DNA of 64,000 nt, from NCBI GenBank assembly GCA_019186965.1, contig JABARV010000015.1, positions 1 through 64,000 on the forward strand. Reading direction: 5' to 3'. Numbering within the stretch: position 1 is the first letter of the stretch; each line of letters opens with the position of its first letter. The notes beneath the pieces are model-generated. The model did no database searches, had not been told where the DNA came from, and saw nothing but the letters and a program-made list of their open reading frames with translations. Below, one piece after another: positions 1 to 64,000 of this stretch. The stretch comes from Turneriella sp. (lineage in GTDB: Bacteria > Spirochaetota > Leptospiria > Turneriellales > Turneriellaceae). Made by a program: the position numbers and the translations under genes.

Positions 1-68
1 AATAAATCGGCAAAGTTAAGCGTTACCATTTGATATTGCTCTGTTACGGGTTCTTTATAGCGTGCCAT
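1..68 (-). CDS. Transposase, N-terminal fragment cut by window edge
   Basis: On the minus strand an ATG at 68-66 opens a frame that reads MARYKEPVTEQYQMVTLNF and stays open to the window edge (22 codons visible). The sequence resembles the N-termini of IS1182/DUF772-type transposases, which start with a short basic stretch and then name a loading helix, but 22 residues are too few for a firm call. About 40-55 bases upstream, at 108-124, the plus strand has TTTTTCAACAGGCT, which looks like the outer end of an IS of this class. A decayed C-terminal piece of a similar transposase lies at 12861-13260. It could instead be an ordinary gene start. Confidence 0.4.
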   Translation of the reverse strand, partial: MARYKEPVTEQYQMVTLNFADL

Positions 69-128
69 AATATTACCAATACATAGATTCAAAAAAAAGT
101 CAAGTCGGGTTTTTCAACAGGCTCATGT

Positions 129-155
129 CGTCCTTGCGTCGCAGCCATGGATGGC
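129..155 (+). repeat. 27-bp direct repeat, copy 1 (copy 2 at 392-418)
   Basis: The 27 bases at 129-155 recur exactly at 392-418. Each copy contains the palindrome-like core GCCATGGATGGC, which in the other orientation is GGC-CATCC-ATGGC. A 16-base stretch of the same core, with one change, occurs again at 10637-10652. The copies bracket the two nested stem-loops and three short hairpins described below, so they may mark the edges of one composite element. Confidence 0.75.
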
Positions 156-186
156 CAACTGGAAACCATGGTGCGGGGCGCACCTC

Positions 187-245
187 GGTGAGCACGTAAG
201 GAGTGTTCGTTCAAATCGGCTTAGCCGATTTGAACCGTGCTCACC
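187..245. repeat. Nested stem-loop repeat unit 1
   Basis: An outer stem, GGTGAGCACG at 187-196 with CGTGCTCACC at 236-245, encloses a 12-base one-sided bulge (197-208) and an inner stem, GTTCAAATCGGC at 209-220 with GCCGATTTGAAC at 224-235, closed by a TTA loop. All stem positions pair. The unit is followed by ATGGTGCG and a GGTGCG/CGCACC hairpin that leads straight into unit 2. There is no convincing protein here; short ORFs crossing it have no recognisable product. Confidence 0.75.
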
Positions 246-265
246 ATGGTGCGAGGGCGCACCTC

Positions 266-322
266 GGTGGCCACCCAAAGAGTGTTAGTCCAAATTGCTA
301 TGCAATTTGGACGGTGGCGACC
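266..322. repeat. Nested stem-loop repeat unit 2
   Basis: This has the same architecture as unit 1 with a different stem sequence: outer arms GGTGGCCACC (266-275) and GGTGGCGACC (313-322, one mismatch), a 12-base bulge (276-287) sharing the core GAGTGTT with unit 1, and an inner stem GTCCAAATTGC (288-298) with GCAATTTGGAC (302-312). The stem bases differ from unit 1 but still pair, so fold rather than sequence is kept. Confidence 0.75.
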
Positions 323-325
323 AAA

Positions 326-393
326 GCGCACGGATGCGTGAGGTTTCGGCCAATGCACACGGATGTGCAGGGGCGACGCCGGCACGGATGCCG
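326..393. repeat. Array of three CGGA-loop hairpins
   Basis: Three short hairpins follow one another. Each has the loop CGGA and a different, fully paired stem: CGCA-CGGA-TGCG at 327-338, TGCACA-CGGA-TGTGCA at 354-369, and CGGCA-CGGA-TGCCG at 380-393. On the opposite strand the constant centre reads CATCCG, the same centre as hairpins inside ccoG (8195-8209) and near 10640. Spacing is irregular (15 and 10 bases), unlike a CRISPR. Confidence 0.75.
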
Positions 394-420
394 TCCTTGC
401 GTCGCAGCCATGGATGGCGC

Positions 421-447
421 GTTCAGCTTGGCTTAGCCAAGCTGAAC
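421..447. repeat. Palindrome carrying the ccr stop codon
   Basis: GTTCAGCTTGGC (421-432) and GCCAAGCTGAAC (436-447) are perfect inverted arms around TTA. The TTA is the complement of the TAA stop of ccr, so the last codons of ccr (V-Q-L-G-stop) lie in the palindrome. Arm ends and loop match inner-stem unit 1. It could fold at the 3' end of the ccr mRNA; no T-run follows it on the ccr strand, so a classical terminator is not obvious. Confidence 0.7.
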
Positions 448-1659
448 TGTCGAAACCATGTTCCCGTGCGGGTGTTTGTTTTCGTACATCATTTGGTGTA
501 CGTCGCCGATTTCGTCGAAGGAGACCGACTTGGAAAGGCAGGGGTCGATGCGTTTGTCGAGCACCAGTTGGTTGAACGCCGCCGATTGTTCGTCGTTCGC
601 GAAGTGCGAACCTTGCAGGCGCTTCTGGTGCATCCAGTGGTAGCGTAAATCGACAGTGGCGGTATAACCCGACGTGCCCGCGCAGATGACCACCATGCCG
701 CCACGCTCGACGACATACGTTGAGGTGGGGATGGTCGCTTCGCCTGGGTGTTCAAAGACGATGCGGGGATTCACGCCTTTGCCGGCTATATCCCAAATTG
801 CTTTGCCGAACGCGCGTACGCCTTTGACCCATTCGTTGTATTTATCGGTGTCTTTCCAGTGCGGTATCATACCCCAGTGCTTAAAATCTTTGCGGTTGAT
901 GACGCCGATCGCGCCCAATTTTTTGCAGTAGTCGACTTTGCTTGTGTCGCTAATGACTGCGATGGGACGCCCCCCCATTTCGCGCACGATTTGAATCGCC
1001 ATGGAACCCAAGCCGCCCGCGCCGCCCCAAACGAGCACCACGTCGTCTTTGCGCACGGTGTGCTCTTTGAAGCCCATGAGCATGCGGTACGCAGTTGCAC
1101 CCACCAGCATGTACGCCGCCGATTCTTCCCAGCTCATGTGCTTGGGGCGGGGGAGTAACTGGTGCGCCTGTACTTTGGTGAACTGTGCGAAACTGCCGTA
1201 GTTGACTTCGTAGCCCCAAATCGCGTTCGATGGATGCACGATGGGATCGACTTTGCCCGCTTTGATGTCGGGATTATTGACGTCCCATGTACCACAGTGG
1301 ACAACCACTTCGTCGCCAATTTTCACGTTCTTGACGTTTGCACCCACTTTATACACAATACCCGACGCATCCGAGCCGCCGATATGAAAGCCCGATTGGT
1401 CGTTTTGTACCTTACGATGGACTTCGACCATGTTGAGTGGAATACCTAAGGCTGCCCAAATGTTATTGTAGTTAATGCCGGCTGCTTTCACAAGCACCAA
1501 CGCTTCGTCGGCGTTGATGTCAGGCACATCGACCACTTCGCGCTTGAACGCTTTCTTGGGTTCACCAAAGCGGTCTTCACGGATGACCTGTGCGTGCATT
1601 TTTTTAGGTATTTCACCTAATGGGATTGCTTCATTGAGTTCGTAGAGTTCTTTTGCCAT
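433..1659 (-). CDS. ccr: Crotonyl-CoA carboxylase/reductase
   Basis: A 408-residue zinc-less medium-chain dehydrogenase/reductase of the crotonyl-CoA carboxylase/reductase type. The family joins CO2 to crotonyl-CoA with NADPH to give ethylmalonyl-CoA. An N-terminal GroES-like half carries [12 protein letters not shown] and GSDASGIV; the Rossmann half carries [14 protein letters not shown] around residue 215 and VFEHPGEAT, a Ccr-like segment. It is slightly shorter than typical Ccr (about 430-450). No other ethylmalonyl-CoA pathway gene is in the window. The final four codons lie in a repeat palindrome. There is no clear Shine-Dalgarno before the ATG. A crotonyl-CoA reductase without carboxylation is possible, but overall similarity favours Ccr. 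Confidence 0.88.
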
Positions 1660-1776
1660 GCGCGGGAGAAATTATTTGAGATACAGAGCGTCAAATATCT
1701 TACCTTTCGCGAGTTCTCGTAGATTTAAAGGTAAATAATCGTATACTGGATGTCTCAATCTTTTTTATAGCCCCGC

Positions 1777-4200
1777 ATGCTGCGGGGGGACACTGTTGTA
1801 GCACCAAAAACAGTGAACACTTGTGCCCACTGCGGTGCAGGGCGTGTTCGTGTTCGGGTTGGTAGCAATTTTTTTTGTTGCGATGGGTGTAGCCGTGTCT
1901 ACACAATGCTTGCCGAACAAAACCTTTTAGGCTATTATGAAATGCTCGACGCCGCGCCACAAACGCTCAGTGGCAAACCGCGTGAAGATTTTGCGTACAC
2001 CGATACCCTTTGGTTTCGCAAAACATTTACCACACCGCTTTCGAATGACCGCTACCAAATGCGGTTAAAGCTTCCCGCCATACACTGCGCGGCGTGTGTA
2101 TGGCTTCTTGAAAAATTGCCCGAAATGCTACATGGAGTTTTAAGCGCACGGATTAACTACCTACGCAAAGAACTTACCGTGAACGCATCTAACGCTCTTC
2201 CGGTCGCAGGCCTTGTGGGCTTTATAGCAGATTTAGGATATCCTCCTGATTTTAAACCCGAAGGTGCGCGGACGAAAGCGCTTACCCAGTATGACAAAGG
2301 GCTAATTAAGCGTATGGCTGTGGCTGCGTTTGGTTTCGGGAATGCAATGTTTTTTAGTTTGCCAGAATATCTTTCGCACAACCTCGAACGAGGTTTCCAG
2401 GTTTTATTTTTATCTTTAAATGTATCCCTCGCACTTCTTGTACTTTTTTACTCTGCGGGTGAGTTCTTTGTAAATGCATACCGTGCTCTTAAAAAAAAGA
2501 AAATTATTTTAGATTTTCCCATAGCGTTGGGTATCGTTGCAATGTTTGCGCGTAGCGTTTCAGAAATTTTAGGCGGAGTAAGTTCGGGGTATTTCGATAC
2601 CTTTGCGGGTTTAATTTTTTTTCTCCTCATAGGTCGATACGTACAAAGCCGTTCGCACGCACACCTTTCGTTCGAGCGCGACAATCTTCTTTTTTTGCCT
2701 TTGGCTGTGCGCGTTCAAGGCAAAGGCGGGAAAGAAAAAATAACTCCAGTACAAGAAATTCGGCCTAAAGAGACAATCCGACTTTTACACGGAGAAATTG
2801 TTCCTACACGGGCACGGGTTTTGTCCGAAAAAATGTCGGTAGATTATTCTTTTATAACGGGCGAGTCGATGCCTGTTATTTTAACAAGAGGGAGCGTCGT
2901 TGAAACAGGCGCAAAGGTTGTTGGCCACTCTGCACTTTTAGAAGTAATTGAAGGCGTTGACCAAGCGCGTGTTAACCGCATTTGGGAAAATGCGAGTGGA
3001 GAAAGTACATCCACGCCGTTTAACGAAGAGGCTTCTTTTGCTGACAAAGTTCTTCCTTATTTTACTTTTATTATTTTAGCTCTCGCATTTTTAGGCGCTG
3101 TATACTATTTGCCAACCGATGCCGCACGCAGCTGGAATGCTTTTACAGCTGTCCTTGTAATCGCGTGCCCTTGTGCGCTCGCGATGGCAAAACCATTTTC
3201 TTTTTATACGGCGTTAAGCGTATTAGGCCGCGCTGGGCTTTATCTAAAAAGCGCCGCAAGCATCGAAAAATTTTTTGGGGTGCGCCGTATTGTGTTTGAT
3301 AAAACGGGAACAATTACAAGCGCAGAAGCGTACGATGTGGAGTACAACGGGAAAAAATTAAGCGACGCGGATATCCAAAGCATCCAATCGATAGCGCACG
3401 AATCGACACACCCACTTAGCCGCGCAATCGATACACACTGGGGAGAAAATTCTCTCGGCATTGTTAATAACTATAAAGAAGAAACAGGTATGGGGATTTC
3501 TGGAGTTGTCGACGGTGTGCCGTATTTTTTGGGTTCTTTAGCGCATCTTTCGCAGCAAGGTGTTGTTACTGGTAGTATACCGTCTTTCGATGCGCAAAGC
3601 ATAGTGCATGTAGCGCGAGGAAAAAAATATTTGGGAGCGTTCCATATTTTAAACCGTACACGCAAAGATTTGAAAGAGACGCTTTGTGCGCTTTCTTCAC
3701 GGTTTGCGCTAACTTTACTTTCGGGAGATGGCGAACGGGAGAAAGCGCGGTTCATGGAGATTTTTCCAAAAAATACAGATTTTTATTTTAATGCTTCACC
3801 CTCACAAAAAGAAGAAATTATCCGTGGGTACGAAAAAACGGCACGTACGCTCATGCTGGGGGATGGATTAAACGACGCCAAAGCGCTGCGCGCCGCAACA
3901 GTGGGGATTGCGCTTAGCGAAAAGCAAGCGAACTTTTCTCCTGCAAGCGACGCGATTTTAGACGCGAACGCATTTTCTAAATTACCGCGCCTTTTATCCG
4001 AAGCCAAGCAAGCAAAAAAGACTGTTATCTTTGCGTATGCTATTTCGTTTGCGTACAATATTTTTGGAATAGGCGTTGCACTTACCGGAAATTTAACTCC
4101 TCTTTTTTGCGCAATTTTAATGCCGATAAGTTCTTTGAGCGTTATCGGCTTTACTTACTTTACGACACGTTTGACAGCCCGTTTACGGAGGCTTTACTAA
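1777..4200 (+). CDS. ccoI: Copper-transporting P1B-ATPase for cbb3 oxidase assembly
   Basis: An 807-residue FixI/CcoI-type ATPase, which moves copper across the inner membrane for cbb3 oxidase maturation. Visible parts in order: an N-terminal Cys cluster (CAHCG and CCDGC, residues about 17-37), a metal-binding-like domain with HCAACVWLLE near 108, paired membrane helices, the actuator motif TGES near 364, the membrane copper site C464-P-C466, phosphorylation site DKTGT (D508), and hinge GDGLNDAKA. ccoS starts directly after its stop. The exact start is uncertain: a GTG at 1813, just before the Cys cluster, is an alternative to the ATG at 1777. First gene of the oxidase operon. Confidence 0.93.
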   Translation: MLRGDTVVAPKTVNTCAHCGAGRVRVRVGSNFFCCDGCSRVYTMLAEQNLLGYYEMLDAAPQTLSGKPREDFAYTDTLWFRKTFTTPLSNDRYQMRLKLPAIHCAACVWLLEKLPEMLHGVLSARINYLRKELTVNASNALPVAGLVGFIADLGYPPDFKPEGARTKALTQYDKGLIKRMAVAAFGFGNAMFFSLPEYLSHNLERGFQVLFLSLNVSLALLVLFYSAGEFFVNAYRALKKKKIILDFPIALGIVAMFARSVSEILGGVSSGYFDTFAGLIFFLLIGRYVQSRSHAHLSFERDNLLFLPLAVRVQGKGGKEKITPVQEIRPKETIRLLHGEIVPTRARVLSEKMSVDYSFITGESMPVILTRGSVVETGAKVVGHSALLEVIEGVDQARVNRIWENASGESTSTPFNEEASFADKVLPYFTFIILALAFLGAVYYLPTDAARSWNAFTAVLVIACPCALAMAKPFSFYTALSVLGRAGLYLKSAASIEKFFGVRRIVFDKTGTITSAEAYDVEYNGKKLSDADIQSIQSIAHESTHPLSRAIDTHWGENSLGIVNNYKEETGMGISGVVDGVPYFLGSLAHLSQQGVVTGSIPSFDAQSIVHVARGKKYLGAFHILNRTRKDLKETLCALSSRFALTLLSGDGEREKARFMEIFPKNTDFYFNASPSQKEEIIRGYEKTARTLMLGDGLNDAKALRAATVGIALSEKQANFSPASDAILDANAFSKLPRLLSEAKQAKKTVIFAYAISFAYNIFGIGVALTGNLTPLFCAILMPISSLSVIGFTYFTTRLTARLRRLY

Positions 4201-4419
4201 ATGGAAGCACTTTATGTACTTCTTATTTTTAGTCTTCTTTTAGGGGTAAGTTTTTTAGTGGCGTTTTTTTGGGCACAAAAAAATGGCCAGTTTGAAGATA
4301 CTAAAACGCCTGCAATACGCGTTCTTTTTGACGACATCGATGCAAAACGTGCGGCAGATAAACGGAATAATAATCCAGAGAAAAAAATGAAAGTCACAGG
4401 AGAATATCATGGCAGTTGA
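4201..4419 (+). CDS. ccoS: Cbb3 oxidase maturation protein CcoS/FixS
   Basis: A 72-residue protein with one N-terminal membrane helix (about 5-25) followed by FFWAQKNGQFEDTKTPAIRVLFDD, which matches the CcoS hallmark of a W-x2-K/R-x-GQF-x-D segment. The family is needed with CcoI to load cofactors into CcoN. Its ATG follows the ccoI stop directly and its end overlaps ccoNO by 11 bases, which indicates translational coupling. The tail beyond residue 50 is longer than usual and charged. Confidence 0.88.
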   Translation: MEALYVLLIFSLLLGVSFLVAFFWAQKNGQFEDTKTPAIRVLFDDIDAKRAADKRNNNPEKKMKVTGEYHGS

Positions 4420-6538
4420 AACCGGGGTTTTAGAAACCTTCGAATACGACAACCGTATCGTTCGCAAATTTGCTCTCGCAACGATTGTATGGGGTGTCAT
4501 TGGAATGTTGGTGGGGGTACTCATCGCTATCCTGCTTTATGCGCCCAATTATTTGGGTAACCACTCGATTTTATCGTTTGGCCGCATTCGCCCTTTGCAT
4601 ACAAACGCGGTCGTTTTTGCGTTTGTAGGTAATGCAATTTTTTTAGGCGTCTACTACTCACTGCCTCGCCTCTTAAAAACAAGTATGTATTCGAACCTTC
4701 TTTCGAATATCCACTTTTGGGGGTGGCAGCTTATTATCGTTGCGGCGGTGATAACGCTGCCTTTGGGGTATACATCGAGCAAAGAATACGCCGAGCTCGA
4801 ATGGCCGATTGATATTGCCATTACTGCCGTTTGGGTCGTGTTTGGTCTCAATATGCTTATGACAATTCTCAACCGCCGCGAGAAACACCTCTACGTGGGT
4901 ATTTGGTTTTATATCGCGACGTTCGTGACCGTGGCAATGCTGCATATCGGCAATTCGCTCGCGGTACCGGTTTCGTTCCTCAAAAGTTATTCGGTTTATG
5001 CAGGCGTTCAAGACGCGTTAGTGCAGTGGTGGTATGGCCACAACGCGGTGGCATTTTTTTTGACAACGCCTTTTTTGGGCATCATGTACTATTTTGTACC
5101 AAAAGCGGCTAACCGGCCCATCTATTCGTACAAACTTTCGATCATCCACTTTTGGGGCTTGGTATTTATTTATATTTGGGCAGGCCCCCACCACCTTCTT
5201 TATACGTCGCTACCCAATTGGGCGCAATCTTTAGGCACCGTGTTTTCGCTCATGCTACTCATCCCCTCTTGGGGCGGGGTATTGAACGGACTTTTGACGT
5301 TACGCGGCGCGTGGGATAGGGTGCGCCAAGACCCTATCTTGAAATTCCTCATTGTGGGAGTTACCGCGTACGGTATGTCGGTCGTCGAAGGGCCGATGAT
5401 GTCTCTTAAAAGCGTCAACGCACTTACGCATTACACCGACTACGTGGTAAGCCACGTCCACTTGGGTGCTCTTGCGTGGAACGGAGGACTTACTGCGGCG
5501 ATGCTTTATTACATCGTGCCGCGCCTTTACGGTAGGCCACTTTATAGCGTTCGTTTAGCAAACTTCCACTTTTGGATTGCGACCATCGGTATGATTTTCT
5601 ATGTTGTGCCGCTTTATGTTGGCGGTATTACGCAATCACTCATGTGGAAACAATTTACCGCACAGGGGTTGTTGCAGTATCCCAACTTTTTAGACACGGT
5701 AACACAAATTGTGCCAATGTACATCCTTCGTTCTATTGGGGGAACTCTTTACCTTACAGGTTTCTTGGTACTTGCATATAATCTTTGCCGCACTATCCTT
5801 GCTGGAAAATTTGTTGAAAAAGAAACCGCGAGCGCACCACCTTTAAAAGTGGCGATGGCGCATGTTGAAAAAACGACTTACAAGCACCGTATTTTAGAGC
5901 GTAAACCTCTTGTTTTTACCGCGCTTACTCTTATTGCAGTGATGGTGGGTGGTATCGTTGAATTTGTTCCCGTGGCGATGGTGCGCTCGAACATCCCCAC
6001 AATTTCCAGCGTGAAACCCTACACACCGCTTGAACTCGAAGGCCGCGATATTTACATCCGCGAAGGGTGCAGCAATTGCCATTCGCAAATGATCCGTCCT
6101 TTCCGTGCAGAAACCGAGCGCTACGGTGAATACTCGAAAGCGGGTGAGTTTGTGTACGATCATCCTTTCTTGTGGGGTTCTAAACGTACGGGGCCAGACC
6201 TCCACCGCGTGGGTGGAAAATATAACGACGCATGGCACTACCAACATATGTTAAACCCACGTAAAACATCGCCGGGTTCTATTATGCCTGCGTACCCTTG
6301 GCTTTTTGACCACTCGTTGGATACTTCGCTCACCGCCAAAAAAGTGAAAGCGTTGCAATCGATCGGTGTCGATTATCCTGCGGGCTACGATAAACAAGCT
6401 TTGGCTGATCTCCAAGCACAATCACAAAAAATTGCCGATGACCTTACGCAAAATGGAATGAAAGTCACCGCCGATAAAGAAATTATTTCTGTGATTGCAT
6501 ACTTGCAACGCTTGGGTACCGACATTAAAGCGAAGTAG
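4409..6538 (+). CDS. ccoNO: Fused cbb3 oxidase subunits I and II (CcoN-CcoO)
   Basis: A 709-residue fusion. Residues 1 to about 480 are CcoN, the haem-copper catalytic subunit, with 12 or more membrane helices, haem/copper ligand regions RPLHTNAVVF, WWYGHNAVAFF, GPHHLLY and SHVHLGALAWNG. After a linker and one further helix (about 495-515) comes CcoO, a membrane-anchored monohaem cytochrome c with C554-x2-C557-H558 (GCSNCHSQMIRP) and a later Met-containing segment. The two are usually separate genes; fusions are known in Bacteroidetes and some spirochaetes. No frameshift or internal stop is seen. The oxidase reduces O2 at low concentration while pumping protons. Confidence 0.95.
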   Translation: MAVETGVLETFEYDNRIVRKFALATIVWGVIGMLVGVLIAILLYAPNYLGNHSILSFGRIRPLHTNAVVFAFVGNAIFLGVYYSLPRLLKTSMYSNLLSNIHFWGWQLIIVAAVITLPLGYTSSKEYAELEWPIDIAITAVWVVFGLNMLMTILNRREKHLYVGIWFYIATFVTVAMLHIGNSLAVPVSFLKSYSVYAGVQDALVQWWYGHNAVAFFLTTPFLGIMYYFVPKAANRPIYSYKLSIIHFWGLVFIYIWAGPHHLLYTSLPNWAQSLGTVFSLMLLIPSWGGVLNGLLTLRGAWDRVRQDPILKFLIVGVTAYGMSVVEGPMMSLKSVNALTHYTDYVVSHVHLGALAWNGGLTAAMLYYIVPRLYGRPLYSVRLANFHFWIATIGMIFYVVPLYVGGITQSLMWKQFTAQGLLQYPNFLDTVTQIVPMYILRSIGGTLYLTGFLVLAYNLCRTILAGKFVEKETASAPPLKVAMAHVEKTTYKHRILERKPLVFTALTLIAVMVGGIVEFVPVAMVRSNIPTISSVKPYTPLELEGRDIYIREGCSNCHSQMIRPFRAETERYGEYSKAGEFVYDHPFLWGSKRTGPDLHRVGGKYNDAWHYQHMLNPRKTSPGSIMPAYPWLFDHSLDTSLTAKKVKALQSIGVDYPAGYDKQALADLQAQSQKIADDLTQNGMKVTADKEIISVIAYLQRLGTDIKAK

Positions 6539-6544
6539 CCGACG

Positions 6545-6736
6545 ATGATTGGCAAAGCATTAAACGATTTAAACGGAGTCGCTATTTATCCAATAGTGAC
6601 TCTGCTGTTATTTTTTTCAGTGTTTAGTTTTACGTTGGTAAAAGTTTTGAAACGTAAGAAATCCGATGATATGGAGATGGCAAACTTGCCACTCGACGAT
6701 GGTATAAAAGAGGAAGGGAAGGCAAACCATGGATAA
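6545..6736 (+). CDS. ccoQ: CcoQ-like small cbb3 subunit
   Basis: A 63-residue single-span protein: one helix at about 14-35 and a charged tail with lysines and then acidic residues. Size, topology and place between ccoNO and ccoP match CcoQ/FixQ, which stabilises the assembled oxidase, although sequence identity to the family is weak by eye. The gene ends 8 bases inside ccoP, so the two are translationally coupled. Confidence 0.75.
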   Translation: MIGKALNDLNGVAIYPIVTLLLFFSVFSFTLVKVLKRKKSDDMEMANLPLDDGIKEEGKANHG

Positions 6737-7301
6737 AAGAACCGAAGAAGAAAAATTAATGGAGCACGAATACGATGGTATTCGTGAACTTGATAACTAC
6801 ATGCCGCGGTGGTATGTGTTGGCGCTTTATGCCAGTTTTATATTTTGTGTGGGCTATTTAATTTACTACCACGTAATGGGCGGCCCAACGCAGGAGCAAG
6901 AATACGAAATGGAAATAGCAGCTGCACCTAAAGCGGTTAAGCAAGACATTGTCACCGATACAGCGCTTAAACCCCTAACCGATGCAGCCTCTATCGATGC
7001 GGGAGGTAAGCTTTTTGTTGCGCATACGTGCTCAGCGTGCCACAGCGCAAATTTGGGAGGGCTTGTAGGGCCAAACCTTACCGATGAATTTTGGATACAC
7101 GGGTGTGACTATAAGGCAGTGATGACAAACGTATCTACGGGGTTTCCTCAAAAGGGGATGATGCCTTACGGAAACTCCAAGCCCATGAACCAAATCGAAT
7201 TGCAACAACTGGTAAGTTTTATCTTCTCGAAGAAAGGCTCTAACCCAACGCCTGCAAAGGCGATTGATAAAGTACGGGAAGTCAAATGCGTGGCTAAGTA
7301 A
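6729..7301 (+). CDS. ccoP: Cbb3 oxidase cytochrome c subunit CcoP, monohaem form
   Basis: A 190-residue protein with an N-terminal acidic stretch, a helix at about 28-48 (PRWYVLALYASFIFCVGYLIYY, of the CcoP type) and one cytochrome c domain with C101-x2-C104-H105 and the candidate axial Met in KGMMPYG. Classical CcoP is about 300 residues with two CxxCH motifs; only one is present here. The stop codon overlaps the ATG of ccoG (TAATG). It receives electrons from soluble cytochrome c or the bc1 complex in the family model. Confidence 0.88.
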   Translation: MDKRTEEEKLMEHEYDGIRELDNYMPRWYVLALYASFIFCVGYLIYYHVMGGPTQEQEYEMEIAAAPKAVKQDIVTDTALKPLTDAASIDAGGKLFVAHTCSACHSANLGGLVGPNLTDEFWIHGCDYKAVMTNVSTGFPQKGMMPYGNSKPMNQIELQQLVSFIFSKKGSNPTPAKAIDKVREVKCVAK

Positions 7302-8905
7302 TGAATATATCGACCGACCCACTAGCGAAAATCGAAGCCGATACCGAGACATTTCGTGACCATATTGGCACAATTACCGCGCAAGGCAAACGCGCTTGGG
7401 TGTACGCAAAAAAACCCAAAGGGCGTTTTTATAAGTGGCGCTCGTTGGTTGGTTATTTGTTACTTACCCTTATGTTTGTTGGTCCTTTTATACGTATCCA
7501 TGGACAGCCAATACTTCTTTTAAATGTACTGGAGAATAAATATATTATTTTCGGTTTTGTTTTTTGGCCGCAGGATTTTTATCTTGCAGTCTTGGGTATC
7601 CTCTCTTTAGTCCTCACGATCACTCTCTTCACGTCGGTCTTTGGGCGAATATGGTGCGGCTGGACTTGCCCACAAACGGTATTTCTCGAGATGCTTTTCC
7701 GCAAAATTGAATACGCCATCGAAGGCGATTTCCAACAACAAAAAGCGCTCGCCGCTTCGCCGTGGAACGCCAATAAAATTTTGCGTAAAGGTACAAAATT
7801 TGCCGTTTTCTACGCTCTCTCGTTTGCCATCGCGAATACCTTCTTGGCGTACATTATAGGTTCCGATGGTTTGTGGCAAATTATCCGTGAACCGGTTTCT
7901 CAGCACATAGTGGGATTTCTTTCCATCAACGCTTTTACCATCGTGTTCTTTTTAGTCTTCGCGCGTTTCCGTGAGCAGGTGTGCCAGTTCGCGTGCCCTT
8001 ATGGACGCTTGCAGTCGGCGCTTGTTGATAACGACACAATTAGCGTCACATACGACTTCGTGCGTGGAGAAAATCGTGGCACGTTGGGCACGCGCAAAAA
8101 AGCAGCGAAAGCCGAAGCAGAAAAAAATGCGAACCTCGGAACATCCAGTTCTTCGGTTCGCACACAGATGGACATCGTGTCCAGTGCGAACCTCGGAGCA
8201 TCCGGCTCCTTTGTTTCCGCACCGACGGACATCGTGTCCGGCGGAAACCTCGGAACATCCAGTTCCTTCGGGGATTGCATCGACTGCGGTGCGTGCGTTG
8301 TCGTTTGTCCGGCCGCTATCGATATTCGTAACGGTATTCAACTCGAGTGTATTCAATGCACCGCTTGCATCGATGCGTGCGATAAAATGATGGATGCCGT
8401 CGGTAAGCCGCGCGGGCTCATCCGTTACACGTCGTACAACAACGTTCTTGCCAGCAAAGATAAAACAAGTAAAACTAAGCGCAAGTTCCCGATTAAAATG
8501 AGAATCGTGGGCTACATGGCTCTCTGGTTTCTTTTGGTTTCTGTTTTCTCATACCTCATTTTAACGCGTGAAAATATTGAAACGGTGCTCCTGCGCCAAC
8601 CCGGAATGCTCGCGCATAAAATGCCCGATGGCTCTGTCGCGAATCTTTACAACCTCAAATTTTTTAATAAGACATTCGATGCTCAAAACGCCGAACTCAA
8701 ATTGGCAAATGGAGTAGGGGAAATCCGACTTATCGATCCTTTAGGTAAAATCGAAGCACAAAAAGTTGTCGAGGTGCGACTTTTTATTATTCTAAAAAAA
8801 GAAGATATAAAAAGTGAAAGTATACCATTAGCGCTTGAAGTGTGGTCGAATGGACAAAAAGTAAACACACGCTCGACGACGTTTATTGCTACGGGCACTT
8901 TTTAA
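7301..8905 (+). CDS. ccoG: Cbb3 oxidase accessory ferredoxin-like protein CcoG, with repeat insert
   Basis: A 534-residue membrane iron-sulfur protein of the CcoG/RdxA/FixG family, which reduces copper during cbb3 assembly. Visible: membrane helices near 45-65, 90-110, 160-180 and 205-225, the cysteine pairs CGWTCP and CQFACPYGRLQ, two [4Fe-4S] ferredoxin motifs CIDCGACVVVCP (from C326) and CIQCTACIDAC, another helix near 400-420, and the C-terminal IG-like FixG domain. Between helix 4 and the ferredoxin motifs, residues 278-323 consist of a 19-residue repeat (N278, N297, N316 start each unit) made by DNA hairpins. This insert explains part of the extra length over the usual 460-480 residues. 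The frame is intact. Confidence 0.93.
   Translation: MNISTDPLAKIEADTETFRDHIGTITAQGKRAWVYAKKPKGRFYKWRSLVGYLLLTLMFVGPFIRIHGQPILLLNVLENKYIIFGFVFWPQDFYLAVLGILSLVLTITLFTSVFGRIWCGWTCPQTVFLEMLFRKIEYAIEGDFQQQKALAASPWNANKILRKGTKFAVFYALSFAIANTFLAYIIGSDGLWQIIREPVSQHIVGFLSINAFTIVFFLVFARFREQVCQFACPYGRLQSALVDNDTISVTYDFVRGENRGTLGTRKKAAKAEAEKNANLGTSSSSVRTQMDIVSSANLGASGSFVSAPTDIVSGGNLGTSSSFGDCIDCGACVVVCPAAIDIRNGIQLECIQCTACIDACDKMMDAVGKPRGLIRYTSYNNVLASKDKTSKTKRKFPIKMRIVGYMALWFLLVSVFSYLILTRENIETVLLRQPGMLAHKMPDGSVANLYNLKFFNKTFDAQNAELKLANGVGEIRLIDPLGKIEAQKVVEVRLFIILKKEDIKSESIPLALEVWSNGQKVNTRSTTFIATGTF
8128..8266 (+). repeat. 57-bp hairpin repeat, 2.4 copies, in frame inside ccoG
   Basis: The period is 57 bases (AACCTCGG at 8132, 8189 and 8246). 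Each unit holds hairpins: GAAC-ATCCA-GTTC (8139-8151), GGACA-TCG-TGTCC (8170-8182), GGAGC-ATCCG-GCTCC (8195-8209), CGGACA-TCG-TGTCCG (8226-8240) and GGAAC-ATCCA-GTTCC (8252-8266). In unit 1 an outer stem TGCGAACC/GGTTCGCA (8128-8135 and 8155-8162) encloses the first. Stems vary while the ATCC(A/G) loop stays. It encodes a Ser/Gly/Asn-rich 19-residue unit with no stop codon. Confidence 0.85.
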
Positions 8906-9378
8906 TGAAAAAAGAAAAACAAAATCTTTCGTTTTGGGATAAAAACGTATGGCCACTTGGTCTTGTTGTTGCGCTTTTACTTTTTTTTTCTATGACAGGT
9001 TATTTTGTTTCTGTCGCGTTTGGAGAGCGCGTCGACTTAGTCGCGGAAGATTACTATTACCGCGACAAAGAATTTTCTGTGCGCTTAGAAAGAGAGAAAA
9101 ATCTTCTTGCATTGGGTGGAGGTATAATTAAACGAGTGGAAAATGGAGTAATGATTGAGCTGCCGACTTTTTTTAAAAATAAAAAAAGTATAGGTACGCT
9201 TTTTGTCTACTCGCCGCTCAACCCCGCAGACGATTTTTCTATGCCGGTGTCTTTTGAGGGAAGAAGTGCAACGCTCAAACTGCCGCTCGATGTAAAACAC
9301 CGCTGGCGGCTTTCGTTAAATTTCACTGCAAACAAAAAAGGGTACTACCTCACCTCGACCCTCAACGCGCCGCTATGA
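8905..9378 (+). CDS. ccoH: FixH/CcoH-like cbb3 assembly protein
   Basis: A 157-residue protein starting at the ATG that overlaps the ccoG stop (TAATG); an in-frame start at 8842 lies inside ccoG and is unlikely. It has a single helix at about 15-38 (WPLGLVVALLLFFSMTGYFVSVAF) and a periplasmic region with RVDLVAEDYYYRDKEF, matching the FixH pattern DLV..dYY..... FixH-type proteins help assemble the oxidase subunits. Its end overlaps safE by 4 bases. Confidence 0.85.
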   Translation: MKKEKQNLSFWDKNVWPLGLVVALLLFFSMTGYFVSVAFGERVDLVAEDYYYRDKEFSVRLEREKNLLALGGGIIKRVENGVMIELPTFFKNKKSIGTLFVYSPLNPADDFSMPVSFEGRSATLKLPLDVKHRWRLSLNFTANKKGYYLTSTLNAPL

Positions 9379-10148
9379 GCTTTTATCTCTCGGCGTTGAT
9401 GCTGGGTGTCTTTTCACAAGGGCATTGTTTGGGTATGTGCGGGCCGTTGGTGTTGGCGCTGCCAGTAAACGAGAAGAGCCGCACTCTCTCTATTTTTTAC
9501 CGCGTGCTCTATAATATAGGACGCATCACCACGTACGCTACCTTGGGCTTGCTTGTCGGTCTTTTAGGTGTGTTGGTTTCGCTCGCGGGCGTGCAAGCGT
9601 ATATTTCCTATATAGTGGGATCCACGCTGATACTCGTTGCACTCTTGCAGTTGATGCCATTTTTGCGTGTGCATCTTTTTTTTTCACTGCATACACGCAT
9701 TTCACAATCGCTCAGGAGTTTTTGGGAGCGCACCGGTGCATCTAAATTTTTTCTAATGGGCGCGGTCAACGGCCTTTTGCCTTGCGGCATGGTGAGCTCT
9801 GCGCTTATCGCGAGTCTTGCTGCCGCGAGTGCGCTCCAAAGTATGCTGTTTATGTTGTTGTTCGGTTTAGGTACCGTGCCCATGATGCTCGCCGCATCGC
9901 TTTTTGGTGTGTACCTAAGTCCGCGTACACGTAAAGTCCTGGCTATCATGGGTCCGCTTTTTTCAATCGCGTTAGGTGTGTACCTTTTATTACGCCCTTC
10001 GCTTTTTGGAACCTACGCACATACACATATAGCCAGGCTGGAACTTACCGGTTTGGCGGCGCGTTCCTCCCCAGTGGCTTGCAGCCGGAACATTTCTCGC
10101 CTTTGTTGGCTACACGGTGGCCGCAAGGCCAATGGCCGAAGCCGGTGA
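9375..10148 (+). CDS. SafE/TauE-like membrane protein of cbb3 clusters, altered C-terminus
   Basis: A 257-residue polytopic protein of the DsbD_2/SafE group that often closes ccoGHIS clusters and is implicated in copper supply or maturation. The family signatures GHCLGMCGPLVLAL (residues about 15-29) and GLLPCGMVSSALI are both present, with about six helices up to residue 215. The last 35 or so residues are polar, Arg-rich and unrelated to the family. They are read from 10045-10148, the same stretch that forms the abnormal tail of the convergent yafQ-like gene, so the tail probably comes from an inserted GC-rich palindromic sequence. Confidence 0.8.
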   Translation: MSFYLSALMLGVFSQGHCLGMCGPLVLALPVNEKSRTLSIFYRVLYNIGRITTYATLGLLVGLLGVLVSLAGVQAYISYIVGSTLILVALLQLMPFLRVHLFFSLHTRISQSLRSFWERTGASKFFLMGAVNGLLPCGMVSSALIASLAAASALQSMLFMLLFGLGTVPMMLAASLFGVYLSPRTRKVLAIMGPLFSIALGVYLLLRPSLFGTYAHTHIARLELTGLAARSSPVACSRNISRLCWLHGGRKANGRSR

Positions 10149-10323
10149 CTTCGCGATAATTGGCATAATTACCGCTCAGTTTATGATCCTTATTTTTCGT
10201 CGGTAGCGGCTGTTGCTTTACCAGTGAATCAATTATCTTTTTCAGGAGTTCCGGGTTCTTGCCGCGCTTAAGTGTTCTTTTGACATCCTTCTTGAACTGA
10301 TTACTGCGTTCAATTTCTAGCAT
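10045..10323 (-). pseudogene. YafQ/RelE-type toxin with replaced C-terminus
   Basis: It starts at the ATG overlapping the stop of the antitoxin gene (TGATG). Residues 1-58 or so (MLEIERSNQFKKDVKR, then PLPTKNKDHKLSGNYANYREV) match YafQ-type mRNA interferases well. Family members then continue with the catalytic histidine-containing strand and the I-Y-x-I ending; here the sequence changes abruptly after NYREV to an unrelated Cys/Gly/Pro-rich tail read from palindromic DNA (GGCC-GCAA-GGCC and GGCCAATGGCC, about 10112-10136). The catalytic C-terminal part is therefore missing, and the toxin is probably inactive. Confidence 0.75.
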
Positions 10324-10589
10324 CAAATACCCAAGTCCGCATATAATTCGTGAGTCGATTTGAATTTCTTGATGTTCTTTCTCATATTCGATTCTTTGAG
10401 TGTTTTTCGAGTCTGCCTATTTGGCACCTTTACTTCAAAGGGTAAGCCGTTGTTTAATTCAACCTGCTTATAAAATAGCGTTATTGCTTCCGTTGGAGAA
10501 AGCCCCAAAACACCAAAAATATGGTCTACTTTGGTCTTTAGCTTACTCTCCACTCTGGCATTAATTATTGCATCCTTTCTCATAATCAT
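10323..10589 (-). CDS. DinJ/RelB-family antitoxin
   Basis: An 88-residue protein beginning MIMRKDAIINARVESKLK, the ribbon-helix-helix start of DinJ/RelB antitoxins, followed by VDHIFGVLGLSPTEAITLFYKQVELNNGLPFEVK, which is typical of DinJ. The family represses its own promoter and neutralises the partner toxin. The start could be three bases-pairs of codons later, at 10583. It is translationally coupled to the damaged toxin gene at 10045-10323. An intact antitoxin with a broken toxin is a common end state of such modules. Confidence 0.85.
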   Translation of the reverse strand: MIMRKDAIINARVESKLKTKVDHIFGVLGLSPTEAITLFYKQVELNNGLPFEVKVPNRQTRKTLKESNMRKNIKKFKSTHELYADLGI

Positions 10590-10630
10590 TGTGTATTTCA
10601 AACGAAACACAGTGTCAAGAGCTTAGAGAA

Positions 10631-10656
10631 TTCGCCGGCCATCCATGGCCGCCGAA
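10631..10656. repeat. Palindrome with CATCCATG core
   Basis: TTCGCCGGCCAT (10631-10642) and ATGGCCGCCGAA (10645-10656) pair with one mismatch around a CC loop. Sixteen bases here (10637-10652) match the core of the 27-bp repeat at 129 and 392 in reverse, with one change. It lies just upstream of the dinJ-like gene start, within 50 bases, and next to the IS110 remnant. The stretch from 10657 to 10790 has no other feature I can name. Confidence 0.65.
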
Positions 10657-10792
10657 TGCAGATTCTTCACACAACAAGACACCATGTTTTGCTTCGTAAG
10701 GTCAGTCACAAATATTCTCTGGCCGTCATGAGGCCAGAGGCTGGCGGCAGGTAGTTGTAAATTTGGAGATAAAACTCCGTCAACAAGAATGA

Positions 10793-11107
10793 CCTAAGCC
10801 AGCCGCCGCAGAATCGGCGACGATCTACGCTTCGCTTAAAAAAACAGACAGAGAGGATTCGCTGAAACTGGCGCGACTCGTTCAACGAATCCCTGCATCT
10901 GAATTGCCCGTCGTCACGATTCCGAGTGAAATCGAAATAGAGAGACGAGCTCTGGTGACAGAACACGAACTCTATACGCGGACGAAAACGAAACTCGTCA
11001 ATCGTTTCCATTCTCTGCTGCATAATTACGGAATTGTCGACGTCAAACGATCCGAACTCGAGAGAGAATCGGTACGTACTGCATATCTAAATCGTCTTTC
11101 AGGCGGC
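10793..11107 (+). pseudogene. IS110-family transposase remnant
   Basis: An open frame without a proper start, about 100 codons, contains LKKTDREDSLKLARLVQRIP, then a segment with ERRALVTEHELYTRTKTKLVNRFHSLL. This is the inter-domain region of IS110-type transposases, which carry KTDxxDAxxLA and the R-T-x-x-KNRIHALL helix. The N-terminal RuvC-like DEDD part and the C-terminal transposase_20 domain are both missing. It ends at about 11107, where it meets the cut end of a minus-strand phosphoesterase gene. Confidence 0.75.
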
Positions 11108-11520
11108 GGCCGCGCGGCGATCATACCCAACCCTGGAGCCAGGGTATGCTGGGAATAGCCACAGAGCGTGGGCGCCGATAGCTCGTTGCGTAGCCTCTTC
11201 ATGCGCGAGACCTGTGAGTCTGTGCCGAAATTGATCAGGAAATTATTGTGCATGATCTCGCCGATAAGCTGGCGCACACCTCTGGTGTCGTGGTTGCCCG
11301 GAATGAGATATGTGGGCTTAGTCAGCGCATTAAGTAAGGGTATCAACTTAAACATGCTGTCAGGGTTTTTTGAGGAAAGATCACCGACCATCAGGATTGC
11401 GTTATAATCCGATTGGTCAAAGAAATGCACATCGTTCTCGTCAAACTGCATGTGCATGTCACCGATGACCGCGAGGTATATCGACCGTGAATTAGTGGCA
11501 TGCGCTTTAAAAATAACCAC
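11108..11520 (-). pseudogene. Metallophosphoesterase, C-terminus lost
   Basis: The GTG start at 11520 overlaps the stop region of the ankyrin gene. Conserved calcineurin-type metal motifs are present: GDMH (D-x-H), VGDLS (GD) and PGNHD (GNHD), followed by LCGYSQHTLAPGLGMIAARP. The distal His motifs of the family are missing; the frame passes at about 11108-11117 into the antisense of an IS110 remnant. About half of a normal 270-residue protein remains, so activity is unlikely. It was probably co-transcribed with the upstream ankyrin gene. Confidence 0.75.
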
Positions 11521-12706
11521 GCACCACGGCGTTCGTCTTCACAGCCACGCCGCTGTGCTCAGCCAGCGACTTAGCAACGCGTTCTATAAAATCTTTTTGC
11601 TCTTCGCGCGAAACTTCGTCGAGCGTAAAGCACAGCGAGTATTCGCCCTCAGGCCCGCCGCCGCCCGAACCAAACCGAACGCGCCTGGGATAATCGCGGA
11701 TAAAGGCATTGAGCTTTGCGCGGGCGATAGAATCGGGACCTGCGCCAAAACTCGTGAAAGCAACCACCAGCCGGTATTTCTTCCCGAGTTCACAGGTGAA
11801 TTCGGATGCTATTTCTTTGAAAGGTTCAGTGCCCGCATCCTTGCCGGTTTTGGCCCCTATGCCCGCCAGGTATTCTACCAGCTGCGGCTTCTTGAGATAA
11901 ATTGCCGTATCGAGCGCGGTGCTCCCGTCGCTGCTCCGCAGATTAAGGTCCGCTCCCTTTTCGACGAGCAATTTCACCATATCCAGGTTGCCCGACCAGA
12001 CTGAACTGATGAGGGGGGTTAGCCCGCTGTCATCGCGGACATTGATATCCGCACCACGCCCGAGCAAAAGTTTCACAAGCTCCACCTGCTTTTCCCGTAT
12101 TGCATAATCCAGCAATGTTTTGCCGTACTCGCCGAACGCATTAATGCCAGCACCTTTGCTGAGTAAGAGTAAGATCATGTCATTTTTCTTTTTGTACATA
12201 AGCGTTCTGACGATCAGGCTTTCTCCACTGGCAGAATTGTTCAGATTGGCGCCCCTTTCAATAAGCAGCTCGACCGTGTCGCGGTGGCCTTTTTCGGCCG
12301 CTATGTGCAAAGCCGATTGATACCCGTCCCTGGGCTCAAGCCGGGCTCCCCGGGAAAGTAACAATTCGACAATTTTTGTGTGGCCCGATTGCGCCGCGTA
12401 AGTCAGGGGCGAACTGCCGGCGTAGGCTTCCGGATCGATTTCTGCGCCCGCGTCGAGCATAGTTTGTACGATTTCGATATTGCCTTTTCGGCATGCCTCC
12501 ATGAAGAGCGTTGCACCATATTGCTTTCTATTGACGTCGGCACCGGCTGCGATTGCTGTTTTGGCCTTCTCCGCCTCGCCTTTTCGTATCGCGTCTTTAA
12601 GTGCGCGGTTAGCCGCATCATTGCCGGCGGCATACAAATTCAGGTAAAATGCGGAAAGAACCAGGAAGCTCAGAAATTTCATACTGCTATGCCGGAACTT
12701 CTTCAA
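11507..12706 (-). CDS. Exported ankyrin-repeat protein
   Basis: A 399-residue protein with an N-terminal signal sequence (residues about 9-28, FLSFLVLSAFYLNLYA) ending near AAG. About eight ankyrin repeats run from 35 to 285, for example TPLISSVWSGNLDMVKLLVEKGADLN. A C-terminal domain (about 300-399) has no family I recognise; it includes RLVVAFTSFGAGPDSIARAKLN and a Gly-rich turn. It probably acts in the periplasm as a binding protein. By eye the DNA is richer in G+C and in GCC/CGC codons than the flanking oxidase and ATP synthase genes, which suggests different ancestry. It overlaps the start of the broken phosphoesterase gene. Confidence 0.85.
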   Translation of the reverse strand: MKKFRHSSMKFLSFLVLSAFYLNLYAAGNDAANRALKDAIRKGEAEKAKTAIAAGADVNRKQYGATLFMEACRKGNIEIVQTMLDAGAEIDPEAYAGSSPLTYAAQSGHTKIVELLLSRGARLEPRDGYQSALHIAAEKGHRDTVELLIERGANLNNSASGESLIVRTLMYKKKNDMILLLLSKGAGINAFGEYGKTLLDYAIREKQVELVKLLLGRGADINVRDDSGLTPLISSVWSGNLDMVKLLVEKGADLNLRSSDGSTALDTAIYLKKPQLVEYLAGIGAKTGKDAGTEPFKEIASEFTCELGKKYRLVVAFTSFGAGPDSIARAKLNAFIRDYPRRVRFGSGGGGPEGEYSLCFTLDEVSREEQKDFIERVAKSLAEHSGVAVKTNAVVRGYF

Positions 12707-12860
12707 GTATATAGGAAATTACTCCCCATTAGGGCCTGCTGCCCCCATGATCTCTCACGTGTAAAGCCTTTTTTACAGGGTGACGTAGAGCCTGTGCGCC
12801 AACTCGCGCACCAAGACCTTCTTCCCCCCTAAAAATCAAAATTTCGTGAAACTTGGTGGG

Positions 12861-13260
12861 TTATGCGATTGCGAGGCGGACTAATTTGCCGAAGTTCGTT
12901 GCTGTAGCGGTGATTTTGACTTCTGTGAGAACCTTTTTTCGCCCTCGCAGGAGAAAAAACCAAAAATTTCGTATAGATTTCCAATTTCCGAAAAGAGGTT
13001 CAATCTCTGCTCCACGGCGCTTGGAGTTTTTTTTCGCTTCGCCCGATTTCATTTTTAAAATCATCGCATGCTTGAGCGCGTGTTCTTCACCTAACTCTGC
13101 GTCATCGCGCTTGTCGTCTTCGATGCCTCCGTTAAGGTAGTCCACGATTTTTTCTTTAACTCAGCTTTACGCGCCTCTAATTCTTGACGCGTATATGTTT
13201 GATCGTTCGCGAATGTAAAACCATTTGATCTCTGTCGGCACGTAGAAGACGATTCGTGTG
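12861..13260 (-). pseudogene. Decayed IS1182/DDE-type transposase, C-terminal part
   Basis: The minus-strand frame 13145-12861 ends in IEPLFGNWKSIRNFWFFLLRGRKKVLTEV and TATATNFGKLVRLAI, typical of the C-terminus of IS1182-like transposases (E-x-x-FG..K......LRG..KV..E......NL.KL). Upstream, TYTRQELEARKAELKKK lies in another frame and joins it only through a frameshift in the A-run near 13155. No N-terminal DDE region is found. Bases 12707-12840 between this and the ankyrin gene, and 13261-13367 after it, hold no feature I can support. Confidence 0.7.
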
Positions 13261-13367
13261 ACATAATTAAAAGCGCCTCTATTTGTGCACGAAAATAGCG
13301 AGTTGGCGCATGAGGCTCCTTATCACTCCATATTCATTTTCACGCCGCAAACTGCCGAAGATAGACT

Positions 13368-13796
13368 ATGCGTAGGGTGTTAGCGCACAAGATTATTTTG
13401 GTAGTCCTTGTTGCTTGCAGCGTTTTACCATTGTTGGCGTTTGAAAATAGGCCTGATTTTAGCGATTTTCGCCGTATGGGTTCTGTTGTGGGGACATTTT
13501 CTACGCAACGAGGAAATCCACGGTATGGCGTAACGCTCAAACTACGGAACAACTCGATTCTTGCTTTAGCCGACGGGCGTGTTGTTAGTTCTGGCCACAT
13601 GCGTGGTTATGGCCTTTACATTATTGTCGATCACGGCGCAGGTTGGCATTCGTTATATTCACACCTTGCGCGTATCAATATGCCAAGTGGAAGTCCTGTG
13701 AAGCGTGGGGCGGCGCTTGGGGTAGCCCGAAACAAAAAGCTTTTTTTAGTTGTATCCTACAGAGGAAATCCAATAAACCCCTCGGAAGTACTTTAA
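13368..13796 (+). CDS. Degenerate LytM/M23-type exported protein
   Basis: A 142-residue protein with a signal sequence (residues about 8-25, IILVVLVACSVLPLLAF) and a single LytM fold. Recognisable core strands: ILALADGRVVSSG, YGLYIIVDHGAGWHSLYSHL and SGSPVKRGAALGVA. M23 peptidases bind zinc with H-x(n)-D and a later HxH; here the first motif reads PRYGVTLKLR and the HxH position reads FLV, so metal ligands are absent. As in EnvC or NlpD, it may activate an amidase rather than cut peptidoglycan. The stop overlaps the ATG of the amidohydrolase gene (TAATG). Confidence 0.78.
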   Translation: MRRVLAHKIILVVLVACSVLPLLAFENRPDFSDFRRMGSVVGTFSTQRGNPRYGVTLKLRNNSILALADGRVVSSGHMRGYGLYIIVDHGAGWHSLYSHLARINMPSGSPVKRGAALGVARNKKLFLVVSYRGNPINPSEVL

Positions 13797-15028
13797 TGGC
13801 TTGGGAACTTGTAAACGGAACAATCGTCACTCCACGTGACGTAATAGAGCGTGGCTCGATAACGGTAGATAAAACGCACATTACACAGATAGCAAAATCT
13901 TCGCGCAAAAGCGCAGACACAATGCAAATTGACGTTAACGGTATGCTTGTCTTTCCTGGGCTTATCAATTGCCACGACCATTTGTTGGGAACGTATGTTC
14001 CGCGTGTGGGCGATCGCCGTCCATACCTTAATTGGCTTGAGTGGGATAACGATCTTAAAAGTTCGCCCGCATACGCAGAAAGGCAGCAAATTGAATCTTC
14101 GGATTTATACCTTATGGGTGGTTTTCGCCACTTGCTTTGTGGAATAACCCGTGTGCAAGACCATATTCCACACTTTGTACGCGAGCTTTTTGCAAAGAAT
14201 ATGCCGATACGTATTGTGTCCGATTTTGCGATGGCACACTCGGTAACTTCGTTTGCGCTCCCGTGGGGAGATGGTATCGAGGCGGAGCATGCAAAGGCGA
14301 AAGAAAAAAATATCCCTTTTATTACACACTGCTCTGAAGGGTACGACGAAGAAACTTTAAAAAGCGTCGAGACGCTTGCAAAAAAGGGAGCGCTCAGCAA
14401 ACAGACTGTTTTAATCCACGGTATTGCTTTTTCCGATAAAGACATCGAACTTTTAGCAGAGAAGCAATGCAACGTCGTGTGGTGCCCTGTATCGAACCTT
14501 TATATGTTTGAACAAACCGCACGTGTAAAAGAATTAATGGACGCAGGAATCAACGTATGCCTTGGTACCGATTCGCCCATGTCGGGTAGTTTTAGTATCT
14601 TTGAAGAGTTTCGTGCAGCACGCGAATTTTATAAATTTGCGTACGGAAAACAAATCGACGACAGGGTTCTTGTCGACATGCTTACGGTGAATGCAGCGAA
14701 GGCAATGTGTTTACCCGACGCAGGTGCAATTGCCGAAGGTAAAGCGGCAGATTTACTGCTTATCGACGGCAACTCTACAAATCCATGGGCTTCGCTTACG
14801 CACGCAGACTACGCAGACGTAATGCTTGTGATTCTTGACGGTGCGCCGCGCTATGGAGACATAGCGTTTCAACCCGTGTTCGACGCAATGAAAATTCCGT
14901 ACCAAACAATTTTAGTAAAAGGCGTACGCAAAATAATTTCGGGTGATATTATAGGGTTACAAAATCGTATACGCCACGCAGTGAAGTTTAAAAAAGAACT
15001 CGACTTTTTGCCCATCGAGGCTGCATAA
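13796..15028 (+). CDS. Amidohydrolase of the cytosine deaminase/chlorohydrolase type
   Basis: A 410-residue amidohydrolase. The start chosen is the ATG overlapping the preceding stop; the frame is open further upstream only inside the LytM gene. Metal and catalytic features: GLINCHDHLLG (H-x-H, residues about 59-61), ITHCSEG and LIHGIAFSD in the middle, and LGTDSP with the conserved Asp near 260. The C-terminal composite-sheet domain has GAIAEGKAADLLLID. The family hydrolyses C-N bonds in heterocycles or adenosine-like substrates; the substrate here cannot be told. It overlaps the next gene by one base (TAATG). Confidence 0.82.
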   Translation: MAWELVNGTIVTPRDVIERGSITVDKTHITQIAKSSRKSADTMQIDVNGMLVFPGLINCHDHLLGTYVPRVGDRRPYLNWLEWDNDLKSSPAYAERQQIESSDLYLMGGFRHLLCGITRVQDHIPHFVRELFAKNMPIRIVSDFAMAHSVTSFALPWGDGIEAEHAKAKEKNIPFITHCSEGYDEETLKSVETLAKKGALSKQTVLIHGIAFSDKDIELLAEKQCNVVWCPVSNLYMFEQTARVKELMDAGINVCLGTDSPMSGSFSIFEEFRAAREFYKFAYGKQIDDRVLVDMLTVNAAKAMCLPDAGAIAEGKAADLLLIDGNSTNPWASLTHADYADVMLVILDGAPRYGDIAFQPVFDAMKIPYQTILVKGVRKIISGDIIGLQNRIRHAVKFKKELDFLPIEAA

Positions 15029-16194
15029 TGCCTATAACGCGAAATTATTCCGCAGGATCCATTGTATACTTTGCTGGCGATGTCGGTGAAGACGTATACG
15101 TTATGCAAAAAGGACGTATTTCACTCATTTCAACTTCGCTCGACCAAAAAGACGACATTAAAGAAGATGTACACAAAGGTGAATTTTTTGGCGTAAAATC
15201 TGCGCTTGGCCGTTACCCCCGCGAAGAGACTGCGCAAGTTTTGGCGGATTCACAGGTTTTAGTTTTTAAGCTTGCCGAGTTTGAACAATTTGGACAAAAA
15301 AATACACGCATTGTTTTACAGATGCTCAAAGTCTTTTCGTCGCAATTGCGGCGCGTACACAAAGCAGTGCGTGAGTTTTTAGGTGAACACGGCGCAGTCG
15401 AATCTTCTATGGAGCTTGTCGGGGTGGGGGAATACTATTACAAAAGCGGCAAAACCGATTACGCACTCTATGTTTTTGACGCGTACCTTAAACACTACCC
15501 CAGTGGTTCGTTGGTCGATCGTGTAAGAAAATTAGCGCAACTAATTAAGGAAGGTTCACCTTTCCCAATCGACTTACCCGATCTTGCAGAAGAGATGCAG
15601 CGGAACGAGGTCGCTTCGCGTACATCGCAAATGATGGGGCGCATTGATCAAGACCCTGTCGATAACTACGATACGCATGTAGATACTCCTATGCCCAGCG
15701 ACGATTTGCCGTCGATAGACATGCCTTCAGGAGATTTGGGGGATTTACCTCCAATGGGTGATTTTGATTTACCCATGCCAGATGATTTTGGTGCACCAAG
15801 CACAAAAAGCGCTTCAGAGTATTTTAACGACGGTTTAAGCGCGTTTGCTTCGCAAAGGTTCGACGATGCACTTACCGCGTACCAAGAGGCATTAAATACT
15901 GTAGGCACTTCTGATCCATCTTTGCACGAAAAAACTCTTTTTGAATTGGGGCGTACGTTTTCTAAAAAAGGAAACGGAAAAAGCGCTGTAGAAAAATTTT
16001 CTGAAATACTGCGTACATATCCTTCGGGTGTGTTCGCGAAAAAAACCATGATACAACTTGCAGAAATTTACGAACGCGCTCGCGACACGCAGCGTGCAAT
16101 CCAGTTTTACGAAAAAGCGGCCAAAATTCCACCCCAAGACAAAGAAGCAAATATCGCGCAGCAAAAAGCAAACCAGCTTAGGGGAGCAAAATGA
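15028..16194 (+). CDS. Cyclic-nucleotide-domain protein with TPR repeats
   Basis: A 388-residue soluble protein. Residues about 5-115 form a cNMP-binding-like beta-roll (AGSIVYFAGDVGEDVYVMQKG, then GEFFGVKSAL..YPREETAQV). The phosphate-binding cassette has R-E-E-T-A where cAMP binders have R-[ST]-A, so ligand binding is uncertain. A Pro/Asp/Met-rich linker follows (about 215-255), then TPR-like repeats from 265 to 385 (YFNDGLSAFASQRFDDALTAYQEAL). It overlaps the next gene, a Crp-like regulator, by 4 bases. Pairs like this are familiar from Leptospira; the role is unknown. Confidence 0.82.
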   Translation: MPITRNYSAGSIVYFAGDVGEDVYVMQKGRISLISTSLDQKDDIKEDVHKGEFFGVKSALGRYPREETAQVLADSQVLVFKLAEFEQFGQKNTRIVLQMLKVFSSQLRRVHKAVREFLGEHGAVESSMELVGVGEYYYKSGKTDYALYVFDAYLKHYPSGSLVDRVRKLAQLIKEGSPFPIDLPDLAEEMQRNEVASRTSQMMGRIDQDPVDNYDTHVDTPMPSDDLPSIDMPSGDLGDLPPMGDFDLPMPDDFGAPSTKSASEYFNDGLSAFASQRFDDALTAYQEALNTVGTSDPSLHEKTLFELGRTFSKKGNGKSAVEKFSEILRTYPSGVFAKKTMIQLAEIYERARDTQRAIQFYEKAAKIPPQDKEANIAQQKANQLRGAK

Positions 16195-16829
16195 GCGGCG
16201 GGCTTTTTAACAAATTTGGTAAGCAGTTTAATACGGGAGAGATTATCTTCTGTGAATTTGAACCGGGGAATAGTTTTTATTTAATCCAAACAGGCCGCGT
16301 AAAAATATCTAAGGTTGTTAAAGATAAAGAAAAAACAATGGATATTTTGGGCGTTGGCGATATTTTCGGCGAGATGGCGATTTTAGAGATGCAGCCACGT
16401 TCAGCAACTGCAACCGCAATTGAGCCTGTAACTGTTTTGCACTTCGACCGCGATAATTTTGTCTCTATGATGATGAGCCAACCACAGCTTGCCTTTAAAC
16501 TACTTGTCGTTTTTTCTAAGCGTATTTACGACGCAAAACGGCGCTTAATGATTTTACTACTCGACGACATCCAATCGAAGTTAGCTGACGTTTTTTTAAT
16601 GCTCGCGGAAAAAGAGCCTACGTTTGCGACAATGCGCGAAGTTTCTTTTCCGGTAACGATCGACGATGTTGCAAATTGGGCGGGCGCAAGCCACGACCAA
16701 GTTTCTGACCAGTTGAACCATTGGGCAAAAATTGGAAAAATTGAACTTTATAGCGACCGTATTTTTGTGCGTAATATGGTCGATTTTAAACGCATTGTCG
16801 CACAAAAACGAAAAACGGAAAAAAGATAA
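16191..16829 (+). CDS. Crp/Fnr-family regulator
   Basis: A 212-residue protein with a cNMP-binding domain (about 8-125), including the well-kept cassette GDIFGEMAILEMQPRSATATA, a long dimerisation helix (about 110-140) and a C-terminal winged-helix region (VTIDDVANWAGASHDQVSDQLNHWAKIGKIEL). The cassette has the Glu, Arg and Ser-Ala expected for cAMP or a related ligand. No Cys cluster of the FNR type is seen. The HTH recognition helix is atypical for CRP, so target sites cannot be predicted. Overlaps the preceding gene (ATGA). Confidence 0.85.
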   Translation: MSGGLFNKFGKQFNTGEIIFCEFEPGNSFYLIQTGRVKISKVVKDKEKTMDILGVGDIFGEMAILEMQPRSATATAIEPVTVLHFDRDNFVSMMMSQPQLAFKLLVVFSKRIYDAKRRLMILLLDDIQSKLADVFLMLAEKEPTFATMREVSFPVTIDDVANWAGASHDQVSDQLNHWAKIGKIELYSDRIFVRNMVDFKRIVAQKRKTEKR

Positions 16830-16870
16830 ACAATTGCCCGCCAATTGCCGATACGCAAATAGGGGAAACT

Positions 16871-17665
16871 ATGTTACGTAAACTTATTCTTGCCGCGCTC
16901 TTTAGCGCACCGCTTCTATTTGCACAATCGAATGAGAAAAAAGGCGGTACACAACCGAATGCAACGCCAGAATCGGGAAAACCAAGCGGTTTAATCCGCG
17001 ACGAACGGGTTTCCATAGAAAATCTTTCTTTTTGGAAAAAATACGGCGCCGACGGCAAAGGGGATTATCTCGAATTCACATTCGATATCGTTAATAAAAC
17101 AGAAGATGAAATTCCGCTCAAAATGTTTATTCTCGCCTTTGACGAGCGCGATCTCGTTAATTCAGAGTACCGCCGTTATATCGAATATCCCTCTTGGCGT
17201 ACTGTAGACCAAGATAAAACAGCGCATAAGCTTGTTTTGTATAACAGTATTCCTGCAACAAAACAAGAGGATGTTGCCGCATTTGCGCGTAAAAACGAAG
17301 AAGCGGCTGCTAAAAGCGGCGGATTTAAACCGCGCGAAGAAGAACCACAGCCCGCTGGAGCAAAAAAGAAGCAAACGTTAAGCCAATTTTTAGACTATGT
17401 ACGGTACATCCACGAAAACCCTACAACGGGGGTTGATGTACTTTTACAGGGATTTGAAGACGCTAAATTTGTACGCAAGGTTGAACCAACATACCGCATC
17501 GAAGAAAAGGCCCTTAAAGTAAATGTGTGGGGTAAGCTACTTGCAAGGTATCGTGTTAGCCGGCCTTTTTTTAACCATTTTGGTATCGTACTCTACGACA
17601 CCGATATGAAAAAAATCGTCTATAGGCAGTTTTATTCGATAAACGGAAGATTTAAGATTTTTTAA
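16871..17665 (+). CDS. Exported protein of unknown function
   Basis: I do not recognise a named family. The 264-residue product has a signal sequence (MLRKLILAALFSAPLLFAQ), a low-complexity Lys/Gly/Pro stretch, then a beta-rich part (SFWKKYGADGKGDYLEFTFDIVNKTEDEIPLKMF) with a conserved look, an Ala/Lys/Glu-rich insert near 140-165, and a second beta-rich part ending RQFYSINGRFKIF. The mix suggests a periplasmic or surface protein. Spacing of 41 bases from the regulator gene and 47 bases to the FtsB-like gene suggests one operon. Confidence 0.7.
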   Translation: MLRKLILAALFSAPLLFAQSNEKKGGTQPNATPESGKPSGLIRDERVSIENLSFWKKYGADGKGDYLEFTFDIVNKTEDEIPLKMFILAFDERDLVNSEYRRYIEYPSWRTVDQDKTAHKLVLYNSIPATKQEDVAAFARKNEEAAAKSGGFKPREEEPQPAGAKKKQTLSQFLDYVRYIHENPTTGVDVLLQGFEDAKFVRKVEPTYRIEEKALKVNVWGKLLARYRVSRPFFNHFGIVLYDTDMKKIVYRQFYSINGRFKIF

Positions 17666-17712
17666 TTTTTCTTTCGCCTTGCCGTCGTACTGCAATTCTA
17701 TAGTTATACGGC

Positions 17713-18207
17713 ATGTTTATTGAACGTGTAGCGACAGTTCTTGCCCGTAGCCGCGAACACTGGTTGTTTGTTCCATTTTTTATTTTGCTTATTTTAACGG
17801 TTAGTTATGTTTTTTTTATTGGCGAGAAAGGTTACCTTGCGTACCGTGTAAAACTCCAAGAACGCGAAGAGTTGAAGTTGCAAATCGAGAGTTTTGTACG
17901 GCAAAAAAAGGAACTCCAAGATAAATTAGCGCTCCTAAGCGATAAAGAACAAGCAGTAAGTAAGTTCACAAAAGATTTTTACCTGTTTCAAGAAAAGGTT
18001 CGAATTCTCAAATTTCGAGAAGAAGCGGAAGATAAGCCTATGGAAGAAAATGTTGCAGCAAACCTTGCCGCTACGCAAAAATTTTTTGTTATTTTCTCAA
18101 CAATCCTTATCGCTTTAGTAACGCTATTTTTTTACCGACGCAATAACGCCCGAATGAATATGGATAAGGTACGCCCTTTCGATTTACAAGATAATCCCAA
18201 ATTTTAA
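17713..18207 (+). CDS. FtsB/DivIC-like membrane coiled-coil protein
   Basis: A 164-residue protein: a cytoplasmic start, a helix at about 18-38 (WLFVPFFILLILTVSYVFFIG), a coiled coil at about 45-85 (KLQEREELKLQIESFVRQKKEL), and a second helix at 120-142. FtsB/DivIC septum proteins have the first helix and coiled coil but normally not the second helix, so the assignment is by shape and heptad pattern. A charged 20-residue tail follows. Neighbours are an exported unknown and a TPR/propeller protein. Confidence 0.65.
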   Translation: MFIERVATVLARSREHWLFVPFFILLILTVSYVFFIGEKGYLAYRVKLQEREELKLQIESFVRQKKELQDKLALLSDKEQAVSKFTKDFYLFQEKVRILKFREEAEDKPMEENVAANLAATQKFFVIFSTILIALVTLFFYRRNNARMNMDKVRPFDLQDNPKF

Positions 18208-18223
18208 TGGATTGGTTTATTTA

Positions 18224-19831
18224 ATGTTTAAAAAAAATCGCCACAAATTTTTGTTTAGCAAGACCTATAAAGCAATAGTTTTTAAACTTTTTGCACAAAG
18301 TCTTTTCTTTTTTATTACAACTTTTGCGCTTTTTTCCGCTGACAACCTTGAAAAGTATTACCGAGGGATTGAAAAATTTAAAAAGCACGAGTATACATCC
18401 GCACGTAAAGAATTTGAAGAATTTGTTAAAGAACATCCGTACGAAATAGAGGTGAAAAAATCGTGGTACTACATGGTGCGTACTTTGGTTGCCGAAAAAA
18501 AATGGCACGATGCCATCACGCGGATAAACATAACCCTCGAAAGATATCCCCTGCACGAAGATAGGGTGGAGCTTAAAGTTCTTTTGGGGAGATGCCTTTA
18601 TAAAGTGAACGCGCATGCACGCGCAGAAAAAATTTTGCGTGGCACCGCATCTACAGTAAAAGACGACGCGTTACGCTACCTTTTAGATAAAACACTAGGG
18701 CTGATTTACTACGACGCGCGAAAATTTGGCGAAGCGCAAAAATATTTAGAAAGCGCTGTACGGCTCTCCAAAAAGTTGAACGAAAAAGATAAAGAGCTTT
18801 TCGATATTTATGTCGCGCTTGCAAAAGTGGCCTCTCTTGATACTTCTAAAACAGCGGATGCGATACGTTATTACGCAGAAGCAATCAGTATAGGAGAAAA
18901 AGATTCTAAAAAAGATGTCAACGTTTTGAAGCTTGAGATGCGAAAACTCGCCATTCGCCGCGTCGATAGCAAAAATGGCCTTAAAGACGACAACATTGCA
19001 GATATACGTGTCGACGGCGACGATGTGTATATTGCGACATGGGGGGCTGGTCTTTTCCGGTTTGTGCGTTCGAGCGAAAAAATCGAACGTATAAACGTGC
19101 CTTCTGCCCAATTGCGCGGGCTTTACGTGGACTTCGACGATATTTACGTTGCGTCTTTCGATGGCGTCTTTCGTGTCTCAAAAAAAAGTGGGGAAGTGGC
19201 AGTTCTTAAAGACGAAGCTGGCGAATTAAAACTGGGGCAAAAGACGCTCAAAGACGATCGCTATATTTATTTTACGACTCTTACGCGTGGGCTTATCCAG
19301 TACGATACAGTAAAAAAGAAAGTGGTCGCTTTCGGTAAAGATTCATGGGTGGGCTCAAACCAAGTTTATGCGTTAGATGTAGATCTTTCTTATATTGTCG
19401 TGGGAACCTTAGACCACGGGGTTATTATCTACAATAAAGAAACAAAAGAAACAGTCTCCATTGGCCCAAGCGAAACCGGACTTAAATCGGCAAATATAAA
19501 AGCAGTGCTTTTAGACGGCCGCTATGTGTATATTGGCGCACACAACGATGGGGTGTACGTGTACGACATACACGCAAAAAAATTAACAAAACTGTCTATG
19601 GAAATTCCTTTTCCCTCGGCATTTGCCAAACGCGAAAATGAAATTTTTATCGGAACTTCAGGGCAGGGGATTCGCGTGCTCAACCGCAACAACAACAGCG
19701 TGACAAAATTACGCGCAATCGAAGGACTTTCTTCTGACGAGATACAAATTATCCGTGTCGAAGGTGACTTTCTGTGGATTGGGTTTTTGGAGAAGGGAAT
19801 TGACGTTTTATATTTACCAGAGGCTTTATAA
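18224..19831 (+). CDS. Exported TPR plus beta-propeller protein
   Basis: A 535-residue protein from the ATG at 18224; a TTG four codons earlier is less likely. A signal-like hydrophobic stretch (about 20-42) is followed by TPR-like helices up to residue about 245 (YYRGIEKFKKHEYTSARKEFEEFVK). From 265 to 535 there are repeated blades with the pattern DGDDVYIATWGAGLFRF, DDIYVASFDGVFRVS, YVYIGAHNDGVYVYD and FLWIGFLEKGIDVLY, resembling the two-component-regulator-type propeller. TPR and propeller together suggest a protein-binding scaffold in the periplasm. No enzyme motif is seen. Confidence 0.78.
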   Translation: MFKKNRHKFLFSKTYKAIVFKLFAQSLFFFITTFALFSADNLEKYYRGIEKFKKHEYTSARKEFEEFVKEHPYEIEVKKSWYYMVRTLVAEKKWHDAITRINITLERYPLHEDRVELKVLLGRCLYKVNAHARAEKILRGTASTVKDDALRYLLDKTLGLIYYDARKFGEAQKYLESAVRLSKKLNEKDKELFDIYVALAKVASLDTSKTADAIRYYAEAISIGEKDSKKDVNVLKLEMRKLAIRRVDSKNGLKDDNIADIRVDGDDVYIATWGAGLFRFVRSSEKIERINVPSAQLRGLYVDFDDIYVASFDGVFRVSKKSGEVAVLKDEAGELKLGQKTLKDDRYIYFTTLTRGLIQYDTVKKKVVAFGKDSWVGSNQVYALDVDLSYIVVGTLDHGVIIYNKETKETVSIGPSETGLKSANIKAVLLDGRYVYIGAHNDGVYVYDIHAKKLTKLSMEIPFPSAFAKRENEIFIGTSGQGIRVLNRNNNSVTKLRAIEGLSSDEIQIIRVEGDFLWIGFLEKGIDVLYLPEAL

Positions 19832-19851
19832 AGTTTATATACCTTTATCCT

Positions 19852-20709
19852 TTACGTTCCTAACTCAATTCCTGTTTCTTTTTTCGCTTCGAGTAAAAAT
19901 GTCCGCCAAATTCTATCAATCATCACTGCGCCTTGGCCGGTGGGCGCCATAAACTGCAAATGTAAAACAATACGTCCGTCTTGCATTTCCGTAAGAACCC
20001 GAGGTTCACGGTAGCCCGAAACGGTGTGCCTACGTTCTGTATTTTCTTCTAAGCGATTTTTTTCTTCAACGGCAAATTTATAGTGTTCGTGCGTCGCGTG
20101 GATTAATATTTTTTCCGCTTTTTCCCAGTTAGAATTTACGTTTAGCTGTACGTGTATTTCTTGGTATGTGTGTGCAATTTCTTTACTTGTCGTTGCGATG
20201 GTTTCAGTAAAAACTTTAGCGTTTGGAAAATAAAGAATACGCCCTGTCGTAAGGCGGCCTTCAGAATTTGAAACTTCCATTACGCTCGTTTCCATAAGGC
20301 GAATATCGATAACATCTCCCGCGATGTCTCCCACTTCGATACGATCTCCAATGCTATAGGGACGCCGAACTATAATATATGCCCAACCACCGACGCAAAT
20401 CCATAAGTCTTTAGTGATAATTAAAAAGCCTGCACCAAAAATTCCCAAGAATGTCGCGATGTTACGTATCGACGGTAGCCACACGGGAAGTAACAAAAAA
20501 ACTCCAGTAAAAAAAATAACGTACGATACGCCTCGTCGGTATCGTATTTTTGTAAAATTATCTGTAATGTTGCGGTTTGCAATTCGTAATGCAATCGCAC
20601 GGATAAGAATAAGGAGAACAATGACAATTGCTGTCGCAGCAAGGGTGTGTCCTGTTGTAAGGGTAACCCAAAAATTTTTGAGATTTGCGGGAGAGAATAT
20701 CTCGGGCAT
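19852..20709 (-). CDS. mscS: Small-conductance mechanosensitive channel, MscS family
   Basis: A 285-residue channel protein with three helices (about 20-40, 60-80 and 85-115). The third has the Gly/Ala pattern of the pore helix (FLGIFGAGFLIITKDLW), then the MscS beta domain (RRPYSIGDRIEVGDIAGDVIDIRLMETSV) and a C-terminal alpha/beta part. It opens under membrane tension and releases solutes during osmotic downshock. It ends 21 bases from the convergent propeller gene, with no clear terminator hairpin between them, and starts 2 bases after the typA stop, so it is probably co-transcribed with typA. Confidence 0.9.
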   Translation of the reverse strand: MPEIFSPANLKNFWVTLTTGHTLAATAIVIVLLILIRAIALRIANRNITDNFTKIRYRRGVSYVIFFTGVFLLLPVWLPSIRNIATFLGIFGAGFLIITKDLWICVGGWAYIIVRRPYSIGDRIEVGDIAGDVIDIRLMETSVMEVSNSEGRLTTGRILYFPNAKVFTETIATTSKEIAHTYQEIHVQLNVNSNWEKAEKILIHATHEHYKFAVEEKNRLEENTERRHTVSGYREPRVLTEMQDGRIVLHLQFMAPTGQGAVMIDRIWRTFLLEAKKETGIELGT

Positions 20710-20711
20710 TT

Positions 20712-22520
<1,809 letters not shown>

Positions 22521-22643
22521 GGGGTTCTTTTTAACTTGCGCTGCCAAAAACGGGAAATTTGATAAGGTGTAAAGCAGAAGGTGATAGGGCATTTTGTTTT
22601 TCATTTGCCGTGGTACATACGGTATCTACTGAGGGACTGCGCT

Positions 22644-23978
22644 ATGAATTCTGACATAACGCGATTTATTAGTACAGCGACCGAAAACGAGTTGCGTGAA
22701 GAGTTGGTGCGCTATGCTTCGCTCTTTGAAATCAACGAGGTGCTTTCGTCTACCTTGGACTACGAAGAAGTTTTGAAGCTTGTGCTGCAAGAAATGCGTT
22801 CGCTTTCTGGAGCAGAGATTGCATCTATCTTTCTTATCAATAAGAAAGAAAAAGTCCTCGAGTTTGCCGCGACAACTGACCCCCAGGCAGAGCTTCTTAA
22901 AGATATCCGCATTCCTTTGGGAAAAGGTATATCGGGCTACGTTGCCGAAACGGGGAAGTACGTAAACCAAGGGGACATACAAAGCGACTCGCGTTTTTAT
23001 AAAGAAGTAGATATTACGCGTGGTGGCAAAACACACTCGTACCTTTGCGTTCCTTTAAAGTTACGCGGAGAAATTAAAGGCACTGTGCAGTTAATGAATA
23101 AAGAAGGTAGCATGCCTTTTAGCGAAGCTGATGTACGGCTTATGCTAAATTTTTCGTCGCAGGCAGCGATGGCGATTGAAACGGCGTTACTCCACAAGGC
23201 GGCGATTTTAAAAAAAGAATTTGAGCGTGATGTACACCTTGCTGCGGATATACAAAAGCAAGCGCTACCCTGTGAAATGCCGACAATTGCAGGGTATTCT
23301 ATTTACGGGCATACAGAACCTGCGCAAGATGTGGGTGGCGATTATTTCCAGTTTATCACGCACGTCGACAGGGCAGGAGAAAATAAAATCGATATTATTG
23401 TCGCCGATGTCGCAGGCAAGGGGATTCCTGCATCACTTATTGTGTCTAATTTCCATGCGGCATTACAGCTTCTTTCGCCGCTTTATGCAACGCTGGGAGA
23501 ACTTGCATTCCAACTTAATAATTTTATGCGCAAGAATTTAATTTTAGGAACTTTTGTGACCGCGTTTATCGCACGGTTAGACGCAAGTTCGGGACGAATG
23601 CACTATGTTGGTTGTGGACACAACCCTCCGTTTTTGTTTCGTAAAAAAGACCAAAAAATAGAAGCGGAACAATTACAACAAAGCGGCACAGCGTTTGGCT
23701 TTCGCTACGATATTGAATACAGGGTGCACAGGATAGATTTAAATGCGGGAGACACGTTGGTTATCTATTCAGACGGAGTTACAGAAGCGATGGATCCATC
23801 GAATATACAATACGAAAGCGAGCGTCTTGTCAGGTTGATTTCACGTGCAATTACAGAGTATAAAGGAGAAAACCCAACTGCCGAATACATCCGCAGGCTT
23901 CGCGAAGATGTAGAGCATTTTCGTAAAGGCGCGGATGTGAACGACGATTTAACCGTTGTGTGCTTGCAGCGCAATTAA
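22644..23978 (+). CDS. GAF-domain PP2C-type serine phosphatase (RsbU/SpoIIE family)
   Basis: A 444-residue protein; the ATG at 22644 has GAGGGA upstream. An N-terminal helix leads to a GAF domain (about 45-195, with EIASIFLINKKEKVLEFAATT), a linker helix, and a SpoIIE-like PP2C phosphatase domain (about 215-440) with metal motifs VGGDYFQF, IVADVAGKGIPASL, VIYSDGVTEAMD and a C-terminal DDLTVVCL. In such proteins the GAF domain senses a signal and the phosphatase acts on an anti-sigma-factor antagonist. No partner gene is next to it. Confidence 0.88.
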   Translation: MNSDITRFISTATENELREELVRYASLFEINEVLSSTLDYEEVLKLVLQEMRSLSGAEIASIFLINKKEKVLEFAATTDPQAELLKDIRIPLGKGISGYVAETGKYVNQGDIQSDSRFYKEVDITRGGKTHSYLCVPLKLRGEIKGTVQLMNKEGSMPFSEADVRLMLNFSSQAAMAIETALLHKAAILKKEFERDVHLAADIQKQALPCEMPTIAGYSIYGHTEPAQDVGGDYFQFITHVDRAGENKIDIIVADVAGKGIPASLIVSNFHAALQLLSPLYATLGELAFQLNNFMRKNLILGTFVTAFIARLDASSGRMHYVGCGHNPPFLFRKKDQKIEAEQLQQSGTAFGFRYDIEYRVHRIDLNAGDTLVIYSDGVTEAMDPSNIQYESERLVRLISRAITEYKGENPTAEYIRRLREDVEHFRKGADVNDDLTVVCLQRN

Positions 23979-24051
23979 ATAAAAAATTTACATTTTACTT
24001 GTCAGCATGTTTTGAAAACATAAATCTCCCGTCACAAACAAGGCGACTTAA

Positions 24052-24324
24052 GTGGGTTGGCTTATTCTCTCTTTTGCGGCTGGCGTGCTTTTGTCGGTGC
24101 TATCAGCTTGGGCGGTGCATAAGTTTATGCGCTCCCAAGATGGCCAAGGGTGGTTGTTTTTCGGAACAATTCCTTTGCGGGTGTTGGCTTTTTTAGGGGG
24201 CGGATTGCTCCTTTCACTGCTTACGCCTCCCAATAGAGCAGGGCTCATTGTGGCTTATGCACTGGGGCTTTTGACGGCAGGTGCCCTACACTTGGTGGTC
24301 GCTTTGGTGAAGCTAAAAGAATGA
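24052..24324 (+). CDS. atpI: ATP synthase accessory protein I (AtpI-like)
   Basis: A 90-residue protein starting at GTG, with three hydrophobic helices (about 3-22, 40-58 and 65-85). Its place right before atpB, and its size and topology, match AtpI/UncI, which helps assemble the c-ring; sequence conservation in this family is low. The stop overlaps the ATG of atpB by 4 bases (ATGA), which supports one operon. Confidence 0.72.
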   Translation: MGWLILSFAAGVLLSVLSAWAVHKFMRSQDGQGWLFFGTIPLRVLAFLGGGLLLSLLTPPNRAGLIVAYALGLLTAGALHLVVALVKLKE

Positions 24325-25376
24325 AGAAAAAAAGTGTACTGCTTTCTTTAATCTGCGTAGGCATTTTTTCTGCCTTGCCAGCTTTTGCGGTAGATGCGCC
24401 TGCGCCTGTTGTGAAAACAGGAATTTCTCCCGCAGGTAACGCTCCAGTAACTCCTAACGCTACCGTTGGGCCTGCGATTACAGCGGAACATCCCGCATCC
24501 AGTTCGCACAACGCGGAAGAGTTTAATGTTGCAGAGACCATTGCGCACCATCTGTCCGATGCACCTTTGTGGAAATTAGAACTTTCAGGTTACGATATTT
24601 CCATCACGAAACGTGTGGTGATGCTTTTTATTGCCGCGCTCTTACTTTGTTTAATCCTTATTCCTTTTGCCCGTCGTATTGCAAAAGATCCTTATAAAAA
24701 GCCTTCGCGCTTCACGGGTTTTTTAGAGGTCCTTGTTAATTTTATCCGTAAAGATGTTGCGCATGCAAGTTTGGGGCACCATTCGCATCCTTACGAGCCG
24801 TTTTTATTGACGCTTTTCTTCTTTATACTATTTGCAAACCTTTTAGGGCTTATTCCCCCTATTGGCGAAATTGTAACAACGGTGGGGCAAGTGGTTGGAG
24901 TTGCTCCTGCACACACTGCGCACGATTCACTTTCCTTGCCGATGGCAGAAAAATTATGGCCAGGGCTTACAGCAACAGGAGATATAGCGGTTACGGCGAC
25001 TCTCGCAATGGTTTCTTTGTTGGTTATTTTTATTTCAGGGTTTGCGTACCAAGGTCCGCTTTTCGTGCGCAACGTCGTTCCCGATGGAATTCCTCTTCTC
25101 CTTTGGCCTATTATGTGGCCTATCGAAGTCATTGGGATTTTTACTAAAGCGTTTGCCCTCGCAATTCGTCTTTTAGCGAACATGACTGCAGGGCACATGA
25201 TTTTGATTGTTCTTTTAGGATTTATTTTTCAATTCCAGTCGTACATTATAGCTCCGGTGAGCGTGCTTTCCGCAGGGGCAATTTATGTGCTGGAGATTTT
25301 TGTCGCGTGCTTGCACGCGTTTATTTTTACTTTCTTGACTTCGCTTTTTATTGCACAGGTACAGCACCGGCACTAA
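24321..25376 (+). CDS. atpB: ATP synthase Fo subunit a
   Basis: A 351-residue Fo channel subunit. It is longer than the usual 240-280 because of an N-terminal signal-like segment (MKKKSVLLSLICVGIFSALPAFA) and a Pro/Ala/Ser-rich region up to residue 70. Then follow the family helices with PFLLTLFFFILFANLLGLIPP, and the proton-path helix with the essential Arg (AIRLLANMTAGHMIL). The C-terminus is complete. It works with the c-ring encoded just downstream after a 148-base gap. Confidence 0.94.
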   Translation: MKKKSVLLSLICVGIFSALPAFAVDAPAPVVKTGISPAGNAPVTPNATVGPAITAEHPASSSHNAEEFNVAETIAHHLSDAPLWKLELSGYDISITKRVVMLFIAALLLCLILIPFARRIAKDPYKKPSRFTGFLEVLVNFIRKDVAHASLGHHSHPYEPFLLTLFFFILFANLLGLIPPIGEIVTTVGQVVGVAPAHTAHDSLSLPMAEKLWPGLTATGDIAVTATLAMVSLLVIFISGFAYQGPLFVRNVVPDGIPLLLWPIMWPIEVIGIFTKAFALAIRLLANMTAGHMILIVLLGFIFQFQSYIIAPVSVLSAGAIYVLEIFVACLHAFIFTFLTSLFIAQVQHRH

Positions 25377-25453
25377 AAAGGAATGCCAAGAAAAGCGTAG
25401 ATGGATTGCTTGAGTACCGTGCATTCGGTTTTTAGGCAATACGGATAGATACT

Positions 25454-25493
25454 TGAAAAAAGCGGCTGTAGTTAAGCTCGGCTTCTTTTTTCA
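25454..25493 (+). promoter_or_regulatory. Intercistronic hairpin before atpE
   Basis: In the 148-base gap between atpB and atpE, TGAAAAAAG (25454-25462) pairs with CTTTTTTCA (25485-25493), extended loosely by GC pairs inside. No T-run suggests termination. The loop lies 32 bases upstream of the atpE ATG, which has a good AAAGGAG Shine-Dalgarno. In Escherichia coli the same intercistronic position carries a translation enhancer for subunit c, needed in many copies; a similar role here is inference. Confidence 0.5.
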
Positions 25494-25524
25494 GGTATTA
25501 ATAATTACTATAAAGGAGTAAACT

Positions 25525-25755
25525 ATGGGATCAATGATTGCAATTGGAGTAGGTCTTGCGGCAGGTCTTGCCGTTTTTGGCGCAGGTGTTGGTATTGGTC
25601 GTATCGGTGGTTCGGCTACAGAAGGTATTAGCCGTCAACCCGAGGCAGCGAACAAAATTCAAACAGCGATGATTATTGCGGCCGCTCTAATCGAAGGTGT
25701 TGCGCTCTTTGGGCTTGTTATCGCCTTCTTGATGGTCAACAAAATCACCGGTTAA
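25525..25755 (+). CDS. atpE: ATP synthase Fo subunit c
   Basis: A 76-residue hairpin of two helices. Helix 1 is Gly-rich (GVGLAAGLAVFGAGVGIGRIGG), the polar loop has SRQPEA, and helix 2 carries the ion-binding Glu57 (AALIEGVALFGLV). Sodium-binding rings also need a Gln in helix 1 and a Ser/Thr after the Glu; here these positions are Ile and Gly, so proton coupling is predicted. A strong Shine-Dalgarno, AAAGGAG, precedes the ATG. Confidence 0.96.
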   Translation: MGSMIAIGVGLAAGLAVFGAGVGIGRIGGSATEGISRQPEAANKIQTAMIIAAALIEGVALFGLVIAFLMVNKITG

Positions 25756-25779
25756 AATCGGTAGGTAATTGAGGGCAAA

Positions 25780-26298
25780 ATGGTATTGCTGACTTCGGCG
25801 AGCATCGACCTTTTAAAAGTATCGCCTGGATTGGTCTTTTGGACCACGGTTACTTTTATTTTTGTGCTCGTCGTTCTCTGGATATTTGCATGGAAGCCAA
25901 TTATCAAAGGCTTGGATGCGCGTAACGAGAAAGTACAAGAAGATCTCGATTCTTCGAAAAAGTTGCGCGAGCAAGCTGAAGCGATGATGGCCGACCATAA
26001 AAAACATCTTGATGCGGCAAGAGATCAGGCTCTTCATATAATCGATGAAGGCAAGCGCGACGCCGAGTCTATCCGCCAGCGGATTCTTGCAGAAGCCAAG
26101 AAAGAGGCAGAGGAAATTCATGCGCGTGCGGTCGCCGAAATTAAACAAGCGAAAACGAATGCGGTTAAAGAACTCGAAAAAGAAGTTATCGACATGAGTG
26201 TGCAGATAGTCTCGAAGGTTCTTAGCCGCGACGTGTCGAAAGAAGACCATCGTAATATTATACTCAAAGAGTTAGACCAATTAAAAGCGGGTAAATAG
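25780..26298 (+). CDS. atpF: ATP synthase Fo subunit b
   Basis: A 172-residue peripheral-stalk subunit. It has one N-terminal helix (about 18-37, LVFWTTVTFIFVLVVLWIFAWKP, with the usual W-KP exit), then a long charged helix rich in Lys/Glu/Ala that dimerises as a right-handed coiled coil. Only one b gene is present, so a b2 homodimer is expected. The gene is 24 bases after atpE and 2 bases before atpH. Confidence 0.94.
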   Translation: MVLLTSASIDLLKVSPGLVFWTTVTFIFVLVVLWIFAWKPIIKGLDARNEKVQEDLDSSKKLREQAEAMMADHKKHLDAARDQALHIIDEGKRDAESIRQRILAEAKKEAEEIHARAVAEIKQAKTNAVKELEKEVIDMSVQIVSKVLSRDVSKEDHRNIILKELDQLKAGK

Positions 26299-26300
26299 TA

Positions 26301-26903
26301 GTGGCATCAAAAGCGGCGTACAATTATGCTCTTGCTCTTTCGCAAGTGCCAGACCTTGACCAAAAGATGGCAGAGGCGCAATTGCATTTAGTACGCGACG
26401 CTTTAAGAGAAGACGAACGGTTCGCAATTTTTCTTGCTTCGCCGCGCATACAAACGCAAGTAAAGAAAGATGCGATCCAAAAAGCATTTTTGGGCAAAGT
26501 GCAGCCACAAATTCTTAATCTCTGTCTTATTTTAATCGAGAAGCGTAAGCTTTCTCTTATCCAAGATATTTTTGTGGCGTACCGAAAGGTGCTTGATGGT
26601 ATTTTAGGGCGCACGTACGTCGATGTCACTGTGGCTAAAGATATGGGCGCAGGTGGGATAGACGATGCGCTTAAAGAACTTATTATAAAGAAGGTTGATT
26701 TAAACCGAAGCTTATTCGGTCTTGAAAGCGGAAAAGATTTAACCTACGACGTGAGCGTTAAAGTAAAGCCAGAGCTTTTAGCGGGTATACGCGTACGCGT
26801 TTCAGATTATATTTTTGACGGCACTGTGGAAAGAAACTTAATCCACTGGCGCGATGTTGCGGTGGAACATCCAATCGACACAAAGAAGGCATTTGTAGAA
26901 TAA
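26301..26903 (+). CDS. atpH: ATP synthase F1 subunit delta
   Basis: A 200-residue protein starting at GTG two bases after atpF. The N-terminal six-helix domain begins with AYNYALALSQV, typical of delta/OSCP, and the C-terminal part has VRVSDYIFDGTVERNL, close to the family ending (G-x-x-x-x-x-G-x-x-x-D-x-S) though less conserved. It joins the stalk to the top of F1. Confidence 0.9.
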   Translation: MASKAAYNYALALSQVPDLDQKMAEAQLHLVRDALREDERFAIFLASPRIQTQVKKDAIQKAFLGKVQPQILNLCLILIEKRKLSLIQDIFVAYRKVLDGILGRTYVDVTVAKDMGAGGIDDALKELIIKKVDLNRSLFGLESGKDLTYDVSVKVKPELLAGIRVRVSDYIFDGTVERNLIHWRDVAVEHPIDTKKAFVE

Positions 26904-26918
26904 CGAGGGCGAGGGAAT

Positions 26919-28445
26919 ATGAAGATTAACACAGCGGAAATTGTTTCGGTATTAAAAAGCGAAATCCAAAACTACGGAAAAAATCTCACCATTGATGAAG
27001 TTGGGCAAGTTCTCGAAGTGGGTGATGGTATCGCGCGGGTCTATGGTTTATCAAACTGCTTGGCTGGCGAGATGCTTGAGTTTGAAAACGGCGTCACGGG
27101 TTTGGCGTTTAACCTCGAAGAGAATTCCGTGGGTGTCGTTATTTTGGGAGACTACTTAAAAATTAAAGAGGGCTTCTCAATTAAACGTACGGGAAAAATT
27201 TTACAGGTTCCAACGGGTGACGCCCTTATTGGGCGTGTCGTAGATCCTCTGGGAAATCCCCTCGATGGAAAAGGCCCTATCGCAACGAAATCGTCGCGGC
27301 CGGTAGAAATTATCGCTCCAGGTATTGCACGACGCCAACCCGTGAACGAGCCACTGCAAACAGGTATTAAAGCAATCGACGCGATGATTCCCATTGGTCG
27401 TGGACAGCGCGAGCTTATAATTGGCGACCGTTCGACAGGAAAAACAGCGATTGCTATCGATACAATCCTCAACCAAAAAGGTACTGGAGTTATTTGCGTA
27501 TATGTAGCGGTGGGACAAAAGTCATCCACCGTTGCTGGAGTAATTGACAAACTTAAAGAGCATGGTGCGTTAGATTACACAATTGTGGTCGCTGCGAATG
27601 CGTCTGATCCTGCGCCGCTGCAGTACATTGCACCGTATTCAGGAACCGCAATGGCAGAAGAATTTATGTATAACCAAGGCAAGGCAACGCTTTGCGTGTA
27701 CGACGACCTTACTAAACAGGCGAGTGCATACCGCCAAATGTCACTTCTTCTACGCCGTCCTCCAGGGCGCGAAGCGTATCCGGGAGATGTTTTCTACCTC
27801 CACTCGCGGCTTTTAGAGCGTGCAGCTAAACTCAGCGATAAATACGGCGGTGGATCGCTTACCGCGCTACCTGTAATCGAAACACAGGAGGGCGAGGTTT
27901 CCGCGTATATTCCTACAAACGTGATTTCCATTACCGACGGACAAATTTACTTGCAGCCCAATATGTTTGCCGCAGGTATTCGCCCCGCTGTGGACGTGGG
28001 TATTTCAGTCTCGCGCGTTGGAAGCGCCGCGCAAATTAAAGGAATGAAAAAAGTTGCGGGAACAATGCGTCTCGATTTAGCGCAGTTCCGCGAGTTAGAG
28101 GCGTTTGCCGCTTTGGGTACAGAACTCGACGCTGCAACACAACGGCAAATCGACCGCGGCCAAAGGTTGGTTGAATTATTAAAGCAACCGCAGTACAAGC
28201 CAATGCCGGTTGAAAAACAAGTGGTAGCAATTTACGCTGCAACAAAGGGGCACATGGATAAAATTCCTGTCGCTAAAATTCGTGACTTTGAAGGAAAGCT
28301 TCTTGAATTTATCGAAAAAACACACAACGAATTTTATGTAACGATACGCGACACAAAGGGGTTACCCGATGAAGCGAAACTTAACACTGTGTTAGCAGAT
28401 TTTGCTGAATCGTATTTACGTAGTACGTCGCCCGAACCACGATAG
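26919..28445 (+). CDS. atpA: ATP synthase F1 subunit alpha
   Basis: A 508-residue non-catalytic nucleotide-binding subunit. Walker A is [11 protein letters not shown] (about 169-179), then the family signatures [24 protein letters not shown] and [19 protein letters not shown]. It has the usual N-terminal barrel and C-terminal helical domain and shows no truncation. The distance to atpH is 15 bases, with a GAGGGAATATG start. Confidence 0.97.
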
Positions 28446-28470
28446 ACGAGGTTAGTAAGCGTAGGAAAAA

Positions 28471-30746
<2,276 letters not shown>

Positions 30747-30759
30747 CTTAGGTAAAAAT

Positions 30760-31173
30760 ATGACAGCAGCACCACAACAACTCATGGTGAGTATTTACTC
30801 GCCAGAAAAAATGCTTCGCGAAGGCGAAGCGCTTTCGGTGGGATTGCCAGGTAAAAAAGGTAATTTTACTGTCCTTAAAGACCATACAAATTTGGTGGCA
30901 GAGCTTGAAGCGGGTGTTGTAAAAGTGCAAACAGGAACAGCGGAAGAAGTTTATGTTGTTGATTCTGGGTTTGCAGAGGTTGAACACAACCATGTTATTG
31001 TACTTGTAGAAGGGGCAACGCTCCCCGAGGCTTTGGATGTCGCTAGAGAGCGTGCTGCGTTTGAAGAAGCGTTAAACCGCAAAGCTGAAAACTCTGTACA
31101 ATACGCAAAGAAGCAGCATGATATTTCATTGCGCCGTGTCCGTTTGCGCGTAGCAGAACAAGTTAAACCGTAA
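30760..31173 (+). CDS. atpC: ATP synthase F1 subunit epsilon
   Basis: A 137-residue subunit from the ATG at 30760. The N-terminal beta-sandwich carries LMVSIYSPEKMLREGEALSVGLPGKKGNFTVLKDHTNLVAELEAGVV, and the C-terminal helices are Ala/Arg-rich (DVARERAAFEEALNRKAENSVQYAKK). Longer frames starting inside atpD are not family-like. The last 11 bases overlap the convergent tetR gene, so the operon end has no spacer for its own terminator. Confidence 0.93.
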   Translation: MTAAPQQLMVSIYSPEKMLREGEALSVGLPGKKGNFTVLKDHTNLVAELEAGVVKVQTGTAEEVYVVDSGFAEVEHNHVIVLVEGATLPEALDVARERAAFEEALNRKAENSVQYAKKQHDISLRRVRLRVAEQVKP

Positions 31174-31819
31174 CTATATTTGGGCGCGTGCGGCGGGTAT
31201 GCCGTTCGCGAAAAGATAACCCACCGCGCAATATTATCCACACGCGTTTACGCGCAGAAGCAATAATGCGCACTTCTTGTTCGGAAGTTTCTTGTGCAGA
31301 TAAATCCAAAATTAGCTCTAAGTCGATAAGCATTTGGTTGATAATCATGTGTGCAACATCTTCAATAATAGTGTTTGGCACGCCATTCCATTCGGGCAAT
31401 CCCTTTATATCGTGTGCAAGGCGCAGCGCAATAGAATTTAAGCCGATTCGAATTCTCTCGCGTACCTTCGCCCGCCCTCCAAGCCTTTCTTTAGTGAGGA
31501 AGAGCGAGTACCTCCTGTGGCGCCGAGAGAATCGTAAAAAAGATCCCACGCTTTCGTAAACAAGTTGCCTTGCGCTTAGCCGGCGTGCGCGTACCGATGC
31601 CATAAGGTTTTCCATTGGCCGTAGGCAATAATCTACGAGCTCTACGGCTAAATCTTCCATTTCGTTGAAGTGGCGGTAGAATGTCGCAGGAACTACGCCC
31701 GCTTCGCGCGTTACTTCGCGTAGGCTAATGCTCGAGAAAGAACGGTCGTCGCTCATAAGGCGGATCGCCGCAACCATAAGCGCACGGTGTGTTTTGAGGC
31801 GTTGTTGCGATTTTTTCAT
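31163..31819 (-). CDS. TetR-family regulator
   Basis: A 218-residue repressor-type protein. The N-terminal HTH is ISLREVTREAGVVPATFYRHFNEMEDLAVELVD (about 30-62). The HTH wording and the start QQRLKTHRALMVAAIRLMSD resemble FabR-type TetR proteins, which respond to fatty-acyl ligands; this is by similarity only. It overlaps dedA by 4 bases (ATGA), so the two form an operon, and its 3' end overlaps atpC by 11 bases in convergent orientation. Confidence 0.85.
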   Translation of the reverse strand: MKKSQQRLKTHRALMVAAIRLMSDDRSFSSISLREVTREAGVVPATFYRHFNEMEDLAVELVDYCLRPMENLMASVRARRLSARQLVYESVGSFLRFSRRHRRYSLFLTKERLGGRAKVRERIRIGLNSIALRLAHDIKGLPEWNGVPNTIIEDVAHMIINQMLIDLELILDLSAQETSEQEVRIIASARKRVWIILRGGLSFRERHTRRTRPNIVTV

Positions 31820-32457
31820 ACTGCAGTGTTTTGTTTTTGGCTAATTTTGTGTCGGATAAACCCAGCCACCATGGGAAGTATGGAGACGAAGACAATCCCC
31901 ACGACAACGAGGCTAAAATTGTTACGGATTACTTCCAAATTGCCAAAAAGATAGCCTGCAATTGTCATCGAAAAGATCCAAAATATACCGCCCAAAATGT
32001 TGTAGAGCGCAAATTTGGGGTAGTGCATTTGGCCAATTCCTGCAACAAAAGGCGCAATAGTACGTACAATCGGCACAAAACGCGCTAGTACTATTGTTTT
32101 AGCCCCATATTTTTCGTAGAACGCGTGGGTTTTTTCAATATGTGCAGGTTTTACAATACGTGAAAATTTACGGGTGACAAAATCACCAAAAAAGCGCCCA
32201 ACAGCGTAGTTAAGCGTATCGCCTAAAATAGCGGCAAGCGAAAGGCCAACGAGGAGAATAGGGAGCGATAAAATTTCACGGGCGCTTAACGCCCCAATGG
32301 CAAAAAGGAGTGAATCTCCGGGTAAAAAGGGAGTTACGACAAACCCTGTTTCGGCAAAGATGACGGCAAACAAAATGGCGTACATCCATACACCGTATTG
32401 CGAAGCCCACACGTCGAGGTAGCGTTCGAGGTGTAACATAACGTCGAACGCTGACAT
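31816..32457 (-). CDS. DedA-family membrane protein
   Basis: A 213-residue polytopic protein of the DedA/SNARE-associated family, which takes part in undecaprenyl-phosphate or phospholipid flipping and membrane homeostasis. Family features: ETGFVVTPFLPGDSLLFAIGAL, GDTLNYAVGRFFG and ARFVPIVRTIAPFVAGIGQM. I chose the ATG at 32457 because GGAG lies six bases upstream; in-frame starts at 32469 and 32475 add up to six residues. Coupled to the downstream tetR gene, which may control it. Confidence 0.9.
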   Translation of the reverse strand: MSAFDVMLHLERYLDVWASQYGVWMYAILFAVIFAETGFVVTPFLPGDSLLFAIGALSAREILSLPILLVGLSLAAILGDTLNYAVGRFFGDFVTRKFSRIVKPAHIEKTHAFYEKYGAKTIVLARFVPIVRTIAPFVAGIGQMHYPKFALYNILGGIFWIFSMTIAGYLFGNLEVIRNNFSLVVVGIVFVSILPMVAGFIRHKISQKQNTAV

Positions 32458-32611
32458 AATGAACTCCATGTTCACTAATATGGAATTGTCGATGAGCAGA
32501 CAATCACTTATAGATAGTAAGGTAGCAATAATTTATGCGTATTTAAAAAAATTCTTGCAGAATCAAATGAAGAAAATTCCCTGAGGATTGCTACGTGTAT
32601 AAGGGCATTAA

Positions 32612-33289
32612 ATGGCAAAGCGACAAGTAATTTTTTGGGCTTCGTGTGTTTTTGTTTTTTTTTCCTGTGGAAAAAAAGATAAAAAACTTGAAACGCCGTC
32701 GGTAAATGCACACACCACATTTAGTTTTGCGCGGCCTTTTATCCAAAATAATCCGCAAAAAAAAAGTGCTATCTTTGCTGGGGGATGTTTTTGGTGTATG
32801 GAGTCTCCTTTTGAAAATCTTGTAGGGGTGGATGCAGTAATTTTAGGATACACAGGTGGCTCTTCGAAAAACCCAACGTACAACGAAGTTTCATACGGCG
32901 ATACTGGCCACGTAGAGGCGTCGCTTGTAGTATACGATCCCAAGAAGATTTCGTACGAAAAATTACTCGATACTTTTTGGAAAAATATAAATCCCGAGCA
33001 GGACGATGGACAATTTTACGACAAGGGCGATCAATACAAGACCGTTATTTTTTACCAAACAAAAGAAGAGAAAGGGCAAGCGGAAAAATCGCTAAAGTAT
33101 ATGGCTGCATCGGGTAAATTTACGCGTATTGCAGTAAAAATTAAAGAAGCAGGGGCGTTTTGGCCAGCGGAGGATTTCCACCAAGGGTACTACAAAAAAA
33201 ATCCCGAAAGTTACGCTGCGTACGTGAACGCATCGGGGCGTAAGGCGTATTTAAAAAGTAAGTGGGAAAATTCTCCCAACAAAAATTAG
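32612..33289 (+). CDS. msrA: Peptide methionine-S-sulfoxide reductase MsrA, lipoprotein form
   Basis: A 225-residue MsrA with catalytic GCFWC (Cys59), [26 protein letters not shown] and the end [11 protein letters not shown]. It repairs S-sulfoxides of methionine. The first 19 residues form a short signal with FFSC before GKKDKK, a plausible spirochaete lipobox (Cys19), so the enzyme probably sits in the periplasm attached to a membrane. It overlaps the convergent secA gene by 4 bases. Confidence 0.92.
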
Positions 33290-35844
33290 CGCCGCCGTGA
33301 TTTTTTACGTTTAGAAGCGCCGCCAGCTGTACGCTTTGCTGCTTCGGATGTCGTCGACTTGGGTTTGTTTTGAGTTGCACCAAGCTGTTTTTGTGTAGTG
33401 ACTCCGCCGGACATATCAAAACCAGCCATTGAACTATGTTCGGCGCTACCAACTTGTTCGTACTCGCTGACATCTACCTCTTCTTCTTGGAGGCGTTCGG
33501 TTACTTGAGCCCTGAGGATAAATTCTGTCACGTCGTCTTTAATTGCGCTTACCATATCTTCAAACATGCTAAACGCACGGAAGCGGTATTCGACAATGGG
33601 ATTGCGCTCTGCGTAGCCTAATGTCCAAATGCCATCGCGTAATTGATCCATAAGGTACAGATGGTCTTTCCATTTTTGGTCAATTACTTGTAGCGCTATC
33701 ATTTTTTCAAGAAGACGCATGCTTTCTGAACCAATTTTTTCTTCTTTTGCGTTGAATGCGGCGAATGCTTTTGTACGCACTTCGGCAATAAATTCATCTT
33801 TACTTGTATCGCGGATTACATCTTCAAAATTTTCGTACTCAATTTGGAAGACTGAACTTAAGTATTCTTTAAGAGCTTCTGTGTTATATTCAGACACTTT
33901 ACGCCCCGGTAAAAGTTGTTCTATACGCGTGCCAATTGCGTCTTCGACAAATTCTCGGATAAGGTTTTTTATGTCTGCGTTATCTAAAATTTCGTTGCGC
34001 ACCATATAGATGTACTTGCGCTGCATGTTCATTACGTCGTCGTAATCGAGAAGGTGTTTACGCATCTCGAAGTGGTGCGATTCAACGCGCTTTTGTGCGC
34101 GCTCAATGGCGTTTGTTACCATTCTGTGTTCCAACGCTTCGCCTTCTTGCATTCCAAAACGTTGCATAATTGGCCCTAACCTGTCGGAACCAAAAATACG
34201 CATAAGTTCGTCTTCGAGAGAAAGATAAAAACGCGAACTTCCCGGGTCTCCTTGGCGGCCAGAACGCCCACGTAACTGGTTGTCAATACGGCGTGATTCG
34301 TGGCGTTCGGAGCCTATAATGTGGAGTCCACCTAATTCGCGCACTCCTTCGCCCAAAATAATGTCCGTTCCACGCCCTGCCATGTTGGTTGCAATTGTCA
34401 CGCGTGCGCGTTGGCCTGCGTCTTTGATAATTTGCGCTTCTTGGTCGTGGTGTTTTGCGTTAAGTACACTGTGTGGTACGCCCTTTACCGTCAAAAGTTT
34501 CGATAATTTTTCTGAATTTTCAATGGAGATGGTACCTAAAAGGACAGGCTGCCCGTGCAGATGGCGTTCCTTAACTTCTTCGGCAATAGCGTCAAACTTT
34601 TCGCGTTGTGTGCGGTACACTTTATCGGGAGAGTCTTTACGGATGAGCTTGCGGTTCGGAGGAATTACAGTTACGTCGAGTTTGTAGATTTTGCGGAATT
34701 CTTCCGCTTCTGTTTCCGCAGTACCTGTCATCCCTGCAAGTTTTTCGTACATGCGGAAAAAATTTTGGAAGGTAATGGTTGCCAAAGTCTGATTTTCTTG
34801 TTTAATCTCTACATGCTCTTTTGCTTCAAGAGCTTGGTGTAGTCCATCGCTATAGCGCCGACCTTCCATGAGGCGGCCAGTGAATTCATCGACGATAATA
34901 ATTTCACCCGCTTGCACAACGTAATCAACATCGCGTTGGAAGATCTTGTGCGCCTTTAAGCATTGGTGTACATGGTGTACCAGTTCGACGTTTTGCGGAG
35001 CATACAAATTATCTAAGTTAAGAAGTTTTTCAACTTTGTGTACACCCAATTCGGTAAGGAGAACCGTACGTGCTTTTTCGTCGACGTCGAAATCGACTTT
35101 ATCTTGCAGCGATGGAATAATTTTATTTACCCGAACGTATTCTCCTGCGTCTTGGTCGGCAGGACCAGAAATAATAAGCGGGGTTCTGGCTTCGTCGATA
35201 AGGATTGAGTCTACTTCGTCGACAATTGCGAAGTAGTGGGAACGCTGCACGCGGTACGCTTTATGGTCGACCATATTGTCGCGCAAGTAATCAAACCCGT
35301 ATTCGTTGTTTGTGCCGTACGTAATGTCCGCTGCGTACGCTTCGCGGCGTTCGGTATGCCCCATGTTACTTCTAATAACTCCAGTCGTGAGGCCATGGAA
35401 ATTGTAGAGAGGACGCATCCAATCCGCGTCGCGTGCTGCAAGGTAATCGTTTACCGTGACAATGTGGACACCGCGGCCAACAAGCGCATTTAAATACACG
35501 GCGAGGGTTGCCGTCAGGGTTTTACCTTCCCCCGTTTTCATCTCTGCAATTTTACCAGCGTTTAGCGCAATCGCTCCCATAAGCTGCACGTCGAAGTGTC
35601 GCATTTTCATTGTGCGCACCGAAGTTTCGCGCAGTACGGCAAAGGCTTCAGGGAGAAGTGAAATGAGTTTTTCGCCGTTTGCAAGCCGTTCTTTAAAGGC
35701 AGGTGTTTTGGCAGCAAGTTCGCTATCCGACAGGTTTTGCATCGACGCTTCGAGGCTGTTGATGCGCTCAACAAGAGGGCGCATGCGCTTAAGATCACGT
35801 TCGTACTTTGAGCCGAAAACTACCTTTAAGAGGAATTGAATCAT
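33286..35844 (-). CDS. secA: Protein translocase ATPase SecA
   Basis: An 852-residue motor ATPase that drives preproteins through SecYEG. Walker A is GEGKT (105-109), followed by [13 protein letters not shown], the [19 protein letters not shown] region, MAGRGTDI and [24 protein letters not shown], and the helical scaffold [22 protein letters not shown]. The usual C-terminal zinc-binding Cys motif that recruits SecB is absent; the tail is Gln/Thr/Lys-rich and ends KRKKSRRR. Full length otherwise. Convergent 4-base overlap with msrA. Confidence 0.97.
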
Positions 35845-35895
35845 TGGGTAAAATTTGCGTAAAAGACAGGCCGTCGACGCAAAAAGAAGGTATAT

Positions 35896-36744
35896 TTAAA
35901 AAATAAATTCCGCTAAAGAAAACATTCCCGTATCGATAAAATTGGTACGCGCAAAGCTTTGCATAATGTCTTTTGCCGATTGAGAAGTGACTTCGCTTGC
36001 GCCACACGCTAAACCAATTTCTCGAATTTTTTCAGGGCTTGTGGTAAAAAGGATCGGTTCGCTCTGGAATGTATTTGCGAATTTATCGCTCTTTGCGCGG
36101 ATGGTCTCTTGGCTTAGGTGCGTTTTGCCAGCGGTATTATAATAATCTGCGGTAAGAATAGTGCCTTGCTGTAGGTGTGTTTTGAGCGTGTAGATGGTAT
36201 CTTCTACTACTTTTTGTGGTACGTACATGGACACTCCTTCCCACACAACAAGCGCTTTGGTGCGGGTTAGGTGTAAATCTTCCAGTATATTGGCAAGAGG
36301 CTTGCGGATTAAATCCGCCTTGTAGTACTGTATAGAATTTATGTCAATTTTTGCGTCTTTCAGGCGCGAAATTTTTTCATCAGAGGTTGCAGGAAAATCG
36401 ACTTCAAAAACACCATGCCGCAAAAATTCTTTTAAGCGAAGCGCACGCGAATCGTAACCCGCTCCCAAAAGCACAATAGGCATTGCGTGCGCATATTTTT
36501 TGATAAGATTGTCTATTGCTGCATGCCGCAAAATTACCCAATCAAAAAGATACATCATCAACTTCCGAAAACGGTCGCGGCGCGAAATGTCTTCGTAGCT
36601 TTTTAGTCTTGCCCGCATTTTGGGAGAAAGAAAAAGATGGGCGTATTTATCTTGGATAATCGAATTTTCTTTTTCCCAAATATAATCGAGTGCGCGAAAA
36701 AAACACACCATTTCTGCCGTGCCGCTTGCATTCCCTTCTTCCAC
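35896..36744 (-). CDS. SAM-dependent methyltransferase, LCM/PPM family
   Basis: A 282-residue protein starting at GTG, with AAAAGG upstream. The SAM-binding loop is PIVLLGAGYDSRALRL (about 89-104), then FEVDFPATSDEKISRL and VVWEGVSMYV, matching the leucine-carboxyl-methyltransferase-like family found in polyketide and unknown pathways. Substrate unknown. Stands alone, 51 bases after secA in the same direction, so it may be upstream in one transcript. Confidence 0.85.
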   Translation of the reverse strand: MEEGNASGTAEMVCFFRALDYIWEKENSIIQDKYAHLFLSPKMRARLKSYEDISRRDRFRKLMMYLFDWVILRHAAIDNLIKKYAHAMPIVLLGAGYDSRALRLKEFLRHGVFEVDFPATSDEKISRLKDAKIDINSIQYYKADLIRKPLANILEDLHLTRTKALVVWEGVSMYVPQKVVEDTIYTLKTHLQQGTILTADYYNTAGKTHLSQETIRAKSDKFANTFQSEPILFTTSPEKIREIGLACGASEVTSQSAKDIMQSFARTNFIDTGMFSLAEFIF

Positions 36745-36913
36745 TTTAATCTACCTTTTGTTGTACCGCAGACGCGTAAACTCTGCACAAATCCGTAGGA
36801 GCGTGTGATAACGTAAAGCTCCAAAACGTTTGACGCAATGACGAATTTGCAGGATTCGCCATGAGCATTGAGCCCTATAGATTTATGGGCTAGCCTGTAT
36901 TGTCGGGCAAGAA

Positions 36914-36986
36914 GAGAAGCTAGCTCAGTCGGTAGAGCAACTCCCTTTTAAGGAGTGGGTCCCGGGTTCGATTCCCGGGCTTCTCA
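36914..36986 (+). tRNA. tRNA-Lys (anticodon TTT)
   Basis: Complete cloverleaf: acceptor arms GAGAAGC (36914-36920) and GCTTCTC (36979-36985), D-arm GCTC/GAGC, anticodon stem ACTCC/GGAGT with loop CTTTTAA, T-arm CCGGG-TTCGATT-CCCGG, discriminator A. CCA is not encoded. The gene is followed five bases later by a 40-bp palindrome and then tRNA-Glu. Confidence 0.96.
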
Positions 36987-36990
36987 AAGA

Positions 36991-37030
36991 GCAAGTAAAT
37001 TTTTGGGGTGCACCCCAAAAATTTACTTGC
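36991..37030. repeat. Perfect 40-bp palindrome between the two tRNA genes
   Basis: GCAAGTAAATTTTTGGGGTG (36991-37010) is followed at once by its exact reverse complement (37011-37030), with no loop. It starts four bases after tRNA-Lys and ends ten bases before tRNA-Glu. As RNA it would form a 17-18-bp hairpin with a tiny loop, possibly a processing signal or terminator; as DNA it could form a cruciform or bind a dimeric protein. An A-run follows on the plus strand, so on the minus strand a T-run precedes the hairpin. Confidence 0.9.
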
Positions 37031-37040
37031 AAAAAAGTCC

Positions 37041-37112
37041 GTCCCCTTCGTCTAGAGGTTAGGACTCGGGATTTTCATTCCCGCAACAGGGGTTCGATTC
37101 CCCTAGGGGACG
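37041..37112 (+). tRNA. tRNA-Glu (anticodon TTC)
   Basis: Acceptor arms GTCCCCT (37041-37047) and AGGGGAC (37105-37111), anticodon stem CGGGA/TCCCG with loop TTTTCAT, T-arm GGGG-TTCGATT-CCCC, discriminator G. CCA is not encoded. Accessory genes start downstream. In 37113-37532 (420 bases) I see no gene; it holds GC-rich inverted stretches (for example GGCACCGGTGCC near 37239), and short ORFs with no recognisable product. I found no repeated copy of the tRNA 3' end that would mark an integration site. Confidence 0.96.
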
Positions 37113-37532
37113 CAGTTGTTGATGGCTACGAACGCTCTTAAGGGTGTCAAATTTAGCAATGCATGCACTTTCGATGCCTTGCCGAGGCGGTACAGTGTGC
37201 GGCCTCTCGCCGAGGATAGGTGCCGGTAGCGTCTCTTCCGGCACCGGTGCCAGGCGATGCCGACAATACGGGTGGCAAGTGTCAAACATCCCGGGTAGTC
37301 GCGACTCGCTCTTGTAATACGGGTAAAACGCACCGTTAATCGTGGTTCCGTCTGGCTCTAATGACGCGTACGCGCCATCGACTTCACAATGCGCGTGCCT
37401 AACTCACGGGTCTGTTTTTTGCATTCTCAGATTATAGCTATATCTGAGTAAATCGTAATCACAAAATATCCTTTTAGTCTGACTTAGGTTTTTTAAACCT
37501 CCTTTTTAAGAGAAGCAAGATTATCTTAACCT

Positions 37533-40292
37533 ATGGAGAATCCTTTTAACCAAAATCATCTCTGCCTAATTTTAAGCGCAGATGGGGTGTGGGAAGACAA
37601 AACTACAACCATCGCACAATATAGCATTGATAAGTCCAAGAGACTGGTTACGATATGCTACAAAAACTCTAATCTGCGTAGATATCAGTACAAGCAAGAG
37701 CGTGTACAAATTTTAATTGCAGAGAAGATCTTAGATGTGTCCGAAACGGAACTGCGAGTTGATGGCCAACTGCTATCCCGTCTTGAATCCGTAGTTAAAT
37801 TCAAAGGGTATTACGTTGTCGTATCTCGGGGTGCCCGAAAGGTTTATCCAGAGTCTGCGGTGGTAGTCGAGAAAAATATTGCCGCTATTCCGGCCTACGC
37901 CTCTGCTTTGGATTATTTTCGTGAAATAGCTAATCTAATCAGCATTAAGACCGAGGATGATCAGGCGTTGCTAACCAAGCAATATCAGCATCTTTCAAGA
38001 GTATCTGGTGCCAGCGTACTGGGGGCATACTTACGACCTGATTCTCCATTGGAGAGTTTAGCAGAGCCCAAAGCTTTGATATTTCCTTTTGGCACTAATG
38101 CAAGTCAAAAAGCAGCGGTCCGAAAAGTGTTTGGGTCGCAAGTTACCATCATTCAAGGGCCTCCGGGAACCGGTAAAACGCAGACGATCTTAAATATTAT
38201 AGCTAATGCGGTTCGATTTGGACAAAGTGTTGCTATCGTCTCGAATAACAATGCAGCGACTCAAAACGTCGCTGAGAAGCTTGGAAGACATGATATAGGC
38301 TTTTTCCTTGCAACCTTAGGCAAGCGCGCAAACAAAGAAGAGTTCATTCAATCGCAGCACGGTTATCCAGAATGGTTGGCTGGCGTCAAAAAGGACGAGA
38401 AGACTCTATTAAAACTTGAAACCAGGATTGCAGAATTAAGCAAGACTTTTGATGATTTGATTCAGGCGAATAATGACCGGGCAATCCTGCTCGGCAAAAT
38501 CCATCGAATCCAAACTGAAGCCGAGTTGCAGCGCAAATTGATCTCTGGAGAGCGCATTTCGGATTTCTCCTCTAAAATGAGGCGTTACAATTCCAATCAA
38601 GTGCTGGCCCTATTGGTTGAATGTGAGGAAAATGGGGCAGAGACCCGAACAGGTTTTCTGCGGTCAATGTACGAAACACTGCGTTATGGATTTTTTAAGC
38701 GCAAGTTAAGGCGCGAATTGCTCTCTCTGGGACCATTAATTTTACGCAGCCTGTATTACGAGAAGTATCTGGATGAGCTGGGAGCGGAGCTTCGTGGCCT
38801 CGAGCGCATTCTCTCCAGAAACGATTTTGAGGCTGTCCAAAAGGCCTTGAAAGAGACCTCGATGGATCTATTTCGCGCACTGCTTGCAGCAAGATTTTCG
38901 GGGAAGGTCAGGCCAACATTCGGTGAAAGCGATTTGTGGAAGAAATACGAGGAAATCCTGAAGGAGTACCCGGTGGTTATGAGCACCACCCATTCACTGA
39001 AGACTTCTCTGTCCCCTGAATGCCTATATGATCTGGTAATTATCGATGAGGCATCTCAGGTTGATGTCGCTACCGGTGCGCTGGTGCTTTCGTGTGCGAA
39101 ACGAGCGGTTATTGTGGGCGATGATAAACAGCTACCGAATGTGATCCCTGAGGAGACGAAGGAAAAAGCTCTCGCGATTTGGCGAAAGTTCAAATTGCAG
39201 TCTAAAGCATGGAATTACGCTGAACATAGTCTGCTTTCCTCCGCCATGATCGTCTGGCCTCAAGCCCCAAACATTCTACTGCGTGAGCATTATCGGTGCC
39301 ATCCTCAAATCGCAGGTTTTTTTAATGAACAGTTTTACGCAAATCAACTGATTGTCATGACGCGTGACGGCGGGGAAGCGGACGCGATGGCATCTGTGTT
39401 TACAGTCCCTGGAAACCATGCAAGGGGGCATATCAATCAGCGGCAAATAGACGTAATCAAGCAAGAGATTCTACCAGTGCTCAGGGGTAAGGGCATTGTG
39501 GATATAGGTATTATCGCCCCATACAAAGCCCAAGTTGCAGTTTTGAGAAAACACCTTATAGACGATAACGTTGAGATAGATACGGTGCATGGGTTTCAGG
39601 GGCGGGAGAAACAGGGTATCATCTTATCCACGGTGGATAACGAGATTGGTGAATTTGTTGATAACCCCAAAATGCTGAATGTGGCCGTTTCTCGCGCACA
39701 ACGCAGCTTTACTGTCGTCTTGGCAAGAGGGCAGAACCTCTACTCAACCAACTTTGGTGACTTGGTGCGATACATAAGGCGTCACAAACAAACACTCACG
39801 TATTCTCAGATCCGGTCTGTATTCGACCTATTGTACTCATCTCATGCAGACGTCAGACAAAGATTCTTGAAGGCTCGCGGACGTACTTCGATCTGGGATT
39901 CGGAGAGTTTGGCAGAAACGATTATTCAGGATATTTTGCAGAGTTCAGAATTTAGAAGAATGCGCTTAGCCTGTATGCGACATGTTCCATTGGTATGGCT
40001 TGGATTGGACGAGACTAGTTTTACCGAGCGTGAGCTCGAATTCGTAAAGAATCCTTGGGCGCATGTCGATATGCTTATTTTTGACTCGGTGGAAAAATCA
40101 CCTTTGATTGCGATAGAGATTGATGGTTGGGCGTTTCATCGCCCTGGATCGCTTCAGTCAATTCGTGATGAGATAAAAAATAATATTTTTGGCAAGTCAG
40201 GTGTTCCACTTATTAGGTTATCGACTACGGGTAGCGGAGAAGCCTCTATTATCGCTGCCGCATTGCGGGATGTCCTTATTTCTCGTGCATAA
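37533..40292 (+). CDS. SF1 helicase with C-terminal nuclease-like domain
   Basis: A 919-residue Upf1-like superfamily-1 helicase. An N-terminal region of unknown type (1-180) precedes Walker A GPPGTGKT (209-216), an inserted helical region (about 280-460), Walker B VIIDEASQ (D505-E506), GDDKQLPNV, LREHYRCHP, TVHGFQGREKQGIILS and NVAVSRAQRSF. The last 80 residues look like a Vsr/DUF2726-type PD-(D/E)XK fold: HVDMLIFD, then IAIEIDGWAFH with E862 and D864, then a Lys-Ser-Gly-V-P-L-I-R-L strand. Such helicase-nuclease fusions occur in defence islands. It stands alone, with different codon use from its neighbours by eye. Confidence 0.85.
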   Translation: MENPFNQNHLCLILSADGVWEDKTTTIAQYSIDKSKRLVTICYKNSNLRRYQYKQERVQILIAEKILDVSETELRVDGQLLSRLESVVKFKGYYVVVSRGARKVYPESAVVVEKNIAAIPAYASALDYFREIANLISIKTEDDQALLTKQYQHLSRVSGASVLGAYLRPDSPLESLAEPKALIFPFGTNASQKAAVRKVFGSQVTIIQGPPGTGKTQTILNIIANAVRFGQSVAIVSNNNAATQNVAEKLGRHDIGFFLATLGKRANKEEFIQSQHGYPEWLAGVKKDEKTLLKLETRIAELSKTFDDLIQANNDRAILLGKIHRIQTEAELQRKLISGERISDFSSKMRRYNSNQVLALLVECEENGAETRTGFLRSMYETLRYGFFKRKLRRELLSLGPLILRSLYYEKYLDELGAELRGLERILSRNDFEAVQKALKETSMDLFRALLAARFSGKVRPTFGESDLWKKYEEILKEYPVVMSTTHSLKTSLSPECLYDLVIIDEASQVDVATGALVLSCAKRAVIVGDDKQLPNVIPEETKEKALAIWRKFKLQSKAWNYAEHSLLSSAMIVWPQAPNILLREHYRCHPQIAGFFNEQFYANQLIVMTRDGGEADAMASVFTVPGNHARGHINQRQIDVIKQEILPVLRGKGIVDIGIIAPYKAQVAVLRKHLIDDNVEIDTVHGFQGREKQGIILSTVDNEIGEFVDNPKMLNVAVSRAQRSFTVVLARGQNLYSTNFGDLVRYIRRHKQTLTYSQIRSVFDLLYSSHADVRQRFLKARGRTSIWDSESLAETIIQDILQSSEFRRMRLACMRHVPLVWLGLDETSFTERELEFVKNPWAHVDMLIFDSVEKSPLIAIEIDGWAFHRPGSLQSIRDEIKNNIFGKSGVPLIRLSTTGSGEASIIAAALRDVLISRA

Positions 40293-40362
40293 AATCAAGA
40301 TTGAGCGAGATTAAGCTTCCATCGAATGTCCACTATATAAATGCGGCACCGTAGTTACAAGA

Positions 40363-40512
40363 TTATTTATATTTCTTCATCAGTTGAATCGCGTCTTTCA
40401 TATTTTCTTTAACTTCTTCAATTGTTTCACCCTGTGTCATAGCTCCGGGAATTTCTTCACAAAAGCCCACATAGTATTTCTCGCCGCGATAAATTTGTAA
40501 ATTATATTCCAT
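40363..40512 (-). CDS. Orphan HicB-like antitoxin-type protein
   Basis: A 49-residue protein from the ATG at 40512 (MEYNLQIYRGEKYYVGFCEEIPGAMTQGETIEEVKENMKDAIQLM). This is the UPF0150/HicB fold, a partial RNase-H-like domain that normally binds and blocks the HicA toxin. The DNA-binding C-terminus of longer HicB proteins is missing, as in many short members. No HicA-like frame lies within 200 bases on either side, so it appears to be an orphan. Confidence 0.75.
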   Translation of the reverse strand: MEYNLQIYRGEKYYVGFCEEIPGAMTQGETIEEVKENMKDAIQLMKKYK

Positions 40513-40744
40513 ACAACACCTTAGTAGTAATAATCCGTAAGTCAAGTATTTTTGAAATAAGCCCCCGCGCCCAACGGAAATGCATTTGGTAAGGCTTCGA
40601 GAGTATATACTTTGTTGAACGGCCTCCCGTAAAGAAGACGGGTGCTATATTGCGAGGATGTTGGTGGCGGTGTGGCGTGGGGTGTAAAAGGCTTGCCGTG
40701 CTGTGGATGACTGTGGCGCGTGGGCGCCAAATAAAGAGGTAAAC

Positions 40745-40891
40745 ATGATAGGCAAAAAAGCATACAACATAGCGAGCGGGTACACTTTCGGCTTTGCGCC
40801 GTACATCCCCGCATTGACTGGTTTATTTTCGGGTTTAGTCTCAGCGGTCATCTTTATCAATTTTGCGGCATTATTAAAGAATAAAAAATGA
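40745..40891 (+). CDS. 48-residue hydrophobic peptide with strong ribosome site
   Basis: The ATG at 40745 follows AAAGAGGTAAAC, the best Shine-Dalgarno in this patch. The peptide starts MIGKKAYNIASGYTFGF, has one membrane helix (about 20-42, PALTGLFSGLVSAVIFINFAALL) and ends LLKNKK. The helix with short basic ends is like type I toxins or small membrane regulators, but I recognise no family. Upstream lies a hairpin, CCCGT (40626-40630) with ACGGG (40638-40642), in what would be the 5' leader. Confidence 0.5.
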   Translation: MIGKKAYNIASGYTFGFAPYIPALTGLFSGLVSAVIFINFAALLKNKK

Positions 40892-41014
40892 AAAAACTAA
40901 TAATCGCGTGCAACGGGTGCCGCTGCGCACCGCCTCTGATTTCTGGAAGTAGTCACGCGGCTTTTGCCATCCACATTTGCAAATTGTCGTTATCTTGAGC
41001 CCCTGCATAAATTT

Positions 41015-41233
41015 TTAGCTCGCCGCAACTTTCTCCCGTGGCTGAATGTACTGGAATGAATCGACATCGACATGCTTACTGGCATTGCCCATAAATTCTA
41101 TGCCGACTATTTCACCGCCGTCGCCGTGCATCAAAAATACACCGTCGCGAATTTCTGAATTTCCTTCGCTTGCAGGTGCGTCCTTGAATGAAATCATCAT
41201 CGAATCAGTCTCGGGGGTATAATACACTTTCAT
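41015..41233 (-). CDS. DUF2283 protein
   Basis: A 72-residue protein starting MKVYYTPETDSMMISFKD, then GVFLMHGDGGEIVGIEFMGNASKHV: the DUF2283 pattern (Y-x-x-x-x-D-x-L/M-x-I-x-F and G-x-I-V-G-I-E-I-x-x-A-S). Such genes usually sit next to a DUF4258 gene, as here (two-base gap to the upstream gene), in a pair with toxin-antitoxin features in which DUF2283 is the proposed antitoxin. Function is unproven. Confidence 0.82.
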   Translation of the reverse strand: MKVYYTPETDSMMISFKDAPASEGNSEIRDGVFLMHGDGGEIVGIEFMGNASKHVDVDSFQYIQPREKVAAS

Positions 41234-41235
41234 TT

Positions 41236-41484
41236 CTATGCTCCTTTGTGGTTCTTGTCGTAGTTTCTGTCGTAGAATGCGTTTTCCAGCGTCTCGCCGT
41301 CGGCAAGTAGGATGACGCGCATGACCTTACCGTTTTCCGCGCGGCAGTACACCTGACGAAAATCATTTTCCTGAAGGCGCTCTTCGAGGCGGTTTTCAAG
41401 TGCCGCTTCAACCATAGCCTGAGTAATTTCAGGATGTTTCAGCGGGCGAACCTTGTCAAAGTAGAGCGTCGTCTTCACGTCCAT
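41236..41484 (-). CDS. DUF4258-like protein, probable partner of DUF2283
   Basis: An 82-residue protein with TLYFDKVRPLKHPEIT (start), RLEERLQENDFRQVYCRAENGKVMRVILLADGETLENAFYD, resembling DUF4258/RelE-like small proteins that contain an RxH/R-rich sheet. It precedes DUF2283 in the same direction, two bases apart. The pairing is the main evidence for a toxin-antitoxin-like role; by sequence alone the assignment is weak. Confidence 0.65.
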   Translation of the reverse strand: MDVKTTLYFDKVRPLKHPEITQAMVEAALENRLEERLQENDFRQVYCRAENGKVMRVILLADGETLENAFYDRNYDKNHKGA

Positions 41485-41551
41485 AACTTACAAAACCCGT
41501 CTCATGGTGTCTACCGAACTCGACAAACTTTGCCCGTCGTCAAGCGAGTGC

Positions 41552-42304
41552 TTATAATAATTTACCCTCTCCTTCATCTACCAAAGCCGAGACAGGAATC
41601 CGCTTCTCTACACACGGGAGACCAATCCCCACGGGGGAGTACTCAACCAGATGGACATCTTCCCTTACGCGTTCCACAAAACGGCGGATATTTTCACGCG
41701 CCGCCAAAAATTCAAACGACGTGCGCACTGCAATGCCTTGTTTTACAAGAACTTGGCTTGTTTTCTTAAAAACCATTTCAAGCTGCCATAACTCGTACGT
41801 AAAAAGGCGTGAGGTTAGCGGTGCGTGCGGTATAATAAACCGCGTATAGACGCGTTGGTCGAGGTACGAAAAATCTGCCCCCATAAGGTGGATTTCTCCT
41901 TGCGGCAAAATACGTTGTAGTGCGTACGATAGCATTACTCCCAAAACTGTGCCGGGGGAATAGAGCGCAGGCAAATTACCATTTTCGCCTTGGAGGCAAA
42001 AATATTCGATATTAGTCGGATTTATTCCGGTAAGGTTGCGCCGCGTACTACTGTTATATGCAAATACCTTGGTGTTTTTTTTTGCAGCATTTGGGAGGCG
42101 CACTAAGTATAAATGGCGGCGCATTTCAACAGTAAAAATTTTTATTTCTGCAAGAGGAAAGTATTTAGAAAATGCTGCGCTTACAGAATCAGAAACCAAA
42201 AAAATTGCACCGCGTTTAATCAGGCTATTAATTTCATTTTTGCATAAATCGAGAGAAGGCCCTGCGCCAACAATGGCAAAAAGGCTTGTTTTAGTTTCGG
42301 CCAT
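41552..42304 (-). CDS. DUF115-family protein (MAF/glycosyltransferase-like)
   Basis: A 250-residue protein with AIVGAGPSLDLCKNEI (residues about 10-25), a later VSDSVSAAF and HLMGADFSYLDQRVYTRF. This matches DUF115, whose members include motility accessory factors that move nonulosonic sugars onto flagellins and archaeal 6-hydroxymethylpterin enzymes; spirochaetes carry several. The exact substrate cannot be told. The gene start overlaps the end of dabB by 14 bases, so it is translated from the dabAB message. Confidence 0.75.
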   Translation of the reverse strand: MAETKTSLFAIVGAGPSLDLCKNEINSLIKRGAIFLVSDSVSAAFSKYFPLAEIKIFTVEMRRHLYLVRLPNAAKKNTKVFAYNSSTRRNLTGINPTNIEYFCLQGENGNLPALYSPGTVLGVMLSYALQRILPQGEIHLMGADFSYLDQRVYTRFIIPHAPLTSRLFTYELWQLEMVFKKTSQVLVKQGIAVRTSFEFLAARENIRRFVERVREDVHLVEYSPVGIGLPCVEKRIPVSALVDEGEGKLL

Positions 42305-44111
42305 ACGCGAGTTTTACGTACATACGCATTAACGTTACACCGTTTAGAATAAAAGTTCCAGCGACAATAAATGTTTCAAAGACAAATTTTCCTGCGCCGT
42401 AGTGGAGGAGTAAATCTTCGCCTAAAAATGTTGGTGTGAGAGTAAAACCGCTTAGGGATAAAATTCCCACCAACATCAAAAAAATTAGGGATGGATATTT
42501 TTCTGTGAGGCCCTGGTAGCTTAGTTTTAATTCTTCTGAAGGTAAAAGGTACAGCGCAACACGCGTTAATAGGTATCCACTTGCTATTCCTAAGAAGAAA
42601 AGGATTGTGTAGCGAAAACTTTCGGGGGCAAGAAAAAGCGTCGAGAGTCCTGTCAAAAGAGACGATAGGGCTGCGTTGTTAAGAAGCCTTGTCGGAGTTT
42701 TGTTTTCTCCAAAGGCCGCAAGTGCAAGGTAAACGGCGAGAAGCCCAAAAGTAACGCGGATTATCGTCGCAGCAAGGCTTGTGGGAAATTGATTTTCTAA
42801 AATGACAATCGTTAAAAGGAGTACTAAAACTAAAATGCTAAATTGGTATGAAACGACGCGGCTAGCAAAGCGTGCAAAGGCTTTGAGTGCTTTTAGAAGA
42901 AGGTTTACTATGTATTCGCCGTAGCATTCGGAAAAAGCGATTGCGTATAAAATACGGCTAAACTTTTTTCCTGTAAAACGTGTTATAAAACCTGTAACTC
43001 CGCCGCTTAAAGACATCCCTTCATTTTGCATACGCAAAAAAATAACGAGCACCGAAGGTGACGCCAAAAGTTGGTAACAGCGTAGTATCGCATTCCCCAT
43101 AAAGTGAAAAAGTGCTACGTCACGCAGACCAAATGCAAGTTCGACAAACATTACACCGACTTGAGCAACAGATGCGTAGCCAATTTGTCCTTTGATGTTA
43201 GACTGTGCTTTTGCCGACAAAGATGCTGTTACGAGGGTTATGCCACCGAAAATTCCTGTTGCAATTTGGATTGCAGGTATTGCGTGCCATAGTGGGTACA
43301 TGCGGATAAGCAAAAACACGCCAGCGTGTATAGACAGGGCGCCGTAAAAAATTGCACTCGAAGGCGTTGGACCTTTCATTGCACGGGGAACCCAGAAAGT
43401 GAAAGGATACTGTGCCGATTTTCCTATCGCTGCAAAAAGAACCAAAAAGCCGATGATGGTAAACGCCAAAGATTCTTGCGTAAGGTGGGCGATTTGGGTG
43501 TTGCTTTGGCTCATACTAAAGAATGAAAATTCGCCACCTAATTCGTGGAAAAGCCATGCACCGATAAAAAGTCCTACATCGCAAAAACGATAAATTGTAA
43601 ATACGCGTAGCGCATGGCGACCTGAACCTTTTCGGCTTTGGTAGAAGCCAATAAGAAGAAAGGACGAAAGCCCCACCATTTCCCACCCCGCGTAGAGCAT
43701 CTCGATATTATTTGCAAGGGCAACCAGTGAAATTCCTGAACGAAAAAGTAGTAAAGAGACAAAAAAACGGCGATACCCTATTTCTCGGTGCATGTACCGC
43801 CTTGAAAACATGAATACAATTCCCGACAAAAGTGCAATAAGTGTTTGGAATGAAACCGAATAGCGGTCGACTAAAAACTGTAGTTTAAATGAATACTCGC
43901 CAGCCTGCGAAAAAGTCCAGAGGGTGAACTCGGCATTCTGGAAACCAGTTAAAATGTAGAGGCACAAAAAAATAATGGTAAGGATGGTATTAATTACATT
44001 AAAAATCTGCAAAAGAATAGAGAGGATACGCTCATTTTTTATTGGGATCAAAAAAAGGAAAAGCGATAGAAAGAGCGGTGAAAAAACGAGGAGCGTTAGA
44101 ATAACTATCAC
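42291..44111 (-). CDS. dabB: Inorganic-carbon transporter subunit DabB (NuoL-like)
   Basis: A 606-residue polytopic protein of the proton-conducting NADH dehydrogenase/Mrp-like family, with about 14-16 helices. Family regions: LVDRYSVSFQTLIALLSGIV, the helix with AGWEMVGLSSFLLIGFY, the discontinuous helix FTFWVPRAMKGPTPSSAIFYGALSIHAGVF and GQIGYASVAQVGVMFVE. Together with DabA it forms an energy-coupled pump that turns CO2 into bicarbonate. The GTG start overlaps the dabA stop (GTGA). Confidence 0.9.
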   Translation of the reverse strand: MIVILTLLVFSPLFLSLFLFLIPIKNERILSILLQIFNVINTILTIIFLCLYILTGFQNAEFTLWTFSQAGEYSFKLQFLVDRYSVSFQTLIALLSGIVFMFSRRYMHREIGYRRFFVSLLLFRSGISLVALANNIEMLYAGWEMVGLSSFLLIGFYQSRKGSGRHALRVFTIYRFCDVGLFIGAWLFHELGGEFSFFSMSQSNTQIAHLTQESLAFTIIGFLVLFAAIGKSAQYPFTFWVPRAMKGPTPSSAIFYGALSIHAGVFLLIRMYPLWHAIPAIQIATGIFGGITLVTASLSAKAQSNIKGQIGYASVAQVGVMFVELAFGLRDVALFHFMGNAILRCYQLLASPSVLVIFLRMQNEGMSLSGGVTGFITRFTGKKFSRILYAIAFSECYGEYIVNLLLKALKAFARFASRVVSYQFSILVLVLLLTIVILENQFPTSLAATIIRVTFGLLAVYLALAAFGENKTPTRLLNNAALSSLLTGLSTLFLAPESFRYTILFFLGIASGYLLTRVALYLLPSEELKLSYQGLTEKYPSLIFLMLVGILSLSGFTLTPTFLGEDLLLHYGAGKFVFETFIVAGTFILNGVTLMRMYVKLAYGRN

Positions 44112-46648
44112 GTAAGCGCCTTCTGTGAGGAGTTTTTTAGGCTTTGACGGCGGTGTATTCTAGCAGGGAAAATGTTTTCGCGTGTGCCTTTAGTAATTTG
44201 TTCGGAGGAGGTAAAAACTGGAATTTCTGTAGATGGCAAATCGAATGGAATAAATTTTCCTTTATGGAAAATTTTGAACGTGTTTTTTTGTGCATCGTAA
44301 AGAGACAGGAAAACCCATTCAAGCTCAACCCACGATTTTATAGCACGATTTTTTTCTAAGATTTTTGTTACCAAAGCTTCTTTTTGTTCCACGACAACCA
44401 TCATACGCAGAGGATCGTGTATCTCGGTCATTTGTGTGGGAAGTCCTGTGCGTAAATCTCCTTCGGAGCCAATTGCGACGCCTAAAAGTGAAATAATATT
44501 TTGCGGTAGTTTAGAACCCGCTCCATAAATTTCACTATCCAAACGTGAGAACAAATATTCTAGGTTAATCCCTGCGCATATTGGCAGCGCCGCTGAAAGA
44601 ATTTTTTCAAGAATACGGCCATCTTTATCTTGGAATGGGTTGTACGAGTTTAGAAAAAGGCGCCTATCGGCAAAAAGATTTTCTGTAACAAGCCTGCGTG
44701 CAATAACCAAAAACGAATTGTTTGCGTGGTTGTATTCGTGGCGTGGTTCAAAAAGCATATCGGTACGTTGCTTTACTTCTTTATGTGCGTTTTGGGGCGC
44801 AATACCTAAGGGAAGCATTGCGAACCGCCTACTGCGCTCGCGTGCATTTTGTTCGAGAGCTTTCTTAAAGAGTGCTTCTACTTCACGAAGGCCCTCAAGT
44901 GTATTTTGCGGCAAGTTTTCTTTATCAAAAAATTCTACTTCGTCGCGTGCGGTATCGTGCAATGCCCCAATAAAATAGGTGTCCTGTGGAATTTTAATCT
45001 TCCTTTTTGCAAGGAGAGTGCGTACATCTAACCTGTTTGCCATAAGGGCAAAAAGACGTGCGTTCACTGCACCCGAATGTCCACTACATGCACCGCAGTT
45101 GTACGCGGCGAAATATGGATTGTTGGTGCTGCTTGAACCATGGCCTGTTACAACAACGATAGGCGCAAAAAACTCAGTTAGTCCGATTTCGGTTAAAACA
45201 GCTTCGACACGCTCTGCCATTTCTTTTACCGTGTAACCTTCGGTGGGTATAGACTGCGTTCCTGTTTCTTTTTTTTCGTAAAGAAGAATCGCATCGCCTT
45301 CGTTATTCATCATCGCGGAAGCTGTACCAAAATTTCCGCGTGGCCAAAAAACAGAAACTAAGAGGCGCCACAAAGCCACGAAAGAAAAAATATGGCTTAG
45401 GAGCCATCCCGAATAAAGATGGTTTGCATAGCGGTGCCAGAAATTCATTTCGCGTTTTTGTAAAGATTGCCCTTTTTTTCGTCTTTTTAATTTTCCACGA
45501 ATAATATAGCGTGCTTCGAGTGGCCCTGGACACTGTTTTGTCGCTTTTGTAACTTTAGGGCCTAAATAGTATGCGTCGATACCATAGTATCCAGCGACGC
45601 CAAAAGTCTCGATATGGGGAGAGAACTCTTCAAGAAGGCGCCTGAGCGAACATTCGCGGTCGTCGATACAAAAAAATGCTTGGAGCTTTGCGTCTTTTGC
45701 ACGGCTTGATCGTATTTTTTGCGAATGCGACTTATCGCGCATAGCCGCCATTATACCCGAGTAATGGCTAAGTTCCCATGCTTCGTGCCAAAGCCTAAGT
45801 AAATATTCAGCAGAACTTTCGGAAGGCGCTTCTTGTGCAAAAACTTTTGGAATAATAAAATCTTCAGGGGGTACAAGAGAGGTGTCTTCGCCGAGGTGTG
45901 CAACAAGAAGAGCTAAATAGAGAGTCGCATATTCTTTAAGAGAAACAGGCCTTTCAAAAAAGACCGCTTGTGATTTTTTTTCAAGTTGGTGGATGAGCCC
46001 TGCCCAACCCGGAAGGGCAAGCAAGACTTCGAGTAAAAAAACCTCGCGGTATTCTTCGCGTGGAATTATTTGCACTAAAAGTTTTTCAAAGAGTGCCTCT
46101 GCAGTGTTCTCCAAAATAAGGTGTCTGCTTTTAGGAAGAACTCCCGCTAAATCAGCGGTCGAAAGTTGTGCCGTAAGATTTTCCCAAAATGTTTTGGCGT
46201 CTTGCGAAAAATTTAAACTCAATACGCCTTGGTCGAGGTAGTTTGCCATCATACGTACGATGACAGGATGAATAATTTCGTCTACATGGATTCCCCGCTT
46301 TTCGGCAAGCCGTGTAAAAAAACCACGTTCTTTAAGACCTTCGCGCTTTATACTTACGTCGGAGTTATTACGAAAAAGCGCGGTACGTAGAGCATCTTTA
46401 TCGCCGCCTTCGCGCTCTAAAATTTTATCCAAAGCGAAATCGGTAATTTCTCCTTTGCGGTACAGTTTTATATATTCCGAAGCTGCAAAATACTCTTTGG
46501 TTCCGTAGAGGTCAGACGCTACACGTATAGCATCGTGGAAATGGTAGCCTCCTTTTTGGAACTCCCCCAGCGTATTGTGGTGTACAAAATTGCGTATGGG
46601 GCCTTGTGTTGGAAGGTAGCGGGCGAGCGAGTTGAAGTCTATGGGCAT
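44108..46648 (-). CDS. dabA: Inorganic-carbon transporter subunit DabA (DUF2309)
   Basis: An 846-residue protein whose ligand spacing matches the zinc site of Halothiobacillus DabA: Cys327 and Asp329 in CIDDRECS, His503 in VTGHGSSSTNN and Cys518 in NCGACSGHSG. This site resembles a beta-carbonic anhydrase. In the described system CO2 is hydrated on the cytoplasmic side and bicarbonate is trapped, powered by ion flow through DabB. Start at the ATG 46648 after LPTQGPIRNFVHHNT-type N-terminal homology. Full length. It could feed Ccr or other carboxylases with bicarbonate. Confidence 0.92.
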   Translation of the reverse strand: MPIDFNSLARYLPTQGPIRNFVHHNTLGEFQKGGYHFHDAIRVASDLYGTKEYFAASEYIKLYRKGEITDFALDKILEREGGDKDALRTALFRNNSDVSIKREGLKERGFFTRLAEKRGIHVDEIIHPVIVRMMANYLDQGVLSLNFSQDAKTFWENLTAQLSTADLAGVLPKSRHLILENTAEALFEKLLVQIIPREEYREVFLLEVLLALPGWAGLIHQLEKKSQAVFFERPVSLKEYATLYLALLVAHLGEDTSLVPPEDFIIPKVFAQEAPSESSAEYLLRLWHEAWELSHYSGIMAAMRDKSHSQKIRSSRAKDAKLQAFFCIDDRECSLRRLLEEFSPHIETFGVAGYYGIDAYYLGPKVTKATKQCPGPLEARYIIRGKLKRRKKGQSLQKREMNFWHRYANHLYSGWLLSHIFSFVALWRLLVSVFWPRGNFGTASAMMNNEGDAILLYEKKETGTQSIPTEGYTVKEMAERVEAVLTEIGLTEFFAPIVVVTGHGSSSTNNPYFAAYNCGACSGHSGAVNARLFALMANRLDVRTLLAKRKIKIPQDTYFIGALHDTARDEVEFFDKENLPQNTLEGLREVEALFKKALEQNARERSRRFAMLPLGIAPQNAHKEVKQRTDMLFEPRHEYNHANNSFLVIARRLVTENLFADRRLFLNSYNPFQDKDGRILEKILSAALPICAGINLEYLFSRLDSEIYGAGSKLPQNIISLLGVAIGSEGDLRTGLPTQMTEIHDPLRMMVVVEQKEALVTKILEKNRAIKSWVELEWVFLSLYDAQKNTFKIFHKGKFIPFDLPSTEIPVFTSSEQITKGTRENIFPARIHRRQSLKNSSQKALT

Positions 46649-46675
46649 AGTGTGTCAAAAAGAATAATTCGTTCC

Positions 46676-46699
46676 ACACCTGCAATATCAGGTGTTTTT
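46676..46699 (+). terminator. Terminator-like hairpin upstream of dabA
   Basis: ACACCTG (46676-46682) and CAGGTGT (46689-46695) pair around CAATAT and run into TTTTT on the plus strand. No plus-strand gene ends here, so it would stop antisense transcripts only. Being 28 bases upstream of dabA, it could instead be an operator (7-bp inverted repeat, 6-base spacer). Confidence 0.4.
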
Positions 46700-46759
46700 C
46701 ACACTCCGTCAAGGAAACGAAATTTTGGTAATCTTGCAACGGGTGCGTGCGCTGTGGCC

Positions 46760-46888
46760 TCAGTGGTGTGAAAAAACGGTGGTTGACACGCATTCCGACG
46801 CGGCGGTGTGCATCCGCATAATTTCCCAACGATTTTTCGACCAAGTGGGCATAATATTTAATGGTAGACTGATTGATGTTTTTAACAT
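46760..46888 (-). pseudogene. Internally deleted copy of the DUF1564-like gene
   Basis: The start (MLKTSISLPLNI, then WSKNRWEIMRMHT) matches the first 28 residues of the gene at 52367-52792, and the DNA just after it (46755-46790) matches that gene's 3' end (RV..FFTPLRP in another frame). The 300 or so bases between are missing, and the frame closes after 42 codons. The shared upstream flank includes a CTCACTTTTGAG palindrome (46925-46940). The rest of 46700-47030 holds no gene I can support. Confidence 0.7.
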
Positions 46889-47030
46889 GGCAGCTCTATA
46901 GATTAAATACCAGAAAACGCTCAAATTTTCTCACTTTTGAGAAAAAATGCCGAGCCAATAAGGCGCCATAATAAAGGTGGCAGTAACCCAAAGGTAGTGT
47001 AAATCGGTTGTGGCGGGTTTATGTTCGGCT

Positions 47031-48593
47031 TTACTTTTTATCAAAGTCGTTATTCGAGGCCACCTCAAAATAAGCCAAGCGCTGATTTAGGTTCTCCGAT
47101 TGTGCCGTGAGCTCTTCAGCGGAAGCGGCTAACTGTTCCGATGCCGCTGCTACGTTTGTTGTAACTTGTGTCAGCGTGTTCAATACGCTATGGATTGCAT
47201 CGACATGCCGCACTTGAGCATCGGAGCGTTCGCGGATACTGACGACATTGCCAGTCGTTTTTTGGATCGACGGCAAAATTTTATCGAGAAGTGCTTGCGC
47301 TTCGTGTGAATGTGCAATCGACGTTTGTGCCACTTCGCTAATTTCTTTGCTGGCGTTGCGGCTCATTTCGGCGAGCTTGCTGACTTCCGAAGCGACGACG
47401 GCAAACCCACGCCCATGCTCACCGGCGCGTGCCGCTTCGATAGTTGCGTTGAGCGCCAGTAAATTAGTTTGCGCTGAAATTTCTTGAATAATCGAGACCT
47501 TGTTGATAATTTCTTCCAGCGCGCTAAATGTGGCCTGGAACGCTTTACTACCGCTGTCCGCTAAATTCGACGATTCTTGAGCAAGGCTATCCGCTTCCTT
47601 TGCGCTGTCGGCGTTATTTTCAATTAACTCAACGAGCTTCTCAATATTTCCGTCGGATAGATTTTGGCCTGTGCCCGTTGTTGCCGTTTGCGATAAATTT
47701 TGAGCGGTAGATGCAATATGTTCCGAAGCCGCCATGACTGCGCTGGAGTGTTGTTGGATTTCTAAAATAGTTTCACTAAATTTTTTCTGTAATGATGAGA
47801 GCATTGCAAGCGCATCGCGTGTTTCATCCGAACCAAATATAGTAATATCTTTTGTGAGATTGCCCGCCGCAATGGTGTCGGTCGTTTGGGCTAAGTACGC
47901 CACTGGTTTGAAAATTTTACTTCTTAAAAACCAGAGAATAATCGCGAGCACAATTCCTAAAACGAGGATAACTATGCCAGTTACAACCAAACTGTTTTGG
48001 CGGGATGCGCTGTTGTGCATCTTTAACGGAACAGTGATGTTTGCTGTGCCTAAGAGCTTAGGCGCATCGAGAGGGATTTGATGGCATTTGGCGCAACCCG
48101 GGTGTGCGTTTGAAGGAAGGGGGACGGCGATACGTAGAAAATCTCCGTCGTTTATACGGTACATCGGCAACTTCTCTTGCATAATTTTTTTTGCAGCGTC
48201 GCGCTCAAAGTCGCTTTGGATAGCTGTCGTGGCTGCACCCCTGGGAGAAACTCCAAAAATTTCATGGCTACCGATGAGTCGTACTTGCGGTATATTTTCA
48301 CCAAAATGCTGGCTGCTCGCGTAGCTAATTATAGAAATAGTGCGGTTCCAACGAGCAATACTCGCTCCCCGCTCGGCGTCGGTGCGTGCCTTGTCGTATT
48401 CTTTTTCAAACGAAATGCTTGTTTCAATAAAAAGTTGCAGCACCCTTTTCAAAAGCGTCGTCGTTGTGTTGTCAATAAGTGCGTCAGTGTTCTTGCGAAA
48501 AAACGATTGGATGGCAAATGCCGACGCGGCGATACTAATAAGAACGACAACGCTAATCAATATAATCGAAGAACTTATTTTCTTAGATTTCAT
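47031..48593 (-). CDS. Methyl-accepting chemotaxis protein with c-type haem sensor domain
   Basis: A 520-residue receptor: helix 1 (about 8-29), a periplasmic DUF3365/Tll0287-like domain with C167-x2-C170-H171 (GCAKCHQ), helix 2 (about 201-222), HAMP, then the cytoplasmic signalling helices with the hairpin [39 protein letters not shown]. The CxxCH should bind haem covalently outside the membrane, so it probably senses O2, NO or redox state and steers movement. No che gene lies nearby. A short tail without a CheR-docking pentapeptide follows. Confidence 0.92.
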
Positions 48594-48613
48594 AAATAAT
48601 TATCGCAAAAAAT

Positions 48614-49222
48614 TTAGAATGCGCTAAACTCTTTTTCTAAAGGCAGCCCCACGCTGTTCAAAACCCCTGCAAGCATTTGGTACGCACCCACAAGGAGCAA
48701 AAGCTCAATCGTTTTACCGGCGTCTAAGTGCTCCGTGAGGTTTGTCCACGTTGCGCTCGAAACGATACCCTTTAAGCAAAGCTCGTCGGTTGCAGTGAGC
48801 ATCGCCCGCACACGCGGCGACCACCCTTCGGCGGCGGGGCCTTGGGCGACACGCTCGATGTCCTCGGCTAAAACCCCTTCGCGTTTAGAAAGAGAAATGT
48901 GCTGACCCCACTCGTAATAGCAACGGGTATTCCACGCAACGCGTAAAATAATGAGTTCGGTTTCACGCCGCTCCAACGTGCCAAACGGCATAAGGCGCGA
49001 AGCAAACTGCAACCACTGCCAAAAAATATGTTGGTGTTGCATCAGGAGTAAAAACACATCGGGGATTTTCTCGGTGCCGGTTTGATTTTTGCTCACTTGC
49101 GATGCACCCCATAGCACTGCTTTCATAAGGATGTTTGCTTTTTTCTCTGAAATGGGTTCGATGCGGGGAAAATCCGCCTTATGCCAACCGCCTTCGGGTT
49201 CAAGTGCGTAAAGTGAGCTCAT
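48614..49222 (-). CDS. Carboxymuconolactone decarboxylase-like (AhpD-fold) protein
   Basis: A 202-residue helical protein: FASRLMPFGTLERRETELIILRVAWNTRCYYEWGQHISLSKREGV is the CMD/AhpD signature, with YEWGQH in place of the C-x-x-C-x-x-xH redox site. Without the two cysteines, peroxide chemistry is unlikely. Such proteins are often linked to steroid or aromatic catabolism and to SDR genes; here an SDR gene ends three bases upstream. Confidence 0.85.
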   Translation of the reverse strand: MSSLYALEPEGGWHKADFPRIEPISEKKANILMKAVLWGASQVSKNQTGTEKIPDVFLLLMQHQHIFWQWLQFASRLMPFGTLERRETELIILRVAWNTRCYYEWGQHISLSKREGVLAEDIERVAQGPAAEGWSPRVRAMLTATDELCLKGIVSSATWTNLTEHLDAGKTIELLLLVGAYQMLAGVLNSVGLPLEKEFSAF

Positions 49223-49225
49223 AGA

Positions 49226-50080
49226 TTATTCTTTTCTATTCTTTTGCTTGTCGGCGACGCTGTGGATTTTATCGTTCAAAAAATGCATCACTGCTTCGTA
49301 GGGGAGCGCAAACGTGTTTTGGAAGAAATGCCCAATTTGCACGTCGAGTGAAGTAAACACCATGTATTTGTTTCGATGGATGCCGCGCAAAATATCTTTT
49401 GCGACACTTTCGGGAGGTACCGCACGTTTTTGGAATTGTTCGCGGAGCGCGGCGACTTCTGCATCGTTGGTATCGATGCCTGCAATTTTAATCGTGTCGA
49501 CAAGGCCCGAATCCACGCCACCCGGGCACACAAGGCTCACGCCGATGTTGTGCCGCGCTAAATCAAAACGCAACACTTCGGAAACGCCGCGCAAGCCGAA
49601 CTTACTCGCGCTATACGCCGCGTGCCACGGCAACCCAAAGAGCCCCGCCGCCGACGACACGTTGACTAAATGGCCGCCACGCTTGGCTTGAATCATGGGG
49701 GGAATAAAATTTTCAATGGTGTGGATGGGACCCATCAAGTTTACGTCGACACAACGCCGCCAATCTTCGTGCGTTAAATTTTCCACGCTGCCCCAAATCG
49801 AAATGCCGGCAATGTTCATCAACACGTCGAGCGAGCCGTGCGCGCTGTGGATTTCCTCTGCCCACGCTTTGACCGCTTTGTAGTCGGAAATATCGAGCGC
49901 GTGGTGGATAACCGTTGCGCCTATCTTGCGGCACGCCTCGGCGGTTTCTTCCAAACCTTTTGGGTTGATGTCGGTTAAAAAAAGCACCGCTTTTTCTTTG
50001 GCGGTTGCAATCGCTGTGGCTCTACCGATGCCGCTGGCTGCACCAGTGATGAGGCATTTCTTGTCGCGTAATATTTTCAT
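49226..50080 (-). CDS. Short-chain dehydrogenase/reductase
   Basis: A 284-residue classical SDR. The NAD(P) motif is TGAASGIG (12-19), with an Asp at the end of strand 2 (LTDINPKG) that favours NAD, NIAG (90s), and the catalytic S-Y-x3-K (VSSAAG then YSASK, about 158-162). The extra C-terminal part (260-284) may hold it to a membrane. Substrate unknown; a strong AAGGGGG ribosome site precedes the ATG. It follows the lipoprotein gene by two bases. Confidence 0.9.
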   Translation of the reverse strand: MKILRDKKCLITGAASGIGRATAIATAKEKAVLFLTDINPKGLEETAEACRKIGATVIHHALDISDYKAVKAWAEEIHSAHGSLDVLMNIAGISIWGSVENLTHEDWRRCVDVNLMGPIHTIENFIPPMIQAKRGGHLVNVSSAAGLFGLPWHAAYSASKFGLRGVSEVLRFDLARHNIGVSLVCPGGVDSGLVDTIKIAGIDTNDAEVAALREQFQKRAVPPESVAKDILRGIHRNKYMVFTSLDVQIGHFFQNTFALPYEAVMHFLNDKIHSVADKQKNRKE

Positions 50081-50082
50081 GG

Positions 50083-50538
50083 TTATTCCCCCTTAAACGT
50101 TGTGAGGGATTGGAAAAGAGCGGGTTTTATTTTGTCGAACGCCTTGCGCTCGCCTGTACTTTCGACAGTAAAGACATTGTCGTCTTTTACAAAAACGGCG
50201 ACAAGGTACGAGAAGTCTTGCCCTGCATACGACGCGTGGCTTTCGATGGCAACGCCTTCAAGCGAACCTGCTTTGATAGATTTTTTATCGACCACTCGGT
50301 AACCGGTTTGCGTCAGTTGTTCCGAAAGCGATTCCACCCAAAGCGATAAATCCCCTTTGGGTTTATTTTCAAAGCGCGATGTGAAAAGCCGCACGCCGTC
50401 GGCGGTGATGGCTTTCACATCTTTTTTGGGTTTCTCGTAACGCGCAAATCCTTCAGGCAAGACAATCGACTGCGTTGTGCCGCAGTGTAAAAAAAGTACG
50501 GCGGCAATACTTAAAAGAACGCAGTACATAGTTTTCAT
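50083..50538 (-). CDS. Small lipoprotein of unknown function
   Basis: A 151-residue protein from the ATG at 50538 (GAGAGGT upstream), with a lipoprotein signal ending LFLHC-GTT (Cys19). The mature part is mostly beta (GVRLFTSRFENKPKGDLSLW, YLVAVFVKDDNVFTVESTG) and resembles the C-terminal third of the DUF4349 lipoprotein two genes upstream (YLITFFVREKYLYVIEAY). The shared pattern suggests the two act in one envelope complex. I recognise no named family. Confidence 0.75.
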   Translation of the reverse strand: MKTMYCVLLSIAAVLFLHCGTTQSIVLPEGFARYEKPKKDVKAITADGVRLFTSRFENKPKGDLSLWVESLSEQLTQTGYRVVDKKSIKAGSLEGVAIESHASYAGQDFSYLVAVFVKDDNVFTVESTGERKAFDKIKPALFQSLTTFKGE

Positions 50539-51146
50539 TGGAACCTCTCGATTAAGCTGGGGATGTTCATTTTGTCCAACCATGAAAAACTTTCGTAGTC
50601 GCGCGGTTGTGGTGCGCTGCCTGTGCTTTCAAAATAGAAAATTATTTTTTTAAGCGAGGCTCGCTCGCGCAAAAACTGTAGCTCGCCGCGCAATGCGTCG
50701 ATGTTTTCACGGATGTTGTTGAGTTCTTGTTCGACCTCGAGCGTTTCTTCTAAATTGGAATCGGCCAAAACTTTATTCACATCGCTGAGTTGTTTTTCTT
50801 TAGCTTTGAGTTGCAACGTTAAATCGTTTATCCGTTCGGTGGGGTTTTGGTTGGTGACATTGCGCGAGCGCACATAGCCCTCTTTCGCGGCGGCGGCGAA
50901 AATGGTTTCCAGCGAAACATTCAGCGGTACATACCCCGCTACAGAGCGCGGGTTTTGATACACAAAATAACCGTCACTTTTTTCTAAAAATTGGATTAAA
51001 TTTTTCTGCGCCATGGAGACGCTAAGCGTGCGTAGTTCGAGCGTTACCTCTTGAATTTCAGGAGGATTGTTTTCTGCATGGAGAAAATAAGGCGTGCTTA
51101 AAAAAACACACACAACAAATACAAATTGTGGAATTTTGTTAATCAT
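50535..51146 (-). CDS. Exported DUF4349-like coiled-coil protein
   Basis: A 203-residue protein with a signal sequence (MINKIPQFVFVVCVFLSTPYFLHA), a DUF4349-type beta-alpha part (VTLELRTLSVSMAQKNLIQFLEKSDGYFVYQ), a coiled coil (about 115-155, TERINDLTLQLKAKEKQLSDV) and a C-terminal strand region. It lacks the lipobox of its upstream neighbour and looks like a shortened relative of it. It overlaps the genes on both sides by 4-8 bases. Confidence 0.75.
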   Translation of the reverse strand: MINKIPQFVFVVCVFLSTPYFLHAENNPPEIQEVTLELRTLSVSMAQKNLIQFLEKSDGYFVYQNPRSVAGYVPLNVSLETIFAAAAKEGYVRSRNVTNQNPTERINDLTLQLKAKEKQLSDVNKVLADSNLEETLEVEQELNNIRENIDALRGELQFLRERASLKKIIFYFESTGSAPQPRDYESFSWLDKMNIPSLIERFQ

Positions 51147-52296
51147 GGATTTTTACCTCTTTGATGCTGGTGCGCACATTTTTATCGAGTTCGTCCAATT
51201 CCTGTTTGTTGGGGTAGTACGCTTCAATGACGTATAAATATTTTTCGCGAACGAAGAACGTGATTAAGTAAAAATGCTCTTCCAATCCATCGACATAACT
51301 GTAGAGTTGCATCGAGCCCGTGTCCACATCGTCGCGCGATTTTTTCACATAGCCGCGCGAGAGCATTTCTTTCTCCAAAGCCTGTCGCCAAAAAACAGCG
51401 TCGGCTTTGGGGTCGTTCTTCACGCGGCCCGCACGGATTTTCGATTGTCGCGCCGAAATAAATAACGCCTCTACTTTTTCTTTTTTGAACTCTTTCTCAT
51501 AGTCAAAAAAAGACACTGGCAAAGGTAGCTCGATGTCTTTATATTTTTTTATACTGCGCCTCTGTGGAGTTAAAGAAGCAATCCAACCGAAAGGCGACGG
51601 CATGCGGATGGTGGTGGGGCTTTTGAAAAGTTGTAGAGTGACAATAACCGTCGAATACGACGCCGCGCTCGCCATGTTTTTGAGACGCTCTTCGTCGGCG
51701 GTGATGAGCTGAGTCAACCGATTGATTTCTTGCAGAATTTTGAGACGCGCTTTTGCTTTCTTGGCGTTTTTGAGAAGAGTGTAAAGCCGCTCGCGCACGG
51801 CAATGTTGTTTTTGAGCCGTGCATCCAAATCGCTAAATTCTTTGGTGATATCGGCAGCGCTCACTTCGCGGCTTAGCACACGCCCTTCTTTAGAGATGTT
51901 CTCGAGCGCTTCGTTGAAGCGTTTCACTGGCACACGCAAAACGATGCGCGCGTAATCTTCGGTAGTCTTATTCGACTCAATATAACCACCCAAATTTTTG
52001 GCGAGCGCTTCGAGTGCGGTTATTTTTTCTTTGAGTTCAAAAACCTCCACCGCGACTTGCCCTACATAAACCACCATACGCGCCGTTTTTTTAGCGACAC
52101 TTTTTTTAGCCATGGGTTTTGGGCTTGCTGGCGCAGCTTCGGACGTTGGGCTTGCGGCTACTTTCGCAGGCGCATCCATGTAACTTGCCCCGTACGCACC
52201 TTCTTCACTGCGCTTTGCCATACTACCGCAGTCGACTAAAAAAAAGAGAGAGGTATATAATGGGATTAAAACTTTGCACCGACGAGAAAGAGTCAT
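51139..52296 (-). CDS. DUF4349 lipoprotein
   Basis: A 385-residue protein. The signal ends LFFLVDC-GSM (Cys24 or so). After a Pro/Ala/Lys-rich linker comes the DUF4349 core: VYVGQVAVEVFELKEKITALEALAKNLGGYIESNKT, ILRVPVKRFNEALENISKEGRVLSREVSAADITKEFSDLDARL, a coiled coil to 230, and YSTVIVTLQLF. DUF4349 proteins usually end in a helix; here a second beta-rich domain (270-385) follows. First gene of a five-gene minus-strand operon (52296-48614). Confidence 0.83.
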   Translation of the reverse strand: MTLSRRCKVLIPLYTSLFFLVDCGSMAKRSEEGAYGASYMDAPAKVAASPTSEAAPASPKPMAKKSVAKKTARMVVYVGQVAVEVFELKEKITALEALAKNLGGYIESNKTTEDYARIVLRVPVKRFNEALENISKEGRVLSREVSAADITKEFSDLDARLKNNIAVRERLYTLLKNAKKAKARLKILQEINRLTQLITADEERLKNMASAASYSTVIVTLQLFKSPTTIRMPSPFGWIASLTPQRRSIKKYKDIELPLPVSFFDYEKEFKKEKVEALFISARQSKIRAGRVKNDPKADAVFWRQALEKEMLSRGYVKKSRDDVDTGSMQLYSYVDGLEEHFYLITFFVREKYLYVIEAYYPNKQELDELDKNVRTSIKEVKIHD

Positions 52297-52366
52297 AGCT
52301 TATATCATAGCACTGCTTTTAAGCGTCAATGGAATTTAATTTTTGGCATCTATTAACCACCTAGCG

Positions 52367-52792
52367 CTACGGCCTCAGTGGCGTGAAGAAACTGCAGCTG
52401 ACACGCCTAAAAGCCAGCATTTCCTCAAATTTTACCCTCATTTTTGACCACTCCAGCACTTTTGGGGAATAGTTACCCCCCACAACGAAACCGGCGTTTT
52501 TTTGCGACTTTTTTTCCCAAAATTTGATGAGGTAAAAAATGAGGAACGACACGCTCACACGCATACCCGCCGCTACGGTGTGCAGCGAATCGTACTCATG
52601 CGGCGTAAACCTCACTTTCACAATCGCGCACTTTCCGTTACTGCGATTATAAAGCCGCTTCACCCCGCGCCGAAATTCGGCCTTGCGCACGGCAAACCGC
52701 AAAAAACGCGTGTGCATCTGCATAATTTCCCAACGGTTTTTCGACCAGATGGAGATAATGCTTAATGGTAGACTGATTGATGTTTTTAACAT
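52367..52792 (-). CDS. DUF1564-like protein
   Basis: A 141-residue basic protein from the ATG at 52792. The part VRFTPHEYDSLHTVAAGMRVSVSFLIFYLIKF (about 68-100) resembles DUF1564, a family I know mainly from Leptospira and of unknown role, with a ribbon-helix-helix-like feel. A copy with the middle deleted lies at 46760-46888. Both share the upstream flank. The motif GGGG-x-ATAGTTA-CCCCC occurs inside it (52464-52481) and twice upstream. Confidence 0.6.
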   Translation of the reverse strand: MLKTSISLPLSIISIWSKNRWEIMQMHTRFLRFAVRKAEFRRGVKRLYNRSNGKCAIVKVRFTPHEYDSLHTVAAGMRVSVSFLIFYLIKFWEKKSQKNAGFVVGGNYSPKVLEWSKMRVKFEEMLAFRRVSCSFFTPLRP

Positions 52793-52895
52793 GGTGCCTC
52801 TATAGATTAAATACCAGAAAAGGCTCAAATTTTCTCACTTTTGAGAAAAAAAATGTAATTTTTTCAAAAAAATCATGATTTTTTTCACTAAAATC

Positions 52896-52974
52896 GCTCG
52901 TAGGGATAGTTACCCCCTAATGTGACATAATCCAAATTTGCGACTGGTGGGGATAGTTACCCCCACCAGCGAGC
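52896..52974. repeat. Two ATAGTTA-loop hairpins inside a GCTCG/CGAGC frame
   Basis: Hairpin 1 is TAGGG-ATAGTTA-CCCCCTA (52901-52919), hairpin 2 CTGGTGGGG-ATAGTTAC-CCCCACCAG (52944-52969). The loops are the same, the stems differ. GCTCG at 52896-52900 and CGAGC at 52970-52974 can close both in one larger fold. A third copy, GGGGA-ATAGTTA-CCCCCC, is at 52464-52481 within the DUF1564-like gene. The remaining part of 52793-53312 is AT-rich with no clear gene apart from the short frame at 53068. Confidence 0.6.
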
Positions 52975-53067
52975 GCGGTAAAAAAATCGCTGGGTAGATT
53001 GAAGAGAGGATAGCATTTTTCTTCAAACTATTGCATACGCTAAGATTTAAAGGAAAGAAAATATGAA

Positions 53068-53172
53068 ATGGTTGTGTTGCCGGCAATTGCAGCGCCTGTG
53101 CAAGCCGCTAAAGACACGCCAAACGCTTCGTATAGCTATGGAAAAACAGTGCTATTAAGCGTTGCCACATGA
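53068..53172 (+). other. Short frame of 34 codons with signal-like start
   Basis: An ATG at 53068, eight or more bases after AAAGGAAAG, opens MVVLPAIAAPVQAAKDTPN and closes at 53172. The Ala-rich hydrophobic start followed by AKDTP looks like an exported protein's first residues, so this may be a gene remnant. Another ATG five bases earlier gives a different 31-codon frame. Neither is convincing as a functional gene. Confidence 0.25.
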
Positions 53173-53312
53173 CAAGACTTGCTAATCGCACAACAAAAAA
53201 CGAACAATTATTCACTTTTTTGGTTTACAATATAAATACCTCTTCTTAAGTACGCCGAAACGGTGGTTGGTGGAACGTTGTGCGTTAACCGGCTATCCAA
53301 TTTGGAGGATAT

Positions 53313-54782
53313 ATGGCAAACACGACAGTTAAACCCGATGTGAAAATTCTGATCATCGGTGCAGGTTTTAGCGGCCTTGGTATGGCGATAAAGCTGCGAG
53401 AGGCAGGCAACGAAGACTTCTTGATCGTCGAGGCGGCGAGCGAAGTGGGCGGTACTTGGCGCGACAGTAAATACCCTGGAGCGGCCGTCGACGTACCCAG
53501 CCACCTTTACAGTTTCTCTTTCGAGCAGACCAATTGGTCGCGTATGTTCGCAAAGTCAGAGGAAATCCAACAGTACATCGTCGACACCGCCGATCGCCAC
53601 AATTTGCGCCCAAAAATTAAATTTAACACAAAAATCGTTGAAGCAAAGTTTGACGAAGCAAATGGGCTTTGGGAAGCTAAAACAGCAAAAGGAGAAACAA
53701 TGCGTGCGCGTTTTGTCGTAAGCGCAATTGGTCCTTTTGCCGCGTCGAATATTCCGAATATACCAGGAGTTAAAGATTTTGGAGGCGAAACAGTACACAC
53801 TGCGTCTTGGAATCCAAAACTTAACCTTAAAGGAAAACGCGTTGCGGTTGTAGGTAGCGGCGCGAGTGCAATACAAGTTGTTCCTGCAATACAGCCTTTA
53901 GTAAAGGAACTCAAAGTATTCCAACGCACACCATCTTGGATTGTTCCCAAAGCAGACTACGAATACAGCGAGTTAGAAAAACTTGTTTATAAGTATCTCC
54001 CTTTTACGCAAAAAATTCGCCGTGGTTTTATCTTTGGTTTAACCGAGCTTCTTGCAACTGCTATTGTTTGGGATACGCCAATGACAACGCTTCTTGAAAA
54101 GGTATGCAAGCGCGTTATCGATAGCAAAATTAGCGATCCTGAGCTACGCCGCAAGGTTACCCCAACGTACCGTTTGGGCAGGACGCGTATGCTCATCTCT
54201 AACGATTGGTATCCAGCGCTTGCGCAAAGTAACGTTGAGCTTATCGACCATGGTGTCGAATCGGTAACAAAGAATGGTCTTGTCGCTAACGGCAAAGAAT
54301 ATCCAGTCGACGTTATCGTTTGGGCAACGGGGTATAAATCGCCTTCGCAAGGTTTTCCATTCCCGCTTACAGGCGTAGGTGGTCGCGATCTTAACTCGTA
54401 TTGGAAAAGCGGAGCAAAGGGCTTTAAGGGCGTTGCAATTGCAGGGTTCCCAAATCTCTTTACTCTCATGGGTCCCAACACAGGTCCAGGGCACACATCG
54501 GTACTCGTTTATACAGAAGCGCAGATGGAATACGCACGCCAAGCAATTGAAGCTTGCGAGGCAAAGCAGATTAAGTCTGTAACGGTGAGCGATGAACGGC
54601 AGGACAAATTTAACGAAGAACTTTACAAAAAAATGAAACGCACTACGTGGGGCGCAGGTGGCAAAAGTTGGTACTATACAAAAGACGGCTTAAACACTAC
54701 GCTTTACCCAGGTTTTGCAACAGAGTATGTAATGAGTGTACGTAATTTCGATTTGAACGATTACCAAGTCAAGTACGCTTAA
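53313..54782 (+). CDS. Flavin monooxygenase of the Baeyer-Villiger type
   Basis: A 489-residue class B flavoprotein. The FAD site is GAGFSG (16-21), then EVGGTWRDSKYPGAAVDVPSHLYSFSF, the fingerprint FGGETVHTASWNP (about 153-165, type I BVMO pattern F-x-G-x3-H-T-x2-W), the NADPH site GSGASAIQ and the late motif VDVIVWATGYKS. The family inserts oxygen next to ketones or oxidises hetero-atoms, with NADPH. A good TTGGAGGATAT start. It stands alone between a repeat-rich gap and a strong bidirectional hairpin. Confidence 0.92.
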   Translation: MANTTVKPDVKILIIGAGFSGLGMAIKLREAGNEDFLIVEAASEVGGTWRDSKYPGAAVDVPSHLYSFSFEQTNWSRMFAKSEEIQQYIVDTADRHNLRPKIKFNTKIVEAKFDEANGLWEAKTAKGETMRARFVVSAIGPFAASNIPNIPGVKDFGGETVHTASWNPKLNLKGKRVAVVGSGASAIQVVPAIQPLVKELKVFQRTPSWIVPKADYEYSELEKLVYKYLPFTQKIRRGFIFGLTELLATAIVWDTPMTTLLEKVCKRVIDSKISDPELRRKVTPTYRLGRTRMLISNDWYPALAQSNVELIDHGVESVTKNGLVANGKEYPVDVIVWATGYKSPSQGFPFPLTGVGGRDLNSYWKSGAKGFKGVAIAGFPNLFTLMGPNTGPGHTSVLVYTEAQMEYARQAIEACEAKQIKSVTVSDERQDKFNEELYKKMKRTTWGAGGKSWYYTKDGLNTTLYPGFATEYVMSVRNFDLNDYQVKYA

Positions 54783-54803
54783 ATATAGATTTTGGGGCTG
54801 TCT

Positions 54804-54850
54804 AAAAAGTTACCTACGGCGCACCTGTAGAGCGCGGTTCGTAACTTTTT
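54804..54850. terminator. Bidirectional terminator between the BVMO gene and sdhA
   Basis: AAAAAGTTAC (54804-54813) and GTAACTTTTT (54841-54850) pair exactly, with a further weak stem inside. The arms give an A-run before and a T-run after the stem on both strands, as expected for the convergent genes on either side (stops at 54782 and 54866). Confidence 0.8.
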
Positions 54851-54865
54851 GGATAATCCCTGTTC

Positions 54866-56800
54866 CTATTTATAACTACGCTGTGTTAAGTGCACAACGT
54901 CGAATTTGAGTTCTTCTTTATGGAGCTCTTCTTCTTTACCTTCGCCTTTGTATTCCCATGCACCCACGTACGCAAAGTTGGCGTCGTCGCGCTTAGCTTC
55001 GCCTTCGTCGGTTTGGTATTCTTCGCGGAAGTGACCTCCGCACGATTCTTTGCGATGCAACGCGTCGCGCGCCATAAGTTCTCCTAATTCCATAAAGTCG
55101 TGCACGCGGCCTGCTTTTTCTAAAGATTCGTTGATGCTGCTTCCTGAGCCAGGCACTTTAACATTTTTCTTGAAGTCTTCGCGGATCTGTTGGATTTCCC
55201 CGATTGCTTTAGTGAGTCCCGCTTCGGTGCGGCCCATACCCACGTAGTGCCACATGACATGGCCCAGTTGGCGGTGGAGTTCGTCGACGGTTTTGTTTCC
55301 CTTTGTTTCTAAAAACTTTGCAGTTTGTTCCTTAATACCTTGTTCAGCATCGGTGAACTCTTTACCTTCGGTGGATGGCCTATCGAAGCCCACTGTAGCT
55401 AAGTAGTCGCCAATTGTTGAAGGAAGAACAAAATATCCATCCGCCAAACCTTGCATCAGCGCCGAAGCACCCAAACGGTTTGCGCCGTGGTCAGAAAAGT
55501 TTGCTTCGCCGCCGACATAAAGGCCAGGAATTGTCGACATGAGGTTGTAGTCGACCCAAAGCCCACCCATCGTGTAGTGGACAGCAGGATAAATTTTCAT
55601 CGGCATTTTGTATGGATTTTCACCGGTGATTTTTTCGTACATCTCGAAAAGATTGCCGTAGCGTTCGGCGATAGTGTGTTCACCCAAGCGTTCAATCGCC
55701 GACTTGAAATCGAGAAATACCGAAAGGCCGGTAGGGTTCACACCAAAGCCGTGGTCGCAGCGCTCTTTCGCCGCACGCGAAGCCACGTCGCGAGGTACCA
55801 AGTTGCCGAATGAAGGGTAGCGGCGTTCAAGGTAGTAGTCACGCTCTGAATCAGGGATGTCGTTTGCGGTAATCTCGCCACGTTGCAATCTTTCTGCGGT
55901 GGCTTTGTCTTTGGGTACCCACACGCGGCCATCGTTACGCAGCGACTCGCTCATGAGCGTGAGTTTCGACTGGTAATCGCCGCTCGTGGGGATGCATGTG
56001 GGATGTATTTGTGTATAGCAAGGGTTTGCAAAAAATGCCCCGCGTTTATGTGCACGCCACGATGCAGTTGCGTTAGAATGTTTTGCATTTGTCGAAAGGA
56101 AATATACGTTTCCGTAACCACCTGTTGCGAGAACAACCGCGTGCGCCGCGTGGCGTTTGATTTCACCGGTGACAAGGTTACGAGTGATGATACCTTTTGC
56201 GTGGCCGTTTACGACAACAAGATCGAGCATCTCGTGGCGGGTGTGCATTTTAACTGTTCCCACGTGGATTTGGCGGTTGAGCGCAGAATAAGCGCCCAGG
56301 AGTAATTGCTGACCCGTTTGGCCTTTTGCATAAAAAGTACGCGACACTTGCGCACCACCGAAAGAGCGGTTGTCGAGTAAACCACCGTATTCGCGTGCAA
56401 ACGGCACGCCTTGCGCTACCGCCTGGTCGATAATGTTCACCGACACCTCGGCGAGGCGGTATACGTTGCCTTCGCGTGAACGGTAGTCGCCACCTTTGAC
56501 GGTGTCGTAAAAAAGACGGTATACCGAGTCGCCGTCGTTGTGGTAATTCTTGGCGGCGTTAATGCCCCCCTGTGCGGCAATCGAGTGCGCACGGCGCGGG
56601 CTATCGTGGAATGAAAACGCGTGGACGTTATACCCCAACTCGCCTAATGACGCAGCCGCAGCGGCGCCGGCAAGGCCTGTACCCACGACAATGACATCAA
56701 GTTTTCGTTTGTTAGCGGGATTTACAAGTTTTAGTTTTGCTTTATAGTCTCGCCACATCGTTTCGAGGGGGCCTTGGGGAATTTTAGAGTCAAGTTTCAT
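54866..56800 (-). CDS. sdhA: Succinate dehydrogenase/fumarate reductase flavoprotein subunit
   Basis: A 644-residue flavoprotein from the ATG at 56800; a TTG five codons earlier is an alternative. Motifs: [19 protein letters not shown] (FAD), [15 protein letters not shown] with His72 for the covalent [52 protein letters not shown] and [20 protein letters not shown]. Length and layout fit the type B (Bacteroidetes/spirochaete-like) SdhA. sdhB and sdhC are not next to it: a terminator lies downstream and a divergent gene upstream. Confidence 0.95.
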
Positions 56801-56961
56801 ACCTATCTGACGCAATTTTGTATCCAGTTAGGTAGTAAACGGATTTTATATTTTTACCGTTTTTAAATCCCGTTTAACGCTGTCGAAAACCCCCGAATAA
56901 TCGAATGCAAACCGAGCAGCGTCTTTAGTCCGTGGAGTCGAGGAATTTTCATAGCTATACA

Positions 56962-56997
56962 CAATCTAAACTATTTGGATTTAAATAGTTTAGATTG
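56962..56997. promoter_or_regulatory. 15-bp inverted repeat overlapping a TTGACA box
   Basis: CAATCTAAACTATTT (56962-56976) and AAATAGTTTAGATTG (56983-56997) pair exactly around six bases. The right arm runs into TTGACA (56995-57000), a good -35 box for the plus strand, though I cannot see a fitting -10. The palindrome lies between divergent sdhA and the ADC-like cluster. No T-run follows, so an operator for a dimeric regulator is more likely than a terminator. Confidence 0.55.
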
Positions 56998-57078
56998 ACA
57001 TTTTGTTCATCTTTGCTGGAAGAGTTATGTTGGTGCTAATTCTATCGGAGATTAAAGGAGTGTATAGTAGGGGGCAAA

Positions 57079-57855
57079 GTGGCGAGTAATAATTTTTTCA
57101 CAAATGTTGCCCAAGAGCGTGTCGAAGTTGCAGGCATTACCTATAACTCACCACTTTTTTATCATGACTTTTCGTTTGATGCCATTATTTTCCGTACTCC
57201 CCGCGGTATTGTTGAAAAATTTTTACCGTCGTCGGAGTATGTACCCATCGCCGATTTTACTGGGTGCGCTTTAACTGCGTTGCTGCTTTTTGAATACCGC
57301 GAAACCGAAGTTAACCCTTACAATGAAGTTGCACTTTGTATACCACTTTTAGCTTATGGTAAAAAACCAAATTTTCCAATTTTTAGTATTTTAGAATCTT
57401 TTTTTCGCCGTTCGCTCCATGCGCACGTGGTAGACTTGCCGGTTAATACCGAACCAGCGCTACGCGGTGGGGTTGATGTCATTGGCTATCCGAAATTTAT
57501 TGCGGATATTACCTTTTCAGATGAAAACGGTAAGCGTTCGTGTGAAATCACAGACAAAAAACACCAAACCCGCTTAATGAAAATAACTTACGAAAATACA
57601 AAAGGGCTTCGATTAGGTTCACAAAAATTAACTTTTCATAGTTATCCAGTAAAAGAAGATAAAACTCTTTTTACCACGTTCCGGCTGGAGTTTGATAGTA
57701 TACGCACCTGTTTTATAAAACCCAAAATTAATTTAAGCCTGGGTGATGGCCCGTTTGCAGAGGCCGCTTCGGACTTGTTACAAAATCCTATCCTAACAGT
57801 ATCAAGTAAAAAAGGAAGGGGAATTCTTTATTTTCCGGAGGTAGCAAATGCGTAA
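57079..57855 (+). CDS. Acetoacetate-decarboxylase-family protein (first copy)
   Basis: A 258-residue protein starting at GTG after GGGGG. It matches the ADC-like fold: VNPYNEVALCIPLL, VVDLPVNTEPALRGGVDVIGYPKFIADI (about 115-142). The Lys in GYPKF is at the place of the ADC Schiff-base Lys region. Related members decarboxylate beta-keto acids or act as aldolases/dehydratases, so acetoacetate need not be the substrate. It overlaps the next gene by 8 bases. A second ADC-like gene closes the cluster at 61572. Confidence 0.82.
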   Translation: MASNNFFTNVAQERVEVAGITYNSPLFYHDFSFDAIIFRTPRGIVEKFLPSSEYVPIADFTGCALTALLLFEYRETEVNPYNEVALCIPLLAYGKKPNFPIFSILESFFRRSLHAHVVDLPVNTEPALRGGVDVIGYPKFIADITFSDENGKRSCEITDKKHQTRLMKITYENTKGLRLGSQKLTFHSYPVKEDKTLFTTFRLEFDSIRTCFIKPKINLSLGDGPFAEAASDLLQNPILTVSSKKGRGILYFPEVANA

Positions 57856-59107
57856 AAAAGTAGCGATTATTGGCGGTGGCATCGGCGGTTTAACAGCTGC
57901 GTATAAACTACACCCCATGCATGAAATTACACTTTTTGAGAAAGAGAACCGTCTTGGTGGGAATGCATTTTCACACCGTACAAAAGACGGGTACCAAGTC
58001 GATATTGCGGTGGCAGCGTTTGGTAAAGCAGGGTATCCCAATTTTTTTGCGCTTCTGGATGAACTGAAAGTAGAACGCGGACGTTCTTTAAATTCGTGCG
58101 TGAGCTTTTATAATCTTGATTCACAAAAGGGAATCTACATTACTCCTTTTAGTTTAAAGGGACTTGTTGCACAAAATTTTGCGATGTTCAAGCCACAAAA
58201 CCTTGCGGCGTTTTATCGGCTCACCAAGGCACTCTATGAAGCAAAAGAAATGCTGCACAAAGGCGAGTTAAAGGACAAGACGATGTTCGAGGCTTTTGGC
58301 GAAAAGCCATGGTTTTCAGGAGATGTGAAAGCTTTTTTCATGAGCGCATTGTGCCTTTTGTCTTCAATGCAAGCAAATGAAATTTTAGCGGCGCCTGCGG
58401 AATTCTTTATCCGTAAGCTTGAGCACCATAACGATTTGATCTCAGCCAAATCTTTTTATTCGATTACTGCAATTAAAAACGGTACACAGAGTTATGTAAA
58501 TGCATTGGCCGATAAATTTCGTGATCGAATTTATCAAAAGTCCGCTGTTAAAGAAGTTTGTCGAGAAAACGGTAAGGTATTTGTTATCGATGGAACGGGA
58601 GTAAAGCACGAATTTGATTGTGTTGTTATGGCGACACCTGCAGATGAAAGCCTTAGGCTTTTAAAAAACCCCACAGAAAAAGAGAAAAAAATTATGGGTA
58701 AATGGAAGTATAAAAAAGGTAAAGTGGTAGTCCATAAAGATACGGCAAAATTTCCTCCGCGCAATTTGATTCAAGCATATACTTTCCTTTACACCGACAA
58801 CGAAAAAGGGTTCGATACTTCGGTGTCGGGTGCGTTATGGCACGAACCGGGTGTTGACGAAAACTGTCCTTATGTAAGTACACAGCACCCAAACTTTGCA
58901 ATCGATCCGAATAAAATTGATTTTGAGACGTCGCTTCTTACCCCGATTTACGATAAATCTTCTGTCCAAACGATTGATAAGTTGCCTTCATTAAATGGTA
59001 CGCTCAATACGTATTACTGCGGTAGCTATTTCGGTTTTGGCCTTCACGAAGATGCAGTCGTCTCTGCAATGAACGCCGCAAAATTGATAAACGAACAAAC
59101 GGTGTAA
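57848..59107 (+). CDS. FAD-dependent amine-oxidase-like oxidoreductase
   Basis: A 419-residue flavoprotein. The FAD site is VAIIGGGIGGLTAAYKL (4-20), followed by LFEKENRLGGNAFSHRTKDGYQVDIAVAAFG, and the C-terminal FAD contact YYCGSYFGFGLHEDAVVSAMNAAK. This is the pattern of COG2907-type oxidoreductases, related to phytoene desaturase and amine oxidases, often found with fatty-acid-modifying enzymes. It overlaps the ADC-like gene before it and is 9 bases from the next gene, so it belongs to the cluster. Substrate unknown. Confidence 0.85.
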   Translation: MRKKVAIIGGGIGGLTAAYKLHPMHEITLFEKENRLGGNAFSHRTKDGYQVDIAVAAFGKAGYPNFFALLDELKVERGRSLNSCVSFYNLDSQKGIYITPFSLKGLVAQNFAMFKPQNLAAFYRLTKALYEAKEMLHKGELKDKTMFEAFGEKPWFSGDVKAFFMSALCLLSSMQANEILAAPAEFFIRKLEHHNDLISAKSFYSITAIKNGTQSYVNALADKFRDRIYQKSAVKEVCRENGKVFVIDGTGVKHEFDCVVMATPADESLRLLKNPTEKEKKIMGKWKYKKGKVVVHKDTAKFPPRNLIQAYTFLYTDNEKGFDTSVSGALWHEPGVDENCPYVSTQHPNFAIDPNKIDFETSLLTPIYDKSSVQTIDKLPSLNGTLNTYYCGSYFGFGLHEDAVVSAMNAAKLINEQTV

Positions 59108-59116
59108 AAATCTAAA

Positions 59117-60241
59117 ATGGACGCAAATGCGGTAGACGAGCTTATTGGGCACACCGCTGCATTCCGTGCACGCCATTTAGATGGAGCCTTTGCATACACC
59201 GAAAAGGTTTGCGATGCGCAAACTTTACTTTCGTGGCGCGACAAATGTATTGCGCTGGGTTTGGAAACTCCCTTGGCAGAGGAGCGTTTAGGTAATGCTA
59301 CTTTTTTTGCAAATGGCCATCCACTTTTTTTGTACCTTGCATCCCTTAAAGAAATTGCAATGGCAAACGCAAGCCTTGCGTGGATAACACACGAAAGTTT
59401 GCTTTCAAATGCGTTTAGTAAAATTTTTTCTTGGGAAGAAAATACAAAATTTACTCCAACCTACATCCATCTACAAGGCGCAAATGGCTTGGCGCGGCTT
59501 TCCCTCTCGCATTTTTTTTCGGGAGAGCTTTCCGAAGAAGACCATGTTTTTCTTGAGGAGTATTTTGTATCTGAAAACCATCCTTTTTTTGTTTATGGAA
59601 TAAGCGCTCCTACGCAATTTATTGCTCCCCTTTTTTCTAAAAAAAATCAACAAGTCGAATGGCATCTTTTTGAGGCGGATTTAACCCGCGACGAAAAAAT
59701 TTTTCGTGCGCATGGATTTGACGAGCTTTCTTTAAGAGAAGTTGCTGTTAAAAAAAGTATAAAACAGTTTTTGTGCGAAGATTCTTTAAGCGCAAAAATA
59801 CTTTTTGAGAACGCTCTTTCTTTAACAGCGCTTGTACAAATTGCTATTGGGTGGGGACTTTTAGAAAACGCGAAACAAAAAATGCAACGTTATACATCTG
59901 AACGTAAGCAAGGCGGAAAAATTATCGCCGAGCATGCAGCAGTGCGCCGGATGCTGGGTGAAGTTTTGCGTACTCTTGAAACTGTGCAAGCATCGCTGCG
60001 CGGGGTAACTATTGGCAGTGCATCTTTTGTGAAAATAGCAACTGCGCTTTCTTTAAAAGCGACACTTGTAGAAAAAATGCACAGCGCAGCGACAGTGGCG
60101 TTACAGTCATTCGGAGGCTACGGTTTTATGCGCGACTACGGTATGGAAAAAATTTTGCGCGGTATGGGACACCTAAGAGGAAACTTCGGAACGGCGCTTG
60201 AGGTTGAACTTTTTTTAAGTGCGTTTAAGGAACCTTCATGA
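59117..60241 (+). CDS. Acyl-CoA-dehydrogenase-like protein lacking the usual catalytic motif
   Basis: A 374-residue protein with the layout of acyl-CoA dehydrogenases: an N-terminal helical part, a short beta region (FRAHGFDELSLREVAV) and a C-terminal helical part with YTSERKQGGKIIAEHAAVRRML and VALQSFGGYGFMRDYGMEKILR. The motif after this normally is the catalytic E-G-T; here it reads GHLRGNFGTALE, and the FAD/substrate T-N-G-type strands of the middle domain are weak. It overlaps the next, intact dehydrogenase gene by 4 bases, as in known heteromeric pairs in which one subunit is non-catalytic. Confidence 0.78.
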   Translation: MDANAVDELIGHTAAFRARHLDGAFAYTEKVCDAQTLLSWRDKCIALGLETPLAEERLGNATFFANGHPLFLYLASLKEIAMANASLAWITHESLLSNAFSKIFSWEENTKFTPTYIHLQGANGLARLSLSHFFSGELSEEDHVFLEEYFVSENHPFFVYGISAPTQFIAPLFSKKNQQVEWHLFEADLTRDEKIFRAHGFDELSLREVAVKKSIKQFLCEDSLSAKILFENALSLTALVQIAIGWGLLENAKQKMQRYTSERKQGGKIIAEHAAVRRMLGEVLRTLETVQASLRGVTIGSASFVKIATALSLKATLVEKMHSAATVALQSFGGYGFMRDYGMEKILRGMGHLRGNFGTALEVELFLSAFKEPS

Positions 60242-61554
60242 AAAATGTATCTCATTTAAACGTAGATCGCTTTGAACCTAAAAACGCAATACGCAATATG
60301 CCGCAATTGACGCGGTTTATCGCCGAATACGAAAGCGCTCCGCAATGGGAAATAGACACAAAGGCGCTACCCACTGCCCTTCAAGCGTATAGGCGAAAAT
60401 GCCGTGCATTCGCCGATAAATACATCCGTCCATACGCTTTAGCCCTAGATGCGCAAAAAGATAAAACGGCGGAGGAGGAAATCCTCGTTAGGGCGGGGAA
60501 AGAAGGTTTTCTTTCGGATATGCTGCCGTGGCCTTTGGGTTCTCAGCCTGCGTCTGTTGCTTTAGAACCTTTGCACTGGGTGCAGTCTCTTAAAATGGAA
60601 GAATTTTGTGCCGCATGCGGAGGTATAGGGCTTTTACTGGGGGCGCACGGTTTGGGCATGGCGCCCTTTATACTCTCTGGCGATTTGCGGATGGTATTTA
60701 AGTACGTCCTCCCCATCAACCGCGAAAATAGCGCAGGTGTGCCGCACATCGCAGCGTTTGCCATTACAGAACCTGCAGCAGGTTCTGATGTCGAAGAAAC
60801 CGAAGGCGCACGCGTTTATACTCCGGGAACTACTGCGAAGCGAACTTCAGGCGGATGGATACTTAACGGAAGAAAAGTTTTTATCTCTGGTGGAGATATT
60901 GCGCGTACGGTCACTGTTTTTGCCGCTATTGAGAAAGAAGGAGTTGATTCGTGGACGTGCTTTGCTGTTCCCAAAGAAACGGTTGGGTTTAGCGTAGGCA
61001 GGAACGAGCTTAAAATGGGGCAAAGGGCGTCTTCTGCTACAGAGCTTATTTTTGAAGACGCTTTTGTTTCCGACGCCAATGTTGTAGGTGGTGTACGTGG
61101 TGGTTGGTCGCTTTGCCGTACAGTCCTTAACTATTCCCGTATTCCCGTTGCTGCAATCGCATTGGGAATTGCGCGTGGTGCATTCGAGGCTGCGATTGAA
61201 TTTGCGTCAAAGCAAAAATTGGGTGGACAGACGCTAAACCAATACCAAGAGGTACAACTGTCGCTTGCGCGGATGTATACGTTAACCACCGCGATGCGTT
61301 CTACAGTGTGGAACCTTGCGGCGCATTGGACTCAGCGGCAAAGCCATGCATCGGCGGCAAAAGTGTTTTGTTCGGATACAGCAATGGAGGTAGCAAATTT
61401 GGCGATGGAGCTTATGGGAAACCACGGACTTTTTACGCATAATTTAGCAGAAAAAGCGTTTCGCGACGCACGGTTAACGCAAATTTACGAAGGTACAAAC
61501 CAAATTAACTTACTCGGAATTATAGAAGACCAGTACGAAGATTTTTTTAAATAG
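60238..61554 (+). CDS. Acyl-CoA dehydrogenase
   Basis: A 438-residue complete dehydrogenase. N-terminal helices, then FAFAITEPAAGSDVE-type FAD motif (AAFAITEPAAGSDVEE, about 177-192), SGGWILNGRKVFISGGD, KMGQRASSATELIFEDAFV, and the C-terminal LMGNHGLFTHNLAEKAFRDARLTQIYEGTNQI with the catalytic Glu. It introduces a double bond alpha-beta to the thioester and passes electrons to ETF. N-terminal 40 residues extend beyond the standard fold. Coupled to the degenerate paralogue upstream. Confidence 0.92.
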   Translation: MKNVSHLNVDRFEPKNAIRNMPQLTRFIAEYESAPQWEIDTKALPTALQAYRRKCRAFADKYIRPYALALDAQKDKTAEEEILVRAGKEGFLSDMLPWPLGSQPASVALEPLHWVQSLKMEEFCAACGGIGLLLGAHGLGMAPFILSGDLRMVFKYVLPINRENSAGVPHIAAFAITEPAAGSDVEETEGARVYTPGTTAKRTSGGWILNGRKVFISGGDIARTVTVFAAIEKEGVDSWTCFAVPKETVGFSVGRNELKMGQRASSATELIFEDAFVSDANVVGGVRGGWSLCRTVLNYSRIPVAAIALGIARGAFEAAIEFASKQKLGGQTLNQYQEVQLSLARMYTLTTAMRSTVWNLAAHWTQRQSHASAAKVFCSDTAMEVANLAMELMGNHGLFTHNLAEKAFRDARLTQIYEGTNQINLLGIIEDQYEDFFK

Positions 61555-61571
61555 AACGTTAAGGAGATAAA

Positions 61572-62345
61572 ATGCAAGCAATAGATAAATTTTTCGACGT
61601 ACCCCGTGAAAAAGTAAAAACAACGAAAGGCGAAGTAGAGCTACCTATTCTTTATTACGAACTTGAAATCCTTCTTGCCCTGTTTTTGGTAGATAAAAAG
61701 CCCGCAGAAAAATTGCTCAGCGCGGTAAAGCTAAAGCCTGTCGAGGTTCCATTAGGGAAAACGATCGCGGGGCTAGCTTTTTACCGGTACGACCATACGA
61801 CCGTTGGTACTTACAACGAAGTAGGCTTGGGGATTGCGGCGGTTCCGCAGGAACAGGTGCTTCCCTTACTGTCGGTTACAGATTTTCTGCGGCGTACAGA
61901 AAAACGCCGTTTAGGATTTTACATTACAGATTTACCTGTAACAACTCCCGAAGCAAACGCAGCAGGGCGTGAAATTTGGGGGTACCCTAAATTTGTAACA
62001 AAGCTTCCCATGGAGTTTAGCGACAATGGCTTTAAAGGAGGGGTGTTTGACCCTTCTGGAGGGGAAATCTGTACTTTGTCTGGTTCCATGCGTACATGGC
62101 TCAAACTTCCTGCGTTTGATTTAGTAACGTACACGTTATTAAACGGCGAAAGGATACGCACGACAATTGACGTGCGCGGTAGTTTTTCTTACGGTGCAGG
62201 TTGGGGGCTAAAGCTCCAAGTTGGTTCTTCTGAGCATGTGATGGCCGCACGCCTAAAAGAATTGGGTTTTGATGGAAAAAGCCCGTTGCTTGTCGCCCGT
62301 AGTACAAGTTGGCAATCGCGCCTTAATAAAGGCGTTAGCGGTTGA
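61572..62345 (+). CDS. Acetoacetate-decarboxylase-family protein (second copy)
   Basis: A 257-residue ADC-like protein, a distant relative of the one at 57079. Shared features: TVGTYNEVGLGIAAVP, FYITDLPVTTPEANAAGREIWGYPKFVTKL, with Lys in WGYPKF. Identity between the two seems low outside these motifs, so they probably have different substrates or form a heteromer. AAGGAG precedes the ATG. Last gene of the cluster; its stop overlaps the -35 box of the rpsB promoter. Confidence 0.82.
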   Translation: MQAIDKFFDVPREKVKTTKGEVELPILYYELEILLALFLVDKKPAEKLLSAVKLKPVEVPLGKTIAGLAFYRYDHTTVGTYNEVGLGIAAVPQEQVLPLLSVTDFLRRTEKRRLGFYITDLPVTTPEANAAGREIWGYPKFVTKLPMEFSDNGFKGGVFDPSGGEICTLSGSMRTWLKLPAFDLVTYTLLNGERIRTTIDVRGSFSYGAGWGLKLQVGSSEHVMAARLKELGFDGKSPLLVARSTSWQSRLNKGVSG

Positions 62346-62372
62346 CAGTGTGTCTTAAAACCAAAGTATAAC
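62342..62372 (+). promoter_or_regulatory. Promoter for rpsB-tsf-pyrH
   Basis: TTGACA (62342-62347) and TATAAC (62367-62372) are close to the sigma-70 consensus, with a 19-base spacer, slightly long. The -35 box contains the stop codon of the preceding gene. Transcription starting near 62379 would give a leader of about 150 bases before rpsB. Confidence 0.65.
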
Positions 62373-62510
62373 GGCCTATCATTGCTGTTAGGCCTATAAA
62401 GCCAGCGGCGGTGCGCTGGTAAAACTCCCGTGAATAAAAAGGGTGTGGCAAAATTTAGAATGCCCACCTTGCCAGCGGCGGGCCATCGGCTCAGGGATTT
62501 ATAGGCCGTT
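62370..62510 (+). promoter_or_regulatory. Structured leader of rpsB with competing stems
   Basis: Three segments can pair in different ways: A, AACGGCCTAT (62370-62379); B, TAGGCCTATAAA (62389-62400); C, TTTATAGGCCGTT (62498-62510). A with B gives a 6-bp hairpin, B with C gives 10 bp and A with C gives 10 bp. A further hairpin, CCAGCG/CGCTGG (62402-62407, 62414-62419), can be challenged by a second GCCAGCGGCGG at 62471-62481. C ends 11 bases before the AGGAG of rpsB. This fits autogenous control by S2 or attenuation. Confidence 0.55.
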
Positions 62511-62530
62511 AAGTCGGCTTAGGAGATAAC

Positions 62531-63340
62531 ATGGCAACCATTTCGATGAAAAGCCTTTTAGAGGCTGGGGTTCACTTCGGGCACCAAACGCGCCGCTGGA
62601 ATCCTAAAATGAAAAAGTACATCTTTACTGCGCGTAACGGTATACACATTCTCAACTTACAAAAAACAATTGTTTTAGCAAAAGACGCTTACGAGGCAAT
62701 GCGCGATTTAGCGTCAAAGGGCGGTAAAGTACTCTTTGTGGGTACAAAAAAACAAGCGCATGCTGATATCGAGAAATCGGCGAAGCGTTGCGGAATGCCG
62801 TATATTAACAACCGTTGGTTGGGCGGTCTTCTTACAAATTTTCGTACAGTTAAGCAATCTATCCAACGTTTAAGAAAACTTGAAGACGCGTTTGAAAATA
62901 ACTCAGTCCACGAAATTGTAAAAACAAAAAAAGAGATACTCCAACTAAACCGCGAATTAGCCCGTTTACGCAAGGACCTTTCGGGTATTCGCGACATGAC
63001 AGACCTTCCCGATGCGCTTTTTGTTGTAGACCCCGACCGTGAGGCGATTGCAGTAAAAGAAGCCAATACGCTTGGCATTCCAATTTTTGCGATGGTCGAT
63101 ACAAATTGCAATCCCGATTTAATCCAATACCCTATTCCAGCAAACGACGATGCAATCCGCGCCGTTGCGCTCTTTTTAGAGATTATGGCGAATGCAATCG
63201 AAGAAGGTAAAGAAGGTGGTGAGTTCCAGCAGGTTGAAATTGAAGAAGGCGAAAGTATGGACGAAGACCAACTAAGTAGCTCTATGGAAAAGTTGGACGA
63301 TTTGGAAGAAATTGAATCACGCTACGAGGAGCGTGCATAA
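62531..63340 (+). CDS. rpsB: 30S ribosomal protein S2
   Basis: A 269-residue S2. Signatures: [41 protein letters not shown] and [54 protein letters not shown]-terminal acidic tail of about 40 residues ([19 protein letters not shown]) extends past the usual end. AGGAG eight bases before the ATG. First gene of rpsB-tsf-pyrH. Confidence 0.97.
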
Positions 63341-63344
63341 AAAC

Positions 63345-63935
63345 ATGGCAATAGATCAAGAAAAAATTAAAACCTTGCGCGAGATGACCTCTGCGGGGAT
63401 TCTCGACTGTAAAAAAGTTTTAGAAGAAACGGGGGGCGATCTCGAAAAGGCGGCGACGCTCTTGCGCGAACGCGGAATCGTCAAGGCTGTTAAAAAAATG
63501 GATCGTGAAGCATCGGAAGGCACAATTGTTTCGTATGTACACCATAATGGTAAAATTGGCGTTTTGGTCGAGCTTAACTGTGAAACTGACTTCGTTGCAC
63601 GTAACGAAAAATTTGTCGAGTTGGGTAAAAGTATTGCGATGCATATTGCGGCGACAAATCCACTTTTTGTAAAAGTAGAAGATGTTTCTCCAGAAGTTAT
63701 CGAGAAAGAGCGTGAAATCCAACGCGCTGCACTCATCGAAGAAGGAAAACCTGCTGACAAAGTTGATAAAATCCTCGAAGGAAAACTTAAAAAGTTTGCA
63801 TCGGATATTTGTCTCCTTGAACAAGGTTTTGTTAAAGAACCCGAAAAAACAGTAGGGGATATCATCAAAGCGAATATCGCAACTTTAGGCGAAAATATTA
63901 CCGTCGGCCGTTTTGTTCGGTACGCGTTAAAGTAA
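63345..63935 (+). CDS. tsf: Elongation factor Ts
   Basis: A 196-residue EF-Ts from the ATG at 63345, four bases after rpsB; an earlier in-frame start would overlap rpsB. Signatures: IKTLREMTSAGILDCKKVLEETGGDLEKA (UBA-like domain) and VLVELNCETDFVARNEKF. It is the short form with a single core subdomain, as in cyanobacteria and spirochaetes. It exchanges GDP for GTP on EF-Tu. Confidence 0.96.
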   Translation: MAIDQEKIKTLREMTSAGILDCKKVLEETGGDLEKAATLLRERGIVKAVKKMDREASEGTIVSYVHHNGKIGVLVELNCETDFVARNEKFVELGKSIAMHIAATNPLFVKVEDVSPEVIEKEREIQRAALIEEGKPADKVDKILEGKLKKFASDICLLEQGFVKEPEKTVGDIIKANIATLGENITVGRFVRYALK

Positions 63936-63936
63936 A

Positions 63937-64000
63937 ATGGCAACCGCAGTTAAGCCCGCCAACGGAAAAACCGAAGGGCGGGCGTATCGGCGCGTTATTT
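63937..64000 (+). CDS. pyrH: UMP kinase, N-terminus cut by window edge
   Basis: Opens MATAVKPANGKTEGRAYRRVI and runs to the edge. UMP kinases begin with a short leader, then Y-x-R-V-L/I-L-K-L-S-G-E; the visible YRRVI fits. Position after rpsB-tsf, where pyrH is expected, is the main support. One base separates it from the tsf stop. Confidence 0.7.
   Translation, partial: MATAVKPANGKTEGRAYRRVI

Follow-up and report, generated by a model that had tools for sequence, protein, structure and literature searches.

The question raised by this locus is why an array of palindromic units should lie in frame within a gene of cytochrome oxidase assembly, and whether the encoded peptide or the nucleic acid itself is what has been kept. 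In the Turneriella DNA analysed here (a stretch of 64,000 nucleotides, referred to below as the window), the host gene ccoG occupies positions 7301–8905 of the forward strand and encodes a cbb3 oxidase assembly protein of 534 aa with Fer4_18 and FixG_C domains. It forms part of a cbb3 oxidase operon of the order fused ccoNO (COX1+FixO), ccoP, ccoG and ccoH/FixH, the first being a single ORF at 4409–6538 in which CcoN and CcoO are fused (COX1 plus FixO domains). Further along the window, a RelB/YafQ toxin-antitoxin pair is located on the reverse strand (10045–10610); its YafQ match stops at residue 60, and the protein closes with 33 atypical residues that overlap the convergent DsbD_2 gene at its 3′ end.

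The preliminary description of this DNA had placed a hairpin repeat with a 57-bp unit at 8128–8266, in frame before the ferredoxin motif of CcoG. The repeat was recovered as an in-frame forward-strand array of 2.4–2.5 copies, for which TRF gave a period of 57, 2.5 copies and 78% matches at 8128–8271; the start therefore agreed with the earlier one, and the end had to be moved to approximately 8271. The G+C content of the array is 0.583 versus 0.450 in the remainder of ccoG. Folding of the array as RNA gave −62 kcal/mol (z −4.75), a value reached by none of 200 shuffles, and folding of the other strand as DNA gave z −5.85. The absence of stop codons, also claimed previously, extends to all six frames, where approximately six would be expected (P ~0.0005).

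Each 57-bp unit consists of a 38-nt large hairpin (9-bp outer stem, 5-nt bulge, 6-bp inner stem and 3-nt TCG loop), two linker bases and a 15-nt small hairpin with a 5-bp stem and an ATCC(N) loop. The array opens with half a unit at 8128–8154, comprising the 3′ arm TGCGAACC and the small hairpin GGAAC-ATCCA-GTTCT (8138–8152), as read from the sequence and from alignment of this upstream segment to the last small hairpin; two full units follow, reading NLGTSSSSVRTQMDIVSSA and NLGASGSFVSAPTDIVSGG. Both were scored with R1, a covariance model built from eight units, of which R2 is an extension from 132 units. Full unit A (8155–8211; R1 75.4 bits, E 3e-14) carries the large hairpin GGTTCGCAC..GGACATCGTGTCC..GTGCGAACC at 8155–8192 and the small hairpin GGAGC-ATCCG-GCTCC at 8195–8209, and full unit B (8212–8269; R1 76.8 bits, E 1.4e-14) carries TGTTTCCGC..GGACATCGTGTCC..GCGGAAACC at 8212–8249 and GGAAC-ATCCA-GTTCC at 8252–8266, all on the forward strand.

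In the protein, the repeat is positioned after the transmembrane part and before the ferredoxin motif GDCIDCG. Residues 280–320, which correspond to the insert, had pLDDT below 50 and no secondary structure in the AlphaFold2 model, which makes it probable that the insert extends the linker as a disordered stretch; in a Foldseek search, the CcoG model matched at the FixG C-terminal domain only. The outcome envisaged earlier, that all relatives would share this stretch as a conserved CcoG linker with no repeat at the DNA level, was not what was found: the insert is absent from the relatives or differs in copy number, and three of the seven species of the genus carry it. Related inserts occupy the same linker in genomes G002 and G006, and the linkers of G001, G003, G004 and G005 are shorter and repeat-free. 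The tree of CcoG and old yellow enzyme (OYE) proteins was too poorly resolved to separate one ancestral ccoG insertion followed by losses from repeated insertion.

The array is not an isolated feature of this gene. A short unit pattern was found at 17 places in the same genome and at none in the reversed control, and these places include a tRNA cluster, intergenic DNA, the start of an mtaB-like gene and the inside of an OYE gene. The R1 model gave at least 26 matches in this genome, and R2 gave at least 40, 69, 57, 39, 33, 25 and 30 units in the seven genomes of the genus, the per-genome counts of both models being lower bounds. In a survey of 149 Spirochaetota genomes, the four sampled members of the genus had at least 19–35 matches each, and among the matches listed for the 145 other genomes there were at most three weak ones in each of six genomes and none elsewhere. 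Rather than being private to ccoG, the insert belongs to a family of palindromic repeats that is specific to this genus and dispersed through its genomes. No match to the repeat was obtained in the phage collection, the Turneriella parva genome paper (PMC3746428) does not mention it, and the literature search returned no relevant paper linking Turneriella with palindromes.

Another, diverged unit of this TCC family is located on the reverse strand at 351–408 of the window, outside any clear gene (R2 42 bits, E 5e-7 in the window; R1 25.9 bits). The surrounding region (150–450) is a cluster of several hairpin types, with perfect palindromes with TTA loops at 209–235 and 421–447. Family units also adjoin rRNA and tRNA genes. 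In G005, an identical unit (C1:2847166 and C1:3818411) flanks both copies of a duplicated region resembling the start of 23S rRNA. In a 400-kb sample of the same genome, perfect 6-bp hairpins with TCC-type loops were over-represented approximately tenfold or more (TCC 37 observed versus 3.7 expected, TCCC 18 versus 0.7 and TCCG 13 versus 0.3); small TCC hairpins may thus greatly outnumber the 57-bp unit.

This dispersal bears directly on the reading of the array as an ordinary minisatellite, in which a variable CcoG linker would have changed by drift and grown by slippage, without the help of any mobile element. Copy number does differ between species, the linker ranges from 13 to 81 residues among homologues, and tandem copies within an array are 83% alike. 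However, copies of this structured unit are scattered over dozens of unrelated genes and intergenic positions in the genus, orthologues have empty sites, and the compensatory base pairs described below are not created by drift. A minisatellite origin is contradicted by the dispersed family and must be considered very improbable, except as a possible account of changes in unit number within an array. Integron attC sites were considered for their length of approximately 57 bp and rejected, as no gene cassettes lie between the copies.

Pfam domains were found in 27 of the 29 host ORFs scanned. The hosts include LeuRS, an RluA-type pseudouridine synthase, MutS (where the insert lies directly before the Walker A strand), PEP carboxylase (PEPC), LpxI, glycogen synthase (GlgA) and COX15, and further thiolase, a DEAD helicase, PurT, NAD synthetase, methylmalonyl-CoA mutase, ceramidase, OYE and others. 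Filled and empty states of the same site could be compared directly. The DEAD helicase of G002 has an insert of 114 bp (38 aa) that is absent from G000, G001, G005 and G006, and a PurT insert of equal length was present in G002 only, among the orthologues compared. Inserts of 57 bp (19 aa) distinguish the thiolase of G002 from that of G001, and the GlgA of G005 from those of G002 and G004. In PEPC, G005 carries two units where its sister G003 carries a single one, and six of the seven species have a filled OYE site, the number of units being 0–5 across species and about one to five where the site is filled. Most genic sites are lineage-specific. The family thus has the properties of a generic RPE-like protein-coding palindromic element, namely a dispersed palindrome, in-frame location within conserved ORFs and insert-free orthologues.

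The period of the arrays depends on where they are located. All 19 arrays inside genes had a period of 57, and those at gene edges or between genes had periods of 53, 56, 57, 58, 59 and 62, a multiple of three in 7 of 18 cases (19/19 versus 7/18, Fisher P 4e-5). Note that loci were counted as genic by their open frame, which favours multiples of three, a worry limited by the Pfam domains and the orthologues, and that the comparison was made on model-selected loci, an 864-kb random sample having held too few tandem arrays. A filter on reading frame would account for this bias. The earlier suggestion that the insert is "tolerated, possibly selected" is accordingly borne out in its first part by the uniform period of the genic arrays. 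Its second part, if selection on the peptide is meant, is unsupported, since genic copies are read in both orientations and in five of the six possible frames.

The conserved feature is the hairpin structure. In the alignment of 132 units, which was fitted to the model and hence biased towards structure, 88.8% of the pair cells held standard pairs, against 63.6% with shuffled partners and at most 43% with slid ones, and two-sided changes numbered 597 versus 172; an unfitted MAFFT alignment of eight units gave the same picture. The T and C of the apical loops are conserved at 98–100%, with G or C as the third base (TC(G/C)), and the stems are variable. At orthologous genic sites (ccoG, OYE, PEPC, LpxI, ceramidase and mtaB), 73 compensated double changes were counted against a null mean of 8 and maximum of 17, the species pairs not being independent. 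Since many of these changes alter amino acids, the constraint appears to act on nucleic-acid structure rather than on the peptide.

Loops that stay invariant while stems are compensated over species divergence would also be expected of a functional RNA or DNA site that benefits the cell, as a signal in mRNA stability, processing, nucleoid organization or replication, and is located mainly where it is tolerated. The retention of the OYE insert in most species and the units beside rRNA and tRNA genes point the same way. However, genic sites are mostly lineage-specific and hold both orientations, copy number is erratic, and no match to the 57-bp unit was found in Rfam; we regard a beneficial site of this kind as improbable.

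The reading preferred here, with a probability of about 0.78, is that of a genus-specific palindromic family that inserts in genes and intergenic DNA, is filtered by reading frame, leaves its peptide as a tolerated by-product and has its hairpins kept by constraint on the nucleic acid. Units would enter intergenic DNA and genes alike through a putative insertion activity, and tandem copies would then arise and vanish locally by slippage or recombination. In-frame changes of n × 57 bp (n × 19 aa) at exposed loops or linkers would survive, other genic ones being purged, and the translated peptide would simply be tolerated. The hairpins would be kept across species divergence by constraint on the nucleic acid, either because the folded strand is recognized together with its invariant loop or because one arm is corrected against the other by template switching. 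The family itself, its covariation, the filled and empty sites, the changes in copy number, the period bias and the predicted disorder in CcoG are all observed, whereas we infer mobility as the source of the units, a frame filter as the reason for the period bias, and the means by which the hairpins are maintained.

The simplest account would be a non-autonomous palindromic element with local expansion, surviving in genes only in frame at tolerant loops. This account is strained at two points. Within one genome, units at different loci are 55% identical, the same value as for units of different species, and nothing therefore points to a recent burst despite the lineage-specific insertions; by the MITE-like criterion of recent near-identical dispersed copies none was found, the best cross-locus identity being ~84%, apart from duplicated rRNA operons. 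Moreover, target-site duplication is not general. A second copy of the small hairpin lies upstream in 36 of 84 arrays only, which is not a uniform duplication, and the thiolase, PurT and NAD synthetase inserts are flanked by direct repeats of 13–18 bp. A hairpin family that keeps its loops fixed, has its stems rewritten from locus to locus and lies in frame in conserved enzymes could tentatively be taken for something new: a structure-recognized mobile element with a putative mobiliser, or hairpins that arise on the spot through template switching and are preserved as structures afterwards.

GTAG REPs are mobilised by RAYTs; if the present repeat were a classical REP element, its short hairpins would be moved in trans by the IS200/Y1 (RAYT-like) transposases that the genus encodes. 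Y1_Tnp genes are present in five of seven genus genomes, the hairpins combine conserved loops with variable stems as REPs do, and intragenic REPs are known (PMC3733652). However, the Y1 proteins match IS200 and fall below the RAYT equivalog cut-off, only one R1 unit occurs in 44 kb around the Y1 genes, and these genes are flanked by perfect TTAA-loop palindromes of a different family. Tags at the foot of the hairpins showed no clear excess: among 132 units, GTAG occurred once and CTAC six times (2.8 and 2.7 by chance), and CGTC nine times and GACG twice (6.6 and 7.0 by chance). CGTC REPs are defined by a CGTC tag, an 8–9 bp stem, a 4–5 nt loop and a CCA tail, and the loop of the large hairpin here is 3 nt. 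A classical REP element is therefore an unlikely description. RAYT/IS200 was rejected as the mobiliser, the flanking palindromes differing from the 57-bp units; no transposase gene flanked by the repeat was found, and no mobiliser emerged from the Y1 candidates examined.

The palindromes beside the IS200-type Y1 genes are an observation in their own right. They flank the genes at C7:27103–27426 and C7:22139–22462 of the genome containing the window, and also those in G005 and G001, for example as TCGTTGCCACGGGT-TTAA-ACCCGTGGCAACGA; this 32-mer is the same in two species and represents a second, REP/TIR-like palindrome family.

The initial statement that protein-coding palindromic insertions are known from Rickettsia but apparently undescribed in this group proved too narrow, as intragenic palindromes also occur in Wolbachia and, in the form of GTAG/CGTC REPs, in many bacteria, those of the CGTC type being reported also for the phylum Spirochaetes and having no dedicated transposase (PMC3733652). 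The Rickettsia RPE and Wolbachia WPE are palindromic repeats located in frame in conserved protein genes and in intergenic DNA, often at the same orthologous site (PMC3767692; PMC6649704), and the present units share this placement. RPEs are 100–150 bp long and are described as losing repeat identity with time (PMC6649704), whereas the units found here, compared with RPEs by description, are 57-bp tandem two-hairpin units with stems compensated across species, in a probably free-living host of a different phylum; they are not filed as RPEs because the host genus belongs to Spirochaetota. GTAG/CGTC REPs are hairpins of 20–40 nt with heterogeneous stems that also occur inside ORFs, with DNA repair and tRNA genes among their hosts, for example in R. 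conorii and O. terrae (PMC3733652). The variable stems and intragenic location are shared, but our units show no clear excess of either tag, form head-to-tail 57-bp arrays instead of HH dimers, and combine a longer compound hairpin with a 3-nt apical loop. In Nematomorpha mitochondria, perfect coding hairpins of up to 284 bp have arms kept complementary, both arms encoding conserved residues (PMC6649704); the hairpins of Turneriella likewise lie within coding sequence with complementary arms, but they are additions to the gene, marked by a 3-nt loop motif and repeated with a tandem period. By analogy, the repeat may be regarded as a genus-specific variant of protein-coding palindromic repeats, working like RPEs or intragenic REPs and set apart from RPEs by description.

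Protein-coding palindromes are best known from the obligate intracellular Rickettsiales, in which they are easily put down to weak selection. The host here is probably a free-living spirochete genus, with the repeat inside MutS, LeuRS, PEP carboxylase and NAD synthetase. With stems that are compensated inside coding sequence, selection on the structure of the nucleic acid can be told apart from selection on the protein, and the cultured type species (probably T. parva) makes both the movement of the repeat and its tolerance by enzymes testable.
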